In this document: piece by piece, positions 1-64,000 of the stretch | Numbering within the stretch: position 1 is the stretch's first letter | Layout of the letters: each line of letters opens with the position of its first letter | NCBI GenBank assembly: GCA_009692615.1 | Contig: SHYW01000009.1 | Coordinates: 1-64,000, forward strand | Reading direction: 5' to 3' | DNA from: Deltaproteobacteria bacterium | GTDB lineage: Bacteria > Desulfobacterota > Binatia > UBA9968 | Length of the DNA stretch: 64,000 nucleotides | Notes under the pieces: generated by a model | What the model was told of the DNA's origin: nothing | The model's database searches: none | What the model saw: only the letters and a program-made list of their open reading frames with translations | Program-made: the position numbers and the translations under genes

Positions 1-173
1 GACGCACACACTTGGCCTATATCGAACCAACTCCAACAAGGTGGGGTTCCGCTATGGCCAGGTTTCTAACTTACGACCTCAACCCAACGCACTACCCTGA
101 CATAATCGCGTTGCTGTTAACATGACATATTGACGTTGCCACGACAGCAGGGATTACGCCGACGTTACAGGAC
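1..173. other. Left edge without a recognised gene
   Basis: No reading frame here gives a protein that I recognise. Frames 2 and 3 on the plus strand stay open for roughly 35 to 40 codons from the window edge, so the end of a plus-strand gene entering from the left cannot be excluded, but nothing in the translations supports a family. Confidence 0.3.
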
Positions 174-205
174 AATTTGTTTGTCAAAAGTGCGACAAAC
201 AAATT
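174..205 (-). terminator. Perfect 12-bp inverted repeat after the SCO gene
   Basis: The arms AATTTGTTTGTC (174-185) and GACAAACAAATT (194-205) are exact reverse complements around an 8-nt loop. The hairpin lies 23 nt past the stop codon of the minus-strand SCO gene, so it is most simply a terminator, although the stem is AT-rich and no long T-run follows it. A protein-binding site is the alternative. Confidence 0.5.
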
Positions 206-228
206 TAGCGACGGTATCGAAAAACCGA

Positions 229-828
229 CTAACGATCGGCGAGCAGCGCACGCAAATCACTCAGCATCGTCGTCACGACCGGATTCGGACCGATGTAGAC
301 GACGCGCAACGTGCCATGGCGATCGACGATAGCCGTCAACGGCGTGTGGTCGATTAGGCCGCGACCTTTCCGCTTGACCCCAACACCGAAGTTTTTCCAA
401 ACCGCTCTGAGCTTACTTTCTTCGCCGGTGAGAAACGCCCAGTTGTCCAACTCCGCGCCATAACGTTGGGCGTAACCGGCCAACACCTTCGGCGCGTCGA
501 TTTCCGGATCGGTGGTGATCGTTAGTAGCTGAATATCCTTGCGCTCAGTAGCGGATAAGCCGATTTGCACTTGGCGCATGGATGCCGTCAGCAGCGGACA
601 AACATCGGGACAAGTGGTGTAAGCGAAACTGACGAGAACCACCTTGCCTCCGAGTTGACTGAATCGAAATGTTTGGCCGCTTTGATCGGTGAGGATGAAA
701 TCGCCAATCGCCAGTTTAACTTCACGGCGCTGGGTCGAACTTTGAGGCGCGGTCGCGGCAAGCACGAAGATTGGCGAATTTATTAGCAAGACAACCGCAC
801 AAAAGGGTAACCAACTGCGAATTGTCAC
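229..828 (-). CDS. SCO1/SenC-type copper chaperone, exported
   Basis: A 199-residue protein of the SCO1/SenC/PrrC family, thioredoxin-fold proteins that bind copper and help to build the CuA centre of cytochrome oxidase or act as periplasmic thiol reductases. It has a signal peptide (about residues 1-24), the copper-binding CPDVC motif (Cys73, Cys77) and the distal ligand His161 in IDHTPL. Length and motif spacing are normal. Its start overlaps the stop of the upstream cytochrome c gene by 4 nt (ATGA), so the two are almost certainly co-transcribed and translationally coupled. It is one of three SCO proteins in the first 15 kb. Whether this copy serves an oxidase or another copper enzyme cannot be read from the sequence. 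Confidence 0.93.
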   Translation of the reverse strand: MTIRSWLPFCAVVLLINSPIFVLAATAPQSSTQRREVKLAIGDFILTDQSGQTFRFSQLGGKVVLVSFAYTTCPDVCPLLTASMRQVQIGLSATERKDIQLLTITTDPEIDAPKVLAGYAQRYGAELDNWAFLTGEESKLRAVWKNFGVGVKRKGRGLIDHTPLTAIVDRHGTLRVVYIGPNPVVTTMLSDLRALLADR

Positions 829-1253
829 GGTTTTTTCTCCGCTGGTGGGTCGTCATAACCGAGCACCGCTTCCCAAGGGATACTGCAATGGGCGGCGACT
901 AGCGTATCGAAATTCTCCCACCAGCTAATGTTACGCCCTTCTCGGCTAATGAGTCGCACCATTTGCAGCATGTCGTTAAGCTCGGACTGGCTAAGCGCGG
1001 GTGAGAAGGCAGGCATCACGCCTTTGCCGTCGGCTATAGCTCTTTTGATCTGCGGATTGCTCTTATGTTGGACTGTATCACGGAAATCCGGTGGCAACGC
1101 TGGCAGCGCCGCCGCCATGGGTCCATCGCCGCGACCGTTGGCGCCGTGGCAGTTGAAACAGCGCTGGGAATAAACCGTGTCCATGCGGCTGTTGCGGCCG
1201 CAGCCTACCGCAAGAAGCAACAGCGCAAAGCAGCAAAAAATGGCTGATCGCAT
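825..1253 (-). CDS. Small c-type cytochrome lipoprotein
   Basis: A single-haem class I cytochrome c of 142 residues. CFNCH is the haem-binding CxxCH motif, and the Met of GVMPAF is a plausible sixth ligand. The N-terminus ends in a lipobox-like LAVGC, so the protein is probably lipid-anchored on the periplasmic side. I chose the ATG at 1253 because GGAG lies 6 nt upstream and the signal sequence begins directly after it; a longer frame reaches 1325 but adds an unconvincing N-terminus. It overlaps the SCO gene by 4 nt, suggesting that the SCO partner delivers copper or redox equivalents to the complex that this cytochrome feeds. Confidence 0.85.
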   Translation of the reverse strand: MRSAIFCCFALLLLAVGCGRNSRMDTVYSQRCFNCHGANGRGDGPMAAALPALPPDFRDTVQHKSNPQIKRAIADGKGVMPAFSPALSQSELNDMLQMVRLISREGRNISWWENFDTLVAAHCSIPWEAVLGYDDPPAEKKP

Positions 1254-1318
1254 CACTGCTCCAACAGGTAACACAGCCGATCCGGCCTGCCAAGCCGAGC
1301 GCCAGCAAGGACCAATTG

Positions 1319-1348
1319 TTGACACGAAATTAATTTTCGTATTATTTA
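1319..1348 (+). promoter_or_regulatory. nikR promoter with embedded inverted repeat
   Basis: TTGACA (1319-1324) is a perfect -35 box. AT-rich -10 candidates (TATTAT at 1340, TATTTA at 1343) follow. Between them lies the inverted repeat ACGAAA-TTAAT-TTTCGT (1324-1340), placed where an operator would block RNA polymerase. NikR commonly regulates its own locus, so this is a candidate NikR operator, but it does not match the E. coli GTATGA-N16-TCATAC site. No clear ribosome-binding site precedes the nikR ATG. Confidence 0.5.
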
Positions 1349-1360
1349 TCCACTTAGATT

Positions 1361-1783
1361 ATGGCCACACACCACCTATCGCGCTTTGGCGTATCGCTGG
1401 AAGATGATCTGTTAGCCGCTTTCGATCTGAGCATCGGCGAGTTGGGCTACCAAAACCGCTCCGAGGCGATTCGCGATCTGATTCGCGATCACTTGATCCA
1501 GCAGAAAGTCGGTCGCGGCGCTACGCCGGTGATCGGCGTGGTTACCTTGGTCTATGACCATCGGGTGCACCGACTGAGCGATTTACTCGCGGACATGCAG
1601 CACAAAGCCGAAGTCGCGGTGAGCGCCAGTCTGCATATCCATTTGGATGAGCATAATTGTCTCGAAGCCATCGTCATCCGCGGCCGCGCCGATAAAGTTC
1701 ACGAGATCGCCAGCAAATTGATCGCCACCAAGGGCGTGCAGAACGGTAAGTTGGTAACCACAACCGCGGAGATGAAGCACTAA
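1361..1783 (+). CDS. nikR: Nickel-responsive transcriptional regulator NikR
   Basis: A 140-residue NikR: an N-terminal ribbon-helix-helix DNA-binding domain (about residues 1-50, beginning SRFGVSLEDDLL) followed by an ACT-type nickel-sensing domain. The high-affinity nickel ligands are all present with E. coli spacing: His81, His92, His94 and Cys100, in the sequence HIHLDEHNC. NikR binds DNA when loaded with Ni(II) and represses nickel uptake genes. Directly downstream on the same strand are a TonB-dependent receptor, an MFS transporter and a TonB protein, so the locus reads as nickel-controlled uptake across the outer membrane. The divergent SCO-cytochrome pair shares the intergenic region. 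Confidence 0.96.
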   Translation: MATHHLSRFGVSLEDDLLAAFDLSIGELGYQNRSEAIRDLIRDHLIQQKVGRGATPVIGVVTLVYDHRVHRLSDLLADMQHKAEVAVSASLHIHLDEHNCLEAIVIRGRADKVHEIASKLIATKGVQNGKLVTTTAEMKH

Positions 1784-1836
1784 ATTTTTTTGCGTCAAAT
1801 AGCACGAATTTGAATAAGGTACTACCAAAGACTCCC

Positions 1837-3864
1837 ATGAACGCTTGGCGACGAAATTCTGCTGGTCTGCTCCTAGGGATATTTTTGCGCTTCGCGCCAG
1901 CTTTCGCAGCCGACCCGGTGGAAGTCTACGTCATCGGTCAACAACCGACTTCGACCGCAAGCGAGCAAACCATTCGCCAAAAAGAATTCGAACTCCGACC
2001 GAGCACCACGCCGGGAGACATTCTGCGCTTGGTCCCCGGACTATTCGTCGCCCAACATCAGGGCGGCGGCAAAGCCGAGCAAATTTTTCTGCGCGGTTTC
2101 GACGCCGACCATGGCTCCGACGTGGCGATCTTTATCGACGGCATTCCAGTCAACTTGCCGAGCCACGGCCACGGCCAAGGATACGCCGACCTTCATTGGC
2201 TAATCCCAGAGATGGTCGATCGCGTGGAAGTCTATAAAGGTCCCTACTTTGTGCAGTTCGGCGACTTCAATACCGCTGGCGCAGTCAACATCATTACTAA
2301 GAAGCGCGACAAAGACACAACTCTGACGATTACCGGGGGCAGTTACAATCAGCAACGTTATCTCGGCGTGCTTTCCCCGCCCGAGGGCACGCCGTTCTCA
2401 CCTTACATCGGCGTCGAAGCATTTCACGATCTCGGACCGTTCAAAAATCCTGAGAACTTTAACCGACTCAACGTCATGTCGAAGTTCACACTGTTGTCGA
2501 CGGCGAGTGCCAATCTCCACCTGCTCGGCAGTTTTTTCAAAAGCGATTGGAATGCGTCAGGCGAAATTCCGGCGCGCGCGGTACGAGCTAGGGAACTCGG
2601 CCGATTCGACGCCGTCGACAACAGCGAAGGCGGCAAGACCGAACGGCACAACGTCAATGTGCAATACAATTGGGCCGATGCCGAGCAATCGCTCAACGCC
2701 CAAGCTTGGTTTTCCTATTACCGATTTCAATTGTTTTCAAATTTTACCTTCTTCCAGGACGATTCGGTCAATGGCGATGAGATCGAGCAAACCGACAAGC
2801 GCATCCTCGGCGGCACGTATCTCAACTACCGGCGCAATTATTCGTTGCTGAATATTCCTAACGAGACGCTCGTCGGTTTTTCCAGCCGCAGCGATCGCGC
2901 CAACGTCGGCCAATTTCGTGACACCCGCCGCCAACGACTGGCGAACACCAGCGATTCGTTGATCCAGCAGCACAATCTGGCCTGGTATGCCCAACAAGAG
3001 CTGCGCCCCACCGAATGGCTGCGAGCCCAGCTCGGCGTCCGCTTGGATAAATTCTTCTACGACGTGCGCGCCGACGGCAGCGCGGCCAATTCCATCAACG
3101 GTACCAAAGAAGCTGTCATCGCCAATCCCAAAGTCAATTTGATTGTCTCACCGTTTGTCGACAACGCCGTCGCCAAACGCTCGGAGCTCTACGTCAATTT
3201 CGGCGGCGGCTATCACAGCAACGACGCCCGCGACGTGGTGACCAGCTCAAGCAGCAAAGCGGTGCTGCCGCGCGCCCTCGGCGGCGAGCTCGGATACAAA
3301 ACCAAGCTCTTCGATCGTTTCGATGTTGGTATCGATTATTGGCGCCTGCATCTCGATAGTGAATTGGTTTGGGCCGGCGACGCTGGTAGTACCGAAGCCA
3401 AGGGCAAAACCCAACGACAGGGTATCGAAGGCGAGTTGCGATTTCAGCTCGTCGACTGGCTGAGCGCCGATCTCGACACGTCGTACACCTGGGCGAAATT
3501 TGTCAAAACCGGCGACGCGGTTCCGTTGGCGCCGCGATTTCTCGCCGCCGGCGGTTTGACTGCGCGCCATTTGACCGGACTGGAAGGTCGCCTGCAAATG
3601 CGCTCCATCGGTGCCCGTTGGGGCGACAAAGAGCGCACGGCGACGATTCACGGTTATACGATTTTCGATCTGCTCGCCAAATATAAATGGGAGCGCTGCG
3701 AATTTTTGTTTTCGATCGTCAACCTCGCCAATAAAAAATGGCGCTCGGCGCAATTTTTTCATAGCTCGCAATTGAAATCGGAAAGCACGCCGGTCAACGA
3801 CATTCACTTTTCCCCCGGCGAGCCGCTGACTGTCAAAGCCGGCATCACGGTGCATCTATGGTGA
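1837..3864 (+). CDS. TonB-dependent outer-membrane receptor, probably for a nickel complex
   Basis: An outer-membrane beta-barrel receptor with an N-terminal plug. A signal peptide ends near AFA, a TonB-box-like segment (VEVYVIG) follows, and the plug carries the usual GDILRLVPG, IFLRGFDADHG and VDRVEVYKGP motifs; the rest is a barrel ending in an aromatic-rich last strand (VHLW). A His-rich plug loop (NLPSHGHGQGY) is suggestive of metal. I prefer the ATG at 1837 because the signal peptide starts there; a TTG at 1810 would add nine residues. It follows nikR by about 50 nt and precedes an MFS transporter by 12 nt. NikR-linked TonB-dependent receptors are a known class of predicted nickel receptors; the actual ligand is inferred. 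Confidence 0.9.
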   Translation: MNAWRRNSAGLLLGIFLRFAPAFAADPVEVYVIGQQPTSTASEQTIRQKEFELRPSTTPGDILRLVPGLFVAQHQGGGKAEQIFLRGFDADHGSDVAIFIDGIPVNLPSHGHGQGYADLHWLIPEMVDRVEVYKGPYFVQFGDFNTAGAVNIITKKRDKDTTLTITGGSYNQQRYLGVLSPPEGTPFSPYIGVEAFHDLGPFKNPENFNRLNVMSKFTLLSTASANLHLLGSFFKSDWNASGEIPARAVRARELGRFDAVDNSEGGKTERHNVNVQYNWADAEQSLNAQAWFSYYRFQLFSNFTFFQDDSVNGDEIEQTDKRILGGTYLNYRRNYSLLNIPNETLVGFSSRSDRANVGQFRDTRRQRLANTSDSLIQQHNLAWYAQQELRPTEWLRAQLGVRLDKFFYDVRADGSAANSINGTKEAVIANPKVNLIVSPFVDNAVAKRSELYVNFGGGYHSNDARDVVTSSSSKAVLPRALGGELGYKTKLFDRFDVGIDYWRLHLDSELVWAGDAGSTEAKGKTQRQGIEGELRFQLVDWLSADLDTSYTWAKFVKTGDAVPLAPRFLAAGGLTARHLTGLEGRLQMRSIGARWGDKERTATIHGYTIFDLLAKYKWERCEFLFSIVNLANKKWRSAQFFHSSQLKSESTPVNDIHFSPGEPLTVKAGITVHLW

Positions 3865-3876
3865 CGATTTTTTTAT

Positions 3877-5133
3877 ATGCCTGAGGCAGAAGAACAAACG
3901 ATGGCAGAAAACATACAGCAACAAAGCGCCCAGGCTTCAGTGAGCCGCAGGACAATTTTTTCGATCGTCTGCAGCGCCCATTTCATCAACCATTTTCAGT
4001 CGGCCATGCTGGGCGTGATCTATCCATTGATGATGAAAGAGCTCGGCATGAGCTATCTCGCCATCGCGTCGCTCGCTTCGGTCTACAATACGCTCGGCAG
4101 CATCTTGCAGGCCTCCTATGGTTTCGTCGTGCCCTATCTACGCCGCGGCGTGATCTTAGCCATCGGCAACTGCCTGCTGGGAGTTTCGGTCTTTGCCAAC
4201 GGCTTCGCGTCGACCTTCAATCATTTTTTCATCGCCCGCTTAATCGGCGGCATCGGCTCCAGCCCGCAACATCCGGTGGGGTCGAGCATGCTCGCCAGCC
4301 ATTTTACCGAAGGGCGCGGCCGCATCTTAGCGTTTCACTCGACGGCTGGACAGATCGGCGGATTGCTGGCACCGATCTCGGCGGCGCTGTTGGTAAGTTG
4401 GCTCGGTTGGCGCGGCGTATTTTGGGTTATCGGCGCTCTGACGATTGTCATCGGCCTGCTTTGCCTAGTTTTCCAAGACCGTCTGCACAACGCCGAGGAC
4501 AAACCAAAATCCCGTCTCGCCCCCGGCGGTTGGCAGGCATACAAGGCTTGTCTAAAAAATAAAAACATCTTGCTGGTCTCGCTGGTGTTTATGGCCGGCG
4601 CCGCCGGCCGCGGCCAAGACATCAATGAGGTTTACATCATTCCCCATTTTGTCCACGACTTTAATCTCGATCTCACCCGCGCCGCGCTGCTTTTTAGTTT
4701 GATCCAAGTCGGCAGCCTGGTCGGCCCGTTCGTTTGGGGTTGGATCTCCGATCGCTACAATCGCAAGCTGGTGATTCAGGCGTCGCTGTTAATGTCGGGA
4801 GTCTGCACGATCTGGCTCGCATGGCAGCAAACGGTTTCCGCCGGGCTGTTTATCAATCTGATTGTCTACGGCGCGGCGGTGACCTCGCGCCAGACGCTCA
4901 CTCAGGCGTTGCTCGCCGATCTCGTCGGCGAGGAACTCTTCGATGCCGCTTTCAGTCTCTACTATTTTATCGGTTTCATTTCGATTCCCTTTTGGACGTT
5001 AATCACCGGCGGCGTCATGAGCAAGTACGGCTTCGGTCTGGCGTTTAGTGTGATTTCGATTTCCTATCTGGTGGCGATGAGCCTGCTCCTGCTGCTGCGC
5101 ATGCCGGCGAAGGCTGAAGCGAGCGCGCGGTAA
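3877..5133 (+). CDS. MFS transporter (12 TM), linked to nickel uptake genes
   Basis: A major facilitator superfamily protein of about 418 residues with twelve predicted hydrophobic segments. The first helix (HFINHFQSAMLGVIYPLMM) and the following layout recall the fosmidomycin-resistance (Fsr) branch. It starts 12 nt after the receptor gene, so it is in the same transcript. In this context it may carry the metal or its chelator across the inner membrane, or export a metallophore; direction cannot be read from sequence. A second ATG at 3901 with AGAAG upstream is an equally plausible start, shortening the protein by eight residues. Confidence 0.85.
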   Translation: MPEAEEQTMAENIQQQSAQASVSRRTIFSIVCSAHFINHFQSAMLGVIYPLMMKELGMSYLAIASLASVYNTLGSILQASYGFVVPYLRRGVILAIGNCLLGVSVFANGFASTFNHFFIARLIGGIGSSPQHPVGSSMLASHFTEGRGRILAFHSTAGQIGGLLAPISAALLVSWLGWRGVFWVIGALTIVIGLLCLVFQDRLHNAEDKPKSRLAPGGWQAYKACLKNKNILLVSLVFMAGAAGRGQDINEVYIIPHFVHDFNLDLTRAALLFSLIQVGSLVGPFVWGWISDRYNRKLVIQASLLMSGVCTIWLAWQQTVSAGLFINLIVYGAAVTSRQTLTQALLADLVGEELFDAAFSLYYFIGFISIPFWTLITGGVMSKYGFGLAFSVISISYLVAMSLLLLLRMPAKAEASAR

Positions 5134-5255
5134 GGCAATCCTTTTGGGCGCCACGGTCGTAATAGTTAAAGATGCCGAAAAATGTTTCAGCGAATTGAAA
5201 TGATGATCAAGAGCCGATCGATCTTCGCCGCGAAAATGTCCCAGGAGATTCTTCC

Positions 5256-5948
5256 ATGAAGGAGGAATCCTTCGGCATTCCTTTGTTCACGTCGCTGACG
5301 ATTCACGGCCTAGTGCTGTTGGTTGCCTCGTCGATCGTTCATAGCAATCGACCGCTTCCAGATTTTCTACGGGTCAGTTTGATCGAACTGCCAGCGGTTA
5401 GCGAAGAAAAAAAGCCCGCGCCACTCGCGAAACCGCCAGAAAACAAACCGACGGAGATAAAACCTATCCTACCTACAAAAACTGACGCGACCGTGATCGC
5501 CAGCGCTCCTCGCGTCGAAGACGGCGGCAGCGAAGCCAGCGCGAGTAATCTTTTCGGCAAAAGCGAAAATGGTGTGTTGCCGGGAACGGGAAGTGCCGGT
5601 GGCGGCACATCCGTAGCGGGGCTCGGCCGCGGCGCCGGCGCGCCTGGACTGCCGGCCCAACAACCAATTTTTAGAACCAATCGCGAAGCCAAAGCGCTGC
5701 AAACCGCCCGGGCAAGCTATCCGGCGATGGCGCTACGTAACGGCGTCGAAAGCGACGTCACTTTGAGAATCGAAGTCGATACTCAAGGCAATGTCACGAA
5801 AGCCGAAATCCTCAAGAGCGGCGGCGCCGGCTTCGATGACGAAGCGCTCAAAGCCGTCAAGCAATCGCGCTTCGAGCCGGCGCAGAAAGACGGCCAAAAC
5901 GTTGCCGCCGAATTTACTTTCGTCTACCGTTTCCGTTTGCAGCGTTGA
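5256..5948 (+). CDS. TonB family energy-transducing protein
   Basis: A 230-residue TonB protein: one N-terminal transmembrane helix (about residues 10-28) with a typical SxxxH-like face (SLTIHGL), a Pro/Lys/Glu-rich periplasmic linker (about 45-75), a Gly/Ala-rich spacer, and a C-terminal TonB domain (about 145-230) with the YPAMALRNGVESDVTLRIEV and FDDEALKAVKQSRFEPA signatures. AGGAG lies 8 nt before the ATG. It sits 122 nt after the MFS gene. Together with ExbB/ExbD, not encoded in this window, it would power the receptor at 1837. A dedicated TonB next to its receptor is common for specialised metal uptake. Confidence 0.92.
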   Translation: MKEESFGIPLFTSLTIHGLVLLVASSIVHSNRPLPDFLRVSLIELPAVSEEKKPAPLAKPPENKPTEIKPILPTKTDATVIASAPRVEDGGSEASASNLFGKSENGVLPGTGSAGGGTSVAGLGRGAGAPGLPAQQPIFRTNREAKALQTARASYPAMALRNGVESDVTLRIEVDTQGNVTKAEILKSGGAGFDDEALKAVKQSRFEPAQKDGQNVAAEFTFVYRFRLQR

Positions 5949-6051
5949 GTCGCGGCCCAAGCGATTTTTCACCAGCTAAGATTTGCCGCAAGGGTCGACG
6001 CTTTCGACCGCGATGAATTTATGTTCAAATAACCGTCAGGGAGATTGACGC

Positions 6052-6468
6052 ATGAAGCTTGGAGCATTTATTTTCGCCGCCGTCTTGACGATCGCGCTAC
6101 CGTTTGGCGCCGCGGCTCAGCACGAACATAGCGATCACGCGGCACCCGCCGCAAAAACCACCACGGATAAGACAACCCCACCAGCGCTCAAACCCGCCGA
6201 GGGCGCCAGCATAAAAATCCTCGTCCCAACTAAGGGGCAAAGCATCAAGGGCGACAAGGTGGAAATTCACTACAAACTCGTCAAAGGCAAACGCGGCCAC
6301 CACGCCCACGCTTACATCGACGGCGAAATGATGGGCATGTTCGAAAGCGCCAAAGGCACGCTCAACGGCGTCAAACCCGGAAAACATGTCTTGGAGCTGC
6401 GTGTCGTCGCCAACGATCACACAACCGAACTGGATGCCCGCGACAAAGTCGAGTTCACCGTCAAGTAA
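6052..6468 (+). CDS. Small exported His-rich protein
   Basis: A 138-residue exported protein. It has a signal peptide ending at AAA and a mature N-terminus rich in His (QHEHSDHA), then a low-complexity Ala/Thr/Pro stretch and a compact beta-rich domain (about residues 48-138) with a HHAHAY segment. The domain resembles Ig-like or DUF4399-like periplasmic modules, without a firm assignment. The histidine clusters suggest metal binding, most plausibly copper given the SCO and Cox11-like genes downstream. GGGAG precedes the ATG at good spacing. Confidence 0.75.
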   Translation: MKLGAFIFAAVLTIALPFGAAAQHEHSDHAAPAAKTTTDKTTPPALKPAEGASIKILVPTKGQSIKGDKVEIHYKLVKGKRGHHAHAYIDGEMMGMFESAKGTLNGVKPGKHVLELRVVANDHTTELDARDKVEFTVK

Positions 6469-6535
6469 ACATTTGGCCCACGCCGTCGAGCTTGCAGCGC
6501 CTGGCGCGACCGACTAACATTGCACCCACCACGCG

Positions 6536-6916
6536 ATGAACACCGATAGACAAATAGCGAACGCAAAGCGCGGCCTCTGTCTCAGCGCTGCCCTGTCCTT
6601 GCTGCTGTTTGCCGTACTCTCGGCGCCTCATCGAGTGCACCATTTCTTCGATCGCTTCAAAGCGCCGCAGGCGAGCGTACAGTTCGACAATCACGACGCG
6701 CACCAACACGAGCATTCACCCGCACCGCCGCCGGTTTCGCAGCAGAGCGATTGCGTCACTCTAACGGCGATCCAAAACGCCCAAGCATTGACCGCAGCGT
6801 CATTCGAATTGCCTACTGTCACCGTCGCGGTGCGACTCCAGACAGTAGAGTCGAGCCATTCCCCGAGATCGTTCAATCCCTCACCCTGCTCACAGCGCGC
6901 GCCGCCTCTGATCTAA
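6536..6916 (+). CDS. Small membrane or exported protein, DUF2946-like
   Basis: A 126-residue protein with one N-terminal hydrophobic segment (about residues 15-30), a His-rich stretch (HDAHQHEH) and a Pro-rich C-terminus ending RAPPL. Overall shape and the RAPP ending recall DUF2946 proteins, small metal-associated membrane proteins often found near copper genes. There is no strong ribosome-binding site, and the gene could be partly degraded. It lies 67 nt after the other His-rich gene, same strand. Function is unknown; a metal-related role is inferred from composition and neighbours. Confidence 0.55.
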   Translation: MNTDRQIANAKRGLCLSAALSLLLFAVLSAPHRVHHFFDRFKAPQASVQFDNHDAHQHEHSPAPPPVSQQSDCVTLTAIQNAQALTAASFELPTVTVAVRLQTVESSHSPRSFNPSPCSQRAPPLI

Positions 6917-7047
6917 ATTTTCATTGGCATTTTATTTACTTCTAGTGGCAAACCCATCGAGTGCATCTTCCAACCGATTGGGAATTGCCTGAGAAGAAGT
7001 TCTTCCAACGCATCGGCTGCGATGCGAAGTCAGATAGAGGGAAGACG

Positions 7048-8283
7048 ATGACTGATAGACTTAGCGGATTACTTCCGTTCCTATTATCGCTGCTGGTTTT
7101 CGGTTGCAGCGCGGAACTGATCGAACGCGGCATGGGAGCTCGCTCGGCGAGAATAGAATTCGGCGCAGAAATCCATCTCGGCGATGGCACGCGCAATCCC
7201 TCGACGCCGTTTCTCCGTTACCGTGCCGATGGCCGGCTATTCGCGATCTGGACCGAAGACAACGCCGGCATGAGCGCCACGACGAAACCGACTCAAGCGC
7301 ACGAACATGTCGCCGGCAAGATGGCACCCTCGCCGCTGCGCGTAGCGCTGCTCGCGGCGTCCGCCCAAGTGAATAGCGATTCGGAAGAAATTCAGGGCGA
7401 GGAAAATGGTCCCAAGGTTGCCTTCGGCGCCGACAACCGAGCTTACGTAGCTTGGTCAATCCCCAGCGCGATAGGCGACAAAACCCGCGCCAACATTCGC
7501 TTCGCCATGGATGACGGCAAAGGCGGCTTCACATCGGCGCGGACTTTGAACGAAGTCAAAGATGCTGCGCGCTTTCCGATCATCGAGCTCGCGCCCGATG
7601 GCAACTTTCTAATTGCCTGGATCGACCGGCGCGTCGACGGACCCCAGCTGCGCCAGCTCTATCTCATGCGCATGAATTCAAACGGCCAGGCGGCGACGAA
7701 AAATTATCAGGTGGGCCAGGGTCTCTGCGAATGCTGCAAGCTCGGCATCGCATTTGCCGATGGCGGGAAAACGATTTACATGGTCGACCGCGAGGTCAAT
7801 GACAAACAAATTCGTAATCACGTGCTGCGCAAGTCGTCCAACGGCGGCGCGACCTTCGCCGCGCCGGTGCAAATCAGCGACGACGGCTGGCAGGTTCCGT
7901 CATGCCCGCACTCCGGTCCGAGCATCGGCCGCGACAGTCGCGGCCGACTGCACGTCAGTTGGTTCACCCTTGGCCGCACCGAACAGGAAGCCGGTATTTA
8001 TTACAGCAAGTCGAAAGACAGCGGCAAAAGTTTTGCGCTGCGTCAGTTGGTGCAGGCCAACAGCGCGCCCGAGATTCTCTACAACAATCTGGTGGTCGGT
8101 GACGACGATACGGTCTACTCGGCTTGGAGCAATCTCGATAGCAACAACCGCGCGCAAATATATCTGCGCCTGCTCAACGCCGACGAGCAAAGCTGGAGTC
8201 CGATCCAACAAGTGAGCAACGCCAAAGGTAACGCCAGCCGGCCAAGCTTGGCCCTGCGCCATAACCAACTCCACATCGCCTGA
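7048..8283 (+). CDS. Beta-propeller (BNR/sialidase-like) lipoprotein, cut short by an in-frame TGA
   Basis: An exported lipoprotein (lipobox LVFGC, lipidated Cys20) followed by a six-bladed-propeller-type domain with Asp-box-like repeats (SSNGGATF, SKDSGKSF). It has a CECC motif and a CPHSGP motif typical of a cysteine-containing branch of these proteins. The start at 7048 has AGAGGGA upstream. Four blades end in the pattern [hydrophobic]-A/S-W (YVAW, LIAW, HVSW, YSAW); the fifth reads LHIA followed by TGA at 8281-8283 where Trp is expected. The same frame continues for 19 more codons to a TGA at 8341-8343, which would overlap the ATG of the next gene in the ATGA manner seen elsewhere here. 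So the ancestral gene most likely ran to 8343 and a TGG to TGA change removed its last strand. Confidence 0.8.
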   Translation: MTDRLSGLLPFLLSLLVFGCSAELIERGMGARSARIEFGAEIHLGDGTRNPSTPFLRYRADGRLFAIWTEDNAGMSATTKPTQAHEHVAGKMAPSPLRVALLAASAQVNSDSEEIQGEENGPKVAFGADNRAYVAWSIPSAIGDKTRANIRFAMDDGKGGFTSARTLNEVKDAARFPIIELAPDGNFLIAWIDRRVDGPQLRQLYLMRMNSNGQAATKNYQVGQGLCECCKLGIAFADGGKTIYMVDREVNDKQIRNHVLRKSSNGGATFAAPVQISDDGWQVPSCPHSGPSIGRDSRGRLHVSWFTLGRTEQEAGIYYSKSKDSGKSFALRQLVQANSAPEILYNNLVVGDDDTVYSAWSNLDSNNRAQIYLRLLNADEQSWSPIQQVSNAKGNASRPSLALRHNQLHIA

Positions 8284-8339
8284 ACTGAAATCGACGGCGA
8301 AGATTCCCGGGTGGTGATGAAAAGCGCGACGGTGCAGCG

Positions 8340-8891
8340 ATGAAATCGGTAAACGTAAGAATGAGCTTAACCGTAGCCTTGCTCTGGCTGCTGGCGACTG
8401 CGTTAACCACATCGACCGCCAGCGCACAGCATGTTCATCCAGCGAATCCGGGCACAGCGCCAACCGTCGGCGCCGCGGCAGTCCCTTTCGAACTGAAATC
8501 GATGGAAGGAAAAACGCTCACGTTAGAAACTTTTCATGGCAAACCGCTGGTGTTAATTTTTTTCGCCAGTTGGTGCGATCCCTACCGCGATGAAATGCCG
8601 CTCATCAACGAGCTGGCATCACAAGGAAGCAAAGAAGGTTTCAGCGTGCTCGGCGTCGCCGTCGAAGATACCCGCGCCGCGGTGAGCGAATTCGCTAAGG
8701 AAGCGAAACTAATTTTTCCGATCGCCCTGGACCTGAACAGCACCGTCAAACGAGCCTATCGTATCTTCGGTCCACCAGCGACTTTTTTCATCGACGGGCA
8801 AGGCATCGTTCGCGACATCGTCCTCGGCCCGGCGACAACGGAACGGGCGCGCAAGGCGTTAAAGAAAACTGGCTTGGTCGGCAAACAATGA
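8340..8891 (+). CDS. TlpA/ResA-like periplasmic thioredoxin with a CxxY active site
   Basis: A 183-residue exported thioredoxin-fold protein (signal peptide ending ASA, mature start QHVHP). The fold signatures are intact: FFASWC, EMPLINEL, the cis-Pro region GPPATFFID (Pro146) and the extra TlpA-type strand. The active site reads WCDPYR: Cys79 is kept but the second cysteine is Tyr82 (codon TAC, one transition from TGC). It therefore cannot cycle as a dithiol; it could act as a monothiol, a metal-binding or scaffold protein, or be losing function. It overlaps the next gene by 4 nt and probably overlapped the ancestral end of the propeller gene, so it belongs to the same operon. Confidence 0.88.
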   Translation: MKSVNVRMSLTVALLWLLATALTTSTASAQHVHPANPGTAPTVGAAAVPFELKSMEGKTLTLETFHGKPLVLIFFASWCDPYRDEMPLINELASQGSKEGFSVLGVAVEDTRAAVSEFAKEAKLIFPIALDLNSTVKRAYRIFGPPATFFIDGQGIVRDIVLGPATTERARKALKKTGLVGKQ

Positions 8892-9784
8892 TCGCGTCGT
8901 CGTTAAAACCCTGGAGATCCATCGCGCTACTTTTATTGGCGCTGCTATTAACTAGCGTCAAGCTCAGCGCGGCGGAACTGAAGCAATCTCCCAGCGATCC
9001 TGAGCAAGTTTTGCAAACTTACCTGCGCGCCACCTACGCGCGCGATTTCATCGAAGCCTACCTCTTTATTTCGAGCGCCGACCGCAAAGCGCGCGATCTC
9101 AACCGTTATCTCCAACAGCGCGGCCCCTTCGCCGGCTTTACTTTGGAGGTGGCGAAAAAGCTCAGCGAGTCAATGGAAATCTATTTCAAACAGCGCAGAG
9201 ACACGCCGACGCGCATCCAGACGGTTATCAACTACAAAGTTCCCGACCCGAATAAGATTTCAGCCCTGCTGCTCAATTGGGACGCCTACCGGTTGAACTC
9301 TTTAGCGCCAGCGGAGCGCAAACAAATTCTCGACGCCATCGACAAGAAAAAACACGGCGGCTCGCTCGACATGAGCGAAGGCGAAGAAAACTTCGAGTTG
9401 GTCAAAGAAGCCGACGGTTGGCGGATTTTTTTGAATTGGGCCGCTGGAGTCAAAATCCCGTTGCGCGTCGATCTATCGCAGGCAACCGATCTCGATGTCA
9501 GCTTGTCAAAGACCGACATCGTCGCGCAGCCGGGGGAGATCTTTGAAGTCGTTCCGAAAATCACCAACCGGACTAACCAACCTGTCACCGCGCGCATCGT
9601 CCACGTGGTCGAGCCCGACGCCAGCGCCGATTTCTTGGACTTCGTCCAGTGTGGCTTTCTTTTGCCGGTGACGATTGCGCCGGCCAAGCAACAGGAATTT
9701 TCCGGTACCTACCTATTGCGCGGCACGCTGCCCGAAGGTGTGCGCCAACTCAAGCTCACTTACGACTTTCGCCTACTAAAGTAA
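8888..9784 (+). CDS. Exported NTF2-like protein with a Cox11/CtaG-like C-terminal domain (copy 1)
   Basis: A 298-residue exported protein with no exact family that I know. After a signal peptide (about 1-29), residues 35-185 look like an NTF2/DUF4878-type cone domain (YLRATYARDFIEAYLFIS at its start, GWRIFLNW at its end). Residues 200-295 resemble Cox11/CtaG, the copper chaperone for the CuB site: PGEIFEVV, then NRTNQPVTARIVHVVEP, then DFLDFVQCGF, then a final LKLTYDF strand, in the same order as Cox11's GE, N-S-PV, V-P-YF-KIQCFCF and ITLSYTF blocks. Only the first cysteine of the CFCF motif is kept (Cys255). It is paralogous to the gene at 10445. Copper handling is an inference from this resemblance and the SCO neighbours. 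Confidence 0.75.
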   Translation: MIASSLKPWRSIALLLLALLLTSVKLSAAELKQSPSDPEQVLQTYLRATYARDFIEAYLFISSADRKARDLNRYLQQRGPFAGFTLEVAKKLSESMEIYFKQRRDTPTRIQTVINYKVPDPNKISALLLNWDAYRLNSLAPAERKQILDAIDKKKHGGSLDMSEGEENFELVKEADGWRIFLNWAAGVKIPLRVDLSQATDLDVSLSKTDIVAQPGEIFEVVPKITNRTNQPVTARIVHVVEPDASADFLDFVQCGFLLPVTIAPAKQQEFSGTYLLRGTLPEGVRQLKLTYDFRLLK

Positions 9785-9849
9785 TCGGCGCGGCCGACGT
9801 GGGGAATCTAGCAGTGCGTGGCAATTTGTGTTTAATTTGCTGCCATCGA

Positions 9850-10416
9850 ATGGCTCACTCAATGAATCGAAAAATCTCACCGCTGATATTCCTACTTGGC
9901 GCGCTGGTTTATTTAATTGCGGCCGCCACGGCGCTGGCGCAGGACTCGCCTTTTGAGCACAAAAAAATCGTTCCCTTCGTGCCCTCGCCGCCGCAAGTGG
10001 TCGAGAAAATGCTCGACATGGGTGGAATTAAATCCGGCGACCTGGTGTACGACCTCGGCTCGGGTGACGGCCGCATCGTCATCGCCGCCGCGCAAAGAGG
10101 CGCTCAAGCCATCGGGTTTGAAATCGACGGCGATCTGATCAAAGACTCCCGGGCGAATATTCAAAAAGCCGGGGTTCAAGCGCGCGCTGAAATTCGCAAC
10201 CAGGATCTACTCACCGTGGACTTCTCGGCCGCCACCGTGGTGACGATGTATTTGTTCCCGGAGGTCAATCTGCAACTCAGGCCCAAGCTGCTCGCCCAAC
10301 TCAAACCCGGCGCACGAGTCGTTTCCCATGCTTTCGACATGGGCGATTGGCCGCCCGACAAGCACGAACAAGTTCTCGGCCGTAACATTTATGTTTGGAC
10401 CATCCGGGCGAAGTAA
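9850..10416 (+). CDS. Class I SAM-dependent methyltransferase with a signal peptide
   Basis: A 188-residue protein. An N-terminal hydrophobic segment ends in a good cleavage site (ALA before QDSPF), and the rest is a compact Rossmann methyltransferase: PFVPSPPQVVEKML, then the SAM-binding motif YDLGSGDGRIVI, then IGFEIDGDLI and an acidic-loop motif (NQDLLTVDF). I set the start at the ATG at 9850; a second ATG lies at 9862, and the longer upstream frame lacks coding character. It lies between the two Cox11-like paralogues on the same strand. Exported proteins of this family occur in related bacteria, but SAM is not known in the periplasm, so the domain may face the cytoplasm behind an uncleaved anchor. 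Substrate unknown. Confidence 0.85.
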   Translation: MAHSMNRKISPLIFLLGALVYLIAAATALAQDSPFEHKKIVPFVPSPPQVVEKMLDMGGIKSGDLVYDLGSGDGRIVIAAAQRGAQAIGFEIDGDLIKDSRANIQKAGVQARAEIRNQDLLTVDFSAATVVTMYLFPEVNLQLRPKLLAQLKPGARVVSHAFDMGDWPPDKHEQVLGRNIYVWTIRAK

Positions 10417-10444
10417 TCTTGCCACGTGACGAATTCTATTATCT

Positions 10445-11326
10445 ATGATGAAAAAATTTCTTCTCCCGCTCTGCGCCGGTTTACTGCTGGCGTTGCCGGC
10501 GCTCGCTTGGTTAGTCAACAGCGATGCGAGCCCGCGCCAAGAACCGGTACAAGCGCTGAGCCAATATCTGCGATTTCTCTACGCCCGGGATTTTCGCCAA
10601 GCCTACCGTTTCATTTCCGCCGACGACCAAGGATTAAAAAATGTCAACGACTATGTCCGCGAACGGGGATCGTTCAGCGGCTTCACGTTGGCGCTGGCGG
10701 CCAGGCTCGCCGGTTTGATCGAAGTCAATCAGCTCGCCAGCGTCGCCGAGGGACCGCGCCAGCGCGTCACCGTCGCCATGAAACTGCCGGACGCCAACAG
10801 CATCGCGCCGCTATTGCACGACTGGGATGACAAAAAATTGAATGCTCTATCCGCGCCGGCACGCAGAAACCTGCTGTCGACCATCGATAAAATGATCGGC
10901 GCCGGCAAACTACCGATGATCGAAGGCGAAGAAAAATTCGTCCTGAGCAAAGAAGGCTCCAAGTGGAAAGTCTTTCTCGACTGGGCCGCCGGCGTCCAAG
11001 TACAGTTCAGCGCCACCGTGCCGGGCAACGCAATCAGCGCCACGGCGCTCAGCAAAAGCACAGTAGCGCGCTCCGGCGATCTATTTACCGTCGGTTTCAA
11101 AGTGGTCAACCGGTCAGCCAAGGAGATCGTCACACGCATCGCGCACCGGGTCGAGCCGCAAGAGTTCGCGCAATATTTGGATCTCGTCGAGTGCGCGCTT
11201 TTGCTGCCGGTGCGGATTCAGCCCGGCGAGGAGCAGATTTATCGCAGTACCTACTCGGTCCGCGGCGATTTACCCGATGGCACTAAACTGCTCAACGTCA
11301 CCTATGAATTCAAGATCGAAAATTAA
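10445..11326 (+). CDS. Exported NTF2-like protein with a Cox11/CtaG-like C-terminal domain (copy 2)
   Basis: A 293-residue paralogue of the protein at 8888, with the same two-domain plan: signal peptide or anchor (1-25), NTF2-like region (about 35-185; YLRFLYARDFRQAYRFIS, then WKVFLDWAAGV) and a Cox11-like region (about 200-293; GDLFTVGFKVVNRS, HRVEPQEFAQYLDLVEC, then LNVTYEF). The single conserved cysteine is Cys250, again at the first Cys position of Cox11's copper motif. The two copies are clearly diverged, so the duplication is old. Its 3' end overlaps the SCO gene start by 23 nt, tying it to copper-chaperone expression. Confidence 0.75.
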   Translation: MMKKFLLPLCAGLLLALPALAWLVNSDASPRQEPVQALSQYLRFLYARDFRQAYRFISADDQGLKNVNDYVRERGSFSGFTLALAARLAGLIEVNQLASVAEGPRQRVTVAMKLPDANSIAPLLHDWDDKKLNALSAPARRNLLSTIDKMIGAGKLPMIEGEEKFVLSKEGSKWKVFLDWAAGVQVQFSATVPGNAISATALSKSTVARSGDLFTVGFKVVNRSAKEIVTRIAHRVEPQEFAQYLDLVECALLLPVRIQPGEEQIYRSTYSVRGDLPDGTKLLNVTYEFKIEN

Positions 11327-11921
11327 CTTCTGGCTCATAGCTTGTTTTGGCATCGGTCTGATCACCTCCTACGCCCAGGCGCATATCCCGATTCCGCCGA
11401 AACAACCGAGTGAAATCGGCCGCCGTCTGGTCAAGAGCGTCGTCGCCGATTTCAAATTGATCGATCAGAATGGCAATCCGTTTCAGATGGCAACGAGCCG
11501 CGGCAAGGTCGTTTTAGTCAATTTCATCTTCACCACCTGCCCCGATGTTTGTCCGCTGCTGAGCGCCAAAGTCGCCGCCATCCAACGCGCTTTGGATGAG
11601 AAGAAAATTAAGAACTATTGGCTGCTCAGCATCACCACCGATCCGGAACGCGACAGCGCAGCCGTCATGAAAGATTACGCCGGACGCTTCAAAGCCGATC
11701 TGAACCACTGGTCGTTCCTAACCGGCGCGCGCGCAGATTTGGTAAAGGTTTGGAAAGCGTTCGGCGTCAACGTTACCAAACCCGATTCCGGACAAGTTTT
11801 TCACACTGCGCTGACCACGCTCATCGACCGTCAAGGGCTGCGCCGAGTCGACTACTACGGCGACAAATGGCTCGAGCCCGAAGTGCTCAAGGATTTTCAG
11901 TGGCTCAGCGCGCAAAAGTAA
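11304..11921 (+). CDS. SCO1/SenC-type copper chaperone (second copy)
   Basis: A 205-residue SCO-family protein. A signal peptide ends near AQA, and the CPDVC motif (Cys79, Cys83) and His167 (VFHTAL) are the copper ligands. I chose the ATG at 11304 because the signal peptide begins there; it overlaps the Cox11-like gene by 23 nt. It is the only member of this run with an assured copper-chaperone family and is the main reason to read the 6-12.5 kb cluster as copper-related. The downstream gene starts inside its 3' end. Confidence 0.92.
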   Translation: MNSRSKINFWLIACFGIGLITSYAQAHIPIPPKQPSEIGRRLVKSVVADFKLIDQNGNPFQMATSRGKVVLVNFIFTTCPDVCPLLSAKVAAIQRALDEKKIKNYWLLSITTDPERDSAAVMKDYAGRFKADLNHWSFLTGARADLVKVWKAFGVNVTKPDSGQVFHTALTTLIDRQGLRRVDYYGDKWLEPEVLKDFQWLSAQK

Positions 11922-12472
11922 TCAGCGGTGCGCTGACCTTTGCCATCGGCGTTTTGCTTTTCATTGCGAGCAGCTTGGCCGCACAGAACAAGTCCGGCGT
12001 ATTGGAAATCCACATCAAAGATCACCGCGACGCCATCGGCGACTTCGCTAAACTAAACATCGTCATCGATAAATTTTCACTCAGTCCAAAAGCCGGGCTC
12101 AAGTTCTGGCAAACCGGCTGGCGCGACCTCCCGGCCAATCCCGACACCGTCGATCTGACCCAATACATCGGAATAAACCGCGCGCGAGTCTATCGCGGCC
12201 CCATCGAAGCCGGCAGCTTCGAAGGCTTTCACCTCAAGATCAAACGGATAGATGGGATTCTCAATAAAGATCAGCGCCGCGCCGCGATCAAAAACCGGAT
12301 CGGCACCGTAAAACTACCCTTTGAAGTCCGCCCCGACGGCGAAACCCTACTGATCATCGATCTGACGGTAGGCGATTTCACCGACCACCCGCCGCGCGGT
12401 TACGAGCTCAGCTTGCAAGGCTATGAAGTTTTTACCAATGGAAAACTAACGGCAAGAATCCCGCCGGGTTAA
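11900..12472 (+). CDS. Exported DUF4382-like protein
   Basis: A 190-residue exported protein starting at a GTG at 11900 with AAGGA 6 nt upstream, inside the end of the SCO gene (22 nt overlap). A signal peptide ends at SLAA; the body is a beta-rich domain (GVLEIHIKDHRDAIGDFAKL, then a VDLTQYIG segment and a GSFEGFHLKIKRIDGIL segment) that matches the layout of DUF4382, a domain of unknown function found in exported proteins of many environmental bacteria. It is the last gene of the exported run; the next gene is convergent. Confidence 0.8.
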   Translation: MAQRAKVISGALTFAIGVLLFIASSLAAQNKSGVLEIHIKDHRDAIGDFAKLNIVIDKFSLSPKAGLKFWQTGWRDLPANPDTVDLTQYIGINRARVYRGPIEAGSFEGFHLKIKRIDGILNKDQRRAAIKNRIGTVKLPFEVRPDGETLLIIDLTVGDFTDHPPRGYELSLQGYEVFTNGKLTARIPPG

Positions 12473-12499
12473 AGCGCAGCGGACCGAATGGAAGCCGCG

Positions 12500-13471
12500 C
12501 TAATTCTTCACTACACGAATAATCATGTTGGTATTGTAGTAGTCGTAGTTAAAAATCAAATTCCACTCACTCGGGCAATTGACGCAATCATCCCCCCGGG
12601 AAGTAAACCAGCGAAACACTTCATGATACGAAACCGACGTACAAGCATCGCTGTCAGCCACCCAGTAGTCCTCATAGTTCGCGTCTAACTTGATAAAGTG
12701 CAGGCGCGAGGGCCCGGCACCGATGCGAGAACCCAATGAGCGCAATAACCGCACTTGGCGCGCTTGGAGATTTTGAAATATGAGCGAATCCGCAAACGGG
12801 ATCGTCGCTTTCTTGAGCCGACCGAACAAATCAAAATCGCCGTACGGCCGCACGCGATGTCCTTGCGCCGCGTAACGGTCCACGTCATTGGCGACATTGA
12901 GCAAAATATATCCGCCGGGCTTGACCACGCGGCGCATCTCCAACAACGCTTTTTCCGGATTCGGAATATGCTCCAACACCCAAATCGACCAAAGGCCGTC
13001 AAATGAATTATCGGGGAACGGCATCTGGGTCGCCGACGCTTCGACAAATGGCTTATGAAAAAATTGCCGCGTGGTCGGGGAAATGTCCAAGGCTGTGTAA
13101 TCTTCGACGATGTCCTGCAACATGCCGCTGCCAGCACCAACCTCAAGTACTTTTCTATCGCTCAAACCCTGCTGTTTGACAAAGTCGGCAACGGTTTGCG
13201 GGATCTTAGCTTTCACTGCGGCGTTTCGCGCGAAGTCGATGTAAAATTTATCCTTTGCCGATATCGGTACCGCAACGGTCGGAGACGTAGCCGCTTTGTT
13301 GTCCTTGGATGCGCTCGAATACGCCTGTTCATAGAAACGACGATTGGCCGCTTGAAACGATTCATCGCCCTGCGGGTCGACACTCCAAGGGTATCTGATC
13401 GCTGTGACAATCGTCGTCGCTAACAACAAGCTGGCATATCCGACCATCAAGACTCGTCTGATAGAAATCAT
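12500..13471 (-). CDS. Membrane-anchored class I methyltransferase
   Basis: A 323-residue protein with one N-terminal transmembrane helix (about residues 5-25) and a Methyltransf_11-type domain (about 95-215): VLEVGAGSGML is the SAM-binding motif I, TALDIS motif II, and DNSFDGLWSIWVLEHIPNPEKALLEMRRVVKPGG the family signature. The C-terminal 100 residues are less conserved. It is encoded opposite to its neighbours and stands alone. Substrate unknown. Confidence 0.85.
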   Translation of the reverse strand: MISIRRVLMVGYASLLLATTIVTAIRYPWSVDPQGDESFQAANRRFYEQAYSSASKDNKAATSPTVAVPISAKDKFYIDFARNAAVKAKIPQTVADFVKQQGLSDRKVLEVGAGSGMLQDIVEDYTALDISPTTRQFFHKPFVEASATQMPFPDNSFDGLWSIWVLEHIPNPEKALLEMRRVVKPGGYILLNVANDVDRYAAQGHRVRPYGDFDLFGRLKKATIPFADSLIFQNLQARQVRLLRSLGSRIGAGPSRLHFIKLDANYEDYWVADSDACTSVSYHEVFRWFTSRGDDCVNCPSEWNLIFNYDYYNTNMIIRVVKN

Positions 13472-13809
13472 GGAATTTTAAGTGCAGGTCACGCTCGTCC
13501 GTAGAATCTTCCTGCGCCACTCACGTTTGAGGATTTTACCAGACTTAGATATCTGAAGACATATAAATTCGCGTGGGGTCACCCACTGAATAGATTCGCT
13601 CTAAAACGCTACGAACTGGCGGCGAAATCCCGCGAAATCAAAACCGACCGCCCTCGTCCAATTTTGTTCTCCAATCTACGTCGAAGCGATGGCCAGCGCC
13701 GGCCAGCTAAAAAAACTCATCTGACAAATCGTTCGCGTTGGTTCGCTGGCACTCCAAAATCTACCCCAAAGCACTGCATTGCATTAGACCTGATTATTGA
13801 CTGCGGGAC
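13472..13809. other. Intergenic stretch without a supported gene
   Basis: About 340 bases between the divergent methyltransferase and the pilin region. A 64-codon plus-strand frame (13664-13858) exists but is Arg-rich, lacks a ribosome-binding site and resembles nothing. I see no repeat, tRNA or terminator here. Confidence 0.5.
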
Positions 13810-13825
13810 TGGCATGCATCCTGCG
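13810..13825 (+). promoter_or_regulatory. Candidate sigma-54 promoter upstream of the pilin gene
   Basis: TGGCATGCATCCTGCG matches the sigma-54 pattern: GG (811-812) and GC (823-824) of the -24 and -12 elements are separated by exactly 10 nt, and the flanks agree with TGGCA-N5-YTGC. It lies about 75 nt before the pilin start. A single match of this kind can occur by chance. Confidence 0.4.
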
Positions 13826-13900
13826 TTTAATGTTTGCCGAAGGCTTTGTGGCTGCTAAACTTAGAATGAAAAAATGGATCGCAAAAAAAAGGGGTACACT

Positions 13901-14095
13901 GTGAATCTCATCAAACGTTTGCTAGTTGAAGAGGACGGCCAAGGCTTAGTCGAGTACACCTTGATCGTCGTGTTGGTCGCCTTAGTGTTTTGGGTGGCGA
14001 TCAAAGAGACCAATATCGGTAGCCAACTCGGCAGCGGCTGGAGCAAAGTCACCAGTTGCGTGACCACTCCTTCAGCTTGCGATTCTAGTTCCTAA
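13901..14095 (+). CDS. Flp/Fap-type small pilin, orphan
   Basis: A short (64-residue) Flp-family pilin: a brief basic leader (NLIKRLL), then the processing region EEDGQGLVEYTLIVVLVALVF with the conserved Glu-Tyr pair after the Gly, one hydrophobic helix and a Ser/Thr/Cys tail. Prepilin peptidase of the TadV type would cleave in the DGQG region. I chose GTG 13901 because AGGGG lies 6-7 nt upstream; an ATG at 13874 would add nine residues. No tad assembly genes are in the window, so this pilin is an orphan here. It is followed by a strong terminator, so it is a single-gene transcript, as is usual for highly expressed pilins. Confidence 0.85.
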   Translation: MNLIKRLLVEEDGQGLVEYTLIVVLVALVFWVAIKETNIGSQLGSGWSKVTSCVTTPSACDSSS

Positions 14096-14112
14096 ATCCG
14101 GCTGTGAATTGA

Positions 14113-14163
14113 AACGTACGGCCCGGCGCACATCGCTCGCGTTCGGCCGTACGTTGATTTTTT
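14113..14163 (+). terminator. Strong intrinsic terminator after the pilin gene
   Basis: The arms AACGTACGGCC (14113-14123) and GGCCGTACGTT (14145-14155) pair perfectly over 11 bp and are followed by GATTTTTTT. This is a textbook rho-independent terminator 17 nt past the pilin stop codon. Confidence 0.9.
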
Positions 14164-14263
14164 CTAACGTCAGCATGCGCTCTCGCTCGTTTCATCCGTG
14201 AAACGACGGCCATCTCTACACAAACGATAGAATAACCGATAGAATCCGAGTCGTTAACTTTCG

Positions 14264-14917
14264 ATGAACGGCTCAAAAAATCAATTTATAATTCTCGGCG
14301 GCGTAGTCATCTGTTTGGCTATCGGCTTGGGCACGGCGCTGTGGCTGAGACTCGGGCCCTACCCGCAGCTCGCCGGCATGAAAAACAGCAGCGCCAGCGA
14401 TGACGGGTTGAAACAGTACGGCGCGGTGCCGGATTTCCATTTAACCGAACGCAACGGCGACGCCGTCACGCTCGCTCACCTGCGCGGGCGAATTTGGATC
14501 GCTGATTTTATTTACACCAGCTGCACCGACACCTGTCCGCTCCAAACCGCGATGATGGCGCGGCTCCAAGAAGAATACGCCGGCAAGCCCAACTTCCAGT
14601 TGGTCTCAGTCACCGTCGAACCCGAGCGCGATACACCCCAAGCGCTGTCGGCGTACGCGGCGAAGCATAACGCCGATGCCAAGCGCTGGTTCTTTTTGAC
14701 CGGCCAGCGCGATCGTATTATCAGCTTGATTCATGACGGCTTTCATCTGAGCGTTGCACCGCTGCCCGGCAGCGGCGAAGAGAGCGGCATGATCGCCCAC
14801 AGCCCGCGCTTCGTGTTGATCGATGGCAATGGGCAAATTCGCGGCTACTACGACAGCCGCGAACTGACAGCTTTCGTCCGGCTCAAAAACGATGTGGACA
14901 CCCTTTTGAAAGGATAA
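14264..14917 (+). CDS. SCO1/SenC-type protein (third copy), membrane-anchored
   Basis: A 217-residue SCO-family protein with an N-terminal transmembrane helix (about residues 8-29) rather than a cleaved signal. The ligand motif is CTDTC (Cys87, Cys91) and the distal His is His179 in IAHSPRF, followed by VLIDGNGQIRGYY. It differs from the two CPDVC copies and sits 3 nt before the VKOR-thioredoxin gene, so in this operon it is more likely to act in thiol redox than in strict copper delivery, though both remain possible. Confidence 0.92.
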   Translation: MNGSKNQFIILGGVVICLAIGLGTALWLRLGPYPQLAGMKNSSASDDGLKQYGAVPDFHLTERNGDAVTLAHLRGRIWIADFIYTSCTDTCPLQTAMMARLQEEYAGKPNFQLVSVTVEPERDTPQALSAYAAKHNADAKRWFFLTGQRDRIISLIHDGFHLSVAPLPGSGEESGMIAHSPRFVLIDGNGQIRGYYDSRELTAFVRLKNDVDTLLKG

Positions 14918-14920
14918 GCG

Positions 14921-15796
14921 ATGGCGAGCGACAATAAAAATCCCAAAGGGAAACAACCGGCGGCTAAAATGTTTCTGCGCGACGGCCCCAATTGGCCACT
15001 ATTTGTTCTTGCCGTCCTCGGTGTCGCGTTGTCCGGGTATCTTACCTTCACCGCCTGGCAAGGACGACTGGTCGCCTTCTGCAGCGCCGGTGCCGGCTGC
15101 GATTTGGTGCTCAACAGCCGTTGGTCGACGCTGTTCGGCATGCCAACTTCGTTCTGGGGATTGCTTACCTACGCGCTGCTCGCCGCCGTGGCTTGGAACC
15201 GTTACGCCGACAGCCAATGGCGATGGGCCTGGTTCATATCGCTGTTCGGCGTACTCTTCAGCGTCTACTTAACTTCAATTTCGTTTCTCGAACTCAAAGC
15301 CGCCTGCCCTTATTGTCTGACCTCGCTCGGATTGATGACGGCGATTTTTCTCCTGACGAATTTTCAACGGCCGGAGAATTTGCCCAAGTTTGCTTGGGGA
15401 CCATGGCTCGGCAAAACCGTCAGCGTCGCCGCCGCGGTGATCGTCGCGTTGCATTTATATTTTGCCGGCTATTGGGGCTCAGCCCCCGGCCCGGAAGATC
15501 CTTGGGTCAGAGGGCTGGCCGATCATTTGACTAAGGCCGGGGCTAAATTCTACAGCGCCTCTTGGTGTCCGCACTGCCAAGAACAGAAGAAAAAATTTGG
15601 CGCCTCGGTCAAACGCATTCCATATATCGAATGCAGCCCCGGCGGGCCCCAAGCGCCCCAAGCGAAAGAGTGCAAAGACAAGAACATCGAGAGTTATCCG
15701 ACCTGGATCATCGACGGCCAGCGGCGCACCGGAATTCTGGAACTGGACACCCTGGCGCAGATTACCAAATTCGACTACCAGGAAGGCAAACCCTAA
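14921..15796 (+). CDS. VKOR-type quinone-linked thiol oxidase fused to a thioredoxin-like domain
   Basis: A 291-residue inner-membrane protein. Residues 25-180 are the vitamin K epoxide reductase fold with its periplasmic cysteine pair (Cys54, Cys60) and the active site CPYC (Cys129, Cys132). A C-terminal periplasmic thioredoxin-like domain carries SWCPHC (Cys216, Cys219). Bacterial VKOR replaces DsbB: it passes electrons from the fused or separate DsbA-like partner to quinone and so drives disulfide formation. The gene lies between an SCO protein and a rhodanese, 3 nt and -1 nt away, in one periplasmic redox operon. Confidence 0.94.
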   Translation: MASDNKNPKGKQPAAKMFLRDGPNWPLFVLAVLGVALSGYLTFTAWQGRLVAFCSAGAGCDLVLNSRWSTLFGMPTSFWGLLTYALLAAVAWNRYADSQWRWAWFISLFGVLFSVYLTSISFLELKAACPYCLTSLGLMTAIFLLTNFQRPENLPKFAWGPWLGKTVSVAAAVIVALHLYFAGYWGSAPGPEDPWVRGLADHLTKAGAKFYSASWCPHCQEQKKKFGASVKRIPYIECSPGGPQAPQAKECKDKNIESYPTWIIDGQRRTGILELDTLAQITKFDYQEGKP

Positions 15797-16260
15797 TGCG
15801 ATTAACTGCAACCAAACTTTTTCTCGCCGCCAATATTTTCTGCGCTAGTTATTTAATCGCCCCACCTGCGGTCCAGGCCGATCCGTCGAAGTATCCTGAA
15901 TTTGCCCAGCAAAATTTGCCACCCGACATCGTTCCCGCGTTTGTCAACGTCGACGAACTGATCGAAGTCGTAAAGGCTGGCGCCAAACCACTAATCATCG
16001 ACGTGCGTACCTTGGCCGAATTCAATGAAGCGCATATCCTCGGCTCGGTATCGGCTCCCTTGGCGGAGTTCAAAGAGTTCATCAAAACCATCCCGCGCGA
16101 CCGGCCGATAGTGCTCTATTGAGCTTGCCCCCACCACCTGGCCAGTCTGGCCTATGGCATTCTCTACGAAAACGGTTACCGCAATATGAAAGTGCTCAAC
16201 GAAGGCATCATCGGTTGGTATGAAAAGCGCTATCCGATGGAAGGCTCGATGTTCAAGTAG
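15796..16260 (+). CDS. Exported rhodanese-like protein with TGA at the catalytic cysteine position (candidate selenoprotein)
   Basis: A signal peptide (ending VQA) and a rhodanese domain: NVDELIEVVKAGAKPLIIDV, RTLAEFNEAHILGS, RPIVLY. The next codon, where rhodaneses have the catalytic Cys (typically VLYCACP), is TGA at 16120-16122. The frame then stays open for 45 sense codons, completing a normal domain (ACPHHLASLAYGILYENGY, NEGIIGWYEKRYPMEG) to TAG at 16258. Downstream of the TGA, GGCCA-GTC-TGGCC (16140-16152) forms a 5-bp stem whose loop starts with G, 22 nt after the TGA, which fits the usual bacterial SECIS geometry. The product would carry Sec-Ala-Cys-Pro. If selenocysteine is not inserted, the protein stops at 108 residues and is inactive. 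It overlaps the VKOR gene by 1 nt. Confidence 0.7.
16140..16152 (+). promoter_or_regulatory. Candidate bacterial SECIS hairpin
   Basis: GGCCA pairs with TGGCC around the 3-nt loop GTC. The loop begins with G and lies 22 nt after the in-frame TGA, within the 16-37 nt range described for bacterial SECIS elements. The stem is short but all strong pairs except one. The element lies inside the coding sequence, as it must. Confidence 0.45.
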
Positions 16261-16269
16261 CCGGACCCA

Positions 16270-16962
16270 ATGATCGGCACCGACGCTGTCATTTTACTAA
16301 GCGGCGGCATCGACTCCGCCACCGCCGCGGCGATCGCCAAACAGCAGGGCTTCCAACTGCACGCCCTGAGCTTTGACTACGGTCAACGCCACGCCAGAGA
16401 ACTCGAATCGGCGGCGCAAGTAGCGAAATTCTTGGCTGTTAAATCGCATCGAGTCATTCGCTTCGATTTGCGCGCCATCGGCGGTTCGGCGCTCACCGAT
16501 CAGATCGAAGTTCCCAAAGAAAGAAGCGAAGCGGCCATCGGCCAAGGCATTCCGATCACCTACGTGCCGGCGCGCAACACGATATTTTTATCCTTCGCCC
16601 TCGCTCTCGCGGAGCGGCTCGAATGCGCCGACATTTTCTTTGGCGCCAACCAACTCGACTACAGCGGCTATCCCGACTGCCGGGAAGAATATATTCAAGC
16701 ATTCGAGGCCATGGCCAACCTGGCGACCCAGGCCGGCGTCGAAGGTAAAAGTCGGATGAAAATTCATGCGCCGCTCCTGCATATGACCAAAGCGGAGATC
16801 GTCAAACAGGGCATGGCGCTCAATCTCGACTACAGCCTGACCTGGAGTTGCTACGATCCGCAAAGCGATGGCCGCGCCTGCGGCGGTTGCGACAGCTGCC
16901 TGCTCCGGCTCAAGGGTTTTAAAGATGCCGGCGCGCTCGACCCGATCGCTTACGCGCGCTAA
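16270..16962 (+). CDS. queC: 7-cyano-7-deazaguanine synthase QueC
   Basis: A 230-residue PP-loop ATPase that converts carboxy-deazaguanine to preQ0 in queuosine (or deazapurine DNA) synthesis. The ATP-binding LLSGGIDS (about residues 9-16), the [11 protein letters not shown] motif and the zinc cysteines Cys194, Cys204, Cys207 and Cys210 (CxxC-type cluster in RACGGCDSC) are intact. It starts 9 nt after the rhodanese. No queD, queE or queF is in the window, so the neighbours do not decide between tRNA and DNA modification. Confidence 0.96.
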
Positions 16963-16976
16963 AATCACTATCAAGC

Positions 16977-17864
16977 ATGCTACCTCAACCGTTTACGCCG
17001 GCATTTCTGTCCCAGTTGGAAGCGCTCAGGCTCCGTACGCGCAAGGAATTTCTCGGCAGCCATCCGGGCAGCTACTCGTCGCCGCGCCGGGGCACGAGTT
17101 TAGAATTCGCCGACTATCGCCGTTACACGCCGGGCGATGATTTGCGTTATCTCGACTGGGGCATTTACGCGCGCACCGACCGGCTTTACGTCAAACTGTT
17201 CCGTGAAGAAGTCGACCTATTCGCCTATGTTTTCGTCGACGCCAGCGCGTCCATGGGGTTTCCCGCCCGCGAAGAAAAATTCGCGCCGGCGAGCCATGTC
17301 GCTCTGGCGCTTTCCTATGTGATTCTGGCCAACCACGATCACGTCAAGCTCCACCTGTTGCAGGAAAAAGGCGCTGCCTCACCATTTTATCGGCGCCGGA
17401 GGCGCATGACCGACTGTTATAATTTTCTCGCCGCGGCAACGCCCAACGGCGCCGTCGACCTCGCCGCTTCGCTAAACGGCCACTTGCAGCGGCTGCGCCG
17501 GCCGGGCAAAGCAATTTTGATTTCCGATTTCTTGATGCCCAGCGCGGCCTATCAGCAAGGGCTAAATTTATTGCGCGCCTTCAATCTCGACATCGCCGCG
17601 ATTCAAGTGCTAACGCGCCAGGAAGTCGACCCGCAATTCCCCCACGGCAGTCTCTCCCTGGTCGATAGCGAGAGCGAAAAAGAAATAAAATATCAGTGGA
17701 ACGACAAGGCGCGGCGCGAATATCAGAGCCGGCTAGCCCATCATAACTTGGAACTCAAAAGTTTTTGCCACCAGAGCGGCATTCATTATTCGCTCTATGT
17801 GAACGACCGGGATTTGAGCGACTTTGTTTTCGCCACTCTGCCGGCCATCGGCCTATTCAAATAA
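16977..17864 (+). CDS. DUF58 domain protein
   Basis: A 295-residue DUF58 protein. The family signature is clear (FADYRRYTPGDDLRYLDWGIYARTD, about residues 43-70, with the RxYxxGD and DW elements), followed by a VWA-like fold with a DASASM MIDAS motif. DUF58 proteins normally work with a MoxR AAA+ ATPase and Bat-like VWA membrane proteins. Here two VWA genes follow (gaps of 4 and -4 nt), but no moxR precedes it; queC takes that place. Confidence 0.9.
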   Translation: MLPQPFTPAFLSQLEALRLRTRKEFLGSHPGSYSSPRRGTSLEFADYRRYTPGDDLRYLDWGIYARTDRLYVKLFREEVDLFAYVFVDASASMGFPAREEKFAPASHVALALSYVILANHDHVKLHLLQEKGAASPFYRRRRRMTDCYNFLAAATPNGAVDLAASLNGHLQRLRRPGKAILISDFLMPSAAYQQGLNLLRAFNLDIAAIQVLTRQEVDPQFPHGSLSLVDSESEKEIKYQWNDKARREYQSRLAHHNLELKSFCHQSGIHYSLYVNDRDLSDFVFATLPAIGLFK

Positions 17865-17868
17865 ACCC

Positions 17869-19683
17869 ATGGAGTTTTTGAATCCCACCGCGCTGTTCGG
17901 CCTGTTGGCGCTTCCGCTGCTGCTCTTGCCCTACTTGATCCGGCGCAAACCGCGCCGGGTGATGTTTTCCAGCTTGCTCTTACTGATGGAAAGCGGCGAA
18001 ATCGCCAGCAGCCGAGCTTGGGGCAGAATCAATTTGCCGTGGATTTTTTTCTTGCAGTTGCTGTTGTTGGCCTTACTGATTTTCGCCCTGAGCGAGCCGG
18101 TCTTTTCCATCCATCCGACCAACGTGGCGATTCTCCTCGATAACTCAGCAACCATGCAGACAATGGAAGCCGGCCAAACCCGATTGAATTTGGCCAAAGC
18201 GAAGGCAATATCGATCATCGACGCGATCGGCGTCGCCGGCAAAATCGATCTCTATCTAACCACGCCGCGCATAGCCAAGCTCAACGGCGCACCGTTAAGC
18301 GCCACGCAAGCGCTCAGCGCCATCGGTGCAATTGAAGCCTACGATCTCGGCGATCCGCCGACAGACTACAATCAAACCCTCGAACAGCTCGCCCGCGAGC
18401 ATAAATACCAGCGCGTTTATTTAATCACCGATCATCCAGCGCGCGGCCAAAGCGCCACGGCGCGAATTATCAGCGTCGGCCAGCCCCAAGCAAATTTCGC
18501 CGTCACCGCTTTCGACGTGCATCGTTCTTCGCTCATCAACGGCCGGCTCGAAGCGAGCGTGGAAGTCGCTAATTTCTCCAACCGCGACGAGAAAATTAGA
18601 ATTGTCGTTAAAGGCGGCGACCGCGCCCTGACCCACCGCGAACTCACCGTCGCCTCGGGCAAGACCCTGGCGACGACTTTCGACGGCATTGCCGAGCAAC
18701 CGTTTTATCAAGCCGAGATCGAAAACCGCGACGCGCTCATGCTCGACAACCGCCGCTTCGCGGTATTACCGGCGGGACGGAACTTGCGCATTTTGGCTAT
18801 CAGCCCGCGGGCCAAAGAGATCGCCAGCCTAAAATCGATTCCCGGCGTCGACATCGATGTCATCGCGCCGAGCGCCTATGGCGAGACCGACAGCAGCGCC
18901 TATGGTTTGGAGATTTTTCATTTCGCCACGCCGGCGGCGCTGCCGCGCAATCCAACTCTGTTCATTTTACCGCCGCAAAATAACTCGCTGGTCGATCTCG
19001 GCGCGCCGGTGGCGAACGTCAACGTCTCCAACTGGCGCGAACCGCACACGCTGACGCGCTACGTCAACTTCAGTTTGTTTCGCCCGGCCTACGCGCGCCC
19101 GCTCAAACCGGAAAGCGCCGGCGACGTGGTGATCGAAAGTCCCAACGGCGCGCTGGCTTTCACCAACGAACGCAACGGCGTGCGCTATCTCACCCTAGGC
19201 TTCGATCCGCTGCCGTACTTAGGACGCGAAAATTTGCCCATGTCGATCTTCACGCTCAATCTTCTCGACTGGTTTTTTGACGCCGGCATGAAAAGCCGTG
19301 CCACCGGCGAGCCCCTGGCCCTCGGCAAGATCGTCCCTGGCGATCTGCTGATCAGCCCCAAGGGTGAATCGATTGCGCTGACGCCGGGCTATGATTATTT
19401 CGCCGCCACCTTCTATCAGGGCCTCTATGAGCGCCGGCGTGGCGGCGAGAAAGAGTTGTCAGCGCGCAATTTCCAAGATCAGAGCGAATCCGACCTGCGC
19501 GCTCCGGCGCCTATCGATCTGAACGCTAACAGCGTCGTCACTGGCAGCACTTCGGTGCTATTTTCTTTCTGGCCCTATCTACTGATCGCGGTCATCCTAT
19601 TGTTGTTGATCGAATGGTTCGTCACGCCGCGGATGAGCCAACTCAATTTCCGCCGCGGGACCAATGTGAGCTTGGGATCATGA
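17869..19683 (+). CDS. BatA-like membrane protein with a degenerate VWA domain
   Basis: A 604-residue membrane protein. The N-terminus (FLNPTALFGLLALPLLLLPYLIRRKP) is the BatA signature with two transmembrane helices, the second near residues 55-75. A VWA-like domain follows (VAILLDNSATMQT, with Asn-Ser-Ala-Thr at the MIDAS), then a long periplasmic region and a C-terminal helix near residue 575. The start at 17869 gives the natural N-terminus; an upstream in-frame ATG lies within the DUF58 gene. It overlaps the next gene by 4 nt. Role: probably part of a MoxR-Bat type chaperone or stress system. Confidence 0.85.
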   Translation: MEFLNPTALFGLLALPLLLLPYLIRRKPRRVMFSSLLLLMESGEIASSRAWGRINLPWIFFLQLLLLALLIFALSEPVFSIHPTNVAILLDNSATMQTMEAGQTRLNLAKAKAISIIDAIGVAGKIDLYLTTPRIAKLNGAPLSATQALSAIGAIEAYDLGDPPTDYNQTLEQLAREHKYQRVYLITDHPARGQSATARIISVGQPQANFAVTAFDVHRSSLINGRLEASVEVANFSNRDEKIRIVVKGGDRALTHRELTVASGKTLATTFDGIAEQPFYQAEIENRDALMLDNRRFAVLPAGRNLRILAISPRAKEIASLKSIPGVDIDVIAPSAYGETDSSAYGLEIFHFATPAALPRNPTLFILPPQNNSLVDLGAPVANVNVSNWREPHTLTRYVNFSLFRPAYARPLKPESAGDVVIESPNGALAFTNERNGVRYLTLGFDPLPYLGRENLPMSIFTLNLLDWFFDAGMKSRATGEPLALGKIVPGDLLISPKGESIALTPGYDYFAATFYQGLYERRRGGEKELSARNFQDQSESDLRAPAPIDLNANSVVTGSTSVLFSFWPYLLIAVILLLLIEWFVTPRMSQLNFRRGTNVSLGS

Positions 19684-22205
19684 CCACACTTTTGGCTGAT
19701 ATCGAATTTGCCAAGAGCTACTTTCTCTGGCTGCTGTTGGGGTTGCCGCTACTCTGGCTCCGTTTTGGCGACCGGCGTCTTGCGATTGTAATTGCCCGGA
19801 CGTTGATCGTCGCCCTGCTGATCCTCGCCCTGGCGGATCCCCAGAGAGTCAGCGAGCAGGCACGGAGCGAAGAGAGAATCTTCGCCTATGACGTCTCGCA
19901 GAGTATTCCCGCCGCCATGCGTCAGTGGATGGCCCGGGCGACCAAGGAACTGGCCCCCAGTCGGCGCGATCGCCAGTTCGTTTTCGGCGCGACTGTCAAA
20001 AAGTCCGATGGCTTCGCCCAAGGCGATGTCGACGGACAAAAGACCAATATCGAGAGTCTCCTAGCCAAACTATTGGAATTGCCGAGCGCACCGCGCAGCT
20101 TGTTTTTATTCACCGACGGCTGGGAAACCCAGGGCAGCGTCGAACGCTTACTACCCGCGGCGGCGGCCGCGGGGATTAAAATCTATCCAATGCTGCCGGC
20201 GGAGCGGCCAGCCATCGCCAACGTCGCGGTGACGAAAATACTCGCGCCCACCCAGGGCAACAGCGGCGAGAGTTTGAATCTCAAAGTCGTCCTCGACAAC
20301 CAGAACGACTTTCCGGTTGACGGCAGCTTGGCGATCTCTCGTAATGGCCAAGTGTTCAAAACCGACAACGTGAAATTGCCGCCAGGCAGCCATTCGTTCA
20401 CCTATCAAACCACGCCCACCGAAGGCGTGCTAACTTCTTTCCAAGCGACCTTCAGCGCTCGCGATAAAGCGGCCGACATCAACCCGGCCGATAACCACGC
20501 CATCGCTTGGGTAACGATTCGCTCCAAGGCGAAAGTATTATTGATCAACGGCCGTAACGGCGCCGGCCGCTATTTGGAAGAAATCATCAAACGGCAAGGT
20601 TTTGATTTGACCGTGCGGAGCCCAGAAAGCGCGCCGCCACCGGCGGGCCATAAGATCGTCATCTTTAACAACGCCGAACGGGACAAGTTCCCCGCTGGCT
20701 ATTTGGCGACGCTGGAACGCCATGTCGCCGAAGGTAATCACTTCATCATGCTCGGCGCCGACAACAGTTTCGCCCCTGCCAGTTATCGCCAGACGGCGAT
20801 TGAAAAACTGCTGCCGGTGGAACCCAAGGAACCGCCCAAGCGCGAAGAAAAAAACCGCGCCGTAGTCTTAGTGATCGACAAATCCGGCAGCATGCGCGAC
20901 GACAACCGGATTCTTTACGCTAAAGAAGCCGCCAAGGCGGTGGCGCGGCAATTGAAAGATATCGACCTGCTCGGCGTGGTCGGTTTCGACGATAGCCCCT
21001 TTGTCGTGGTCTATCTGGAAACCATGGCACGCTTGCGGGGCGTGGTCGACAACCAGATCGACCGGCTCAAACCGGGTGGCCAGACTTACTTTCTTCCGGC
21101 ACTCAACGAAGCCCGACGCCAACTCGAGCGGGTTAACGCCTCGCGCAAACATATCATCCTGCTGAGCGACGGCGTCACCAGAGGTAGCGACGGTACCTTA
21201 ATCGATCTGGTAACGTTAATGCGCAACGAACTCAAGATCACGGTTTCCGCCATCGCCATCAGCGCCGAGGCCGATGTCAGAATCATGAAACGGATAGCCC
21301 AATACGGCGGCGGCTTGTTCCATCACACCATCGATCCATCCTCCTTACCGCAAATCGTCCTGGAACAGCTTCAGGACAAACCCAAAGAGGAGCCCCAGGA
21401 CGACGGCCCGATGGTGCCGATCGTCGAGCGGGGCTCCGAACTGCTTAACGGCTTGGCGAACAGAAACTTTCCAGCGGTATTGGGCTATATGGATACGGAA
21501 TTGAAACGGGGAGCGATCATGGACTTGTCGCTCCAGCGACCCGACCGGCGCGCGCCGCTGCTGGCTTCGTGGAGCTACGGTAAAGGGAAGTCCGTCGCTC
21601 TGACCACCGATCTGGAAGGGCGCTGGAGCAGAAACTGGATTCAGTGGGCCGGCTTGCAAGGCTTTTGGGCGCGCCTGTTCGACTGGTTGAGTCCCAGCGA
21701 AGAGAATCTCGTGCCGAGCCACGAAGCGCGCGTAAGCTTTACCGAAAACCTCTCGGTAATCGATCTGTCGATCTACGATGACAGCGGCGCCAACAGCCAA
21801 TATCGTTTCACCGCCACCGGCAAGGGCGGCAAGTCGGAGGGCGTACTCACCAAGCTAGCGCCGGGCCATTACCAAGCGACCCTGCCATTGACCGCCCTTG
21901 GCGACTATCGCATCGACCTAACCGAAGATCGCGCCGGCCGGCGCGTCGCCTTTCCGCCGGTGGGCTACACCCTTTCCTACGATCAGACCAGCGAGCTGCC
22001 AAGGCCCGAGTTTAACACCCAGCTGTTGTCCCGCATGGCCCAGGCAACAGGTGGTGAGATCAACCCTAAGTCCCTGGATAAGATAACTAAAACCACGCTG
22101 TCGAAAAGCTACCGCGAGACCCGCCAGGAACTCATTATGCTGGTCTTTTGTCTGTTTTTATTTGAGGTCGCGATAAGAAAGTTCGCCTTTGCCGAGCCTG
22201 ATTGA
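19680..22205 (+). CDS. Large membrane protein with two VWA-like modules and a GATase-like domain
   Basis: An 841-residue protein. N-terminal helices (about residues 15-55) lead to a first VWA-like module (AYDVSQSI), then an Ig-like stretch, a class I glutamine-amidotransferase-like domain (KVLLINGRNGAGRYLEEIIKR, then IVIFNN), a canonical VWA domain (VLVIDKSGSMRDDN with intact DxSxS, GGQTYF, LLSDGVTRG) and a C-terminal helix. This is the layout of the large VWA proteins that end Bat-like clusters. It starts by ATGA overlap with the preceding gene. Function beyond membership of the DUF58/VWA set is unknown. Confidence 0.87.
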   Translation: MTTLLADIEFAKSYFLWLLLGLPLLWLRFGDRRLAIVIARTLIVALLILALADPQRVSEQARSEERIFAYDVSQSIPAAMRQWMARATKELAPSRRDRQFVFGATVKKSDGFAQGDVDGQKTNIESLLAKLLELPSAPRSLFLFTDGWETQGSVERLLPAAAAAGIKIYPMLPAERPAIANVAVTKILAPTQGNSGESLNLKVVLDNQNDFPVDGSLAISRNGQVFKTDNVKLPPGSHSFTYQTTPTEGVLTSFQATFSARDKAADINPADNHAIAWVTIRSKAKVLLINGRNGAGRYLEEIIKRQGFDLTVRSPESAPPPAGHKIVIFNNAERDKFPAGYLATLERHVAEGNHFIMLGADNSFAPASYRQTAIEKLLPVEPKEPPKREEKNRAVVLVIDKSGSMRDDNRILYAKEAAKAVARQLKDIDLLGVVGFDDSPFVVVYLETMARLRGVVDNQIDRLKPGGQTYFLPALNEARRQLERVNASRKHIILLSDGVTRGSDGTLIDLVTLMRNELKITVSAIAISAEADVRIMKRIAQYGGGLFHHTIDPSSLPQIVLEQLQDKPKEEPQDDGPMVPIVERGSELLNGLANRNFPAVLGYMDTELKRGAIMDLSLQRPDRRAPLLASWSYGKGKSVALTTDLEGRWSRNWIQWAGLQGFWARLFDWLSPSEENLVPSHEARVSFTENLSVIDLSIYDDSGANSQYRFTATGKGGKSEGVLTKLAPGHYQATLPLTALGDYRIDLTEDRAGRRVAFPPVGYTLSYDQTSELPRPEFNTQLLSRMAQATGGEINPKSLDKITKTTLSKSYRETRQELIMLVFCLFLFEVAIRKFAFAEPD

Positions 22206-22264
22206 CGAGCCCAAACCACTTCCGATCCAGCCCAACCGCTAACCGAAAAGTCTCGATTTTCTGG

Positions 22265-22293
22265 TTGACAGAGGCACCCAAACGGGCTAACTT
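22265..22293 (+). promoter_or_regulatory. Candidate promoter of the M23 peptidase gene
   Basis: TTGACA (22265-22270), 17-nt spacer, TAACTT (22288-22293). The -35 is perfect; the -10 is weak. The peptidase ATG follows 18 nt downstream, so the 5' leader would be very short. Confidence 0.5.
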
Positions 22294-22311
22294 TTGTAAT
22301 CTTTGTTTACT

Positions 22312-23721
22312 ATGCGTGCCGCGTTGACATTAACACGACCGACGGGGAGTCCTTGCCGTTGGTTAGTGGCGGGACTAAAGATCCTGCGAGTTGCCGAACC
22401 CTTTGGGATGGTTGCCTGTTTGTTGGCAATGCTCACGCTGGCTCCCATGGAGGCCGCGGCTGCCAAACAGAAGACCCCACGCAAGGAACCGGCTAAAGGC
22501 AAAACGGTTAATTCGGTTACAATCCCGATTCAACGACTAGCCAACAATCAGGCGCGCACCGCCCTGCGCCGACAACCGTCACCGCCAACCAGCGATAGTA
22601 CTGAAAATCGTCAGCAGGCCATTTACCGGATACGCAGCGGCGAGACCCTTTCAGATATTCTCACCCGTTATGATGTGCCTCAGGCAGATAGACTGCTGTG
22701 GTCACGGACGATGAAGCGAAATTTTGGCAGTGAGACATTGCCCGCGGGGCGAGAGTTGGCGCTGTACTTCGCCAAGGCGAAGTTTTCTAGCCGGGGACAA
22801 TATTCCGGCCAGTTGAAAGCGTTGGAAGTCGACCAAAGCGACGCCTACACATTGACCATGGAACGGGGCATCCGCGGTATTCTCGTACAAAAACGCGAGA
22901 AACCCTACGACGTCGAGATCAAAACCGTCAGCGGTTCAGTCGCCTCATCTTTTTTTGAAGATGGCCGCAAAGCCGGTTTGCATCCCGCTCTGCTTTCCCA
23001 GCTAGCCGATATCTTCACTTGGGACATCGATCTCGAAAAAGAGATCCGCGCCGGCGACACCTTTAAGATTCTCTACGAGCAACGCAGCCGCAAGGGCCAA
23101 GAAGGCAAGCCTTCGCTGCGCATTTTGGCCGCCGAGCTGTTGAACGCTGGGCAAAAGTTCACGGCGATCTACTTCGAGAAGCAAAAAGGCCATGGCAACT
23201 ATTTCAATAGTGAAGGCCGCAGCCTGGCCCGCTCGTTCCTGCGCTTCCCTCTAGAATTTACCAGCATCACGTCGCTGTTTACCGAATCGCGCTTCCACCC
23301 GATCCTTAAAATCAATGCGCCACATACCGGCGTAGATTTCGCCGCCCAGCGGGGCACGCCGGTGCGTGCGGTGGGCGACGGCATCATCGCCGAAGCTGGT
23401 TGGAACGGTGGCTACGGCAAAGCCATCGACCTCAAGCACGACACCACGTATATGAGCCGGTATGCCCATCTCGATAGTTTCGCCGAGGGTATTCAAAATG
23501 GCGTGGCGGTCACCAAGGGCCAGGTTATCGGCTACGTCGGTTCCACCGGCCGCTCCACCGGTCCCCACCTCCATTTCGAGTTTTATAAAGACCAGCAGTA
23601 TATCAACCCACTGAGCGTCGATGTTCCGGCGGATGAATTCATCGAGCCGGCGCTCCAGCGTGTCTTTGAGAACCAGAAGCGCACGTTTCTGGTCGAGCTT
23701 AGTTCCACGCCTCAATCCTAG
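22312..23721 (+). CDS. M23 family metallopeptidase (MepM-like)
   Basis: A 469-residue cell-wall peptidase. An N-terminal hydrophobic segment (about 30-50) acts as signal or anchor; an OapA/LysM-like region follows (YRIRSGETLSDILTRYDVP); the peptidase M23 domain is C-terminal, with the zinc ligands in HTGVDF (HxxxD) and HLHFEF (HxH). This is the architecture of MepM/ShyA DD-endopeptidases, which cut peptidoglycan cross-links during growth. I prefer the ATG at 22312; a TTG at 22303 would add three residues. No partner gene is adjacent. Confidence 0.92.
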   Translation: MRAALTLTRPTGSPCRWLVAGLKILRVAEPFGMVACLLAMLTLAPMEAAAAKQKTPRKEPAKGKTVNSVTIPIQRLANNQARTALRRQPSPPTSDSTENRQQAIYRIRSGETLSDILTRYDVPQADRLLWSRTMKRNFGSETLPAGRELALYFAKAKFSSRGQYSGQLKALEVDQSDAYTLTMERGIRGILVQKREKPYDVEIKTVSGSVASSFFEDGRKAGLHPALLSQLADIFTWDIDLEKEIRAGDTFKILYEQRSRKGQEGKPSLRILAAELLNAGQKFTAIYFEKQKGHGNYFNSEGRSLARSFLRFPLEFTSITSLFTESRFHPILKINAPHTGVDFAAQRGTPVRAVGDGIIAEAGWNGGYGKAIDLKHDTTYMSRYAHLDSFAEGIQNGVAVTKGQVIGYVGSTGRSTGPHLHFEFYKDQQYINPLSVDVPADEFIEPALQRVFENQKRTFLVELSSTPQS

Positions 23722-23764
23722 TCATTCAGTTCGTCCCGGGGCTAATTGATCTGCGTTCGCGGCT

Positions 23765-23794
23765 TTGGCCGTGGCGCGTTTTGCGTGCTATGAT
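23765..23794 (+). promoter_or_regulatory. Candidate promoter of the cinA-recA operon
   Basis: TTGGCC (23765-23770), 18-nt spacer, TATGAT (23789-23794), ending about 30 nt before the cinA GTG. I see no LexA-box-like palindrome between this and the start. Confidence 0.45.
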
Positions 23795-23825
23795 TTTTTA
23801 GTACGCGACCAGGATTGGAAATAGC

Positions 23826-25070
23826 GTGATTGAAAAAGCCGTCATCTTAAGCACCGGCGACGAACTGACCACCGGCAAAGTCGTCGACACTAACTCCGCC
23901 CACATCGCCGACCGCCTGTTCGCACTGGGGATCAAAGTCGCCGCGGTGCTCAAAGTCGGCGACGACCCGGAAAAACTGCTCTGGGCGTTTCACCAAGCGC
24001 GCGAACTCGGCGACATCGTCATCGGCACCGGCGGACTCGGCCCCACCGCTGACGATCTGACCACGGAAATGGTCGCGCGCTTTTTAGGCGTGAAAACAAT
24101 CGAAGACCCCGAGGTCGCCAAAAATCTCAAAGCCCGCTTCGAGCGGCGCGGCGTGGCCTGGACGGCGAACAATCTCAAGCAAGCGCTTTTCCCAGCCGGC
24201 GCGACGATCATTCCCAACCCAGTCGGCACCGCGCCGGGTTTCAACGTCGACATCGGCCAAGGTAAAAAACTGCTCTGGCTTTCCGGCGTGCCGCACGAGA
24301 TGACCGCGATGCTCAACGCGACGGTCCTACCCTGGATCGCGGCGCAACAAGGCAGCCAGTCGACGATCCACCAAACCGTCTTTAAAATTCACGGCATCAG
24401 CGAATCGAAGCTCGACGATCTCGTCAAGCCAGTGGAGCTTGGCGACTCGGCAAAGCTGTCATTTCGCGCGCACTTTCCCGAGCTGACATTACGTCTAACG
24501 GTCAGCGGCGCGGCGCAAGAGAAAAATTTCGAATCGCTACGTGAGCAGCTGCGCAGGATTCTCGGCGCCTACGTTTACGCCGAAAGCGATGCGACGATGG
24601 AAGAGATCGTCGGCCGCTTGTTGGTCGAGAAGCACCAGAGCTTAGCGTTGGCGGAGTCGTGCACTGGCGGGCTGATAGCGCACCGCATCACCCGGGTTGC
24701 CGGCAGCTCAGCCTACTTTCTTGGCGGCGCGGTGACTTACTCGAACGAAGAAAAAATCCGCGCCCTAGGCGTCCAGCCCGCAACCTTGGAGAAATTCGGC
24801 GCGGTCAGCCGCGATACCGCGCTGGAAATGTCTCAGGGCATTAGAGAACGCACCGGCGCGAGCATCGCCCTCAGCGTCACTGGCATCGCCGGACCGAGCG
24901 GCGGCACGGCGGAGAAGCCGGTAGGCACGGTTTGGGTCAGTATCTCGAGCGCGAAATTTCATGAAGCGAAGTTGCTCAACCTCTTGGTCCTCACCGATCG
25001 CGAGCGGATCGTCCAGGGCACAGCCCAAGCCGCGCTCAATTGGCTCAGACTAACGCTTTTGGAACTGTAG
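23826..25070 (+). CDS. cinA: CinA family protein (NMN deamidase / ADP-ribose pyrophosphatase)
   Basis: A 414-residue two-domain CinA. The N-terminal MoCF/COG1058 domain (STGDELTTGKVVDTNSAHIA, GTGGLGPTADDLT) hydrolyses ADP-ribose; the C-terminal PncC domain (LALAESCTGGLIAHRIT, VTGIAGPSGGT) deamidates nicotinamide mononucleotide in NAD salvage. The gene starts at GTG 23826 and heads a run cinA-thpR-recA with gaps of about 10 nt, a conserved arrangement in many bacteria. Confidence 0.95.
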   Translation: MIEKAVILSTGDELTTGKVVDTNSAHIADRLFALGIKVAAVLKVGDDPEKLLWAFHQARELGDIVIGTGGLGPTADDLTTEMVARFLGVKTIEDPEVAKNLKARFERRGVAWTANNLKQALFPAGATIIPNPVGTAPGFNVDIGQGKKLLWLSGVPHEMTAMLNATVLPWIAAQQGSQSTIHQTVFKIHGISESKLDDLVKPVELGDSAKLSFRAHFPELTLRLTVSGAAQEKNFESLREQLRRILGAYVYAESDATMEEIVGRLLVEKHQSLALAESCTGGLIAHRITRVAGSSAYFLGGAVTYSNEEKIRALGVQPATLEKFGAVSRDTALEMSQGIRERTGASIALSVTGIAGPSGGTAEKPVGTVWVSISSAKFHEAKLLNLLVLTDRERIVQGTAQAALNWLRLTLLEL

Positions 25071-25079
25071 AAGTCCGTG

Positions 25080-25649
25080 ATGCGCGCCTTCATCGCCGTC
25101 GATATCACTCCCGCCACCATCGATAAAATCTCCACCGCCCTCGAACCGCTAAAGTCTCGGCTCAATGGCCTGCGCTGGGTAACGCCAAGCAACATTCATC
25201 TCACGCTAAAATTCCTCGGCAACGTCGATGAGAAAAAAATTAGTGCCATCGGCGAAGCCCTCGCCGACACGCTCCACCCCTTTCAGCGCTTTACCATAAA
25301 TGCTAAAGGATTAGGGGTCTTTCCGAGCATAAAAAAGCCACGCGTACTATGGGTCGGATTAGACGGGAACGAACTAACAACATTGGCGGCGGCAGTGGAC
25401 TCCGCGTTAGCGCCCCTCGGGTTTTCCCGAGACGAAAAAATTTTCACGCCGCACTTGACGGTGGGACGCTGGCGCCAAACGGAGCGTTTCGATGCCGAGT
25501 TCGAACAGGAACTGAGAAATTGGCGCCACTATGAATTCGGCGCAACTTTAGTGAACGAAGTAATTTTATTTGAGAGTGTGCTCCAACCGGCTGGTGCGAT
25601 TTATCACCGGCTAAAAGTTGTCACGCTCAAAACCGACCGGGTGTCGTGA
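25080..25649 (+). CDS. thpR: RNA 2',3'-cyclic phosphodiesterase ThpR
   Basis: A 2H-phosphoesterase of about 189 residues. The two HxT/S motifs are HLTLKFLG and HLTVGRW, about 85 residues apart; AFIAVDI is the usual N-terminus. It opens 2',3'-cyclic phosphate RNA ends (older name LigT). GTG 25077 and ATG 25080 are both possible starts; ATG is favoured. It ends 11 nt before recA. Confidence 0.93.
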
Positions 25650-25660
25650 AGGAGACAGCA

Positions 25661-26713
25661 ATGGACGCTAATCGAGAGAAAGCCATCGATCTCGCCGTCA
25701 GCCAGATCGAAAAGCAATTCGGCAAGGGCGCGATCATGAAGCTTGGCGAGGGCGGCATCGTCAAGGACGTGCAGGTGATCTCGACCGGATCGCTGGGACT
25801 CGATATCGCGCTGGGCATCGGCGGCGTGCCGCGCGGCCGAGTGATGGAAATCTATGGACCGGAATCTTCTGGCAAAACAACTTTGGCGCTACAGATCGTC
25901 GCCGAAGCCCAGAAGCTCGGCGGCATGGCCGCCTATATTGACGCTGAGCATGCGCTCGACTTGTCCTACGCGCAGAAACTCGGCGTCAAAACCGACGATC
26001 TGCTAGTCTCCCAGCCGGACCACGGCGAACAGGCGCTGGAAATTACCGAGACGCTGGTGCGCAGCGGTGCCATCGATGTCGTGGTCATCGACTCGGTGGC
26101 GGCGCTGGTGCCGAAGGCGGAAATCGAAGGCGAGATGGGCGATTCGCACATGGGCCTGCAAGCTCGTCTTATGTCGCAGGCGCTGCGTAAGCTCACAGCG
26201 ACAATTGCCCGCTCTCATACCGTGGTCATTTTCATCAATCAGATCCGCATGAAGATTGGTGTCATGTTCGGCAATCCGGAAACCACCACCGGCGGCAACG
26301 CGCTAAAATTCTACGCTTCGGTGCGCATGGACATCCGCCGCATCGGCGCGCTCAAAGATGGTGACAACATCGTCGGCGGGCGCACCCGGGTTAAAGTCGT
26401 CAAGAATAAAATGGCGCCGCCGTTTAAGGAAGCCGAGTTCGATATTCTCTACGGCACCGGCATCTCGCGCGACGGTGAGATCGTCGATATCGGCAGTGAG
26501 ATCGGCGTGGTCGAAAAGAGCGGCGCCTGGTATTCTTTCCACGGCGAACGCATCGGCCAAGGCCGCGAAGCCGCCAAACAGTTTTTAAAAGATCATCCGG
26601 AAACCGGCCAGACCATCATGAACTTGGTCATGGATAAAATGGGTTTGAAACATCACGACGGCGAAGCGCCGGCGGAAATGGTCGCGGTGGAGAAAAAAGG
26701 CAAAGGCCGGTAA
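25661..26713 (+). CDS. recA: Recombinase RecA
   Basis: A 350-residue RecA. The Walker A motif GPESSGKT, the [14 protein letters not shown]-terminus, the [12 protein letters not shown] segment and the L2-region [31 protein letters not shown] are all intact. ATG 25661 has AAGGAG 7 nt upstream and gives the standard N-terminus. It lies in a cinA-thpR-recA-recX-alaS run. Confidence 0.98.
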
Positions 26714-26731
26714 GCGAGGCTCGGTCCCACG

Positions 26732-27226
26732 CTGAAGCAAAGAACCGGCGCTCGGCCGATCGAATCAGCCGACGACGCCTTCGCCCGGGCGCTGCGCTAT
26801 CTCGGTTATCGCGCGCGCAGTGTCGCCGAAGTCGAGCGCTACTTGCGCCAGCGCGGTGCCGCCGATGCGGTGATCGACGCGACCATCGCCAAGCTCAGCG
26901 GCTTCAATTTTATCGACGACGAAACCTTTGCCCGCAACTGGGCGCTCTCGCGGGCGCAGAGCCAAGGCTACGGCCCGCGGCGCATCGAACAGGAACTGAA
27001 AATCAAAGGCGTCGTCGATTCGATTATCCGCACGGTGATAAGAGAGTTGTTCGATCGCCAAGACGAAGAAAAACGAGCGAGAGTTATTTTAAAAAAAAGA
27101 TTCGGCAGCAAAGATCTCAAAGAACCGCACACGCTGCGCCGGGCGCTCGCCTTTCTCCAACGCCGCGGCTACAGCAGTAAAGTGATCTTTACGCTTCTGC
27201 GCTGCCCCATGGACGACAACTGTTGA
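26732..27226 (+). CDS. recX: Regulatory protein RecX with a non-standard start codon
   Basis: RecX, the small helical inhibitor of RecA filaments. Conserved three-helix repeats are visible (DDAFARALRYLGYRARSVAE, GFNFIDDETFARNWA, YGPRRIEQELKIKGV, LKEPHTLRRALAFLQRRGYS). Conserved sequence begins well before the first TTG at 26843, and the frame is open from the recA stop without any ATG, GTG or TTG. The best start is CTG at 26732 (residues KQRTGARPIES follow), with GAGG 12 nt upstream. Either CTG is used, or the original start was mutated. Coordinates of the 5' end are therefore tentative. Confidence 0.82.
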   Translation: MKQRTGARPIESADDAFARALRYLGYRARSVAEVERYLRQRGAADAVIDATIAKLSGFNFIDDETFARNWALSRAQSQGYGPRRIEQELKIKGVVDSIIRTVIRELFDRQDEEKRARVILKKRFGSKDLKEPHTLRRALAFLQRRGYSSKVIFTLLRCPMDDNC

Positions 27227-27230
27227 GCTT

Positions 27231-29867
27231 ATGGTCACGAGTAACGACATTCGCAAATCCTTTTTAGACTACTTCGTCAAACAAGGTCACACCGTAGTAA
27301 AAAGCTCATCGCTGGTGCCCGACAAGGACCCGACGCTGCTGTTTACCAACGCCGGCATGGTGCAGTTCAAAAACGTCTTCCTGGGCCAGGAACGTTTGCC
27401 TTACGTGCGCGCCGCCAGCTCGCAAAAATGTCTGCGCATCAGCGGCAAGCACAACGACCTCGAAGCGGTGGGGCGCGATACTTATCATCACACGCTTTTT
27501 GAAATGCTTGGCAACTGGTCCTTCGGCGATTATTATAAAGCCGAAGCCATCGAATGGGCCTGGGAACTGTTGACCAAGGAATGGGGCCTGCCCAAAGACA
27601 AACTCTACGCCACGGTTTACAAAAATGACGATGACGCCGAGCAGCTCTGGTTCAAGATCAGCGGTCTGCCGCGGGAGCGGGTGAGCCGCTTCGGCGAAAA
27701 AGAAAATTTCTGGGAGATGGGCGAAACCGGCCCTTGCGGCCCTTGCAGCGAAATCCATCTCGACCGCGGCCCGGCGGCTTGCGACCGGCCCGGCGTGGCG
27801 GGTCATGAATGCCGCGTCAACGGCGATTGCGCCCGCTACATCGAGCTGTGGAATTTAGTATTTATTCAATTCAACCGTGCTGACGATCGCAGCTTGTCCG
27901 ACCTGCCGTCGAAACATGTCGACACTGGCATGGGCTTGGAGCGCATCACCGCGGTAATGCAGCAAGTGTTGTCCAACTACGATATCGATTCCATGCGCGC
28001 GCTGACCGCGACCACGGAAAAACTCACCGGCAAAAGTTACGGCGTCGATCCGACCGCGGATATTTCGTACCGCGTCATCGACGATCATGCCCGGGCGGTG
28101 AGTTTCTTGATCGCCGACGGCGTCACACCGAGCAACGAAGGACGCGGCTACGTGCTGCGCCGTTTGCTGCGCCGCGCCGCCCGCCATGGCCGCTTGATCG
28201 GTTTGAAAGAACCGTTCTTACATGAAGTTGCCAAAAGCGTCGCGGCGGTCATGGGTGAAGCCTATCCGCAGTTGCGAAATGAAGAGCCGCGCATCCGCGA
28301 AGTCATCCGCATCGAAGAAGAACGTTTTGGCGAAACCCTTGACCGCGGTCTGGTCTTGCTCGAAGACGCCACGGCGAAGCTCAAAGCCGAAAAGAAACCA
28401 ACCCTCGCCGGCGACATCGCCTTTCGTCTCTACGATACTTACGGCTTCCCTCTCGATTTGACCGAGGACATTTTGCGCGGTGAAAATATCGACGTCGATC
28501 AAGCCGGCTTCGAAAAGCTCATGGCGGCGCAACGCAGCCGCGGCCGCGAAGCGCGCGAAACCGTCAGCATGGAATCGAAAATCCAACTCGACGGCCAAGT
28601 CTGCTTCATCGGCTACGATCGCCTCGAAGGCGAATCATCGGTGCTGGGAATTTTCGCCGGCGGTGCAAGCAAAAACGAAGCGGTGCAAGGCGACGAAATC
28701 GATTTACTCACCGCCGAGACCCCTTTCTACGGTGAATCCGGCGGCCAAGTCGGCGACCGCGGCGTAATCAAAACCAGCCGCGGCGACTTGATTGAAATTC
28801 ACGACACCCAACATCCGACGCCGCAATTAATCTCCCATCGCGGCAAAGTCATCAAAGGCCGGGTTCAAGTGGGAGATAAAGTGGCTTTGAATGTCGACCG
28901 CAAGCATCGGCAAAAAACCATGCTAAACCATTCGGCCACCCATATTCTCCACGCCGTGCTGCGCAAAGAACTAGGCGATCATGTCCGCCAAGCCGGTTCG
29001 TCGGTGACGCCGGACCGTTTACGCTTCGACTTCAACCATACCGGCGCGATTGCGGACGAGAAACTGGCTTTCATAGAAGCCCAAGTCAATCATCATGTGC
29101 GCGAAGACGCCGGTGTGTCGATCGAAGAGCTGAGTTACGACGACGCCATCCGGCGCGGCGCTCTCGCCTTCTTCGGCGATAAGTACGGCGACCGCGTGCG
29201 CGTGGTGAAAATCGGCGACTTCTCCACCGAGCTGTGCGGCGGCACGCATATTCGCGCCTCCGGCGAGATCGGTTTATTTAAACTTAACTTCGAAGGCGGC
29301 GTCGCCGCCGGTGTGCGCCGCATCGAAGCTTTCACCGGCGAAGGCGCGCTGGATTTGATTCAGGGTTACGAGCTGCGCCTGAAGGAAATCGCCGAGCTGG
29401 TGCGCGGCACCAGCGATGACAGCGTCGAGAAAGTAAGAAAACTACTCGACCGCCAAAAAGAGCTAGAAAAAGAAATCGACAAACTGCGCGGCCAATTCGA
29501 CAAAGACCGAATCCCCGATCTGCTCGCCAAGAAGCAAGCGGTCAACGGCGCTAGCGTGCTGATCAGCCAAGTCGACGGCCTCGACGGTAAACAGCTGCGC
29601 GATATCACAGATCAATTGAAAGAAAAGCTTGGCTCCGGCGTGGTCGTGCTCGCCAGCGCCAGCGAGGGCGCGGTGAACTTGGTCGTAACCGTGAGTAAGG
29701 ATTTAACCAAGAAGTATCACGCCGGCAACATCATCAAAGTATTAGCTGGCATGGTCGGCGGCGGCGGCGGCGGCCGGCCCGATTTCGCTCAAGCCGGCGG
29801 CAAAGAGCCGGCTAACATCGGCGCGGCGTTGCAGCGCGCTGAAGACTTAGTCCGCCAAACCAGTTAA
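27231..29867 (+). CDS. alaS: Alanyl-tRNA synthetase
   Basis: A full-length (878-residue) AlaRS. Catalytic domain from residue 1 (NDIRKSFLDYFVKQGHTVVKSSSLVP), editing domain with zinc ligands HSATH and CGGTH, and a C-terminal oligomerisation/C-Ala region ending in the GGGGGGRPDFAQAGG motif. It starts 4 nt after recX, as is common (recA-recX-alaS). Confidence 0.98.
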   Translation: MVTSNDIRKSFLDYFVKQGHTVVKSSSLVPDKDPTLLFTNAGMVQFKNVFLGQERLPYVRAASSQKCLRISGKHNDLEAVGRDTYHHTLFEMLGNWSFGDYYKAEAIEWAWELLTKEWGLPKDKLYATVYKNDDDAEQLWFKISGLPRERVSRFGEKENFWEMGETGPCGPCSEIHLDRGPAACDRPGVAGHECRVNGDCARYIELWNLVFIQFNRADDRSLSDLPSKHVDTGMGLERITAVMQQVLSNYDIDSMRALTATTEKLTGKSYGVDPTADISYRVIDDHARAVSFLIADGVTPSNEGRGYVLRRLLRRAARHGRLIGLKEPFLHEVAKSVAAVMGEAYPQLRNEEPRIREVIRIEEERFGETLDRGLVLLEDATAKLKAEKKPTLAGDIAFRLYDTYGFPLDLTEDILRGENIDVDQAGFEKLMAAQRSRGREARETVSMESKIQLDGQVCFIGYDRLEGESSVLGIFAGGASKNEAVQGDEIDLLTAETPFYGESGGQVGDRGVIKTSRGDLIEIHDTQHPTPQLISHRGKVIKGRVQVGDKVALNVDRKHRQKTMLNHSATHILHAVLRKELGDHVRQAGSSVTPDRLRFDFNHTGAIADEKLAFIEAQVNHHVREDAGVSIEELSYDDAIRRGALAFFGDKYGDRVRVVKIGDFSTELCGGTHIRASGEIGLFKLNFEGGVAAGVRRIEAFTGEGALDLIQGYELRLKEIAELVRGTSDDSVEKVRKLLDRQKELEKEIDKLRGQFDKDRIPDLLAKKQAVNGASVLISQVDGLDGKQLRDITDQLKEKLGSGVVVLASASEGAVNLVVTVSKDLTKKYHAGNIIKVLAGMVGGGGGGRPDFAQAGGKEPANIGAALQRAEDLVRQTS

Positions 29868-29902
29868 CATTACTAAGCCGAAGGAGCGGGCCGAGCGCCA
29901 GC

Positions 29903-30145
29903 GTGATCACGATCGAAACCACAAAGATCATCGAAGAGACCGCCGGCTTCTGCGCCATCGTCGACCTCACCGCCAAGCTCAAAGAACATATCCGCGACGC
30001 AAAGATCGACGCGGGCACGGCGACGCTTTTCGTTTCCGGCTCCACCGCGGCGCTCACCACCATCGAGCATGACGACCTGCTCGACTTCGACAACCGGCCG
30101 CGCCGACGCGAAATCATCGTCCAACTGATAGGAGAAAAAGCGTGA
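29903..30145 (+). CDS. YjbQ/UPF0047 protein with an internal deletion
   Basis: Only 80 residues, against about 135-140 for the YjbQ/UPF0047 family (secondary thiamine-phosphate synthase fold). The first half matches the family start (TATLFVSGSTAALTTIE, the region with the conserved HTSASL-type strand), then the sequence passes directly to the family's C-terminal end (LDFDNRPRRREIIVQLIGE). The middle 50-60 residues, which hold the conserved His and Gly-rich segments (the LLGPSLTVPI and LGTWQ-type region), are absent. Reading frame is kept across the junction (about 30082), so a product may be made, but it is unlikely to be active. Start is GTG 29903; the end overlaps phoH by 4 nt. Confidence 0.75.
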   Translation: MITIETTKIIEETAGFCAIVDLTAKLKEHIRDAKIDAGTATLFVSGSTAALTTIEHDDLLDFDNRPRRREIIVQLIGEKA

Positions 30146-31146
30146 AAGACGAATCGAGCGAACTCGCCGCCGCCGTCACTGAGATCGGCGTCAACCAAAT
30201 CGAATTTCACGATCCCCGCCTGTTCCGCGATCTGTTGGGGCAGCATGACCAACACCTGAAAATTTTGCAAAACACGTTGCAACTCAAAGTCCGCGCCCGC
30301 GGCGTCACTTTGGAAATCGAAGGCGATCCGTTGCAAGTCGAACTTGCCAGCCACATTCTGCGCCAGCTCTACAGCCTGTTGGAAAAAGGTTATCCGGTTT
30401 ATGCCAGCGACGTCGATTACGCGATCCGCATCTTGAGCGCCGACAGCCGCGCCAAACTGCAAGATATTTTTCTCGACACGATTTATATCTCAGCGCACAA
30501 ACGCACCATCACGCCGAAAAGCATCGCCCAAAAAGCTTACATCGACGCCATCCGGCGCTACGATATCGTCTTCGGCATCGGCCCGGCGGGCACTGGCAAG
30601 ACTTATTTGGCGATGGCCATGGCGGTAGCTGAGTTGATGAAGAATAATTATGTGAGAATTATTTTGACGCGGCCTGCCGTCGAAGCCGGCGAGAAGCTCG
30701 GATTCCTGCCCGGCGACTTGGCAGAGAAGGTCAATCCATACCTGCGCCCGCTCTACGACGCGCTGCACGACATGGTCGACTTCGACCGCGCCCGCAAACT
30801 GCTAGAACGAGGGACCATTGAAGTCGCGCCCCTAGCGTTCATGCGCGGCAGAACCTTAAATGATTCCTTCGTCATTCTCGACGAAGCGCAAAACACCACG
30901 CCAGAGCAGATGAAAATGTTTTTGACCCGCTTGGGCTACGGCTCCAAAGCGGTGATCACGGGCGACGCGACGCAGATCGATTTGCCGGCGGGCAAACCAT
31001 CGGGACTCAAAGAAGCTTCGCGAATTTTAAAAGGCGTGCCCGGCATCAGCTTCATCACTTTCACCGAAAAAGATGTCGCGCGCCACCACCTGGTGCAAGA
31101 AATCATCATGGCCTACGAACGGGACGATAATCGCAACAACGATTGA
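30142..31146 (+). CDS. PhoH-like ATPase
   Basis: A 334-residue PhoH-family protein (ybeZ type): an N-terminal RNA-binding-like domain (about 15-105) and a P-loop ATPase domain with Walker A GPAGTGKT, Walker B VILDEAQN and the conserved [17 protein letters not shown]. These proteins act with the endoribonuclease YbeY in rRNA and translation quality control. Here ybeY does not follow; a strong terminator does. Start is GTG 30142, overlapping the yjbQ remnant. Confidence 0.94.
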
Positions 31147-31182
31147 GAATATTTAACGCTAAAGACAGCGCGTAGAGTTATT

Positions 31183-31210
31183 GTCGGGGCAAAAAATTTT
31201 TTGCCCCGAC
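31183..31210. terminator. Perfect palindromic terminator between phoH and htrA
   Basis: GTCGGGGCAAAAAA and TTTTTTGCCCCGAC form an uninterrupted 28-bp palindrome. The stem with its A and T runs can terminate in both directions, which fits the convergent arrangement of phoH and the protease gene. Confidence 0.85.
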
Positions 31211-31365
31211 CTCGGTCATCTGCGGCTTGCGTATCGCGCCTGCCATCCGAAATTGTTTTGCGCTCTTTGCGCCTTTTGCGGTTAATTCTTCCGATTTCGA
31301 ATCTCCAGGTTACGTCTCCGCACGCATCGTGGTGACAGAATGAAATCGCGACAAGACAAGGCCAA

Positions 31366-32499
31366 CTACTGCACTGCTTCCAGCGTCACTTTGCTCTGCA
31401 CCGTTCGTCCGTCACGGGAGGAAGTGACGCTCACCGCATCGCCGACTTTGTATTTTTCCAAGACGAGATAGAGTTCGTTGGGCGATTCGATTTTTTTGCC
31501 GTCGATAGCGGTGATCACGTCGCCCAAGCGCACTCGGCCCGAGGCTTCGCGCCGGGTCGGCTGAAAACCCGCCCGCGCCGCCGCGCTGCCGCGCACGACA
31601 TCGACCACCAACACACCGATCACGCCCAAGCGCTGGGCGATCTGTTCGTCGGCGATTTGAATGCCCAGACCTGGCCGAACGAGCTTACCGCTGCGAATCA
31701 GCTCGGGCACGATGCGGTTGACGGTATCGACGGGAATCGCGAAACCGATTCCCGCGGAAGTCCCCGTGGGGCTGTAAATTGCCGTGTTGACGCCGATCAA
31801 ACGACCGGCGCTGTCGAGCAACGGGCCGCCGGAATTGCCCGGATTGATCGCCGCGTCGGATTGAATCACGCCTTGAATCGGCCGGCGGGTCACCGATTCG
31901 ATCTCGCGGTTAAGCGCGCTGATCACGCCGGTGGTGAGCGTTTGATCGAGACCGAAGGGATTGCCTATGGCGAAAACGCTTTGGCCGACTTGTAAATCTT
32001 TTGACGTACCGATGGGAATCGGATGAAGTTTATTCGCCGGCGCGGCGATCTTGAGCACCGCCAAATCTTTATCCGGCGCGGCGCCGACCACGCGCGCCTT
32101 CCAATTGCTCTGATCGGCTAAAGTTACCTGCGCCGCGTCGGCGTTTTGAATCACATGAAAGTTGGTGATGATATTTCCGGTGGTGTCCCACACGAAGCCC
32201 GAACCGCTGCCCTGGGGAATCTGATATTGATTGAGCGAATACACGTCGCGTTCGACGCCGAGCACGGTGATGTTCACCACCGCGGGCGACGCTTGTTTGA
32301 AGATGGCGATGGTCGATTTTTCCTCGGCCATCAGTTCGCCGCGCGGCGTCACCGGCCGCGCCGCCGCCTTGGGATCGTTGAGCGAAGCGCCGCCCAACCA
32401 CGACTCCTTAGCGAAAAACATCGCGACCACCGCAAGCGTCATCGCCGGCCAGAAATATTTTTTCAGACGAGAGCTTGGCTCTGAATTTTTGTCCGTCAT
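31366..32499 (-). CDS. HtrA/DegP-type serine protease, membrane-anchored
   Basis: A 377-residue protein: N-terminal transmembrane anchor (about residues 16-32), a trypsin-like domain with the full catalytic triad His115 (TNFHVI), Asp145 (DKDLAVL) and Ser223 (GNSGGPL), and one C-terminal PDZ domain (about 285-375; VRLGDVITAIDGKKI). The single PDZ and uncleaved anchor match the DegS/HhoB-like type used in envelope stress sensing or quality control. It is divergent from hsp20. Confidence 0.94.
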   Translation of the reverse strand: MTDKNSEPSSRLKKYFWPAMTLAVVAMFFAKESWLGGASLNDPKAAARPVTPRGELMAEEKSTIAIFKQASPAVVNITVLGVERDVYSLNQYQIPQGSGSGFVWDTTGNIITNFHVIQNADAAQVTLADQSNWKARVVGAAPDKDLAVLKIAAPANKLHPIPIGTSKDLQVGQSVFAIGNPFGLDQTLTTGVISALNREIESVTRRPIQGVIQSDAAINPGNSGGPLLDSAGRLIGVNTAIYSPTGTSAGIGFAIPVDTVNRIVPELIRSGKLVRPGLGIQIADEQIAQRLGVIGVLVVDVVRGSAAARAGFQPTRREASGRVRLGDVITAIDGKKIESPNELYLVLEKYKVGDAVSVTSSRDGRTVQSKVTLEAVQ

Positions 32500-32534
32500 C
32501 GTTTCCTCTCATCCGCCGGCACGCAAATGGGTTA

Positions 32535-32563
32535 AAGTTAGGGATGCGCCCGGCGATTGTCAA
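32535..32563 (-). promoter_or_regulatory. Candidate promoter of the htrA gene
   Basis: On the minus strand TTGACA (32563-32558), 17-nt spacer, TAACTT (32540-32535), about 35 nt before the htrA start. It has the same -35, spacer and -10 as the M23 peptidase promoter. Confidence 0.45.
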
Positions 32564-32568
32564 GCCGA

Positions 32569-32596
32569 TTGACAGCAGGCAACCGCGTTCTTAGAT
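32569..32596 (+). promoter_or_regulatory. Candidate promoter of the hsp20 gene
   Basis: TTGACA (32569-32574), 16-nt spacer, TTAGAT (32591-32596). It lies back to back with the htrA promoter, so the two stress genes may be co-controlled. No CIRCE element is visible. Confidence 0.45.
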
Positions 32597-32637
32597 TTCA
32601 GACATCTTAACACGCACCCTTGAAAGGAGGGTATTTT

Positions 32638-33084
32638 ATGGAACTAGTAAGATGGGAACCGTTTGATGGTATGAATCGGCTGCACAGTCGGATCAACGAT
32701 CTATTCGATGTGAACTTCGGCCGCGCCCGCGCGCTGCCGTCGGAGACTGCAGGAAACTGGTTACCGCCGGTTGATATTTTGGAAAGCAAGGACGCTTATC
32801 TGATTCGCGCCGAGCTTCCCGGCATGAAGAAGGAAGACTTCAACCTGGAAGTCAACGACGGCACTTTAACTTTAAGCGGCGAGCGCAAAGCCGAAGCGCG
32901 AAGCGACGGCGTTGCCTACAACCGCAACGAACGTGTCAACGGCAAATTTGCGCGGTCGTTTTATCTGCCGCGTACCGTGAAGCAGGACGGCATCCAGGCG
33001 AGCTACCAGGACGGCATCCTGGAGATTCAGGTGCCGAAAGCCGAGGATGCCAAACCGAAACAGATCGCCATCAGCGTGCACTGA
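32638..33084 (+). CDS. Small heat-shock protein Hsp20
   Basis: A 148-residue alpha-crystallin-type holdase. The crystallin domain spans about residues 40-140 (PPVDILESKDAYLIRAELPG, LTLSGERKAE, FARSFYLPRTV) with the C-terminal anchor after it. ATG 32638 has AAAGGAGG 7 nt upstream, a very strong site. The neighbours are the envelope protease HtrA (divergent) and groESL (convergent), a proteostasis cluster. Confidence 0.96.
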   Translation: MELVRWEPFDGMNRLHSRINDLFDVNFGRARALPSETAGNWLPPVDILESKDAYLIRAELPGMKKEDFNLEVNDGTLTLSGERKAEARSDGVAYNRNERVNGKFARSFYLPRTVKQDGIQASYQDGILEIQVPKAEDAKPKQIAISVH

Positions 33085-33106
33085 TCCGTCGTCGCGGCAT
33101 AACCGT

Positions 33107-33136
33107 GAGAAGGGGAAGCCTTCGCTTCCCCTTCTC
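33107..33136 (+). terminator. Hairpin after hsp20
   Basis: The arms GAGAAGGGGAAG and CTTCCCCTTCTC pair over 12 bp around a 6-nt loop, 22 nt after the hsp20 stop. The T-run is poor, so the second hairpin downstream may do most of the work. Confidence 0.65.
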
Positions 33137-33173
33137 GTTGCGATTGAATTCTCGATCCAGACTCTGCCGGCAT

Positions 33174-33208
33174 AAAAAAAGGCGCTTGGTTTCCCAAGCG
33201 CCTTTTTT
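33174..33208. terminator. Bidirectional terminator between hsp20 and groEL
   Basis: GGCGCTTGG-TTTC-CCAAGCGCC is flanked by seven A on the left and six T on the right, so it works on both strands. It lies 19 nt after the groEL stop codon (minus strand). Confidence 0.93.
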
Positions 33209-33227
33209 GCTCTAATCACAACGATAT

Positions 33228-34856
<1,629 letters not shown>

Positions 34857-34866
34857 CTATGCCTCC

Positions 34867-35157
34867 TTATTCGATTACGCCGAGGATATCTTCTTCACGC
34901 ATGATCAGATGTTCCTCGCCGTCCAGTTTAATCTCCGTACCGGAGTATTTGCCAAATAGGATCTTGTCTCCCGTTTTAACCCCAAGAGGGATGAGCTTCC
35001 CGTCATCGAATCGGCCCGGGCCCGCCGCCACGACTTTGCCTTCTTGCGGCTTCTCTTTGGCAGTATCCGGGATGATGATCCCTCCTTTGCTCTTCTCCTC
35101 CTCCGCGATGCGCTTCACGATCACCCTATCATGTAGGGGACGAATCTTGGTCGCCAT
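34867..35157 (-). CDS. groES: Co-chaperonin GroES (10 kDa)
   Basis: A 96-residue Gro[21 protein letters not shown], the mobile-loop [16 protein letters not shown] and a normal C-terminus. GAGGAGGG lies before the ATG. It is the first gene of a groES-groEL operon; I see no CIRCE repeat in the roughly 60 nt upstream. Confidence 0.97.
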
Positions 35158-35275
35158 AAAACACCCTCCTCAAATAGAACGTAAGTTTATTAACCCAACG
35201 AATTTATTGGATGCGGAAAGCTAATTCTCGAAACGCCAATCGTCAAGGCCTTGGCGCAAGAAAATTAGGAATATA

Positions 35276-35665
35276 TCACTTCTTAACCGGGATTTCGGCT
35301 TTATAGGCAGGCGCAGCGATGGTTCGCAGGAACGCGACGATGTCGCGGATCTGTTTTTCGTTGAGCGCCGCGCCCCATGAGGGCATGAAGGTCGACTTGC
35401 CGACCGCACCGCCGCCCTTGGAAATTACGTCGAAGAGAAACTTATCGCTCAACTGATTCATCACCGCGCCGTCGGTGTGATCGGCCGGCTTTTGTGGCAA
35501 GGCTTTGGCCCCCGCGCCGTCGCCCTTACCTTGATCGCCGTGGCAGATCACGCAGTAGGCGCTGTAAAGGTTCTTACCTTCGGCTTGGCTCTGCGCCGCC
35601 GCCAGGCTGGGTTGGAAAAGAGCCGTGAACATCGCTACAAAGACTAAGCGCGCCGCGTGATGCAT
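35276..35665 (-). CDS. Exported c-type cytochrome (cytochrome c6/cbb3-III-like)
   Basis: A 129-residue periplasmic single-haem cytochrome c. The signal peptide ends near AAAQ; CVICH is the haem-binding site with the class signature HGDQGKGDGAG, and the Met of FMPSWG is the probable axial ligand; ALNEKQIRDIVAFLRT is the usual C-terminal helix. I chose the ATG at 35665, where the signal peptide begins. A monocistronic electron carrier. Confidence 0.88.
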   Translation of the reverse strand: MHHAARLVFVAMFTALFQPSLAAAQSQAEGKNLYSAYCVICHGDQGKGDGAGAKALPQKPADHTDGAVMNQLSDKFLFDVISKGGGAVGKSTFMPSWGAALNEKQIRDIVAFLRTIAAPAYKAEIPVKK

Positions 35666-35821
35666 TCTTAAAATCACCCTTCGGAATGGTAATAATCGAT
35701 CTTTCCTAGCAGATTCCACAGTGAAACGACAGACGCGCCCCGGAGCGCCAACAAACCCTACCGCTTAGACGCAAACAATGATAAATACAGCTATCAAAGG
35801 CGAATAATTTGGGGAGGCATC

Positions 35822-36442
35822 ATGATCAAGATCTGGGGCAGAACCGATTCATCCAACGTGCAAAAGGTATTATGGTGCTGCGGCGAACTGGGAATCCCAT
35901 TCGAGCGCCAAGATTGGGGTGGCAAATTCGGCGGTAACAAAGACGCTGAATATCTCGCCATGAATCCCAACGGGCTCGTGCCAACCATCAAAGACGGCGA
36001 CTTCGTGCTCTGGGAATCTAACAGCATCATGCGCTATCTCAACGCTAAATATGGCCAGGGCAAGTTATTGCCGAGCACGCCGGAAGGCATGGCGCAAGCC
36101 AATCGCTGGATGGATTGGCAACTGTCGGTGTTCAATCCGACCATCGTGCCGCTATTTTTCGCCACCGTGCGCACAGCGCCGGAAAAGCGCGATCCCCAAG
36201 TGATCAAAAGCGCCACGGATAAAACCGCCCATGCCTGGCAGATGGTCGAAGATCAATTAGCCAAGACTCGATTTCTCGGCGCTGAGGAGTTTACTTTGGG
36301 CGATATTCCGCTCGGCGTCTGGGCCTACCGCTGGTTCAATCTGCCGATCGAACGGCCCAAGCAGCCGAAGCTTGAGAATTGGTACGGGGGTTTGACGCAA
36401 CGCAAGCCTTATCAGACTCACATCATGATTCCGGTCACTTGA
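35822..36442 (+). CDS. Glutathione S-transferase family protein
   Basis: A 206-residue GST: thioredoxin-like N-terminal domain (IKIWGRTDSSNVQKVLWCCGELG, with Ser10/Ser11-Asn as the likely glutathione-activating region, and LVPTIKDGDFVLWESNSIMRYL) and an all-helical C-terminal domain. GGGGAGG precedes the ATG. Substrate unknown; stands alone. Confidence 0.9.
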   Translation: MIKIWGRTDSSNVQKVLWCCGELGIPFERQDWGGKFGGNKDAEYLAMNPNGLVPTIKDGDFVLWESNSIMRYLNAKYGQGKLLPSTPEGMAQANRWMDWQLSVFNPTIVPLFFATVRTAPEKRDPQVIKSATDKTAHAWQMVEDQLAKTRFLGAEEFTLGDIPLGVWAYRWFNLPIERPKQPKLENWYGGLTQRKPYQTHIMIPVT

Positions 36443-36468
36443 TCGGCAGCCTACCAAAATCATATCGG

Positions 36469-37396
36469 TTAACAATCTGGGCTATAGCTGGGCGCCGCAA
36501 GCTTGTGCTTTTCGATGCGATAACGCAGCGTCTCGCGCGATAGACCGAGCAACTGCGCGGCGCGGGTGCGGTTCCAGCCAGTGCGCGTCAGCACGGTTTC
36601 AATAATCCTTCGCTCGATTTCTTCGAGGACAATCCCTTTGGAGAGATTGATCGCTATCGTCGGATCGCCCGCCCTGGCGGCGTTCGGCGCTTCCGCCGAA
36701 GCCATCGGACCGAGCGCCAGATCGCTGGGCTCGATTTGCGTTCCCGCCTTGAGCAACACCGCGCGTTCGATCACGTTGCTGAGCTCGCGCACGTTGCCCG
36801 GCCACTTGTAACTAGTGATCGTCGCGCTCGCGTAGCGGCGGCAAATGAATTTCCAGGACCTTGAGCCGGTAGTACAGATCTTCGCGAAAGGTTTTTTCTT
36901 GAATCGCTTTCTCCAACGGCTGATTGGCGGCGGCGATCAGCATGATTCCGAACTGGCGGGTTTGCACGCTGCCCAACCGGCGCAGCGATTTTTCTTCGAT
37001 CGCCTTGAGCAATTTGGCTTGCAAGCCGAGATCCAACGAGCCGATTTCGTCGAGAAACAGCGTGCCGCCGTCGGCCGCTTCGAACAAGCCGATCTTCGCC
37101 GACTTGGCGTCGGTGAAGGCGCCCTTCTCTTAGCCGAACAGCTCGGCTTCGAGCAAGTTGATCGGGATCGCCGCGCAATTGATTTCAACGAACGGTTTCT
37201 TGGCCCGCGCGCTGCGCGCATGAATCGCGCGCGCGACCAATTCTTTGCCGATGCCGGTTTCACCGGTGATCAAAATCGCCGGCGCTTCTGCGCCGCTGGA
37301 TTTGCCATTGACGGCTTTGCCCTAGTGCCCCAAGTAATCGCCCATGGCGCCAGCTCGCACCTACTCGTCGTCAACCACCAAGATGGAATGAGTCAT
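36469..37396 (-). pseudogene. Decayed sigma-54-dependent response regulator (NtrC/ZraR type)
   Basis: The ruin of a NtrC-family regulator. It begins 3 nt after the sensor kinase stop with THSILVVDDE, the start of a receiver domain, then hits TAG (codon 12) and passes, with most of the receiver missing, to the front of the AAA+ domain. Further in-frame stops are TAG at codon 25 and TAA at codon 89, inside ELFG*EKGAF where His or Tyr is normal. Walker A reads GETGIGKE instead of [25 protein letters not shown] and REDLYYRL follow, but after LRER about 40 residues are missing and the frame shifts into WPGNVRELSNVIERA and a clean Fis-type HTH (RTRAAQLLGLSRETLRYRI). Three nonsense codons, two deletions and a frameshift rule out function. 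Confidence 0.92.
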
Positions 37397-37399
37397 GGA

Positions 37400-38824
37400 T
37401 CAATTACTCGGCTGCCAGGGAAACTGCACGTCGATTTTGGCGCCGCCGGACCGCCCATCGGAGATCACGATCATGCCGCCATTGCGCTCAACGAATTTTT
37501 TCGCCAGCGGCAAACCGATGCCGGTGCCGTGGGATTTGGTGGTAAAAAAAGGCTCGAAAACCTTCTGCCGATTCTCCACCGGAATGCCTTCGCCGGTGTC
37601 TTCGACTGAAACTTCCACGCTGGGCGATGAGCCGTTGCCTGGGATCGCTTTAGTGCGAACCGTGACGCTGCCGTTTTTCGGCGTCGCTTCCAGTGCATTG
37701 GTGATCAGTCCCATGAAAATCTGCTCCGCTTGATTGGCGTCGAGATTCACCTTGGGAATGTTCGTTGCCAATTCCAATTTCGCCTCCACCGTCAACTCGG
37801 TGAATCTTGGACGCAAGGTTTCAACCACTTCGCGAAGCAAAACATTCAACGCCACCGGCGCCAATCTGGGCTCCATCGGTTTGGCGAAGTTGAGCAGTCC
37901 TTGCATGCGCTTTTGCACCCGATCGACTTGCTCCATGATATTTTTCAGATTGGCGCTGGTTTTTTGCGTATGTTCGGGATCGGACTCGGCTGTAGCATCC
38001 AGCATCGCCACCTGCGCCGCGGCGCGGATCGACGACAGCGGGTTGCCGATGCCGTGCGCCACTGCTGCCGCCATCTCGCCCACCGCCGCCATGCGCTGAG
38101 AGGCCACCAACTCGGATTGCATCCTGAGCAAATTTTCCTGCTGCTCGTCGATCTTACGCCCGGCCTGGCGCACGATCGCGAACAAGGAAATATACAAGAG
38201 CAAACCGCCACCCAACGCACCGAGCAACACCACCATACGCGCATTGCCAATGTCCGCGTAAATCCGGTCGGCGCGTTTGTAGGTTTCAAAGATCCCTAAC
38301 AATTCTTTTTTCTGATCGTCTTTGTAAACCGGAATGTAGACTTCGACCAGGCGCTCATACGATCCCTGTTCGAACTGGTTTTCCTTCTTTGCCAGCGAAC
38401 TCATATCCGCGACGACTTCGCCGCGCAACGCCTTGCGCAGTTCTTCGTTTTCAGGAAACGCCTTGCCCACCAAGCGTTTGTCGTCCGACCAAATGACCAC
38501 GCTCTTGGTATTGAAAACCTTGAACCGAACGATGTCGGGAATCAATTTCACGTGATCGAGCAGCGTGACGAATTTTGGTCCGACTGACTTGCGGTCTTTG
38601 GTCGTAAAGTCCTCTTCGGTCAGATATTCTTTGACATCCGCCGCGATCACTTGGGCGAGGGTTTCCCATTCCCGCCGCAACATCTGGCTGATCATGTAAT
38701 TCGACACGATATACCATAACGCCACGGTCATGATGCCGATGCAAAGAAAGCTCTGGATCGCGAAACGGGTGGTTAGCTTGGCGCTGGCAAGCGGCCAGGT
38801 AAAATTGAATGTACCAATTTTCAT
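37400..38824 (-). CDS. Sensor histidine kinase (NtrB/ZraS-like), orphaned
   Basis: A 474-residue membrane kinase. Two transmembrane helices (about residues 20-45 and 195-220 from the ATG at 38824) flank a periplasmic sensing domain; a HisKA domain follows with the phospho-acceptor His in AVAHGIGNPLSSIR, then the HATPase motifs N (FMGLITNALEATP), G1 (VEDTGEGIP), F (FEPFFTTK) and G2 (GTGIGLPLAKKF). I chose ATG 38824 because AGGA lies 7 nt upstream. Its response regulator directly downstream is a pseudogene, so the kinase has lost its cognate output, at least at this locus. Confidence 0.9.
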   Translation of the reverse strand: MKIGTFNFTWPLASAKLTTRFAIQSFLCIGIMTVALWYIVSNYMISQMLRREWETLAQVIAADVKEYLTEEDFTTKDRKSVGPKFVTLLDHVKLIPDIVRFKVFNTKSVVIWSDDKRLVGKAFPENEELRKALRGEVVADMSSLAKKENQFEQGSYERLVEVYIPVYKDDQKKELLGIFETYKRADRIYADIGNARMVVLLGALGGGLLLYISLFAIVRQAGRKIDEQQENLLRMQSELVASQRMAAVGEMAAAVAHGIGNPLSSIRAAAQVAMLDATAESDPEHTQKTSANLKNIMEQVDRVQKRMQGLLNFAKPMEPRLAPVALNVLLREVVETLRPRFTELTVEAKLELATNIPKVNLDANQAEQIFMGLITNALEATPKNGSVTVRTKAIPGNGSSPSVEVSVEDTGEGIPVENRQKVFEPFFTTKSHGTGIGLPLAKKFVERNGGMIVISDGRSGGAKIDVQFPWQPSN

Positions 38825-38997
38825 GGGCACGTCCTGAACTTTTGGCTTATCAATCACGCTAACACCTGATTCCTGGGCGAGCAAACTTGATTTGGTCAGC
38901 TTCGTAAACTTGTGGCGGAAAGGGGGTTCAGTAAATTTCTAACATTGAAGCGGGCATATCAGCCAGCGCGGCGCGTATCGAAGACTCCAGAAACAGC

Positions 38998-39035
38998 AAC
39001 GCGCAGCGAGTTTTTGCTAAACTCGGCTGCGCGTT
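38998..39035 (-). terminator. Hairpin after the E1 operon
   Basis: AACGCGCAGC and GCTGCGCGTT pair as the outer stem, with GAGTTT and AAACTC as the inner stem across a one-base bulge. It lies 28 nt past the E1-beta stop on the minus strand. The T-tail is weak. Confidence 0.5.
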
Positions 39036-39062
39036 AGAAGAACAATTAAGAGCGAATATTTT

Positions 39063-40079
39063 TTACGCGATCTTTCCGCCCTCGGCCAAACGCATCACCG
39101 CATCGACAACTTGATCGACATCGGGAATCATCGCGTCGACCAGCGGCGGGCTATGCGGCGGCGGAATCGGTTGCGCGGCGATGCGCACCACCGGGCCTTT
39201 GAGATCGGAAAATAAGTTTTCTTGGATCAGCGCGGCGAGCTCGGCGGACAGGCCGCCGATCAGCGGCCCTTCGTCGAGAACCAAGGCGCGTTTAGTTTTG
39301 GCGACGGAAGTTAGAATCGCGTCTTTGTCCAACGGCGCCAAAGAACGCAGATCGACGATCTCGATGTCGATGCCTTTGGCTTTAAGTTGTTCAGCGGCCG
39401 CATCGGCTTTCAACACCATGCCGCCGCAAGTGACGATGGTTAAATCTTTACCGGCGCGCCGCACCACCGCTTTGCCGATCGGCACGGTGTAGTCGCCTTC
39501 GGGCACCGGACCGCGCACGCCGTAGAGATGATGACTTTCGAAGAACAGCACCGGGTTGGGATCGCGGATCGCCGATAGCATCATGCCTTTGGCGTCCGCC
39601 GGCGTGGTCGGCATGGCGATTTTCAAACCGGGGAAATGAATGAAGGCGCCATGATTACAACTCGAATGGCTCGGCCCGCCGCCGGCGCAGGTAGCGAACT
39701 TGGTGCGGATCACCATCGGGACATTCACGCGCCCACCGGTCATGTAATGATAGCGCGCGCCGTGGGAGGCCAACTGATCCATCGCCAACGGCAGCAAATC
39801 GGCGAACTGAATTTCCACCACCGGGCGCATGCCGTTGATCGCCGAGCCGATGGCGAGGCCGACAATCGCCGATTCGGAGATCGGCGTATCGAGCACGCGC
39901 TTTTCACCGAACTCTTGGACAAAACCTTTGGTCACGCCGTAGGCCCCGCCAAACAGTCCGACATCTTCGCCCATGACAAACACGCGCTCGTCGCGCGCCA
40001 TCTCGAAACGAAGCGCCTCGCGCAGCGCTTCCTGCATGCGCAGCTCTTTGGTCGCTGGTGCCGCGGTTGGATTAGCCAT
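39063..40079 (-). CDS. 2-oxoacid dehydrogenase E1 component, beta subunit (pyruvate/acetoin type)
   Basis: A 338-residue E1-beta. The sequence has the thiamine-diphosphate-dependent transketolase-like fold (RVFVMGEDVGLFGGAYGVTKGF, RVLDTPISESAIVGLAIGSA, ATCAGGGPSHSS) and the C-terminal transketolase domain (IEIVDLRSLAPLDKDAIL). GGAGG lies 6 nt before the ATG. It overlaps the end of the alpha-subunit gene. It resembles PdhB, AcoB and the AcoAB-like branch equally; no E2 or E3 gene is adjacent. Confidence 0.93.
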   Translation of the reverse strand: MANPTAAPATKELRMQEALREALRFEMARDERVFVMGEDVGLFGGAYGVTKGFVQEFGEKRVLDTPISESAIVGLAIGSAINGMRPVVEIQFADLLPLAMDQLASHGARYHYMTGGRVNVPMVIRTKFATCAGGGPSHSSCNHGAFIHFPGLKIAMPTTPADAKGMMLSAIRDPNPVLFFESHHLYGVRGPVPEGDYTVPIGKAVVRRAGKDLTIVTCGGMVLKADAAAEQLKAKGIDIEIVDLRSLAPLDKDAILTSVAKTKRALVLDEGPLIGGLSAELAALIQENLFSDLKGPVVRIAAQPIPPPHSPPLVDAMIPDVDQVVDAVMRLAEGGKIA

Positions 40080-41051
40080 GACTCACCTCCAGCGGCGCGT
40101 AGATCGAAGCGAGATCGACTTCTTTCTTGGGCAGCGGCGCCGCCTCGGCGCGCTTGGCGATGGCCTCAAGATCGGCGTACACTTCGTCAGACATTTGTTG
40201 ATACTCAACTTCGGTCAAGTGACCTTCAGCGATCAACTTTTCTTTGAGCCGTTTGATCGGACACTTTAGCTTCCACGATTCAATTTCTTCCTTGGTGCGA
40301 TAAGCGGTTCCCGGATCGCCGCCGAAGTGGCCGTCCCACCGGTAGGTCATGCATTCCAAAAACGTTGCGCGTCGCCGTTGCGCCCTTTCGCCGCCGCCTG
40401 CTCGGTCGCTGCGTACACCGCTTCAACATCGTTGCCGTCGATGGTTTTACCTTTGAAACCGTAGGCGGCGCCGCGCACGGAATATTGTTTGACCGCGGTG
40501 CTTTTCTCAAAACTCACCGTCATCGCGTACTGGTTATTCTCGCAGACGTAAATCACCGGCAGCTTCCACAGGCCGGCCATATTCATCGCCTCATGCACGA
40601 CGCCTTGGTTGGCCGCGCCGTCGCCGAAAAAACTGACAACGACTTCTTTCGAACCGCGCACTTTCGCCGACAGCGCCGCGCCGGTGGCGGTCGGCACCGT
40701 GCCGCCCACCGTGCCGGTGTTGCCGATGAAGCCGAAAGCCATGTCGCCCATATGCATCTTGCCGCCGCGCCCTTTGGAATAGCCGTCGGCGCGTCCCATG
40801 CATTCGCACAAGAGCGTGTACAAATCGGCGCCCTTGGCGATCAAATGGCCGGTGCCGCGATGATAGCTGGCGATCAAATCGCTCGATTGCACCGCCGAGC
40901 AAACCCCCACCGCAATCGCTTCCTGGCCGCGATAGGAATGCGTACTGCCGAACATCGCTTTACGCTGGTAAAGATCTTCGAGTTTTTCCTCGAAGGCGCG
41001 CAGCAAGATCATCTGCTTGAGCATCGCTTTGCGTTTCGCCGTATCCAACAT
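40072..41051 (-). pseudogene. 2-oxoacid dehydrogenase E1 component, alpha subunit, frameshifted
   Basis: The first about 226 codons (from ATG 41051, GGAGG upstream) read as a normal E1-alpha: QMILLRAFEEKLEDLYQRK, HLIAKGADLYTLL, the ThDP motif GDGAANQGVVHEAMNMAGLWKLP and the phosphorylation-loop region. The frame then changes: after RNGD it would continue ECMTYRWDGHFGGDPG-type sequence, but one base is missing near 40366-40373 and the normal frame ends at a TGA at 40347. The remainder (ECMTYRWDGHFGGDPGTAY, EHLIAEGHLTEVEYQQM-like C-terminus) is intact in the next frame to 40072. A single-base loss is either a recent mutation or a sequencing error. Confidence 0.85.
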
Positions 41052-41107
41052 CGAACCTCCGTGATGCGCGTGAATGGTAATTCAACAACGGGTAACAATC
41101 TCGCTCC

Positions 41108-41136
41108 TAGTTATTTGTCCAGGCGCGAGTTGTCAA
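41108..41136 (-). promoter_or_regulatory. Candidate promoter of the E1 operon
   Basis: On the minus strand TTGACA (41136-41131), 17-nt spacer, TAACTA (41113-41108). The E1-alpha ATG is about 57 nt downstream. Confidence 0.5.
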
Positions 41137-41248
41137 GGTTAGCGACGAGGTTAGCGTGAGTGAAACACGTTGACGAAAGCAATGAGAACTAGACCCAATG
41201 AGGTTGGACCGGCGGCGAATGGAAAATGGTGAAAAAAGAATGCGCTTA

Positions 41249-41836
41249 TTACTTGCTAGTCAATTCTTTCTCTTTCAGCTGGCGTAGCAGATCGTCGAAG
41301 CCGCCCCTGGAGAGAATGCGGCTGAACTGCGAGCGGTAGTTTGCGACAAGGCTGATATCTTCCACCGCCACGTCGTAAATTTTCCACTCGCCGTCGACCC
41401 GATGGAGCCGGTAGGTGACCGCCGTCGGTCCGCCTTTGCTCGAGACAATTCTGGTTCTCACTTGGGCCTCGTCGCGCTCCACCGTTTCGTTGAGATAAAT
41501 AATCTTCTCATCCTTGAAGGCGCCGATCTTGCCGATGTAGGAGTTGCCGAGGAATTCGGCCAGCGCTGCGATGAATTCACCTTGTCGGGAATGAGCCGCG
41601 TCCCAATGTTTGCCCAAGGTTTGCTTGGCCATCTCGCTCCAATCGAAGCGCGGCATGAGGGTTTCGCGCAGTTGCCGTTTGCGGCTCGTGTCGTCGCTCT
41701 GGCCGGAATCGTTGACCACGGTCAGCACCTGCTGGATGGTTTCCTGAATCTGTTCGGTGGGCGAGCTGGCAAATGCCGGCGCCAAACTAATGGCTAAGAA
41801 AAACACCGGCAAATAGCGAACTAAAAGATGTCCCAT
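41249..41836 (-). CDS. MlaC/Ttg2D phospholipid-binding protein
   Basis: A 195-residue exported protein of the MlaC (toluene tolerance Ttg2D) family: signal peptide ending AFA, then a cone-shaped lipid-binding domain with FDWSEMAKQTLGKHWD, FLGNSYIGKIGAF, and VDGEWKIYDVAVEDISLVANYRSQFSRIL as the family signature. MlaC ferries phospholipids between outer-membrane MlaA and inner-membrane MlaFEDB. No other mla gene is adjacent. AGGAGG precedes the ATG. Confidence 0.92.
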   Translation of the reverse strand: MGHLLVRYLPVFFLAISLAPAFASSPTEQIQETIQQVLTVVNDSGQSDDTSRKRQLRETLMPRFDWSEMAKQTLGKHWDAAHSRQGEFIAALAEFLGNSYIGKIGAFKDEKIIYLNETVERDEAQVRTRIVSSKGGPTAVTYRLHRVDGEWKIYDVAVEDISLVANYRSQFSRILSRGGFDDLLRQLKEKELTSK

Positions 41837-42010
41837 GGCGGCCTCCTAAGACAACGCGTTAAAGCGCAATCTCAGGGCCAAGCGTCGATAGCCGCAGATT
41901 GAGAGCGGAATGCACCAAACTACTCAATTCTCCCAGCACGGGATAGTGAGATGGCCGCGGCCGGGAGGCGACGGGTGAAACTTGAACAGTGAAAACGAAA
42001 CAGCGGAAAA

Positions 42011-43495
42011 CTATTTGACGAAGAAGCGCAGGGATTGGCTGGTGTACTGCGCCAACGGTGCGAAATAAAGACCCAAGACTAACGTCAGCACGGTGAGCGG
42101 AATCATCAACGAATAATCATAGAGCGCGACGGCGAAGGGTTTAGCCTCGGGATCGGGCTGATCGAGAAACATGGTCTTGATGATTTTCGCGTAGTAATAA
42201 AGCGACACCACGCTGTTGAGCGCCGCGACCACGGCGAGCACGGCGAAGGCGCCGCCCTGGCGCACCACGGCGGAGAAGAGAAAAAACTTGCCGATGAAAC
42301 CGGCAAATGGCGGCAGGCCGGTCAGCGAGAAGAGAAATATCGCCAAACAAACCGCCGGCACGACGGCGCCGCGCCAGGCCAGGCCGCGATAGTTTTCTAA
42401 ATCTTCGTCGCCGGTGACGTTGGCGACCATGCCGACGACCAGAAATGCGCCGACGTTCATGATCATGTAAACCACGATGTAGAACAACACCGCCTGCAAG
42501 CCTTCATTGTTGAGGATCGCCAAGCCCATCATCATGTAGCCGGCGTGAGCGATACCCGAGTAGGCGAGCATGCGTTTGACGTTGCGTTGGTTGAGGGCGC
42601 AGAAATTGCCCACAGTCATGGTGACCATGCTCAAGAACAATAACACCTGGGGCCATTCGACGCCGGCGAGCGTCGTCCAATCGCCGCCCGGCAGCATGCG
42701 CGACACGCCGGGAAAGAAAAACCGGATCATGATCGCCATGCCGGCGGCGTTGGAAGCCACCGACAAAAAGGCGGTGAACGGCGTCGGCGCGCCCTGATAG
42801 ATATCCGGCGACCACATATGAAACGGCACGAAGACGATTTTGTAACCGAAGCCGGCCATGATGAAAACAAAGGCCATGAACAGCGCGGCTTTGTTATAAG
42901 TATTTTCGCCCAGCGCGGTTTGAATCGCGCCGTAGTCCAAGCTGCCGGTCATGCCGAAGATCCAGCTCATGCCGTAGATCATCGTGCCCGAGGCGACGCC
43001 GCCGTAAATCAAATACTTCAACGCCGCTTCGCTGGAGCGCCGGTTATGGGGCAAGAAGCCGGTGAGCACGTAGGATGTGAGACTGACAAGTTCCAACGAC
43101 AGATAGGCCATCAGCAAATTGCTCGACGACGCCATGAAGAACATGCCCAAGGTGCAGGTCAACAGCAGAGTGTAATACTCGCCTTGATGGACGGTTTTGA
43201 TCTCGTTGCTGCCGAGCGACATCCAGATGCACAGAATCGCCGCGGACAAGGCGAACACTTTGAAGAACAGACTGAAGTTGTCGAGCACCATCATGCGATG
43301 AAACAGCAAAGCCGGCTGGGCGCTGTAGAGATCGAAGGTCGCGACTAACGCGCCGACGCAGGCGGCCACCGCGATCAACGCCAGACTGCGCTTGTTCTGG
43401 GCGATCAGATCTAGCACGATCAAAAGCAGAATCGCGACCGAAATAATAATCTCGGGCAAAAAAAATGTCAGGCTGGCGACGTTTTTCAGATCCAT
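42011..43495 (-). CDS. nuoN: NADH-quinone oxidoreductase subunit N
   Basis: A 494-residue antiporter-like subunit with about 14 transmembrane helices; the proton-translocating region with conserved Lys and Glu residues is present (LMAYLSLELVSLTSYVLTGF, FVPFHMWSPDIYQGAPTPFTAFLS). Last gene of the complex I operon, 9 nt after nuoM. Confidence 0.97.
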   Translation of the reverse strand: MDLKNVASLTFFLPEIIISVAILLLIVLDLIAQNKRSLALIAVAACVGALVATFDLYSAQPALLFHRMMVLDNFSLFFKVFALSAAILCIWMSLGSNEIKTVHQGEYYTLLLTCTLGMFFMASSSNLLMAYLSLELVSLTSYVLTGFLPHNRRSSEAALKYLIYGGVASGTMIYGMSWIFGMTGSLDYGAIQTALGENTYNKAALFMAFVFIMAGFGYKIVFVPFHMWSPDIYQGAPTPFTAFLSVASNAAGMAIMIRFFFPGVSRMLPGGDWTTLAGVEWPQVLLFLSMVTMTVGNFCALNQRNVKRMLAYSGIAHAGYMMMGLAILNNEGLQAVLFYIVVYMIMNVGAFLVVGMVANVTGDEDLENYRGLAWRGAVVPAVCLAIFLFSLTGLPPFAGFIGKFFLFSAVVRQGGAFAVLAVVAALNSVVSLYYYAKIIKTMFLDQPDPEAKPFAVALYDYSLMIPLTVLTLVLGLYFAPLAQYTSQSLRFFVK

Positions 43496-43504
43496 GGCTT
43501 ATGG

Positions 43505-45022
43505 TTAACTATGCAAATGCGGCAAGACAATGGCGTTGATATGGTCGAGGGATACGCGCAACAGATCCAAGACCACGCCGGGGTAGATACCGACGATAAT
43601 CACGATGATCCCCAACGGCACTAAGGTAAAAATCTCCCGGCCGTTGATGTCGGCCATTTTTAAATACTTCTCGTTGGGCGGTCCCAGGTAAACGCGCTGA
43701 ATCGTCCAGAGCAAATAGCCAGCGGTGAGCACGACGCCGCTGGCGCCGAGAATTGTCAGCACCGGATATTTTTGCCAGACGCCGAGTAGAATCAATACTT
43801 CGGAGATAAAACCGGAAAGGCCGGGCAAACCCATAGACGCGAAGAATGCCAACGCGGTGGCGCCGGTGTAGACCGGCATGATCGCCGCCAAGCCGCCAAA
43901 GCCTTCGATCTCGCGATGATGCGCGCGGTCGTAGACCACGCCGACCAGCAAGAACAACATGCCGGTGATGGTGCCGTGGTTGAACATCTGTAACACTGCG
44001 CCGTTCAAACCTTGGGTGGTGAAACTCGCCATGCCGAGCATGACGTAGCCCATGTGGCTGACGCTGGAATAGGCGACGAGTTTTTTTAAATCCTTCTGCG
44101 CCATGGCGCAGAGCGCGCCGTAAATGATGTTCCAAGCGCCCAAGGCGCCGAGAAACCAGTAGGCCAAATCCGCCGTCGCCACCGGCAACATCGGAAAGTT
44201 GACGCGCAGGATGCCGTAGGTGCCCATCTTCAAAAGCACGCCGGCAAGAATGACCGAGATCGCCGTCGGCGCTTCGACATGGGCGTCGGGCAACCAAGTA
44301 TGAAACGGAAAGGCCGGAATCTTGATGGCGAAGCCGATAAACAGCGCCATCCAAATGACATGTTGAAAGCCCCAGCCCCAGAGATTGAAGGGCCACATCG
44401 CCAACGGCTTACTGCTGTACTTACTCGCTTCGGACATGAGTATGCGCATGTCGAAAGTATGCGGCTCGACGGTGAAGTAAAGCGCGAGAATCGCCAGTAG
44501 CATCAAGACGCTGCCGAACAGAGTGTAGAGAAAAAATTTGATCGCGGCGTATTCGCGGCGCGGCCCGCCCCAGATGCCGATGAGAAAATACATCGGCAAC
44601 AGCATCATTTCCCAAAAAACATAGAAAAGAAAAAAATCGAGGGCGCAAAACACGCCCATCATGCCGGCATCGAGCATAAGAAACAGCGAGAAGTAGCCCT
44701 TCACCGCTTTGTCGATGCCAAAGGACGCGAAGATACAAATAAAACTTAGCAATGCGGTCAACAGCACCATGGAGATGCTGAGGCCGTCGACGCCCATGAT
44801 GTATTTAATGTTGTAAGCGGGAATCCATTCGTAGCCTTCGACGAATTGAAAACTGGAGGTTGTGCGATCGAAATGATTGAACAGCCACACCGCCATGATC
44901 AATGGCGGCACGGTCACCGCGGCGGCAAACCAACGGACCAGCTTGGCATTGTTCGGCAGGATCAAGACCACCACCGCCCCCGCCAGCGGGATAAAGGTCA
45001 TGTAAGTAAGGACGTTATCCAT
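43505..45022 (-). CDS. nuoM: NADH-quinone oxidoreductase subunit M
   Basis: A 505-residue antiporter-like subunit: FYVFWEMMLLPMYFLIGIWGG, FPFHTWLPDAHVEAPTAISVILAGVLLKMGTYG and SSVSHMGYVMLG are its signatures. It lies between nuoL and nuoN in the normal order. Confidence 0.98.
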   Translation of the reverse strand: MDNVLTYMTFIPLAGAVVVLILPNNAKLVRWFAAAVTVPPLIMAVWLFNHFDRTTSSFQFVEGYEWIPAYNIKYIMGVDGLSISMVLLTALLSFICIFASFGIDKAVKGYFSLFLMLDAGMMGVFCALDFFLFYVFWEMMLLPMYFLIGIWGGPRREYAAIKFFLYTLFGSVLMLLAILALYFTVEPHTFDMRILMSEASKYSSKPLAMWPFNLWGWGFQHVIWMALFIGFAIKIPAFPFHTWLPDAHVEAPTAISVILAGVLLKMGTYGILRVNFPMLPVATADLAYWFLGALGAWNIIYGALCAMAQKDLKKLVAYSSVSHMGYVMLGMASFTTQGLNGAVLQMFNHGTITGMLFLLVGVVYDRAHHREIEGFGGLAAIMPVYTGATALAFFASMGLPGLSGFISEVLILLGVWQKYPVLTILGASGVVLTAGYLLWTIQRVYLGPPNEKYLKMADINGREIFTLVPLGIIVIIVGIYPGVVLDLLRVSLDHINAIVLPHLHS

Positions 45023-45042
45023 CTTCTACAATCTCCCCAAAA

Positions 45043-47085
45043 TCAGCTCCAGTAATGGACCTTCACATAGATGGCGAATGCCATCGCGATCAATATGACA
45101 AACAGATAGCCGTTGATATTTCCCGTCTGCAGGCGGCGCAACTTGTTGCCGGCCCAGTACGAAACGTTGGCCACCGCGTTGACCAGGCCGTCGATGATAT
45201 AGGCATCGAACAAACCATTGAGCCAGGAAACAAAGCGGGTCACCGACGCCACGCCATTGACGATGCCGTCGACGATGTAGGCGTCGAAGGCGGACAGGAA
45301 GCGCGCTAATAACAAAGTCGCGTTGACGAAAATCGTTTGGTAAATCTCGTCGAAAAACCATTTGCCGTTGAACAAACGATAGGGCGCACCGCCGGCGAGA
45401 TTGACAAAGGTATCCGGCGACAGGGATTCTTTGCGGTACATCAGATAGGCGATCAACACGCCGAACGACGCTACCGCCACCGACACGCCCATCAATCCCC
45501 ATTCGAGAGCGTGGGAAGCGTGGCCTTCTTCATGAGCGTGAATCACCGGTTCGAGCCAGTGGGCGAACTGACTGCCGCCGAGCACGCCGGGCAATCCGAG
45601 AAAGCCGGCGAACACCGCGCCGATGGCGAGAAGCACCAGCGGCAAGGTCATCACAGAGGGGGATTCATGCAAATGTTCTTGAGTGTGATGATCGGCGCGA
45701 CACTCGCCGAAAAAAGTCATGAACAATTGGCGGAACATATAGAAAGCCGTCATGCCGGCGCCGCACAGCGCTAAAAACCAAACCAGTTTGTTGCCATGTT
45801 CGCTGGTGAACGCCAGCCAAAGAATTTCGTCCTTGGAGAAGAAGCCCGCGAAGGGCGGAAAGCCGGCGATGGCGAGCACGGAAATGAAGAATGTGGTGAA
45901 GGTAAACGGCATCCATTTTTTCAAGCCGCCCATTTTGCGCATGTCCTGCTCGTGATGCATGGCGTGGATCACGCTGCCGGCGCCGAGGAACAGACAAGCC
46001 TTGAAAAAAGCGTGAGTCATTAAATGGAATACCGCCGCCGCATAGCCGCCGACGCCGACGCCGATGAACATATAGCCCAACTGGCTGACGGTGGAATAGG
46101 CAAGAACTTTTTTGATATCGTTTTGCGTCAGCGCGATGGTCGCCGCGACCAACGCGGTGGCGACGCCGATCCCGGCGATGAGCTGCATCGTCGCCGGGGC
46201 CATGGAAAAAAACACGTTCATGCGCGCGGTCATATATACACCGGCGGTAACCATGGTCGCCGCGTGGATCAACGCGCTCACCGGCGTCGGTCCGGCCATG
46301 GCGTCGGGGAGCCAGACGAACAACGGAATCTGCGCCGACTTACCGGCGGCGCCGATGAAGAGAAAAATCGTCGCGACGGTCGCCACGGGCCAGCCCCAGA
46401 TGAGCGAATCCTTGATCGACGGCGCCCACTTGACCATCTCGCGCACGGTTAAAGAGCCATGCCCCTGGGCATCGAGCGACCAGAACAACAAAAACATGCC
46501 GAGAACGAAACCGAAATCGCCGACCCGGTTGACGATGAAAGCTTTGTTGCCGGCGCGGGCGTTGGCATGATCGTGATACCAGAAACCGATCAAGGCGTAA
46601 GAGCATAAACCGACGCCTTCCCAACCGACGAACAAGAGCATCAAGCTGTCGCCTAGCACCAGCGTCAACATCGCCGCCATGAACAAGTTTAAATAGGCGA
46701 AGAAGCGCCAGAACGATTTGTCGTCGTGCATGTAGCCGGTAGCGTAGATATGGATCAACCCGCCGATGCCAGTGACCACCAAGATCATCACCGAAGACAA
46801 CGGATCGATCATGAACGCCATATCGATCTTCAAGCTGCCGAGATCGATCCAGCGATAAAGATTGTCGATGAGAAAACGGTTTTCTGGCTCCAGCCCTTTG
46901 AGCGTCAAAAAGCCGTGCACCGCCAAACCGAAGGCGATGATGACCGGCGTGCAGGCGATAACGGCGATGGCGCCCTTGCCCATGGACTTTTGAATCTTGG
47001 CGCCGAGCAAGCCGTTGATCATCGCGCCCAGTAACGGCAGAAACACGATCCAACGGATAAAGTCTGTTTGTATCGGATGATCCAT
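45043..47085 (-). CDS. nuoL: NADH-quinone oxidoreductase subunit L
   Basis: A 680-residue subunit, the largest antiporter-like one, with the C-terminal lateral helix region. Motifs: LLFVGWEGVGLCSYALIGFW, PLFVWLPDAMAGPTPVSALIHAATMVTAGVYM and VLAYSTVSQLGYMFIG. The C-terminal part is somewhat longer and more variable than in E. coli. Confidence 0.98.
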   Translation of the reverse strand: MDHPIQTDFIRWIVFLPLLGAMINGLLGAKIQKSMGKGAIAVIACTPVIIAFGLAVHGFLTLKGLEPENRFLIDNLYRWIDLGSLKIDMAFMIDPLSSVMILVVTGIGGLIHIYATGYMHDDKSFWRFFAYLNLFMAAMLTLVLGDSLMLLFVGWEGVGLCSYALIGFWYHDHANARAGNKAFIVNRVGDFGFVLGMFLLFWSLDAQGHGSLTVREMVKWAPSIKDSLIWGWPVATVATIFLFIGAAGKSAQIPLFVWLPDAMAGPTPVSALIHAATMVTAGVYMTARMNVFFSMAPATMQLIAGIGVATALVAATIALTQNDIKKVLAYSTVSQLGYMFIGVGVGGYAAAVFHLMTHAFFKACLFLGAGSVIHAMHHEQDMRKMGGLKKWMPFTFTTFFISVLAIAGFPPFAGFFSKDEILWLAFTSEHGNKLVWFLALCGAGMTAFYMFRQLFMTFFGECRADHHTQEHLHESPSVMTLPLVLLAIGAVFAGFLGLPGVLGGSQFAHWLEPVIHAHEEGHASHALEWGLMGVSVAVASFGVLIAYLMYRKESLSPDTFVNLAGGAPYRLFNGKWFFDEIYQTIFVNATLLLARFLSAFDAYIVDGIVNGVASVTRFVSWLNGLFDAYIIDGLVNAVANVSYWAGNKLRRLQTGNINGYLFVILIAMAFAIYVKVHYWS

Positions 47086-47101
47086 ATTTAAAATCGTCGC
47101 T

Positions 47102-47175
47102 CGTGCTCGTTACTCGTGCTCGTGAAAATCACGGACAAGACCTGATTACGAACACGATCACGAACCACGAGCACG
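47102..47175. repeat. Inverted repeat between nuoK and nuoL
   Basis: CGTGCTCGT (47102-47110, repeated at 47114) and ACGAGCACG (47167-47175) form a long-range inverted repeat with further pairing inside. The sequence is made of reiterated ACGA and GCTCGT units, like the stretch before larC (about 55056-55133), so it is a dispersed intergenic repeat in this genome. It does not obviously end transcription, since nuoL follows in the operon. Confidence 0.6.
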
Positions 47176-47178
47176 TCC

Positions 47179-47490
47179 TTACTCTTTCAACGACTGCGCC
47201 GCTTCGACATCGATGGAATGGAACAGCTGGAAGATCGCCAAAACGATCGCCAGGCCCACCGCGGCTTCCGCCGCCGCCAACATGATGACGAAGATCGCGT
47301 AAATCTGTCCGGCGCTATTGCCGCTGCTAAAATGGGAAAACGCCACGTAATTGATATTGGCGCTGTTGAGAATCAGCTCGACGCCCATCAGCACGCTGAT
47401 CGCGTTACGCCGGGTCAGCACCGTGAACATGCCGAGGGAAAACAGAATCGCGCCGAGGACGAGATAAGACGAGAGATCGTTGGGTGACAT
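47179..47490 (-). CDS. nuoK: NADH-quinone oxidoreductase subunit K
   Basis: A 103-residue three-helix membrane subunit: LVLGAILFSLGMFTVLTRRNAI, VLMGVELILNSANI with the conserved helix Glu, and MLAAAEAAVGLAIVL with the second Glu. It lies 2 nt after nuoJ; a repeat-bearing gap of 93 nt separates it from nuoL. Confidence 0.97.
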   Translation of the reverse strand: MSPNDLSSYLVLGAILFSLGMFTVLTRRNAISVLMGVELILNSANINYVAFSHFSSGNSAGQIYAIFVIMLAAAEAAVGLAIVLAIFQLFHSIDVEAAQSLKE

Positions 47491-47492
47491 GG

Positions 47493-47993
47493 CTACTCTT
47501 TGATCTCCTTACGCGACAGCACCACCGCGCCGATCATCGCCCCGAGCAAAACCAACGAGGCCAACTCGAAGGGCAAAAGATAATCGTACAAGAAAGCATC
47601 GCCGATGGTCGCCGTGGTGGCGGTAAAGATCACCTGCTTGGCAGCCACCCAATGGGTCTCCTTGACGGTTTGAATCAACATCACCGCGAACACCGTGACT
47701 ACCAGCATGGCGGGAATCCGGCCCGCCGCGCGGTTGGTGATTTTCACATCGGTGATCCGATGCGTCAGCATGACGGCGAAAAGTATCAGCACGAGTATGC
47801 CGCCGACGTAAATTAATAACTGCACCGCGGCGACGAAGTCGGCGCCGAGAAAAACATAGATGCCGGCCACGCCCATGAAGGTGCCGAGCAGTGAAAACGC
47901 CGAGTAAATAATATTGCGCGACAGCGCCACCATACCGGCGGAGACTACCGTGACTAAAGAAATTAGATAAAAAACCGCCGTTGAAACTTCCAT
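47493..47993 (-). CDS. nuoJ: NADH-quinone oxidoreductase subunit J
   Basis: A 166-residue membrane subunit with five helices; the family features GMVALSRNIIYSAFSLLGTFMG and IYVGGILVLILFAVMLT are present. The 131-nt gap to nuoI is the longest in the operon and holds nothing that I recognise. Confidence 0.96.
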   Translation of the reverse strand: MEVSTAVFYLISLVTVVSAGMVALSRNIIYSAFSLLGTFMGVAGIYVFLGADFVAAVQLLIYVGGILVLILFAVMLTHRITDVKITNRAAGRIPAMLVVTVFAVMLIQTVKETHWVAAKQVIFTATTATIGDAFLYDYLLPFELASLVLLGAMIGAVVLSRKEIKE

Positions 47994-48124
47994 AACTTAC
48001 TCTAATTTGTGGAATCGCGCGGGAAGAAAACCTTCTCGGTCAACTATCGGAAGATCCGCTCTAGATCAAGCAGCGGGCGCAACGCATCAATTTTAATAAC
48101 CGTTGGCTGCTTCGACTTAGATGA

Positions 48125-48685
48125 CTATCCCTCCTCCGCGGCCCCTCCCCCATCCGGCGTAGCGAACTCATCGAGATACTTCATGCCGATATCGACTTTG
48201 GTGATAAGCTTGGGCTCGGTTTCGCCGCCCTTCTTTGGCTTATAAAGATTCTGCGTATCCGGCGCGAAGTGGCGCACCAGACCGGCGGGATTGTAGCTCG
48301 CCCCTTCGAACTCTTGAGAATGGCGGATGGCACCGGTGGGACAAGCTTCGGAACACAAGCCGCAGTACATGCACTTACAAACATCGATATCGAAATGGGT
48401 GAAGAAGCGCGTCTTGGTTTCCTTGTTCATGTCGATGCCGATCGTGATGCAGGTGATCGGACAGTCGCGCTCGCAGGCCAAGCAGCCGGTGCAAATGTCC
48501 AGATCGACTTCGAGAATACCGCGGTAGCGGAGCGGCAGAGTCTCTTGAATCGGCACCGGAATCTTATCCGGATACTGAATCGTCATCGGCTTACGCATCA
48601 AATGGGAAAAGGTGATCGACATCCCTTCGAAAGTCGAAGTCACGGCGTCTTGAATGTCTTTTACGTAGTTAGCGAGAACACCCAT
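48125..48685 (-). CDS. nuoI: NADH-quinone oxidoreductase subunit I (2x4Fe-4S)
   Basis: A 186-residue peripheral-arm subunit with two ferredoxin-type motifs, CTGCLACERDCP and CMYCGLCSEACP, which hold clusters N6a and N6b. The Pro/Gly-rich tail is variable. It passes electrons towards NuoB. Confidence 0.98.
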   Translation of the reverse strand: MGVLANYVKDIQDAVTSTFEGMSITFSHLMRKPMTIQYPDKIPVPIQETLPLRYRGILEVDLDICTGCLACERDCPITCITIGIDMNKETKTRFFTHFDIDVCKCMYCGLCSEACPTGAIRHSQEFEGASYNPAGLVRHFAPDTQNLYKPKKGGETEPKLITKVDIGMKYLDEFATPDGGGAAEEG

Positions 48686-48698
48686 AAATCCTCAAAAA

Positions 48699-49886
48699 CT
48701 AAATCTGCGGCTTCCAGTAAAACTCCGGCTTGGCGGCGCGAAACTGAAAGCCGACCCGGCGGAAAAAATTGATGATCGTGGCGATGGCGAAACCAAGCGT
48801 CAGCGCGCCAAAAATTCTTCGTCCCTGCTCCGACATGAACATGAAGCCAATGGTACCGAGCAAGCAAACGAACGACAGCGGCACCATGTATTTCCAGCAC
48901 AGCCCCATCAACTGATCGACGCGCACGCGCGGCAGCGTGGCGCGAATCCACATGGCGACGAAGACCCAGAAGTAAGCTTTGCCGAAAAAGGTCACGAACT
49001 GGAGAATTCCCAGCAGCACCGGGTTGTCGGTCACCGGCGGCACTTGCCAGCCGCCCATAAACAGCGTCGTCGCCACCGAGCCGATAACATAGAGATTGCC
49101 CCATTCGGCGAAGAAGAAAAACAAAAAGCGCATGCCGCTGTACTCGGTGACATATCCGGCGACCAGCTCGGACTCGGCTTCGGGAATATCGAAGGGTGTG
49201 CGATTGCCTTCCGCCAAGGCCGCGGTGAAAAATAAAAAGAAGGTGCAGAAGGTAAATGGATTGTGGAACATGAACCAGTCCCAAGGTCCCCAGCCTTGGG
49301 CTTTGATAATGCCCTGCATGCTCAAAGTGCCGGAGAGAAACACGATGGTGAGCACCGACAGCCCCGCAGGGATTTCGTAGCTGACGATTTGCGCCGCCGA
49401 GCGCATGCCGCCGAGCAGCGACCACTTGTTGTTCGACGCCCAACCGGCCATGAGAATGCCGACGACCACTAACGATGTCACCGCAAGCAGATAAAGAATA
49501 CCGATGTTGAGATCGGCGACGATCAACTTAGAACCGAAGGGAATCACCACGAAGGAACAGAGAAAACCCATGAAGACGATATAAGGCGCCAGCGGAAAGA
49601 GCTTCTGATCCGCCGCCGCGGGAATGATGTCTTCCTTCATGATGTTCTTGATGCCGTCGGCGAGCCACTGAAGAATGCCTTGCGGCCCAACCCGGTTCGG
49701 CCCGACCCGCGATTGCATGCGCGCCCACACCCGCCGCTCGAGCCAACTGGTTATGCCCGCCAGCGGCGCGACAAAGGCCGAGAGCACCACCACCGCGGTG
49801 AGCACCATGCCGATAGCGTAAACCACTTGCGTCGGCACGCCGGCGAAGGCGCCGTCTTTCATCATTTGATCGAGTAATGCTTGCAT
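48699..49886 (-). CDS. nuoH: NADH-quinone oxidoreductase subunit H
   Basis: A 395-residue membrane subunit that forms much of the quinone channel. SWLERRVWARMQSRVGPNRVGP and the RTPFDIPEAESELVAGYVTEYSG loop are the family signatures. It has about nine helices. N-terminal to it in the operon is nuoD (no nuoE, F or G between). Confidence 0.98.
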   Translation of the reverse strand: MQALLDQMMKDGAFAGVPTQVVYAIGMVLTAVVVLSAFVAPLAGITSWLERRVWARMQSRVGPNRVGPQGILQWLADGIKNIMKEDIIPAAADQKLFPLAPYIVFMGFLCSFVVIPFGSKLIVADLNIGILYLLAVTSLVVVGILMAGWASNNKWSLLGGMRSAAQIVSYEIPAGLSVLTIVFLSGTLSMQGIIKAQGWGPWDWFMFHNPFTFCTFFLFFTAALAEGNRTPFDIPEAESELVAGYVTEYSGMRFLFFFFAEWGNLYVIGSVATTLFMGGWQVPPVTDNPVLLGILQFVTFFGKAYFWVFVAMWIRATLPRVRVDQLMGLCWKYMVPLSFVCLLGTIGFMFMSEQGRRIFGALTLGFAIATIINFFRRVGFQFRAAKPEFYWKPQI

Positions 49887-49904
49887 GGTTAGATTTGATT
49901 CCGT

Positions 49905-51044
49905 TTAGCGGTCGATCTCCGGCGCGTCGACATCGAGGCTGCCGATCAACGCCACCAAGTCCGCGACCATGATGCCTTTGGCGAGTTTATCGATAATGCT
50001 CATGGCGGTGTACGAGCCGGTGCGGATGCGCACGCGATAGGGATACTCGCTGCCGTCGCTGACGACGTAAAAACCCATATCGCCGCGCGGCGCTTCGACG
50101 CGGGCATAAACTTCCCCCGCCGGCGGGCGAAATTTTTTCGGCACCTTCGAGATCGCCGGCCCCTTGGGCAACTTGTCGAGACATTGATAAATAATTTTAA
50201 CGCTCTCTTTCATCTCGCGGATGCGCACCCAAAAACGATCGTAGCTATCGCCCAGCGAGCCGACTTGCGCCGTGCCCACCGGCACTTCGTAGTCCAACTC
50301 AGGATAGATGGAATAAGGAATGTCGCGCCGAATATCCCAGTCGACCCCGGAAGCGCGCAGATTGGGACCGACTAGATTGTAAGACAGCGCATCTTCTTTA
50401 CTGACCACGGCGACGCCGGCCAGCCGCTCGATAAAAATCTTGTTGCCCGAGAGCAAACGATTGAACTCTTCGACGATCGGACCGAAGTGATACAAGAAGT
50501 CGGCGATCTTGGCCAAAGTCTCGGGCAAGATATCGTAACCGACGCCGCCGATGCGGATGTAATTGTAAGTCAGCCGCGCGCCGCAGATCTCTTCCATCAA
50601 ATTGTTGATGGTCTCGCGTTCGCGCAAAGCATGGACGAAGGGTGTCATGGCGCCGAGGTCCTGGCCGAAAGTTCCGACGGAAATTAAATGGCTCGCCAGT
50701 CTATTGAGCTCGCAGGCGATGGTGCGGCAGAACTCGCCGCGCCGGGTCACTTCCGTGCCGGCCAATTTTTCCGCCGCCATGCAGAACGCCTGGTTGGCGA
50801 ACATGGCGGCGAGATAATCGGCTCGGTCGGTGTAAGGAACGTAACCGTGATAAGTCACCTTCTCGCCAATTTTTTCGATGGAGCGGTGCAGGTAACCGAC
50901 ATCGGGGATCGCTTCGCTGATCACTTCGCCGTCAGTCTTGACGACAAAACGCAAAACGCCGTGGGTCGACGGATGTTGCGGCCCGACGCTCAGGGTCATC
51001 TCTTCGGCAAAAAAGCCGGTATCGGTGGATGCGGTCTCGCTCAT
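49905..51044 (-). CDS. nuoD: NADH-quinone oxidoreductase subunit D
   Basis: A 379-residue 49-kDa-type subunit that lines the quinone site: VGPQHPSTHGVLRFVV, VGYLHRSIEKIGE and the C-terminal SLDVDAPEIDR. It is a separate gene here, not fused to nuoC. Confidence 0.98.
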   Translation of the reverse strand: MSETASTDTGFFAEEMTLSVGPQHPSTHGVLRFVVKTDGEVISEAIPDVGYLHRSIEKIGEKVTYHGYVPYTDRADYLAAMFANQAFCMAAEKLAGTEVTRRGEFCRTIACELNRLASHLISVGTFGQDLGAMTPFVHALRERETINNLMEEICGARLTYNYIRIGGVGYDILPETLAKIADFLYHFGPIVEEFNRLLSGNKIFIERLAGVAVVSKEDALSYNLVGPNLRASGVDWDIRRDIPYSIYPELDYEVPVGTAQVGSLGDSYDRFWVRIREMKESVKIIYQCLDKLPKGPAISKVPKKFRPPAGEVYARVEAPRGDMGFYVVSDGSEYPYRVRIRTGSYTAMSIIDKLAKGIMVADLVALIGSLDVDAPEIDR

Positions 51045-51066
51045 TTATTTACTTGCCTTGCTTGCC

Positions 51067-51573
51067 TTATCGCAGCAGTTTTTCCACCAGCGGCGCGCGC
51101 TGGGTGCTGATGCCGTCGTATTCTTCTTGCTCGACGTAGTCTTTACGCAGCGGATGGCCGACCCAATCGTCCGGCAGCATGATGCGCCGCAAGTCGGTGT
51201 GGCCTTCGAAGATCACGCCGAACAGATCGTAAACTTCACGCTCGAACCAGTTGGCCACCTTCCAAACCTCTTCCACGGTGGTGACTTTGGGATTGTCCCT
51301 GGGCAAATCGACTTTGAGCACGATCTGATGGTTCTGCACATAGGAAAACAAATGGTAAACGACCTGGATTTTTTCGTCCTTGGGCCAATCGAGAGCCGTC
51401 AGATCGGACAAGACTTCGAAACGGTAGCCCGGCGAGTTGCGCAGAAAGCGGCAGATCTCGATGATCGCCGCACCTTCGACGTTCAAGCAAGGCTCCATCG
51501 CCTCGCCTTTGAAGTTGCTAACCTTGCCAGGAAAAAACTTTTCCAGGGAGCTATAAATTTCCGCGGTTTCCAT
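51067..51573 (-). CDS. nuoC: NADH-quinone oxidoreductase subunit C
   Basis: A 168-residue 30-kDa-type subunit; ANWFEREVYDLFGVIFEGHTDLRRIMLPDDW is the family signature. It lies between nuoB and nuoD, with gaps of about 20 nt or less. Confidence 0.97.
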   Translation of the reverse strand: METAEIYSSLEKFFPGKVSNFKGEAMEPCLNVEGAAIIEICRFLRNSPGYRFEVLSDLTALDWPKDEKIQVVYHLFSYVQNHQIVLKVDLPRDNPKVTTVEEVWKVANWFEREVYDLFGVIFEGHTDLRRIMLPDDWVGHPLRKDYVEQEEYDGISTQRAPLVEKLLR

Positions 51574-51587
51574 CTTCTAAAAACTGC

Positions 51588-52094
51588 TTAAGCTTCGGTC
51601 GAACCGGCCGCCGGCGCCTTGACCAACCAGCGTTCGCGCATCATTTTATCTTGGATTCGTAACAGCCCTTCAGTTAGCGCCTCGGGGCGCGGCGGACAGC
51701 CGGGAACGTAAACATCGACGGGAATAATTTTATCGACGCCTTTGCAGACCGAATAGGCGAGCTGAAATAAGCCGCCGCAGTTCGAACAACTGCCCATCGA
51801 GATCACGTATTTTGGGTCAGGCATCTGATCGTAAAGCAACTTCGTCCGTTTCGCCATTTTATAAGTCAATGTACCGGCGACGATCATCAGATCCGACTGA
51901 CGCGGCGTCGCCCGCGGCACCGCGCCGAAGCGGTCCAGATCGGCGCGCGGCCCACCGGTCTGCATCAATTCGATGGCGCAGCAAGCCAAGCCGAACAGCA
52001 TGTACCACTGCGAAGAAGCGCGCCCCCAGTTGAGCAGCTCGTCAACTTTGGTGGTAAAAACCGTTTCCGGCAGTGAATTGATCAGTGGTTTCAA
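51588..52094 (-). CDS. nuoB: NADH-quinone oxidoreductase subunit B (4Fe-4S, N2)
   Basis: A 168-residue PSST-type subunit that holds cluster N2: the adjacent cysteine pair in [10 protein letters not shown], and the later cysteines in [10 protein letters not shown] and [12 protein letters not shown]. The C-terminal tail is Ala-rich and variable. Confidence 0.98.
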
Positions 52095-52115
52095 CGCAAT
52101 TCTCCCAAACTCCGA

Positions 52116-52502
52116 TCAGGCTTTGACTTTCTTTACCCAGTCTAAATCGCCCTTGGTCCAAGCGTAGATCAAGCCGAGAAAAAGAATCCCGACAAACATC
52201 AGCACCTCGACCAGCGCGAACAAACCGGCGCCGCCTTCAACCCAGCGGCGAAACACCGCGGCGACGGGAAAGATAAAGGCGATTTCGACTTCGAATATGA
52301 TAAAAATCAGCGCGACTAGATAGAAGCGAATATTAAAATTGACCCAGGCGCTGCCGGTAGACGGCTCGCCGCACTCGTAAGTCGACAATTTGCGCGCCTG
52401 CGGATTGTTCGGCCGCAGCAATTTGCCGATCAGCAGATTGACACCGACGAACCCAAATCCTAATGCGGTAAACACTAAGACGTTAGCGAATTCAAATAGC
52501 AT
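52116..52502 (-). CDS. nuoA: NADH-quinone oxidoreductase subunit A
   Basis: A 128-residue three-helix membrane subunit; the conserved loop [24 protein letters not shown] is present. It is the first gene of the nuo operon, and the divergent intergenic region (52503-52704) must hold the promoter. Confidence 0.97.
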
Positions 52503-52704
52503 CGTAAGTTTCCGTAGTTACAATTGCAGAAAGGCAACGGTCTCTTATAACCATAAATGTTGTAGAGATTCAACCAGTATTACGCGCCCAAAGCGCGGCA
52601 AAAGTTTGCGCTCGGGGGATTTTTTGACTAGAGTCGGCGGCGACCCTCCTAAAATAAACCATGCGAGATAATTTAAATCCGAGCTATTGCGGTGCGAGAG
52701 TCTA

Positions 52705-53673
52705 ATGATGCCATCGCGGCAACAAATCCGCGTAGTCTTGTCATTCGTCTTCGTTTGGTTCTCGATCAGCCATGCGCTAGTGCATGGTCAATCGCGACCG
52801 ATACCGGTGCGCACCGCTTATAGCGCGCTTTCCGCCGGCATCGGCACGCTCTGGCTCACCCACGAAGACGGTCATTTCAGAAAACACGGCTTGGAGTCGA
52901 ATCTGATTTACATTCGTGGCGGATCGACGGCGGTGCAGGCGATTTTGGCTGGCGAAATTCAGTTTGGCCATTTGTCGCCGGCGCCGATGCTGACCGCTTG
53001 GGCGCAAGGCGCTGACTTTGTTTGGGTCGGCACGACTACGCATCAAATGGTTTTTACTTTGCTGGTTGAACCAAGCATTACCAAGGGCGGTGACCTGAAG
53101 GGCAAAAAAATCGGCATCACGCGCATCGGCTCCGCCAGCGATCTCGCCGTGCGCACTGCTCTGGAGCAATTTGGTTTGAACTCGAAGGACGTGACGATGA
53201 TCGCCTTGGGCGGCATTCCGGAAATCCTCGCCGCCATGCGCGCCGGCGCAGTGCACGGCGGAATTCTTTCTCCGCCTACTTCGACGGCGGCGCGCGACTT
53301 GGGCTACCGGCCGCTGCTGCATATTCCCGATCTCGGCAAAGAATTTACGTTCTCCGGCATCGCTGCGAAGCGTTCGTTCGTGCAAAGCCAACCGGAAATC
53401 GTCCGCGCCTACATGGCCTCGCTCACCGACGGCGCCAAAGTATATAAGGAAGACAGCCGTGCGGCGCTGAGAATCCTGCGCAAATACCTGCGCTCCGACG
53501 ACCGCATCCTCGAAGGCGGCTACAAAGAATACGAAGCGGCGATCTCCAGCCCGCCCTATCCGGGCATGAAAGGTCTCGAAGCGGTGCGCGACAGTTTGCT
53601 CGAATCGACGCCGCAGCTGAAGAACGTCGACTTGAAAAAATTTATCGACGACCGTTTCGTCCGGGCCAAATAA
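52705..53673 (+). CDS. NitT/TauT-type ABC transporter solute-binding protein
   Basis: A 322-residue periplasmic binding protein of the SsuA/THI5-like (NMT1) class: signal peptide ending VHG, then the lobes with VRTAYSALSAGIGTLWLTHEDGHFRKHGL, GEIQFGHLSP, and DLKGKKIGITRIGSASDLAVRTAL. Such proteins bind sulfonates, pyrimidine precursors or similar small organic ions; no permease or ATPase gene is adjacent, as is frequent in this lineage's many stand-alone copies. ATG 52705 or 52708 fits the signal peptide; a TTG at 52687 is also in frame. Confidence 0.88.
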   Translation: MMPSRQQIRVVLSFVFVWFSISHALVHGQSRPIPVRTAYSALSAGIGTLWLTHEDGHFRKHGLESNLIYIRGGSTAVQAILAGEIQFGHLSPAPMLTAWAQGADFVWVGTTTHQMVFTLLVEPSITKGGDLKGKKIGITRIGSASDLAVRTALEQFGLNSKDVTMIALGGIPEILAAMRAGAVHGGILSPPTSTAARDLGYRPLLHIPDLGKEFTFSGIAAKRSFVQSQPEIVRAYMASLTDGAKVYKEDSRAALRILRKYLRSDDRILEGGYKEYEAAISSPPYPGMKGLEAVRDSLLESTPQLKNVDLKKFIDDRFVRAK

Positions 53674-53707
53674 TTAAGTTTCGGCGCACAATGAAGAAAT
53701 ACTATCT

Positions 53708-53787
53708 CACCACGAAGATCACGGAGGACACGAAGGGTTCGGACAATTTAAACTCCGAACTTCGTGCTCTTCGTGTCCTTCGTGGTG
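53708..53787. repeat. Imperfect inverted repeat / hairpin
   Basis: CACCACGAAG (53708) and CTTCGTGGTG (53778-53787) form the outer arms of an 80-nt imperfect hairpin made of ACGAAG and CACGAAGNACACG units. It follows the solute-binding protein gene and can act as a terminator. The unit sequence is of the dispersed intergenic-repeat kind. Confidence 0.65.
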
Positions 53788-53839
53788 AATATTTTCTTTC
53801 ACAGCAAACTCAAATGACCGAATAAGGAAAGGTCAAACC

Positions 53840-55051
53840 ATGCGCAGCGAAACCGAAAGAAAAATGAAACGCTGGCGCGAGCAGCGCTGGATCTTGGATC
53901 AAGTGATTCAAACTCGCGGCATCGACTGGGATCAAGGCCGAACGGGAAAGATTATCCGCAACTGTGGCCCCGGCGTCGAAAAAAACTTAACCGATCTTTG
54001 CAGCAGGATAAAAAAGTTCGTCGACATCCCGCGGGAATTTTCCCTCGCCGCCGCGCGCCGCGAAGAACAAGGGCGCGACGCGGAAGCCGCATGCAAATTG
54101 ACCGAAGCGCGGGATCATTATTATATTGCGTCATGCTTCTACACCAACGCCATGTGGGCGATCTACGAAGACGGCAACACGCTGCGAATTCAATGGCAGG
54201 AGCGCAAACGCGCTTGCTACGACAAATTTATTCAATATGCCGGCCGGCCGATTGAGCGCGTCGAACTGCCCTACGAAGGAAAAAAAATCCAAGCGCTTTT
54301 GCATTTACCGCCCAACCGCAAACCTGACGAGAAAGTTCCCTGCGTCATGTACATCCCCGGCATGGACGGCGTCAAAGAAGATCATCCCGCCGCCGGCGAT
54401 CCGTTCATCGAGCGCGGCTTCGCCTTGCTGTCGGTTGATTGTCCGGGCCAAGGTGAGACCCGTGAAGGTGGCGTCACCTGCACCGCGTCCAACGTCGAGG
54501 CTGCCGGCAAACTTGCCGCTGATTATTTAGTGAAGCGATCAGAGATCGACGCGGACCGTCTCGGCGTCATGGCATCGAGCATGGGATCGTACTGGGCGCC
54601 GCGCGTGGTCGCCGCGGAAAAACGTTTCAAAGCCTGCGCCGTCAGCGGCGTCTGCATGGAACCGGGGCAGTTCGCGATTTTTAATATGTCGTCGCCGACG
54701 TTTAAGTTGAACTACATGTACATGGCCGGTTACGACGACGAAGCGGCCTTCGACGAATTCTGCAAAACCCTCTCCCTCGAAGGAGTGACGGCGAAAATTA
54801 CCTGTCCTTATATGATCGTCGCCGGCGAAGACGACGAGCACTGCGAGATGAAGTTCGTTTACAAGTTGATGGGCGAGGCGCCCGCGCCGAAATTGCTCTA
54901 CGTCTTCGAGGGCGAACGCCACTCGATCCGAAATCCCAAAGCGCGCCCGCTGGTCATCAACTGGTTGATCGACACGCTGCTCGGCAAACCGTTCAAGCCG
55001 GAAATCATCCGCATCGAAACCAGCGGCAAGGAAGTCCATCGGGATTGGTGA
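53840..55051 (+). CDS. Alpha/beta hydrolase with helical N-terminal domain (dihydropseudooxynicotine-hydrolase-like)
   Basis: A 403-residue serine hydrolase. A helical N-terminal part (about residues 1-130) precedes an alpha/beta-hydrolase domain with the nucleophile Ser in MASSMGSYW, an oxyanion region YIPGMDGVKED, an acid in IVAGEDDEH, and the catalytic His in GERHSIRN. The size and the N-terminal domain match 2,6-dihydropseudooxynicotine hydrolase and FrsA/DUF1100-type enzymes, which cut C-C or ester bonds in small carbonyl compounds. AAGGAAAGG precedes the ATG. True substrate unknown. Confidence 0.85.
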   Translation: MRSETERKMKRWREQRWILDQVIQTRGIDWDQGRTGKIIRNCGPGVEKNLTDLCSRIKKFVDIPREFSLAAARREEQGRDAEAACKLTEARDHYYIASCFYTNAMWAIYEDGNTLRIQWQERKRACYDKFIQYAGRPIERVELPYEGKKIQALLHLPPNRKPDEKVPCVMYIPGMDGVKEDHPAAGDPFIERGFALLSVDCPGQGETREGGVTCTASNVEAAGKLAADYLVKRSEIDADRLGVMASSMGSYWAPRVVAAEKRFKACAVSGVCMEPGQFAIFNMSSPTFKLNYMYMAGYDDEAAFDEFCKTLSLEGVTAKITCPYMIVAGEDDEHCEMKFVYKLMGEAPAPKLLYVFEGERHSIRNPKARPLVINWLIDTLLGKPFKPEIIRIETSGKEVHRDW

Positions 55052-55133
55052 ATTTCGTGATCGCGTTCGTGAATCGTGATCGTCCAGAATCCGGCCACGA
55101 GCATGAGCAACGAGCATGAGCAACGAGCAAGAC

Positions 55134-56297
55134 ATGCGAATAGCCTACGGAGAATTGATCGGCGGCGTCAGCGGCGACATGTTTGTCGCGGCGCTGCTCG
55201 ATCTCGGCTTGCCCCTTGCCAAGCTCAGGGCAGAGCTGAAAAAAATCCCGACCCTAAAGTTCGAGCTCAAAGCTTCCAAGAAACTCGTTCACTCCATACG
55301 CGCAACCCAGTTCCAGGTCATCTGTCCGAAACATGAAGCGCCCCGTTCTTGGCAACAGATTCGCGCATTGATCCTGCGCAGCAAGCTGAACAGCGAAGTC
55401 AAAGACATCGGCCTCGCGATCTTTACCAAACTCGCCCAAGCCGAAGCGAAGATCCACGGCGTCGCCGTCGATAAAGTTCACTTCCACGAAGTCGGCGCCA
55501 CCGATTCCATCGTCGACATCATGGCCGTGGCGATTGGCATCAAGGAATTAACCATCGATGCTCTCCACTTCTCGCCCATTCCGCTGGGCCACGGCGTCAC
55601 GCGCTCACAGCATGGCCCATTGCCCGTTCCCGGCCCGGCGACTCTGGAATTGCTCAAAGGACTGCCTACATTTGGCGTCGACATCGAAGGCGAAACCGTC
55701 ACGCCGACAGGCGCGGCGATCATCTGCGCGCTGGGCGAAAAATTTGGCTCACAGCCGAGCATGACGATTGAGAAGATCGGCTACGGCACCGGCCAGAAAG
55801 AATTTTCCAACCGGCCCAATCTGTTTCGCCTCAGCGTCGGCGCAAGCAATGCGAGGTTGCAACACGAAGAGATGTTGGTCATGGAAACCAACATCGACGA
55901 CATGAACCCGCAGTATTACGATCACATTATGGATCGCCTGTTCGCCGCCGGCGCCCGCGATGTTTTCCTCGCGCCGGTGCAAATGAAAAAAAACCGCCCG
56001 GCAACACTGCTCTCGGTGATTTGTGAACCGGCGAAGCGCGACGAACTCGCGGCAATCATCCTACAAGAAACCACCAGCATCGGCGTGCGCTATTATTCAG
56101 TTAACCGGCTGATCCTCAAACGCGAAGCGAAGAAAATCGCCACCCGTTTTGGCGCGGTCATGGTGAAAATCGTCACGCAACCGGACGGTATCCAGCGCGC
56201 CACACCGGAATACGACGACTTGAAGCGCATCGCCGCGGCGAAACATCTCCCGCTCAAAACCATTCACGACGAAGTGATGCGGCAGTTCAAAAAGTAA
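55134..56297 (+). CDS. larC: LarC-type nickel insertion protein (nickel pincer cofactor biosynthesis)
   Basis: A 387-residue LarC. N-terminal RIAYGELIGGVSGDMFVAALLDLG (the GxSGDM signature), central KVHFHEVGATDSIVDI and the C-terminal half with METNIDDMNPQYYDHIMDRLFAAGARDVFLAPVQMKKNRP. LarC inserts nickel into the pyridinium pincer cofactor of lactate racemase-type (LarA) enzymes. In Lactiplantibacillus it is made by a programmed frameshift; here it is one frame. Start is ATG 55134 (natural N-terminus); an ATG at 55116 lies in the upstream repeat. larA, larB and larE are absent from the window. It fits the nickel use implied by nikR at 1361. Confidence 0.9.
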   Translation: MRIAYGELIGGVSGDMFVAALLDLGLPLAKLRAELKKIPTLKFELKASKKLVHSIRATQFQVICPKHEAPRSWQQIRALILRSKLNSEVKDIGLAIFTKLAQAEAKIHGVAVDKVHFHEVGATDSIVDIMAVAIGIKELTIDALHFSPIPLGHGVTRSQHGPLPVPGPATLELLKGLPTFGVDIEGETVTPTGAAIICALGEKFGSQPSMTIEKIGYGTGQKEFSNRPNLFRLSVGASNARLQHEEMLVMETNIDDMNPQYYDHIMDRLFAAGARDVFLAPVQMKKNRPATLLSVICEPAKRDELAAIILQETTSIGVRYYSVNRLILKREAKKIATRFGAVMVKIVTQPDGIQRATPEYDDLKRIAAAKHLPLKTIHDEVMRQFKK

Positions 56298-56302
56298 TTT
56301 CC

Positions 56303-57556
56303 ATGGCCGACGATTCCTCAGCTCAGCCGGATGCGCCGGTTCGGCTCTCGCCCTGGGCTTCTCTCGCTTACCGCGACTACAGTTTACTGTTCGCGCTCTC
56401 GCTGTTCGCGACCACGGCGCAGCAGATGCGCCAGACGCAAAACTTTTATCAGGTCTACGAGATCAGCGGCTCGGCGTTTCAGCTTGGCATGACCGGCGTC
56501 GCTCAAGGTCTGCCAATTTTCGCCTTGGGACTATTCGGCGGCACCCTGGCGGATTTCTTGGACCGTAAGAAACTTATTCTCTACACTGCCTGCGGCAATC
56601 TGCTGGTCGCCGTGCTGCTTGGCTTGCTCACCCATAGCGGCCACATTCAAGTTTGGCATATCCAAGCCGCCACCGCGCTGACTTCGGCACTCAACATTGT
56701 GCTCAATCCGACGCGCATGTCGCTGATCTCCTATCTCGTGCCGCGCTCGCATCTGACCAACGCGGTGTCGCTCAACTCGGCGATCTCCCAAGGCTCGCAC
56801 TTCATCGGTCCCATGCTCGGTGGCTTGAGCTTGGCGTGGATGAGCACGGGCAACGCCTATTTGTTCAACGCGTTATTTTATCTGCCGGCCCTCGCCGCCA
56901 TCCTGCTGCTGACAATTCCCAAAATCGACGCTAGCGCGCGCGAAAAATTTTCCCTCGTCAGTATTTTAAGCGGCGTCAAGTTCTTGTTCTCCGAACCGGT
57001 GGTGTTGGCGATGGTCATGCTCGACTTCATCATCGTCGGCGTCGGTTACTATCGGCCGCTCTTGCCGATCTTCGCCAAGGATATTTTATTCGTCGGCCCC
57101 GCCGGCTTCGGCATGCTCTCCTCCGCTCCCGCCGTCGGCGGCGTTCTCGGCACGCTCACGCTGCTGATGACCCGCGACGTCAAAAGCAAAGGACTGCTCG
57201 CCCTCTGGTCGTTTCTCGCCTACGCCGCCGCGCTCGGCCTCTTCGCAGTGTCGACTAATTTCTGGCTGTCGCTCTTGCTCCTCGGCGCGCTGGGCTTGGC
57301 CAATTCGCTGCAAGCCGTCATGCGCCAAACCAGTTTTCATCTGCTCACGCCGGAACCGGTGCGCGGCCGCGCCTTCGCCGTCTTCGCGATTTTCTCCCAA
57401 GGCGCCAACGGCGTCGGCGCCACCGAAGTAGGCTTCATGGCCGCTCTACTCGGCGCACCAGGCTCCCTGCTCTTCGGCTGCGCCGTCGGCGCTTCGATAA
57501 CATTAGTATGTTGGCTGTCGATCCCAGGACTGCGAAGTTTTGGTAGAGGTAAATAA
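56303..57556 (+). CDS. MFS transporter (EntS/MFS_3-like)
   Basis: A 417-residue twelve-helix transporter of the MFS_3/EntS-like exporter branch: FRDYSLLFALSL-type first helix, then the FGGTLADFLDRKKLIL loop between helices 2 and 3. It starts 5 nt after larC, so the two are co-transcribed. Substrate and direction are unknown. Confidence 0.88.
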   Translation: MADDSSAQPDAPVRLSPWASLAYRDYSLLFALSLFATTAQQMRQTQNFYQVYEISGSAFQLGMTGVAQGLPIFALGLFGGTLADFLDRKKLILYTACGNLLVAVLLGLLTHSGHIQVWHIQAATALTSALNIVLNPTRMSLISYLVPRSHLTNAVSLNSAISQGSHFIGPMLGGLSLAWMSTGNAYLFNALFYLPALAAILLLTIPKIDASAREKFSLVSILSGVKFLFSEPVVLAMVMLDFIIVGVGYYRPLLPIFAKDILFVGPAGFGMLSSAPAVGGVLGTLTLLMTRDVKSKGLLALWSFLAYAAALGLFAVSTNFWLSLLLLGALGLANSLQAVMRQTSFHLLTPEPVRGRAFAVFAIFSQGANGVGATEVGFMAALLGAPGSLLFGCAVGASITLVCWLSIPGLRSFGRGK

Positions 57557-57614
57557 ACCGTCAGACAAACGTCGTGTAGTTTAGAGAAGTTAGTTCACGT
57601 TAGTTTTTCAAACA

Positions 57615-57648
57615 TCCCCCTTTGGAAAAGGGGGACAGAGGGGGATTT
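57615..57648. repeat. REP-like palindrome, left copy
   Basis: TCCCCCTTT-GGA-AAAGGGGG followed by ACAGAGGGGGATTT. A second copy in opposite orientation begins near 57725. Such paired G-rich palindromes between convergent genes are typical of dispersed intergenic repeats. Confidence 0.7.
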
Positions 57649-57724
57649 GCTTGTGCGGTGGAGCGGTGGTCTTCGCAACGGACTGGCTGTCGACTGGAAC
57701 AATGGCGCCAATTGCGAAAATTAA

Positions 57725-57762
57725 AAATCTCCCCTAACCCCTCTTTTTCAAAGAGGGGGACC
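57725..57762. repeat. REP-like palindrome, right copy (inverted)
   Basis: AAATCTCCCCTAACCCCTCTTT-TTC-AAAGAGGGG is the inverted counterpart of the element at 57615; the AAATCYCCC ends face each other. The two together form a stem that may end transcription of both the MFS gene and the convergent solute-binding gene. Confidence 0.7.
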
Positions 57763-57794
57763 GAAAAGATCGCTACTACGCATTCGCATCTCGC

Positions 57795-58757
57795 TCACGG
57801 CAACTTTAATTCCTTCTGCACTTCCCGCAACAGCGACAAGTCGCGCACCTGCGACAGCGCCACCGGCTTCTCCGTGCGCACCGTCGCCTTGCGCGACTCG
57901 ATGGCGAACTCGTAGGTTTTATCGACGGTGCCGCCGTCGAGGCTGAACGACGGCAGGATCGAATCGTAGGAATCCCTGGCGACGTCGGATGTCTGGTTGA
58001 GCCATTTGGCCATGATCGTAATCGTATCTTCGCGCCGCTCGTGCGTAGCGCGCAGCCCGCGCAGCACCGCGCGCAAAACTTTTTTGGTCTCTTCGCGGTT
58101 ATTCTTCAAACGCGTATCGGTAACCGCAACAGCCGAAATCGGACTGCCGATTTTTAAATCCTTCGGCCCGCCGAGATAATTATAACCTTCCCGCGTCAAA
58201 CGGACCGGCCCCGGCGGCACGCTACAGATCGCGTCGACCAAACCTTTTTTGAGCATCTCCGTGCGCACCGGCTCGTCTCCGCCGAGCGTCAAGAATTGAA
58301 TATCTTTGAGATCGATGCCGCGCGCTTGCAGAATCGCTTCCGCCGCCAAATGATCCGAACCGCCGATGCGTTGCGTGCCGATGCGCTTGCCGCGCAGGTC
58401 GGCGAGAGTTTTAATCTCCGGCCGGCCGACGATGCTGTGCAGCGGCTTGTCGGTGAGCACGGCGAGAATCTTGAACGGCAGCCCCTGCATGGCGCCGCCG
58501 ATAATGTTGCCGAAGCTCAAAGTGTAATGCACCTCGCCGCTGATCAGCGCTGGCACCGTCACCTGGCTGCGCATCTGAATCAACAACGGCTCGATATTTT
58601 CGTCTTTGAAAAATCCCTTGGCCACCGCCACCTGGGCCGGTAAGAAAGCGTAGCTGCGGCTGCTGTAGGAAATGACGACCTTGTCCGCCGCCAGTGCGAC
58701 GCCGATCGTGAAGCTGAACATCAGTGTGAACGCAATCGTGAGTTTCTTATGTTTCAT
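57795..58757 (-). CDS. NitT/TauT-type solute-binding protein in the biotin operon
   Basis: A 320-residue SsuA/NMT1-like periplasmic binding protein: signal peptide (MKHKKLTIAFTLMFSFTIGV, cleavage near ALA), then VVISYSSRSYAFLPAQVAVAKGFF, LADLRGKRIGTQRIGGSDHLAAEAILQARG. I set the start at ATG 58757; a longer frame overlaps bioD and lacks sense. It overlaps the bioD stop by 4 nt (ATGA), so it is translationally coupled to bioD. A role in taking up a biotin precursor or related compound is inferred from this position alone. Confidence 0.88.
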   Translation of the reverse strand: MKHKKLTIAFTLMFSFTIGVALAADKVVISYSSRSYAFLPAQVAVAKGFFKDENIEPLLIQMRSQVTVPALISGEVHYTLSFGNIIGGAMQGLPFKILAVLTDKPLHSIVGRPEIKTLADLRGKRIGTQRIGGSDHLAAEAILQARGIDLKDIQFLTLGGDEPVRTEMLKKGLVDAICSVPPGPVRLTREGYNYLGGPKDLKIGSPISAVAVTDTRLKNNREETKKVLRAVLRGLRATHERREDTITIMAKWLNQTSDVARDSYDSILPSFSLDGGTVDKTYEFAIESRKATVRTEKPVALSQVRDLSLLREVQKELKLP

Positions 58758-59470
58758 AATTTTCTCGGCGCCAGGCCGAGCCGGCTGAGATCGAGTTCCT
58801 TTGCCAATCGAGACAAAGTTTCGTGATTGAAAGTTACCGGCTGGCCGACATACGGCAGCTCGCCCAAGCACGGTACGCCGGTCAAACCCGCCAACACTTC
58901 GCGGTTGGTCTGCGCCGCCAGCGAAATCTCGCTCGACAATTGATTGAGCACGTAACCCAGCGGCCGCAAATCTTTGCAGCTCGCATGCTCCAGCGTCAGC
59001 AGCAGATGATTGATGACACCGAGTTTATTCGCCGCAACGACAATCACCGGCAGTTTCGCCACTCGCGCGAAGTCGGCGAAGGTGAAGCTCGGCACGAGCG
59101 GCACCATCAAACCGCCGGCGCCTTCGACAATCGTAATGTCATGCTTGGCGCTCAAGTCCCGGCAAACATCGAGTAAACGATCGACGTCGATCTTCACGCC
59201 GGCGCGCTCCGCCGCGATGCTCGGCGCCAACGGTTCCGGCAAGCGGTAGGGACAAATTACGTCAAGCGGCTCGGCACAGCCCGACGCTTGTTGCAAACGC
59301 CAAGCGTCATCAGGAAATAATTGGCCGTCTTTCTCGACACAGCCGGTTTCCACCGGTTTCATGACGCCGACTTTGTAGCCCTCGGCTTTGAGCAACGCCG
59401 CCAGCGCGCAGCTGAAAAAAGTCTTGCCGACGCCGGTGTCGGTGCCGGTGATGAAAATCGCCTTACCCAT
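58754..59470 (-). CDS. bioD: Dethiobiotin synthetase
   Basis: A 238-residue BioD: P-loop FITGTDTGVGKTFFSCALA at the N-terminus, KPVETGC and VEGAGGLMVPL. It carboxylates 7,8-diaminopelargonate to dethiobiotin. It abuts bioA with a one-base stop/start overlap. Confidence 0.97.
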   Translation of the reverse strand: MGKAIFITGTDTGVGKTFFSCALAALLKAEGYKVGVMKPVETGCVEKDGQLFPDDAWRLQQASGCAEPLDVICPYRLPEPLAPSIAAERAGVKIDVDRLLDVCRDLSAKHDITIVEGAGGLMVPLVPSFTFADFARVAKLPVIVVAANKLGVINHLLLTLEHASCKDLRPLGYVLNQLSSEISLAAQTNREVLAGLTGVPCLGELPYVGQPVTFNHETLSRLAKELDLSRLGLAPRKL

Positions 59471-60828
59471 CAGTTGCCGGTCACCTTTTCAATCGAATCG
59501 TGCACGACATCGAGAAGGATCGCCAGATCGGCCGCGCCGATGCTGAGCGGCGGCATGAGAATAATCACATCGCCCAGGGGCCGGATCATCACGCCGCGCT
59601 GGCGCGCTTCGACAATAACCTTGTGGCCCATGCGCTGCTCCACCGGATAACTTTTACGGCTGGCTTTATCTTCGGCAAGCTCGATGCCGATCATAAAGCC
59701 CCACTGACGCACGTCGCTGACATGATCCATGGGCAAAAACGTGTCGCGCAAACTTTTTTGCAGCGTCGCAATACGCGGCTGCATGTTCTCGACCACGCTC
59801 TCGCGCAGAAAAATTTCCAGATTGGCGATCGCCGCGGCACAGCCAAGCGGATTGCCCGTGTAGGTGTGGCCGTGAAAAAAAGTTTTGAACTCTTTGTACT
59901 CGCCGAGGAACGCCGAGAAAACCTCTTCGCTGGTCAAAGTCGCCGCCAGCGGCAGATAACCACCGGTGATTCCTTTCGCCAAGCAGAGAATGTCCGGCGT
60001 CACGTTCGCATGCTCGCAGGCGAACATCTTTCCCGTGCGGCCGAAGCCAGTGGCGACTTCGTCAAGTATCAAAAGTATCTCATGGCGCCGGCAGATTTCG
60101 CTCACCGCTTTCAAGTAACCTACCGGCTGCGCCCACATGCCGGCGGCGCCTTGCATCAGCGGCTCCATGATCAGCGCGGCTAAATTACTTTTGTTGGCGG
60201 CTAACTTCTCCTCAGCTTCTTTGATCGCCGCCGCCAGGGCGTCCGCTTCGCTCATACCCTTATGATAGCGAAACACATGAGGCGGCGTGATGCGCAGCAC
60301 GGGAAACAGCAAACTCTTATGATAGCGATGAAAAGTTTCTGAATAACCAAGACTCATCGAGCCGACGGTGTCACCGTGGTAGGACTCCGCCAGCGAAGCG
60401 ATCTGCGTGCGCTCGCTCTCACCCTTGAGCTGCCAATACTGCACGGCCATTTTGAGCGCGATCTCCACCGCTGTGGCGCCGCTGTCGGAATAAAAAACTC
60501 GCTGCAATCCTTTGGGCGCGATCTCGATTAATTTTTGCGCCAGCTGAATCCCCGGCACATGGCTCAAACCGAGAAACGTCGAGTGTGACAAGCGATCGAT
60601 CTGCGCCTTGATCGCATCGTCCAACTCTTTTTTCCGATGGCCGTGCACGTTGCACCACAAGGACGACACGCCGTCCAAATATTTGCGCCCGGTATCGTCG
60701 ACCAGATAGTGGCCGTCAGCGCGGCTGATGATCACCGGATCTTCGCCCAACCACTCCTGCATTTGGGTGAACGGATGCCAAAGATAAGTATGGTCCAGCT
60801 GTTTTAACTTGTCGTGGTAGGTTGCCAT
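59470..60828 (-). CDS. bioA: Adenosylmethionine-8-amino-7-oxononanoate aminotransferase
   Basis: A 452-residue class III aminotransferase. LWHPFTQM at the start is the BioA signature; the PLP-binding Lys is in CLAKGITGGYLPLAAT. It converts KAPA to DAPA using SAM as amino donor. It starts 5 nt after bioF. Confidence 0.97.
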   Translation of the reverse strand: MATYHDKLKQLDHTYLWHPFTQMQEWLGEDPVIISRADGHYLVDDTGRKYLDGVSSLWCNVHGHRKKELDDAIKAQIDRLSHSTFLGLSHVPGIQLAQKLIEIAPKGLQRVFYSDSGATAVEIALKMAVQYWQLKGESERTQIASLAESYHGDTVGSMSLGYSETFHRYHKSLLFPVLRITPPHVFRYHKGMSEADALAAAIKEAEEKLAANKSNLAALIMEPLMQGAAGMWAQPVGYLKAVSEICRRHEILLILDEVATGFGRTGKMFACEHANVTPDILCLAKGITGGYLPLAATLTSEEVFSAFLGEYKEFKTFFHGHTYTGNPLGCAAAIANLEIFLRESVVENMQPRIATLQKSLRDTFLPMDHVSDVRQWGFMIGIELAEDKASRKSYPVEQRMGHKVIVEARQRGVMIRPLGDVIILMPPLSIGAADLAILLDVVHDSIEKVTGN

Positions 60829-60833
60829 GATAG

Positions 60834-61988
60834 TTATTTAACGTCCTTAAACGCACGTAACGCGCGGTCGATTTGCTCGTCCGTATGCGTCGCCATCAAA
60901 GTAATTCGCAAGCGCGCCGTGCCCGGCGGCACCGTCGGCGGACGAATGCCTTGGGCGAACACGCCGTGTTCGAGCAACCGCGCGGAAAGCGCCATACATT
61001 TTTTCGCATCGCCGACCAGCAGCGGCAAGATCGGACTATTGCTCGGGCCGAGTTCGAATCCTAATTTAGTTAATCCGCCGTTGATTCGTCGGCAATTTAC
61101 CGACAGAGTTTCGCGCCGCTGCGGTTCCTGCTTAACCAAATCGAGCGCCGCCAGCGCCATCGCCATCACCGCCGGCGGCAAGGCAGTAGTGAAAATGAAA
61201 CTGCGGCAGCGATTGATCAGCAAATCGCGCAAGCCGCTGCTGCCGGCGACGTAAGCGCCGAAGCCGCCCAGCGCTTTGCCCAAGGTGCCCATCTGCACGG
61301 TCACGCGCTCGGTCAAACCCAACTTCGCGACCACGCCCGCGCCATTAGAACCATAAATTCCGGTCGCGTGGGCCTCGTCGACCATGACCATGGCACCGAA
61401 TTTTTCTGCGAGCTCGACGATGGAGGTGAGCGGCGCTTCATCGCCGTCCATGCTGAAGATCGATTCGGTGACGATCAACTTGCGCACGCCGCTTGGCGCT
61501 GATTGTAGTTGCGACGCTAGGTGATCGACATCGCAATGCGCGAAAACTTGCGTCGTCGCCCGCGACAAGCGGCAGCCGTCGATGATGCTGGCGTGATTGA
61601 GCGCGTCGCTGAAAATCACATCGCCCTCGCCCGCCAGCGTGGCGAGAAGTCCCGTGTTGGCTTGAAAGCCGGAGTTGAACACCAGCGCCGCCTCGGCATT
61701 TTTAAACTGTGCGAGCCGGGTTTCCAGTTCTTCGTGCAGCGTCATGTTGCCGGAAATCAGCCGTGACGCGCCGGAGCCGCAGCCGTAGCGATCGATGGCC
61801 GCCTTCGCCGCGGCGGCTAACGCCGGATGATTGGCGATGCCGAGATAATTGTTCGAGGAAAAATTGATCACCTCGCGCCCGTCGAGCGTCAGTGTCGAAT
61901 CCTGAGCGCCGTCGACGCGGCGCAATTGGCGGTAAAGCCCGGCGTCTTTCAAGCGCTGCAATTCTGTTTCGATGAATCCGGCCGACAT
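60834..61988 (-). CDS. bioF: 8-amino-7-oxononanoate synthase
   Basis: A 384-residue alpha-oxoamine synthase: FSSNNYLGIANHP, GSGASRLISGNMTLHEELE, and the PLP Lys in GTLGKALGGFGAY. It condenses pimeloyl-thioester with alanine. First gene of bioF-bioA-bioD-SBP; bioB, bioC and bioH are not in the window. It diverges from radA across 74 nt, in which I see no clear BirA box. Confidence 0.96.
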   Translation of the reverse strand: MSAGFIETELQRLKDAGLYRQLRRVDGAQDSTLTLDGREVINFSSNNYLGIANHPALAAAAKAAIDRYGCGSGASRLISGNMTLHEELETRLAQFKNAEAALVFNSGFQANTGLLATLAGEGDVIFSDALNHASIIDGCRLSRATTQVFAHCDVDHLASQLQSAPSGVRKLIVTESIFSMDGDEAPLTSIVELAEKFGAMVMVDEAHATGIYGSNGAGVVAKLGLTERVTVQMGTLGKALGGFGAYVAGSSGLRDLLINRCRSFIFTTALPPAVMAMALAALDLVKQEPQRRETLSVNCRRINGGLTKLGFELGPSNSPILPLLVGDAKKCMALSARLLEHGVFAQGIRPPTVPPGTARLRITLMATHTDEQIDRALRAFKDVK

Positions 61989-62062
61989 TGGCCTGGAATT
62001 ATTACATCAACGGCGCAATTATCAACCTAGCGATGGCCACACCTTTCCTGCTATAAAAAACC

Positions 62063-63424
62063 ATGGCCAAAGCCAAAACCGTCTATGCCTGTCACAACTG
62101 CGGCTACCAGTCGGCCAAATGGATGGGCAAATGTCCCGACTGCAACCAGTGGAACAGCTTCGCTGAAGAAACATTTGAAAAGAATTCTAGCACGCGAAGT
62201 GAAATAAGCCTCGGCACCAAGGAAGAACCGGCGCCGATCCACGAGATCGACACGGCGGAACAGGGCCGCGTGCAGTGCGGCATCGGCGAGTTCGACCGCG
62301 TGCTCGGCGGCGGCTTGGTACCCGGATCGGTGATCTTGATCGGCGGCGATCCCGGCATCGGCAAGTCGACGCTCTTGCTCCAAGCGGTGGCCGCCGTGAG
62401 TAACAAAGATGTCACCTGCCTGTACGTTTCCGGCGAAGAATCCCAGCGCCAAATAAAAATGCGCGCCGAACGGCTCGCCATCGCCGCGCCCAATCTGCTG
62501 GTGCTGAGCGAAACTTCCCTGGAACGAATTCTCGAACACGTCAAGAAAATCAAGCCGGGGCTGCTGGTGATCGATTCGGTGCAAACGCTTTTTTCGTCGG
62601 CCATTCCATCGGCGCCCGGCAGCATTGTCCAAGTGCGCGAAACTTCCGGGGCGATCATCGTGCTAGCGAAAAAAACCGGCTTGACGACATTTTTAATCGG
62701 CCACGTCACTAAAGACGGTGCCATCGCCGGGCCGCGCCTGCTCGAACACATGGTCGACACCGTGCTCTATTTCGAAGGCGAGCGCGGCCATAGTTTTCGC
62801 ATTCTGCGCGCGGTGAAAAACCGTTTCGGCTCGACCAACGAGATCGGCGTGTTCGAGATGAAAGAAGCCGGCCTCGCCGAAGTCACCAACCCGTCGGAAA
62901 TATTTCTCATGGAGCGGCCGCTGCAAGTGCCCGGCTCGGCGGTGGTCTGTAGCATCGAAGGCACGCGGCCGATCTTGGTCGAACTGCAAGCCCTGGTCAC
63001 CCGCTCGTTTCTCGCCGTGCCGCGGCGGACCACCATCGGCGTCGATCACAACCGCGTCGCGTTGCTAGTCGCCGTGCTAGAAAAAAAGATGGGCGCGAAA
63101 CTATTCGATCAAGATATCTTCGTGAATGTCGCCGGCGGCGTCCACGTCGACGAGCCGGCGGTGGATCTCGGCATCGTCGCCGCCATCGCATCGAGCAGCC
63201 GCGAAGAAGTGCTCGACCCGAAAAGTGTCTTCTTCGGCGAAGTCGGCCTGGCCGGCGAAATCCGCGGCATCTCCCAAGCCGAAGCCCGCGTCAAAGAAGC
63301 CGGTAAGCTCGGCTTCGAACGCTGCATCCTGCCGACCAGTAATTGCGTGCAACTCAAACACATCAAACATCCTAAGCTAGTCGGCGTCGGCTCGCTCAAC
63401 GAATGCTGGAAGGTGTTGTTCTGA
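62063..63424 (+). CDS. radA: DNA repair protein RadA/Sms
   Basis: A 453-residue RadA: zinc finger CHNCGYQSAKWMGKCPDC, Walker A GGDPGIGKST, the RadA-specific KNRFG motif (AVKNRFGSTNEIG) and a C-terminal Lon-like domain (VNVAGGVHVDEPAVDLGIVA). It is a branch-migration helicase that works with RecA. Confidence 0.98.
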   Translation: MAKAKTVYACHNCGYQSAKWMGKCPDCNQWNSFAEETFEKNSSTRSEISLGTKEEPAPIHEIDTAEQGRVQCGIGEFDRVLGGGLVPGSVILIGGDPGIGKSTLLLQAVAAVSNKDVTCLYVSGEESQRQIKMRAERLAIAAPNLLVLSETSLERILEHVKKIKPGLLVIDSVQTLFSSAIPSAPGSIVQVRETSGAIIVLAKKTGLTTFLIGHVTKDGAIAGPRLLEHMVDTVLYFEGERGHSFRILRAVKNRFGSTNEIGVFEMKEAGLAEVTNPSEIFLMERPLQVPGSAVVCSIEGTRPILVELQALVTRSFLAVPRRTTIGVDHNRVALLVAVLEKKMGAKLFDQDIFVNVAGGVHVDEPAVDLGIVAAIASSSREEVLDPKSVFFGEVGLAGEIRGISQAEARVKEAGKLGFERCILPTSNCVQLKHIKHPKLVGVGSLNECWKVLF

Positions 63425-63444
63425 GATTCAGCGACACGACGTAG

Positions 63445-63466
63445 GGGCCGACCTGCGTGTCGGCCC
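63445..63466. repeat. GGGCCGAC hairpin, part of a dispersed repeat
   Basis: GGGCCGAC (63445-63452) and GTCGGCCC (63459-63466). It is a diverged, inverted copy of the next hairpin; the loops (CTGCGT and ACGCAG) are complementary, so both halves may also fold together. Confidence 0.6.
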
Positions 63467-63474
63467 TCTCGGAC

Positions 63475-63511
63475 GGGCGACCACGCAGGGTCGCCCCGAC
63501 AATTTTTTTTT
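63475..63511 (+). terminator. radA terminator
   Basis: GGGCGACC (63475-63482) and GGTCGCCC (63489-63496) form the stem; CGACAA and a run of nine T follow. A strong rho-independent terminator. Confidence 0.85.
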
Positions 63512-63544
63512 CTAAGTTTGAACCACTAACATTAACGCCAGCTC

Positions 63545-63573
63545 TTGAATCTCGGCGAACGGTTGGCTATCAA
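63545..63573 (+). promoter_or_regulatory. Candidate promoter of tRNA-Leu
   Basis: TTGAAT (63545-63550), 17-nt spacer, TATCAA (63568-63573), 25 nt before the tRNA. Plausible, weak -10. Confidence 0.4.
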
Positions 63574-63597
63574 TATGCTCTCTTCCAAATCTCCCGC

Positions 63598-63683
63598 GCC
63601 GGAGTGGTGGAATGGCAGACGCGCCGGACTCAAAATCCGGTAGGGGCAACCCTGTGCGAGTTCAAGTCTCGCCTCCGGCACCA
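63598..63683 (+). tRNA. tRNA-Leu (CAA)
   Basis: An 86-nt class II tRNA. The acceptor stem GCCGGAG pairs with CTCCGGC (63673-63679), then A and an encoded CCA. The anticodon arm CCGGA-CTCAAAA-TCCGG gives anticodon CAA (reads UUG). The long variable arm (TAGGGGCAACCCTG) is typical of tRNA-Leu, and the T-arm GCGAG-TTCAAGT-CTCGC is intact. Confidence 0.97.
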
Positions 63684-63853
63684 ATTTTACCTGCAAAATT
63701 TATTTTCGAATCGGTGCACCGACCCTAATCCAATATTCCTCGTGCCTGAATCATGCCCATCCTAACAACCGCCGCGACATTGAGAGTTGTCTGAGAATAC
63801 ACTTCCAACCTCCGCTACCGACGAGCTGAAAAGTAAGCTGTAAAGCAGGTTCT

Positions 63854-64000
63854 TCATAATACTTCGCATTCGCCGATCGCCAGGGCACTGCGATAATAGG
63901 AGAGGTCGACATACTTCTGCACCGGCGGAATGGGTTGGGCCAGATAGCCCAGCTCCGCTCGTAGCTCGATCGTGGCTATAACTCCCGGCAGATTGACGGC
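63854..64000 (-). CDS. C-terminal end of a further solute-binding protein (partial)
   Basis: The last 48 codons of a minus-strand gene that enters from the right edge, ending at TGA 63856-63854. The readable C-terminus (ELGYLAQPIPPVQKYVDLSY, then YRSALAIGE) matches the usual ending of SsuA/NMT1-type solute-binding proteins of this kind (LGYL-xQPxP-xxxxVDLSYY). Family assignment rests on this tail alone. Confidence 0.6.
   Translation of the reverse strand, partial: AVNLPGVIATIELRAELGYLAQPIPPVQKYVDLSYYRSALAIGECEVL

Follow-up and report, generated by a model that had tools for sequence, protein, structure and literature searches.

NTF2-like-Cox11 fusion proteins of Binatia: two paralogues beside SCO that keep one cysteine of the Cox11 CFCF motif

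The window analysed here, 64,000 nucleotides (positions 1 to 64,000 of the forward strand of contig SHYW01000009.1) from an uncultured Deltaproteobacteria bacterium assigned to Binatia, contains two forward-strand genes whose open reading frames encode protein A (8888-9784; 298 amino acids) and protein B (10445-11326; 293 amino acids). Their coordinates are those of the initial annotation, which described two paralogues, each joining an NTF2-like to a Cox11-like region. The proteins are indeed paralogues (37% identity) and share one plan, namely an N-terminal hydrophobic segment, an NTF2-like domain and a Cox11 domain. Protein A has a signal-peptide-like N-terminus (LSA-AE; assigned by eye), followed by the NTF2-like domain and the Cox11-like domain (residues 187-294, at 9446-9769). 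Protein B has an N-terminal hydrophobic helix, probably a membrane anchor, followed by the NTF2-like domain (residues 28-180) and the Cox11-like domain (residues 178-293). From these N-termini A looks secreted and B membrane-anchored, in keeping with the earlier description of soluble or anchored proteins. A syntenic ortholog of A in another locus (L047) is 76.6% identical.

The neighbouring genes lie on the same strand. A gene for a TlpA/AhpC-like thioredoxin-fold protein (8340-8891; PF00578, E 9e-25) overlaps A by four bases, its stop lying over the start of A, and a class I SAM-dependent methyltransferase with a signal-peptide-like N-terminus (9850-10416; PF13847/PF13649 above the cut-off) is encoded between A and B. 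The end of B is overlapped by the next gene, SCO1/SenC (11277-11921, likely start 11304; PF02630, E 7e-29; motif CPDVCP), which confirms the adjoining SCO reported at first reading. It is followed by a DUF4382-like beta protein (PF14321, E 9e-7) at 11906-12472, coordinates that delimit the translated stretch and need not mark the start codon; its AlphaFold2 model has a pLDDT of 90 and found no match in the PDB at E <= 0.001, and hence gave no functional lead. Judging from the overlaps and spacing of these genes, 8340-12472 may form one operon. The same cluster includes a small exported protein (6052-6468), a candidate copper-binding domain in whose alignment His84, His86, Met96 and His123 are invariant, a second SCO (14264-14917; PF02630, E 1e-27; motif CTDTCP), and a protein with an N-terminal VKOR domain (14921-15796; PF07884, E 2e-26) and, as read from its sequence, a thioredoxin-like WCPHC motif near the C-terminus. 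The window also carries a TonB-dependent receptor, TonB and a third SCO; no CopC or CopD was found in the part of the window examined.

The Pfam profile of CtaG_Cox11 (PF04442) matches both proteins above its curated cut-off of 25 bits (A, 26.8 bits, E 6e-6; B, 33.2 bits, E 6.5e-8), and the NCBIfam equivalog NF003465 matches them at 30-33 bits, far under its cut-off of 162 bits. A profile built from 18 sequences of the family recovered Cox11 of Sinorhizobium meliloti (1SO9/1SP0) from the PDB at E 1.4e-20, a match that was gained from the family profile, as phmmer searches of the PDB with single sequences returned nothing relevant. The same alignment of 18 sequences was used for an AlphaFold2 model of B (pLDDT 85.9). 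Foldseek placed apoCox11 (1SO9) first among all PDB structures (E 1.8e-5; TM 0.68 by target length), and a second aligner superposed residues 178-293 of B on 1SO9 with a Z score of 10.7 and an rmsd of 2.8 over 114 residues. Thus the Pfam match, the ordered blocks GE...N...P...C...PG...TY and the predicted immunoglobulin-like barrel all agree with the Cox11 fold proposed for the C-terminal region. The Cox11 pattern in A and B is not a matter of chance, since about 40 homologous sequences from about 29 genomes carry it.

The N-terminal part, of about 150 residues, has no convincing Pfam match in A or B; NF051431 (Rv0361_Cterm) gave a weak match, under its cut-off, to CFCF-type relatives only. 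Residues 28-180 of the B model share the fold of the NTF2-like superfamily, with matches to the CaMKII hub, ketosteroid isomerase and the N-terminal domains of MecA-type proteins (Z 8.4-8.6, rmsd 3.6-4.5). These matches bear out the NTF2-like region of the initial annotation; a Z score near 8 is moderate, and supports an NTF2 fold in the model without amounting to proof.

In alignments to canonical Cox11, and in the profile alignment to 1SO9, the family cysteine pairs with the first cysteine of the CFCF motif, as had been claimed. It is Cys255 in A (9650-9652; motif C-G-F-L, with Phe at the second-Cys position) and Cys250 in B (11192-11194; motif C-A-L-L, with Leu at that position). Cys255 is the sole cysteine of A, and the second cysteine of B, Cys10, lies inside the N-terminal hydrophobic segment. 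The initial annotation had made conservation of this cysteine among homologues decisive for its reading, and it turns out to be invariant in the family. Sixteen residues ahead of Cys255 stands a family-specific histidine (His239 of A, 9602-9604; His234 of B, 11144-11146), present in all 43 family members and in none of seven canonical Cox11 proteins. Conversely, the lysine three residues before the cysteine occurs in all seven canonical proteins and in no family member, and no membrane-proximal third cysteine is conserved across the family (A has none). Three cysteines and one lysine are reported as essential in yeast Cox11 (PMC9172173), and replacing either cysteine of CFCF inactivates human COX11 (PMC9232578). 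The canonical protein acts as a dimer that holds a Cu2S4 cluster (PMC9145763; PMC6696091). With one cysteine per subunit, such a cluster cannot form in A or B.

A tree of the Cox11 domain was calculated with the CFCF columns excluded and was rooted on the seven canonical Cox11 proteins, which were drawn from plasmid records and in most cases stand beside cox genes there. All 43 family members group together (support 100/98). The 31 proteins with a single cysteine, A and B included, fall into a single clade (100/99), whose stem measures 1.2 substitutions per site, and all 31 have lost the second cysteine of the CxC motif; CFC is kept in 11 of the 12 sister sequences, whose grouping with one another is unsupported (89/21). 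Within the single-Cys clade, whose branches add up to 15.2 substitutions per site, no change is seen in Cys250, His234, Phe214, Asn222, Pro238 or Tyr287 (numbered as in B), while the median column has undergone nine changes and the column of the former second cysteine seven. It seems that a copper chaperone has been rebuilt in the taxonomic family of this genome, where nearly all sampled relatives have kept one Cox11 copper cysteine and lost the other.

A match to B was found in 27 of the 145 relatives searched. Named records recovered by a similar search belong to Binatia, Deltaproteobacteria metagenome-assembled genomes and Candidatus Entotheonella; a record that bears the name Syntrophobacter seems to be a contig of one of our genomes (G004). 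The family profile, run against 395 genomes of the phylum, recovered the full architecture only in the present genome, and the remaining matches, several at chance level, cover the N-terminal domain alone. A related N-terminal domain also occurs in lipoprotein-like proteins from other genomes of the phylum, where different C-terminal parts follow it. Genomes of family f1 have one to three copies each, nearly all of the single-Cys type, the exception being a CFCF copy in G019. In family f3 of Binatia, in two chromosomes of Entotheonella and in a genome reached as a relative of Entotheonella (G529), there is one copy per genome, with CFCF or CFCY, apart from one f3 copy that reads CFFF; in these genomes and in G019 the NTF2-Cox11 fusion is the only PF04442 match found. 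The f3 copies extend past the Cox11 domain, and the extension is homologous to the window gene at 11906-12472 (40-43% identity); the G529 copy is likewise extended, by a stretch that resembles the f3 one by eye. In f3 loci and G529 the next gene downstream is SCO, which in f3 loci is the ortholog of the second SCO of the window (14264-14917). On the simplest history, NTF2-Cox11-DUF4382 followed by SCO would be the old arrangement. In f1 the DUF4382 part would then have split off as a gene of its own, and the Cox11 part would have undergone duplication and the loss of its second cysteine, in this presumed order of events.

Across the 27 Binatia loci of the family, 21 contain an SCO gene, often two per cluster, and VKOR (syntenic in f1 and f3), rhodanese-like, DUF4382 and methyltransferase genes recur, as does a small protein like that at 6052-6468. 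About ten more single-Cys loci also contain the methyltransferase, and the TlpA/AhpC-like neighbour recurs in L057, L058, L062 and L063. Pfam recognized CopD in four of the loci examined and CopC in two of those four, and in relatives a domain like 6052-6468 follows CopD (CopD fusions of L060 and L058). The SCO, CopC/CopD, VKOR and His/Met-rich neighbours point to copper handling. In Bacillus subtilis, CopC-CopD-YtkA (YcnJ) and Sco support copper oxidases (PMC13344008), and the relatives of the present genome resemble that system in that a small domain comes after CopC-CopD and that SCO and a factor for oxidase assembly are present as well. However, Pfam does not identify the small domain at 6052-6468 as YtkA, the assembly factor resembles Cox11 and is not the membrane protein Caa3_CtaG, and the examined part of the window has neither CopC nor CopD. 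The family also differs from Cox11/CtaG in general. It shares with 1SO9 an anchored or secreted immunoglobulin-like domain and the first cysteine of CFCF, but has an NTF2-like domain ahead of it, and its genes sit with CopCD, SCO and VKOR rather than in a cox operon.

The only COX1 found in the genome belongs to an aa3-type operon with COX2 (ELCGFGHSGM), CtaA, CtaB and COX3. No Cox11 was found in that operon, to which the A and B genes are not adjacent, and no PF04442 match besides A and B was found elsewhere in the genome (98.7% complete). As Caa3_CtaG was also not found in genus g1 (G000-G004), A and B are the sole Cox11/CtaG-type candidates there for supplying CuB. Most of the nearest CFCF-keeping relatives have an aa3-like COX1, so that an ordinary oxidase stays the default target. 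The initial annotation had instead suggested another copper enzyme or oxidase type, and this was not borne out. Copper monooxygenase was considered as a target and rejected, because its subunit B (PF04744) was found in none of the family-bearing genomes tested, including this one; a single PF04744 match sits in a genome that lacks the family. Against this target, some f1 relatives (G006, G009, G010 and G016) have COX1 and COX2 and no family member was found in them, although several of these assemblies are incomplete or fragmented. Three family members occur in G005, where only a divergent COX1 and no COX2 were found. Absences of either kind carry little weight in draft genomes.

The reading we put forward, in which our confidence is evenly balanced, is that A and B are Cox11-derived periplasmic Cu(I) carriers that would supply membrane copper sites, most likely CuB of the aa3 oxidase. 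Each subunit would offer one cysteine at the site of the first copper cysteine of Cox11, perhaps aided by the invariant histidine. The NTF2-like fold commonly dimerises, and here the NTF2-like domain may hold two subunits together, with copper bound between two single cysteines and not in a four-cysteine cluster; alternatively, the site may be formed by Cys and His. Acting with SCO and the other neighbours, A and B would then pass copper on. Copper binding, dimerisation, ligands and target are thus all predictions from the sequences and the model. What speaks against a carrier for CuB is that the second cysteine is gone from the single-Cys clade, and the lysine and the conserved third cysteine from the whole family. 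Also against it are the position of the genes away from cox genes and the relatives in which oxidase genes and family members do not go together. The 31-member clade could be read as a new type of Cu(I) carrier, a Cox11 fold that has abandoned the Cu2S4 cluster and in which each subunit contributes one cysteine to a single bound copper, with His or across an NTF2-held dimer, and whose target may not be CuB at all; we regard this as possible, though on the doubtful side.

Three other explanations are less likely. In the first, the two proteins serve periplasmic copper uptake or resistance in general, as carriers or buffers not tied specifically to cytochrome oxidase. This would fit the presence of CopC, CopD and the His/Met-rich protein in clusters apart from the cox operon, the TonB-dependent receptor and TonB of the window, and the oxidase-bearing relatives that lack the genes; yet SCO genes, of which a cluster often has two, typically go with oxidase assembly, and most f3 genomes of the CFCF type pair one aa3-like COX1 with one Cox11. 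We hold this rival, though a live one, to be rather unlikely. Thiol chemistry, with A and B as adaptors that form mixed disulphides with SCO, TlpA or VKOR, or are reduced by them, and keep copper-site cysteines reduced, would account for the persistent thiol-disulphide neighbours (TlpA-like, VKOR with WCPHC, rhodanese-like) and for a protein unable to make Cu2S4. We rate it as unlikely, though still a live rival; the CFCF sisters suggest a copper lineage, CopC and CopD are copper proteins, and an invariant histidine suits a metal site but is unneeded for thiol exchange. Finally, the loss of two features reported as essential in Cox11, the second cysteine and the lysine, could mean that the single-Cys proteins act as scaffolds without a metal, their cysteine being structural or accidental. 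This is very improbable, since a lone cysteine cannot form an internal disulphide, and Cys250, practically the sole cysteine of the mature proteins, has stayed unchanged over the 15.2 substitutions per site of the 31-sequence clade.

It is not settled why Cox11, which delivers one copper ion, binds two (PMC6696091). The present clade, in which nature has retained the first cysteine without the second and which has sisters with CFCF for comparison, offers a way to test this. Among open-licence papers we found no description of an NTF2-Cox11 fusion, nor of NTF2-Cox11-DUF4382, although the former may have been noticed elsewhere, and nothing relevant on DUF4382; the triple fusion makes DUF4382 a candidate partner in copper-site assembly. 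According to a review from 2022, Cox11_CtaG occurs only in eukaryotes and in alpha-, beta- and gamma-Proteobacteria (PMC9145763), so that the family in Binatia and Entotheonella extends Cox11-like proteins beyond those lineages. One further genome (G538), reached as a relative of Entotheonella, encodes a short canonical Cox11 beside cox genes, and Cox11 outside the reviewed lineages may therefore extend beyond the NTF2-Cox11 family.

The first 15 kb of the window contain three genes of the SCO family, at 229-828 (reverse strand), 11277-11921 and 14264-14917. Between the genes for the two paralogous NTF2-like/Cox11-like fusion proteins, A (8888-9784) and B (10445-11326), is that of a class I SAM-dependent methyltransferase (9850-10416), relatives of which were found again in about ten other loci. 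The N-terminus of this methyltransferase resembles a signal peptide; SAM is not expected to be present in the periplasm.

The TlpA-like protein encoded upstream of A (8340-8891) has the motif WCDPYR where its relatives at four other loci (L057, L058, L062 and L063) have WCDPCR, and has thus lost the second cysteine of its CxxC motif. Among the Cox11-like proteins, one member of the Binatia family f3 (L040, 7335-8807) has CFFF in place of CFCF; here the second cysteine was lost independently. A short canonical Cox11 with CFCF occurs in a genome sampled as an Entotheonella relative (L158), adjoining CtaB-like and COX3-like genes (names assigned by eye).

Elsewhere in the phylum, other genomes encode lipoprotein-like proteins with a related NTF2-like N-terminal domain, at four loci (L104-L107). 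Three of these (L104-L106) combine the domain with a C-terminal part of another kind, suggesting that it is a mobile module.

Follow-up and report, generated by a model that had tools for sequence, protein, structure and literature searches.

A predicted rhodanese selenoprotein with a Sec-x-Cys-Pro loop, encoded beside VKOR-thioredoxin and SCO proteins in Candidatus Binatota

The open reading frame at 15796-16260 of the window (the whole stretch of 64,000 nucleotides analysed here) very probably encodes a genuine selenoprotein, a rhodanese in which an in-frame TGA at the position of the catalytic cysteine would be read as selenocysteine (Sec), giving a Sec-x-Cys-Pro active-site loop. This reading of the gene sequence is favoured because the TGA is conserved among homologues, the frame is under selection, a hairpin of suitable form follows the TGA, and the Sec machinery is present. 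The source is an uncultured soil/groundwater bacterium from a little-studied phylum, Candidatus Binatota, to which the class Binatia belongs in the NCBI taxonomy. Standard annotation will either end such a gene at the TGA or label it a pseudogene. The features of the locus are as follows.

14264-14917, plus strand: SCO1/SenC protein, a copper/thiol chaperone in the same presumed operon (Pfam SCO1-SenC, E 1e-27)
14921-15796, plus strand: VKOR-thioredoxin (VKOR-Trx) fusion, a membrane disulfide oxidoreductase and the overlapping upstream partner (Pfam VKOR, E 2e-26)
15796-16260, plus strand: predicted selenoprotein gene, probably exported single-domain rhodanese of 154 residues with Sec109 (UGA) and Cys111 (translation, Pfam, orthologues, AlphaFold2 model)
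15796-15882, plus strand: probable Sec-type signal peptide, residues 1-29 (sequence inspection)
16120-16122, plus strand: UGA codon, very probably read as Sec, at the catalytic-Cys position (24/24 close homologues have TGA, distant ones TGC/TGT)
16126-16128, plus strand: TGC, Cys111, the presumed resolving partner of Sec109 in U-x-C (invariant across all aligned orthologues)
16140-16152, plus strand: putative SECIS hairpin GGCCA-GUC-UGGCC, 5 bp with a 3-nt loop (bSECIS limits, frozen synonymous sites, rebuilt in two relatives)
16270-16962, plus strand: QueC, 7-cyano-7-deazaguanine synthase, the downstream neighbour (Pfam QueC, E 8e-76)

The start codon of the rhodanese gene (ATG, 15796) overlaps the TAA stop of the VKOR-Trx gene in the sequence TAATG, and the frame closes at TAG 16258-16260 with 45 sense codons between TGA and TAG. 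The product reads MRLTATKLF...RPIVLY-U-ACPHHLASLAYG...MFK*, with the TGA at the start of the rhodanese active-site loop (RPIVLY-U-ACPHHLASL). The match to Pfam Rhodanese (PF00581) spans the TGA and scores 54.6 bits (E 1.6e-14) against a gathering score of 22.2. The AlphaFold2 model (mean pLDDT 86.7) contains a strand at 105-108, a loop at 109-113 and a helix at 114-125, placing residue 109 at the strand-loop-helix site occupied by the catalytic Cys in the rhodanese active site, and its top Foldseek matches in the PDB are solved rhodaneses. The N-terminus resembles a Sec signal peptide and the protein is probably exported; cleavage is predicted after A-x-A, before DPSKYPEF, and both the hydrophobic N-terminus and the DP[SG]xYP boundary are kept in the ortholog alignment. 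An earlier note on this DNA had placed the TGA at the catalytic-Cys position with 45 sense codons up to TAG, and the coordinates and the homologue alignment agree with it; it had also proposed from the sequence a Sec-Ala-Cys-Pro motif in a protein exported next to VKOR-Trx and SCO, and both features are consistent across the family.

Homologues were sought among 58 relatives, with a profile against 148 genomes of the class, and in 395 genomes spread over the phylum. The 58 relatives yielded 23 close homologues, the window's own included, each with a single TGA, always at this codon; the 22 others from Binatia are 39-74% identical to the window protein. The profile search recovered this set of 23 (E 1e-72 to 2e-52); beyond it the next matches were rhodaneses at E 2e-25 or weaker, nearly all without an internal stop. 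One exception among these weaker matches, examined over its full length (G013:C452), is a gene of the CxU type described below, with its TGA at the other of the two positions. One further homologue came from the phylum-wide search, in a genome of another class (L147 in G181); it keeps the TGA (VVFY-U-ACPHFLASLAY) and has the same hairpin, and its frame is broken upstream of the TGA. In total, 24/24 close homologues, all from independent assemblies, have TGA at the homologous codon, and Cys111 is invariant, the motif being U-A/Q-C-P in every orthologue. In distant homologues from Myxococcota, haloarchaea and a WOR-3 bacterium the loop is Y-C-A-C-P-H-H-L, and the codon aligned with the TGA is TGC or TGT.

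The 23 Candidatus Binatia genomes that carry the gene fall in three families. Most genomes with the gene are metagenome assemblies, and the named records of the family are mainly metagenome assemblies of "Deltaproteobacteria bacterium" or Candidatus Binatia. Two otherwise normal orthologues have a broken frame, L021 (G023) after the TGA and L147 before it; both breaks are probably assembly errors.

The putative SECIS hairpin opens its loop with G at 16145, 22 nt from the TGA, and has the family form GGCCA-GUY-UGGCC. The bSECIS model describes a stem of 4-16 bp, a loop of 3-9 nt with G in its first two positions, a spacing of 16-37 nt and a minimum free energy (MFE) of -7.5 kcal/mol or lower (PMC13188914). 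In all 24 homologues the hairpin lies within the limits for loop, stem, G and spacing. The MFE is below -7.5 when 38 nt (-10.1) or 46 nt (-14.7) are folded, and for the 26-nt core (-7.4) it falls just short. The GGCCA-GTC-TGGCC hairpin described in the earlier note, with its loop G 22 nt after the TGA, lies within the published limits. Across 22 codon-aligned members, synonymous identity at codons 113-119 reaches 0.84; the 111 windows of the gene that do not overlap this stretch average 0.478 (sd 0.063). Wherever residue 116 is Ala its codon is GCC, wherever residue 117 is Ser its codon is AGT, and CTG stands at residue 115 in 22/23. Stem variation is minimal, consisting of single-side variants in L012 and L024 and of a rebuilt hairpin in L026 and L027 (genomes G031 and G032), where the usual stem is lost and ACCU-GUCC-AGGU is formed instead, with the lower stem extended and its loop again opening with G, at 17 nt past the TGA. 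The stem being nearly invariant, there is little to count, and covariation was dropped as proof of the hairpin. Nor is the hairpin accepted as stand-alone proof. When the stretch was recoded synonymously, 84% of the recodings fit the loose model, 36% had a stem of at least 5 and 4% were as stable as the real one; many Cys homologues also form hairpins fitting the loose model, at scattered places, and no conserved hairpin was found at the SECIS position in the Cys-x-Cys rhodaneses. The hairpin evidence is persuasive because the structure is conserved across the family, not because of its stability in a single sequence.

Beyond the TGA the rhodanese frame evolves under purifying selection, with a median pairwise dN/dS of 0.14 there as against 0.32 before the TGA, both rough values from the Nei-Gojobori method on near-saturated pairs. 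The Tyr codon that precedes the UGA (16117-16119 in the window) is TAT in 23/23, while TAC is common elsewhere in the gene; this is possibly a codon-context effect on UGA decoding.

The genome to which the window belongs (98.7% complete) contains selB (410 bits, over the cut-off), selA (617 bits) and selD (372 bits), which adjoin one another on a single contig (C70), and a tRNA-Sec on another (C142) that scores 74.9 bits and is called by ARAGORN as tRNA-SeC with anticodon tca. The earlier note had suggested a search for exactly these four genes, and all are present. Of the two outcomes that it had named as telling against Sec, neither occurred: selB and tRNA-Sec are both found in the genome, and it is not the case that close relatives all carry TGC/TGT and this strain alone TGA, since every close homologue aligned has TGA and only distant ones have TGC or TGT. 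The selD gene of the window genome (L049, C70:1609-2535; also L048) itself carries an in-frame TGA, and selenophosphate synthetase is thus a further predicted selenoprotein.

Among the 23 Binatia genomes with the rhodanese gene, selB is over the cut-off in 18. The remaining five retain at least one Sec gene, namely selD (G002), selA (G010), tRNA-Sec (G014), tRNA-Sec with selA and selD (G023), or tRNA-Sec with selA (G025), and in four of these five the assembly consists of 620 to 790 contigs. G002 and G010 yielded neither selB nor tRNA-Sec, presumably reflecting incomplete assemblies. In G009, a genome scored 100% complete, selB, selA and tRNA-Sec were not found and neither was a UxC rhodanese; SCO, VKOR-Trx and QueC are kept there in order, with the rhodanese missing between them.

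Other readings of the UGA fare poorly against this evidence. A canonical tRNA-Sec (tca) at 74.9 bits, the sole UCA anticodon among the genome's eight best tRNA-Sec-like matches, speaks against the insertion of Cys (or Ser), whether through an atypical UCA tRNA or through sulfur use by SelA; there are reports of such recoding in nature, and here it is very unlikely. Low selenium is expected to cause some termination at any Sec codon, and the UGA might accordingly be a real, regulated stop giving a truncated protein of 108 residues. Such a protein would be missing both the active-site loop and the final helices, and dN/dS is lower beyond the TGA than before it, so that a regulated stop is still harder to credit. 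The idea of a pseudogene, or of a sequencing or assembly error at the TGA, could draw on the fact that the window does hold nonsense changes (see TGA 8281 below); the same TGA in 24 independent assemblies, followed by a frame under purifying selection, leads us to reject it as having a negligible chance of being correct.

Most of the gene-bearing genomes of two families (f1 and f3) have SCO and VKOR-Trx immediately before the rhodanese, and QueC lies directly downstream in most of family f1; in family f3 QueC was not detected beside the rhodanese. In four genomes (G009, G015, G019, G028) SCO and VKOR-Trx are present without the rhodanese, and in two others (G007 and G012) the rhodanese is located away from VKOR-Trx. 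Because the rhodanese is sometimes apart and VKOR-Trx sometimes alone, the rhodanese is accessory to the operon rather than obligatory, and the partnership is optional.

Our best guess for the function, based on motif and gene context, is an extracytoplasmic thiol or persulfide oxidoreductase. SelB would deliver Sec-tRNA(Sec) to the UGA at 16120, with the hairpin that follows at 22 nt as its guide, and the ribosome would read on to the TAG. Sec109 would then act as the catalytic nucleophile, sharing its active-site loop (U-x-C-P) with Cys111. Outside the cytoplasm, the selenolate would attack a disulfide, persulfide or other sulfane-sulfur substrate, and Cys111 would resolve the resulting intermediate by forming a Se-S bond. 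The Sec109/Cys111 pair would then be reset by a thiol partner, for which the thioredoxin domain of the adjacent VKOR-Trx is the most plausible candidate. Taken alone, this redox mechanism, with Sec109/Cys111 and a thiol partner, has in our judgement about an even chance of being right.

The main rival for the chemistry is a sulfurtransferase role, in which Sec109 would serve the transfer of sulfur (or selenium) rather than dithiol redox: thiosulfate or a similar donor would load it as a Se-SH persulfide for delivery to an acceptor, and Cys111 would be structural or protective. The active-site position is canonical for such a role, and the fold and the nearest solved structures are those of rhodaneses, including sulfurtransferases and persulfide-handling fusions. 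Against it, Cys111 is invariant in all UxC members, and a pair of chalcogen residues with one position between them is retained in CxC, CxU and UxC alike, a pattern that suggests a redox or resolving role for two residues together; moreover, the usual neighbours are thiol-redox proteins. Sulfur transfer is therefore a reading that we regard as possible but somewhat doubtful, and one that sequence alone cannot separate from the Sec109/Cys111 redox pair.

A 2026 review lists five forms of rhodanese selenoprotein, with the motifs UxxS, UxxG, CxU, UxxG and UxxxxU, and UxC is absent from these five (PMC13188914). Forms 1 (UxxS), 2 and 4 (both UxxG) and 5 (TsoB, UxxxxU) share with the window protein a rhodanese domain with Sec (PMC13188914). 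They differ from the U-x-C-P rhodanese by their listed motifs, a separation that is drawn from descriptions and not from an alignment; the UxxS and UxxG motifs of forms 1, 2 and 4 do not occur in the U-A/Q-C-P orthologues, and TsoB is described as rhodanese/DsbD fusion-like and is listed with two Sec (PMC13188914). A search of the literature on Binatota and selenoproteins gave no paper, in a coverage without preprints and most subscription papers, so that UxC has possibly been reported. Within the same review, UxC is found in a thioredoxin-like selenoprotein and a Cu/Zn transporter, and the thioredoxin-like proteins Sec.1 (CxU) and Sec.2 (UxC) provide a precedent for mirror-image pairs, although their domain is thioredoxin-like (PF13192) and not rhodanese (PMC13188914).

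Form 3 (CxU) corresponds to NF041203, rhodanese_LYCAU, a "rhodanese-related (seleno)protein" (PMC13188914). It shares with the window protein the rhodanese fold, a Sec in the same active-site loop, two chalcogens one apart and a hairpin just past the UGA. In NF041203, however, Sec is the second residue (C-x-U), whereas in the window protein it would be the first, catalytic residue (U-x-C), and the hairpin sequences of the two types differ. The window protein scores 56 bits against NF041203, where the cut-off is 115, and the best E-value of 22 UxC members is only 1e-17; membership was rejected both by score and by Sec position. A true member of NF041203 is present in G001 (L130, 151.5 bits), and weaker relatives occur in other Binatia. 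The CxU-type relatives examined have Y/F-C-x-U with Sec second in 10/12, with a hairpin of different sequence; in L132 and L139 the Sec is replaced by Cys or Ser. The CxU-type set consists of L130, L131/L144 (G013), L133-L138, L140 and L141, some of which are longer and have membrane-like segments. CxU and UxC genes coexist in four genomes (G001, G005, G012, G013).

The nearest non-Sec relatives found are the Cys-x-Cys rhodaneses of Myxococcota, haloarchaea and WOR-3, which share the loop, with Cys in place of the UGA-encoded residue. They differ in the Cys codon, in the lack of a conserved hairpin at the SECIS position, and in being only 30-44% identical. In a tree of 60 rows, the CxU proteins are split from UxC and CxC by a well-supported branch (99/97) and the UxC proteins group together with modest support (77/81); the tree used 119 columns and has several long branches, and does not fix the exact history.

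The UxC rhodanese would bring the rhodanese-type selenoproteins to six, placing Sec in the catalytic position and its partner Cys two residues further along. With the CxU type it provides a natural pair within one class, and sometimes within one genome, through which to ask why selenium would occupy the attacking or the resolving position of a two-residue redox motif. It also raises the question of the role of selenium beside a VKOR-Trx protein. We tentatively suggest, as a joint proposal that has less than an even chance of holding in every part, that the U-x-C rhodaneses of Binatota and relatives are unreported selenoenzymes forming an extracytoplasmic Se-S redox/persulfide pair that works with VKOR-Trx and SCO, and that Sec was gained twice, at either Cys of a C-x-C loop, in separate rhodanese lineages. 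If this is true, the extracytoplasmic flow of electrons or sulfur in these lineages depends on selenium.

Elsewhere in the window, TGA 8281-8283 is found near the end of a 440-residue ORF other than the rhodanese gene, in the context ...HIA-TGA-TEIDG and with 20 codons beyond it (TEIDGEDSRVVMKSATVQR). It was rejected as a second Sec codon, given the 20 codons downstream and a likely Trp, and seems to be a nonsense change in a Trp codon or else a sequencing error. The earlier note had cautioned that the window contains genuine nonsense changes, citing this TGA, and rightly so, as by appearance it is an ordinary one. Of the other long frames in the window that run through a TGA, some were inspected by eye and resemble gene boundaries or antisense frames. 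At 8340-8891 there is a TlpA-like exported protein of the thioredoxin type that has WCDPYR where WCxPCR is expected, the second Cys of the CxxC being missing. Three SCO-like proteins are encoded within 15 kb, at 229-828 (minus strand), 11277-11921 (plus strand) and 14264-14917 (plus strand), the third being the one checked with Pfam.
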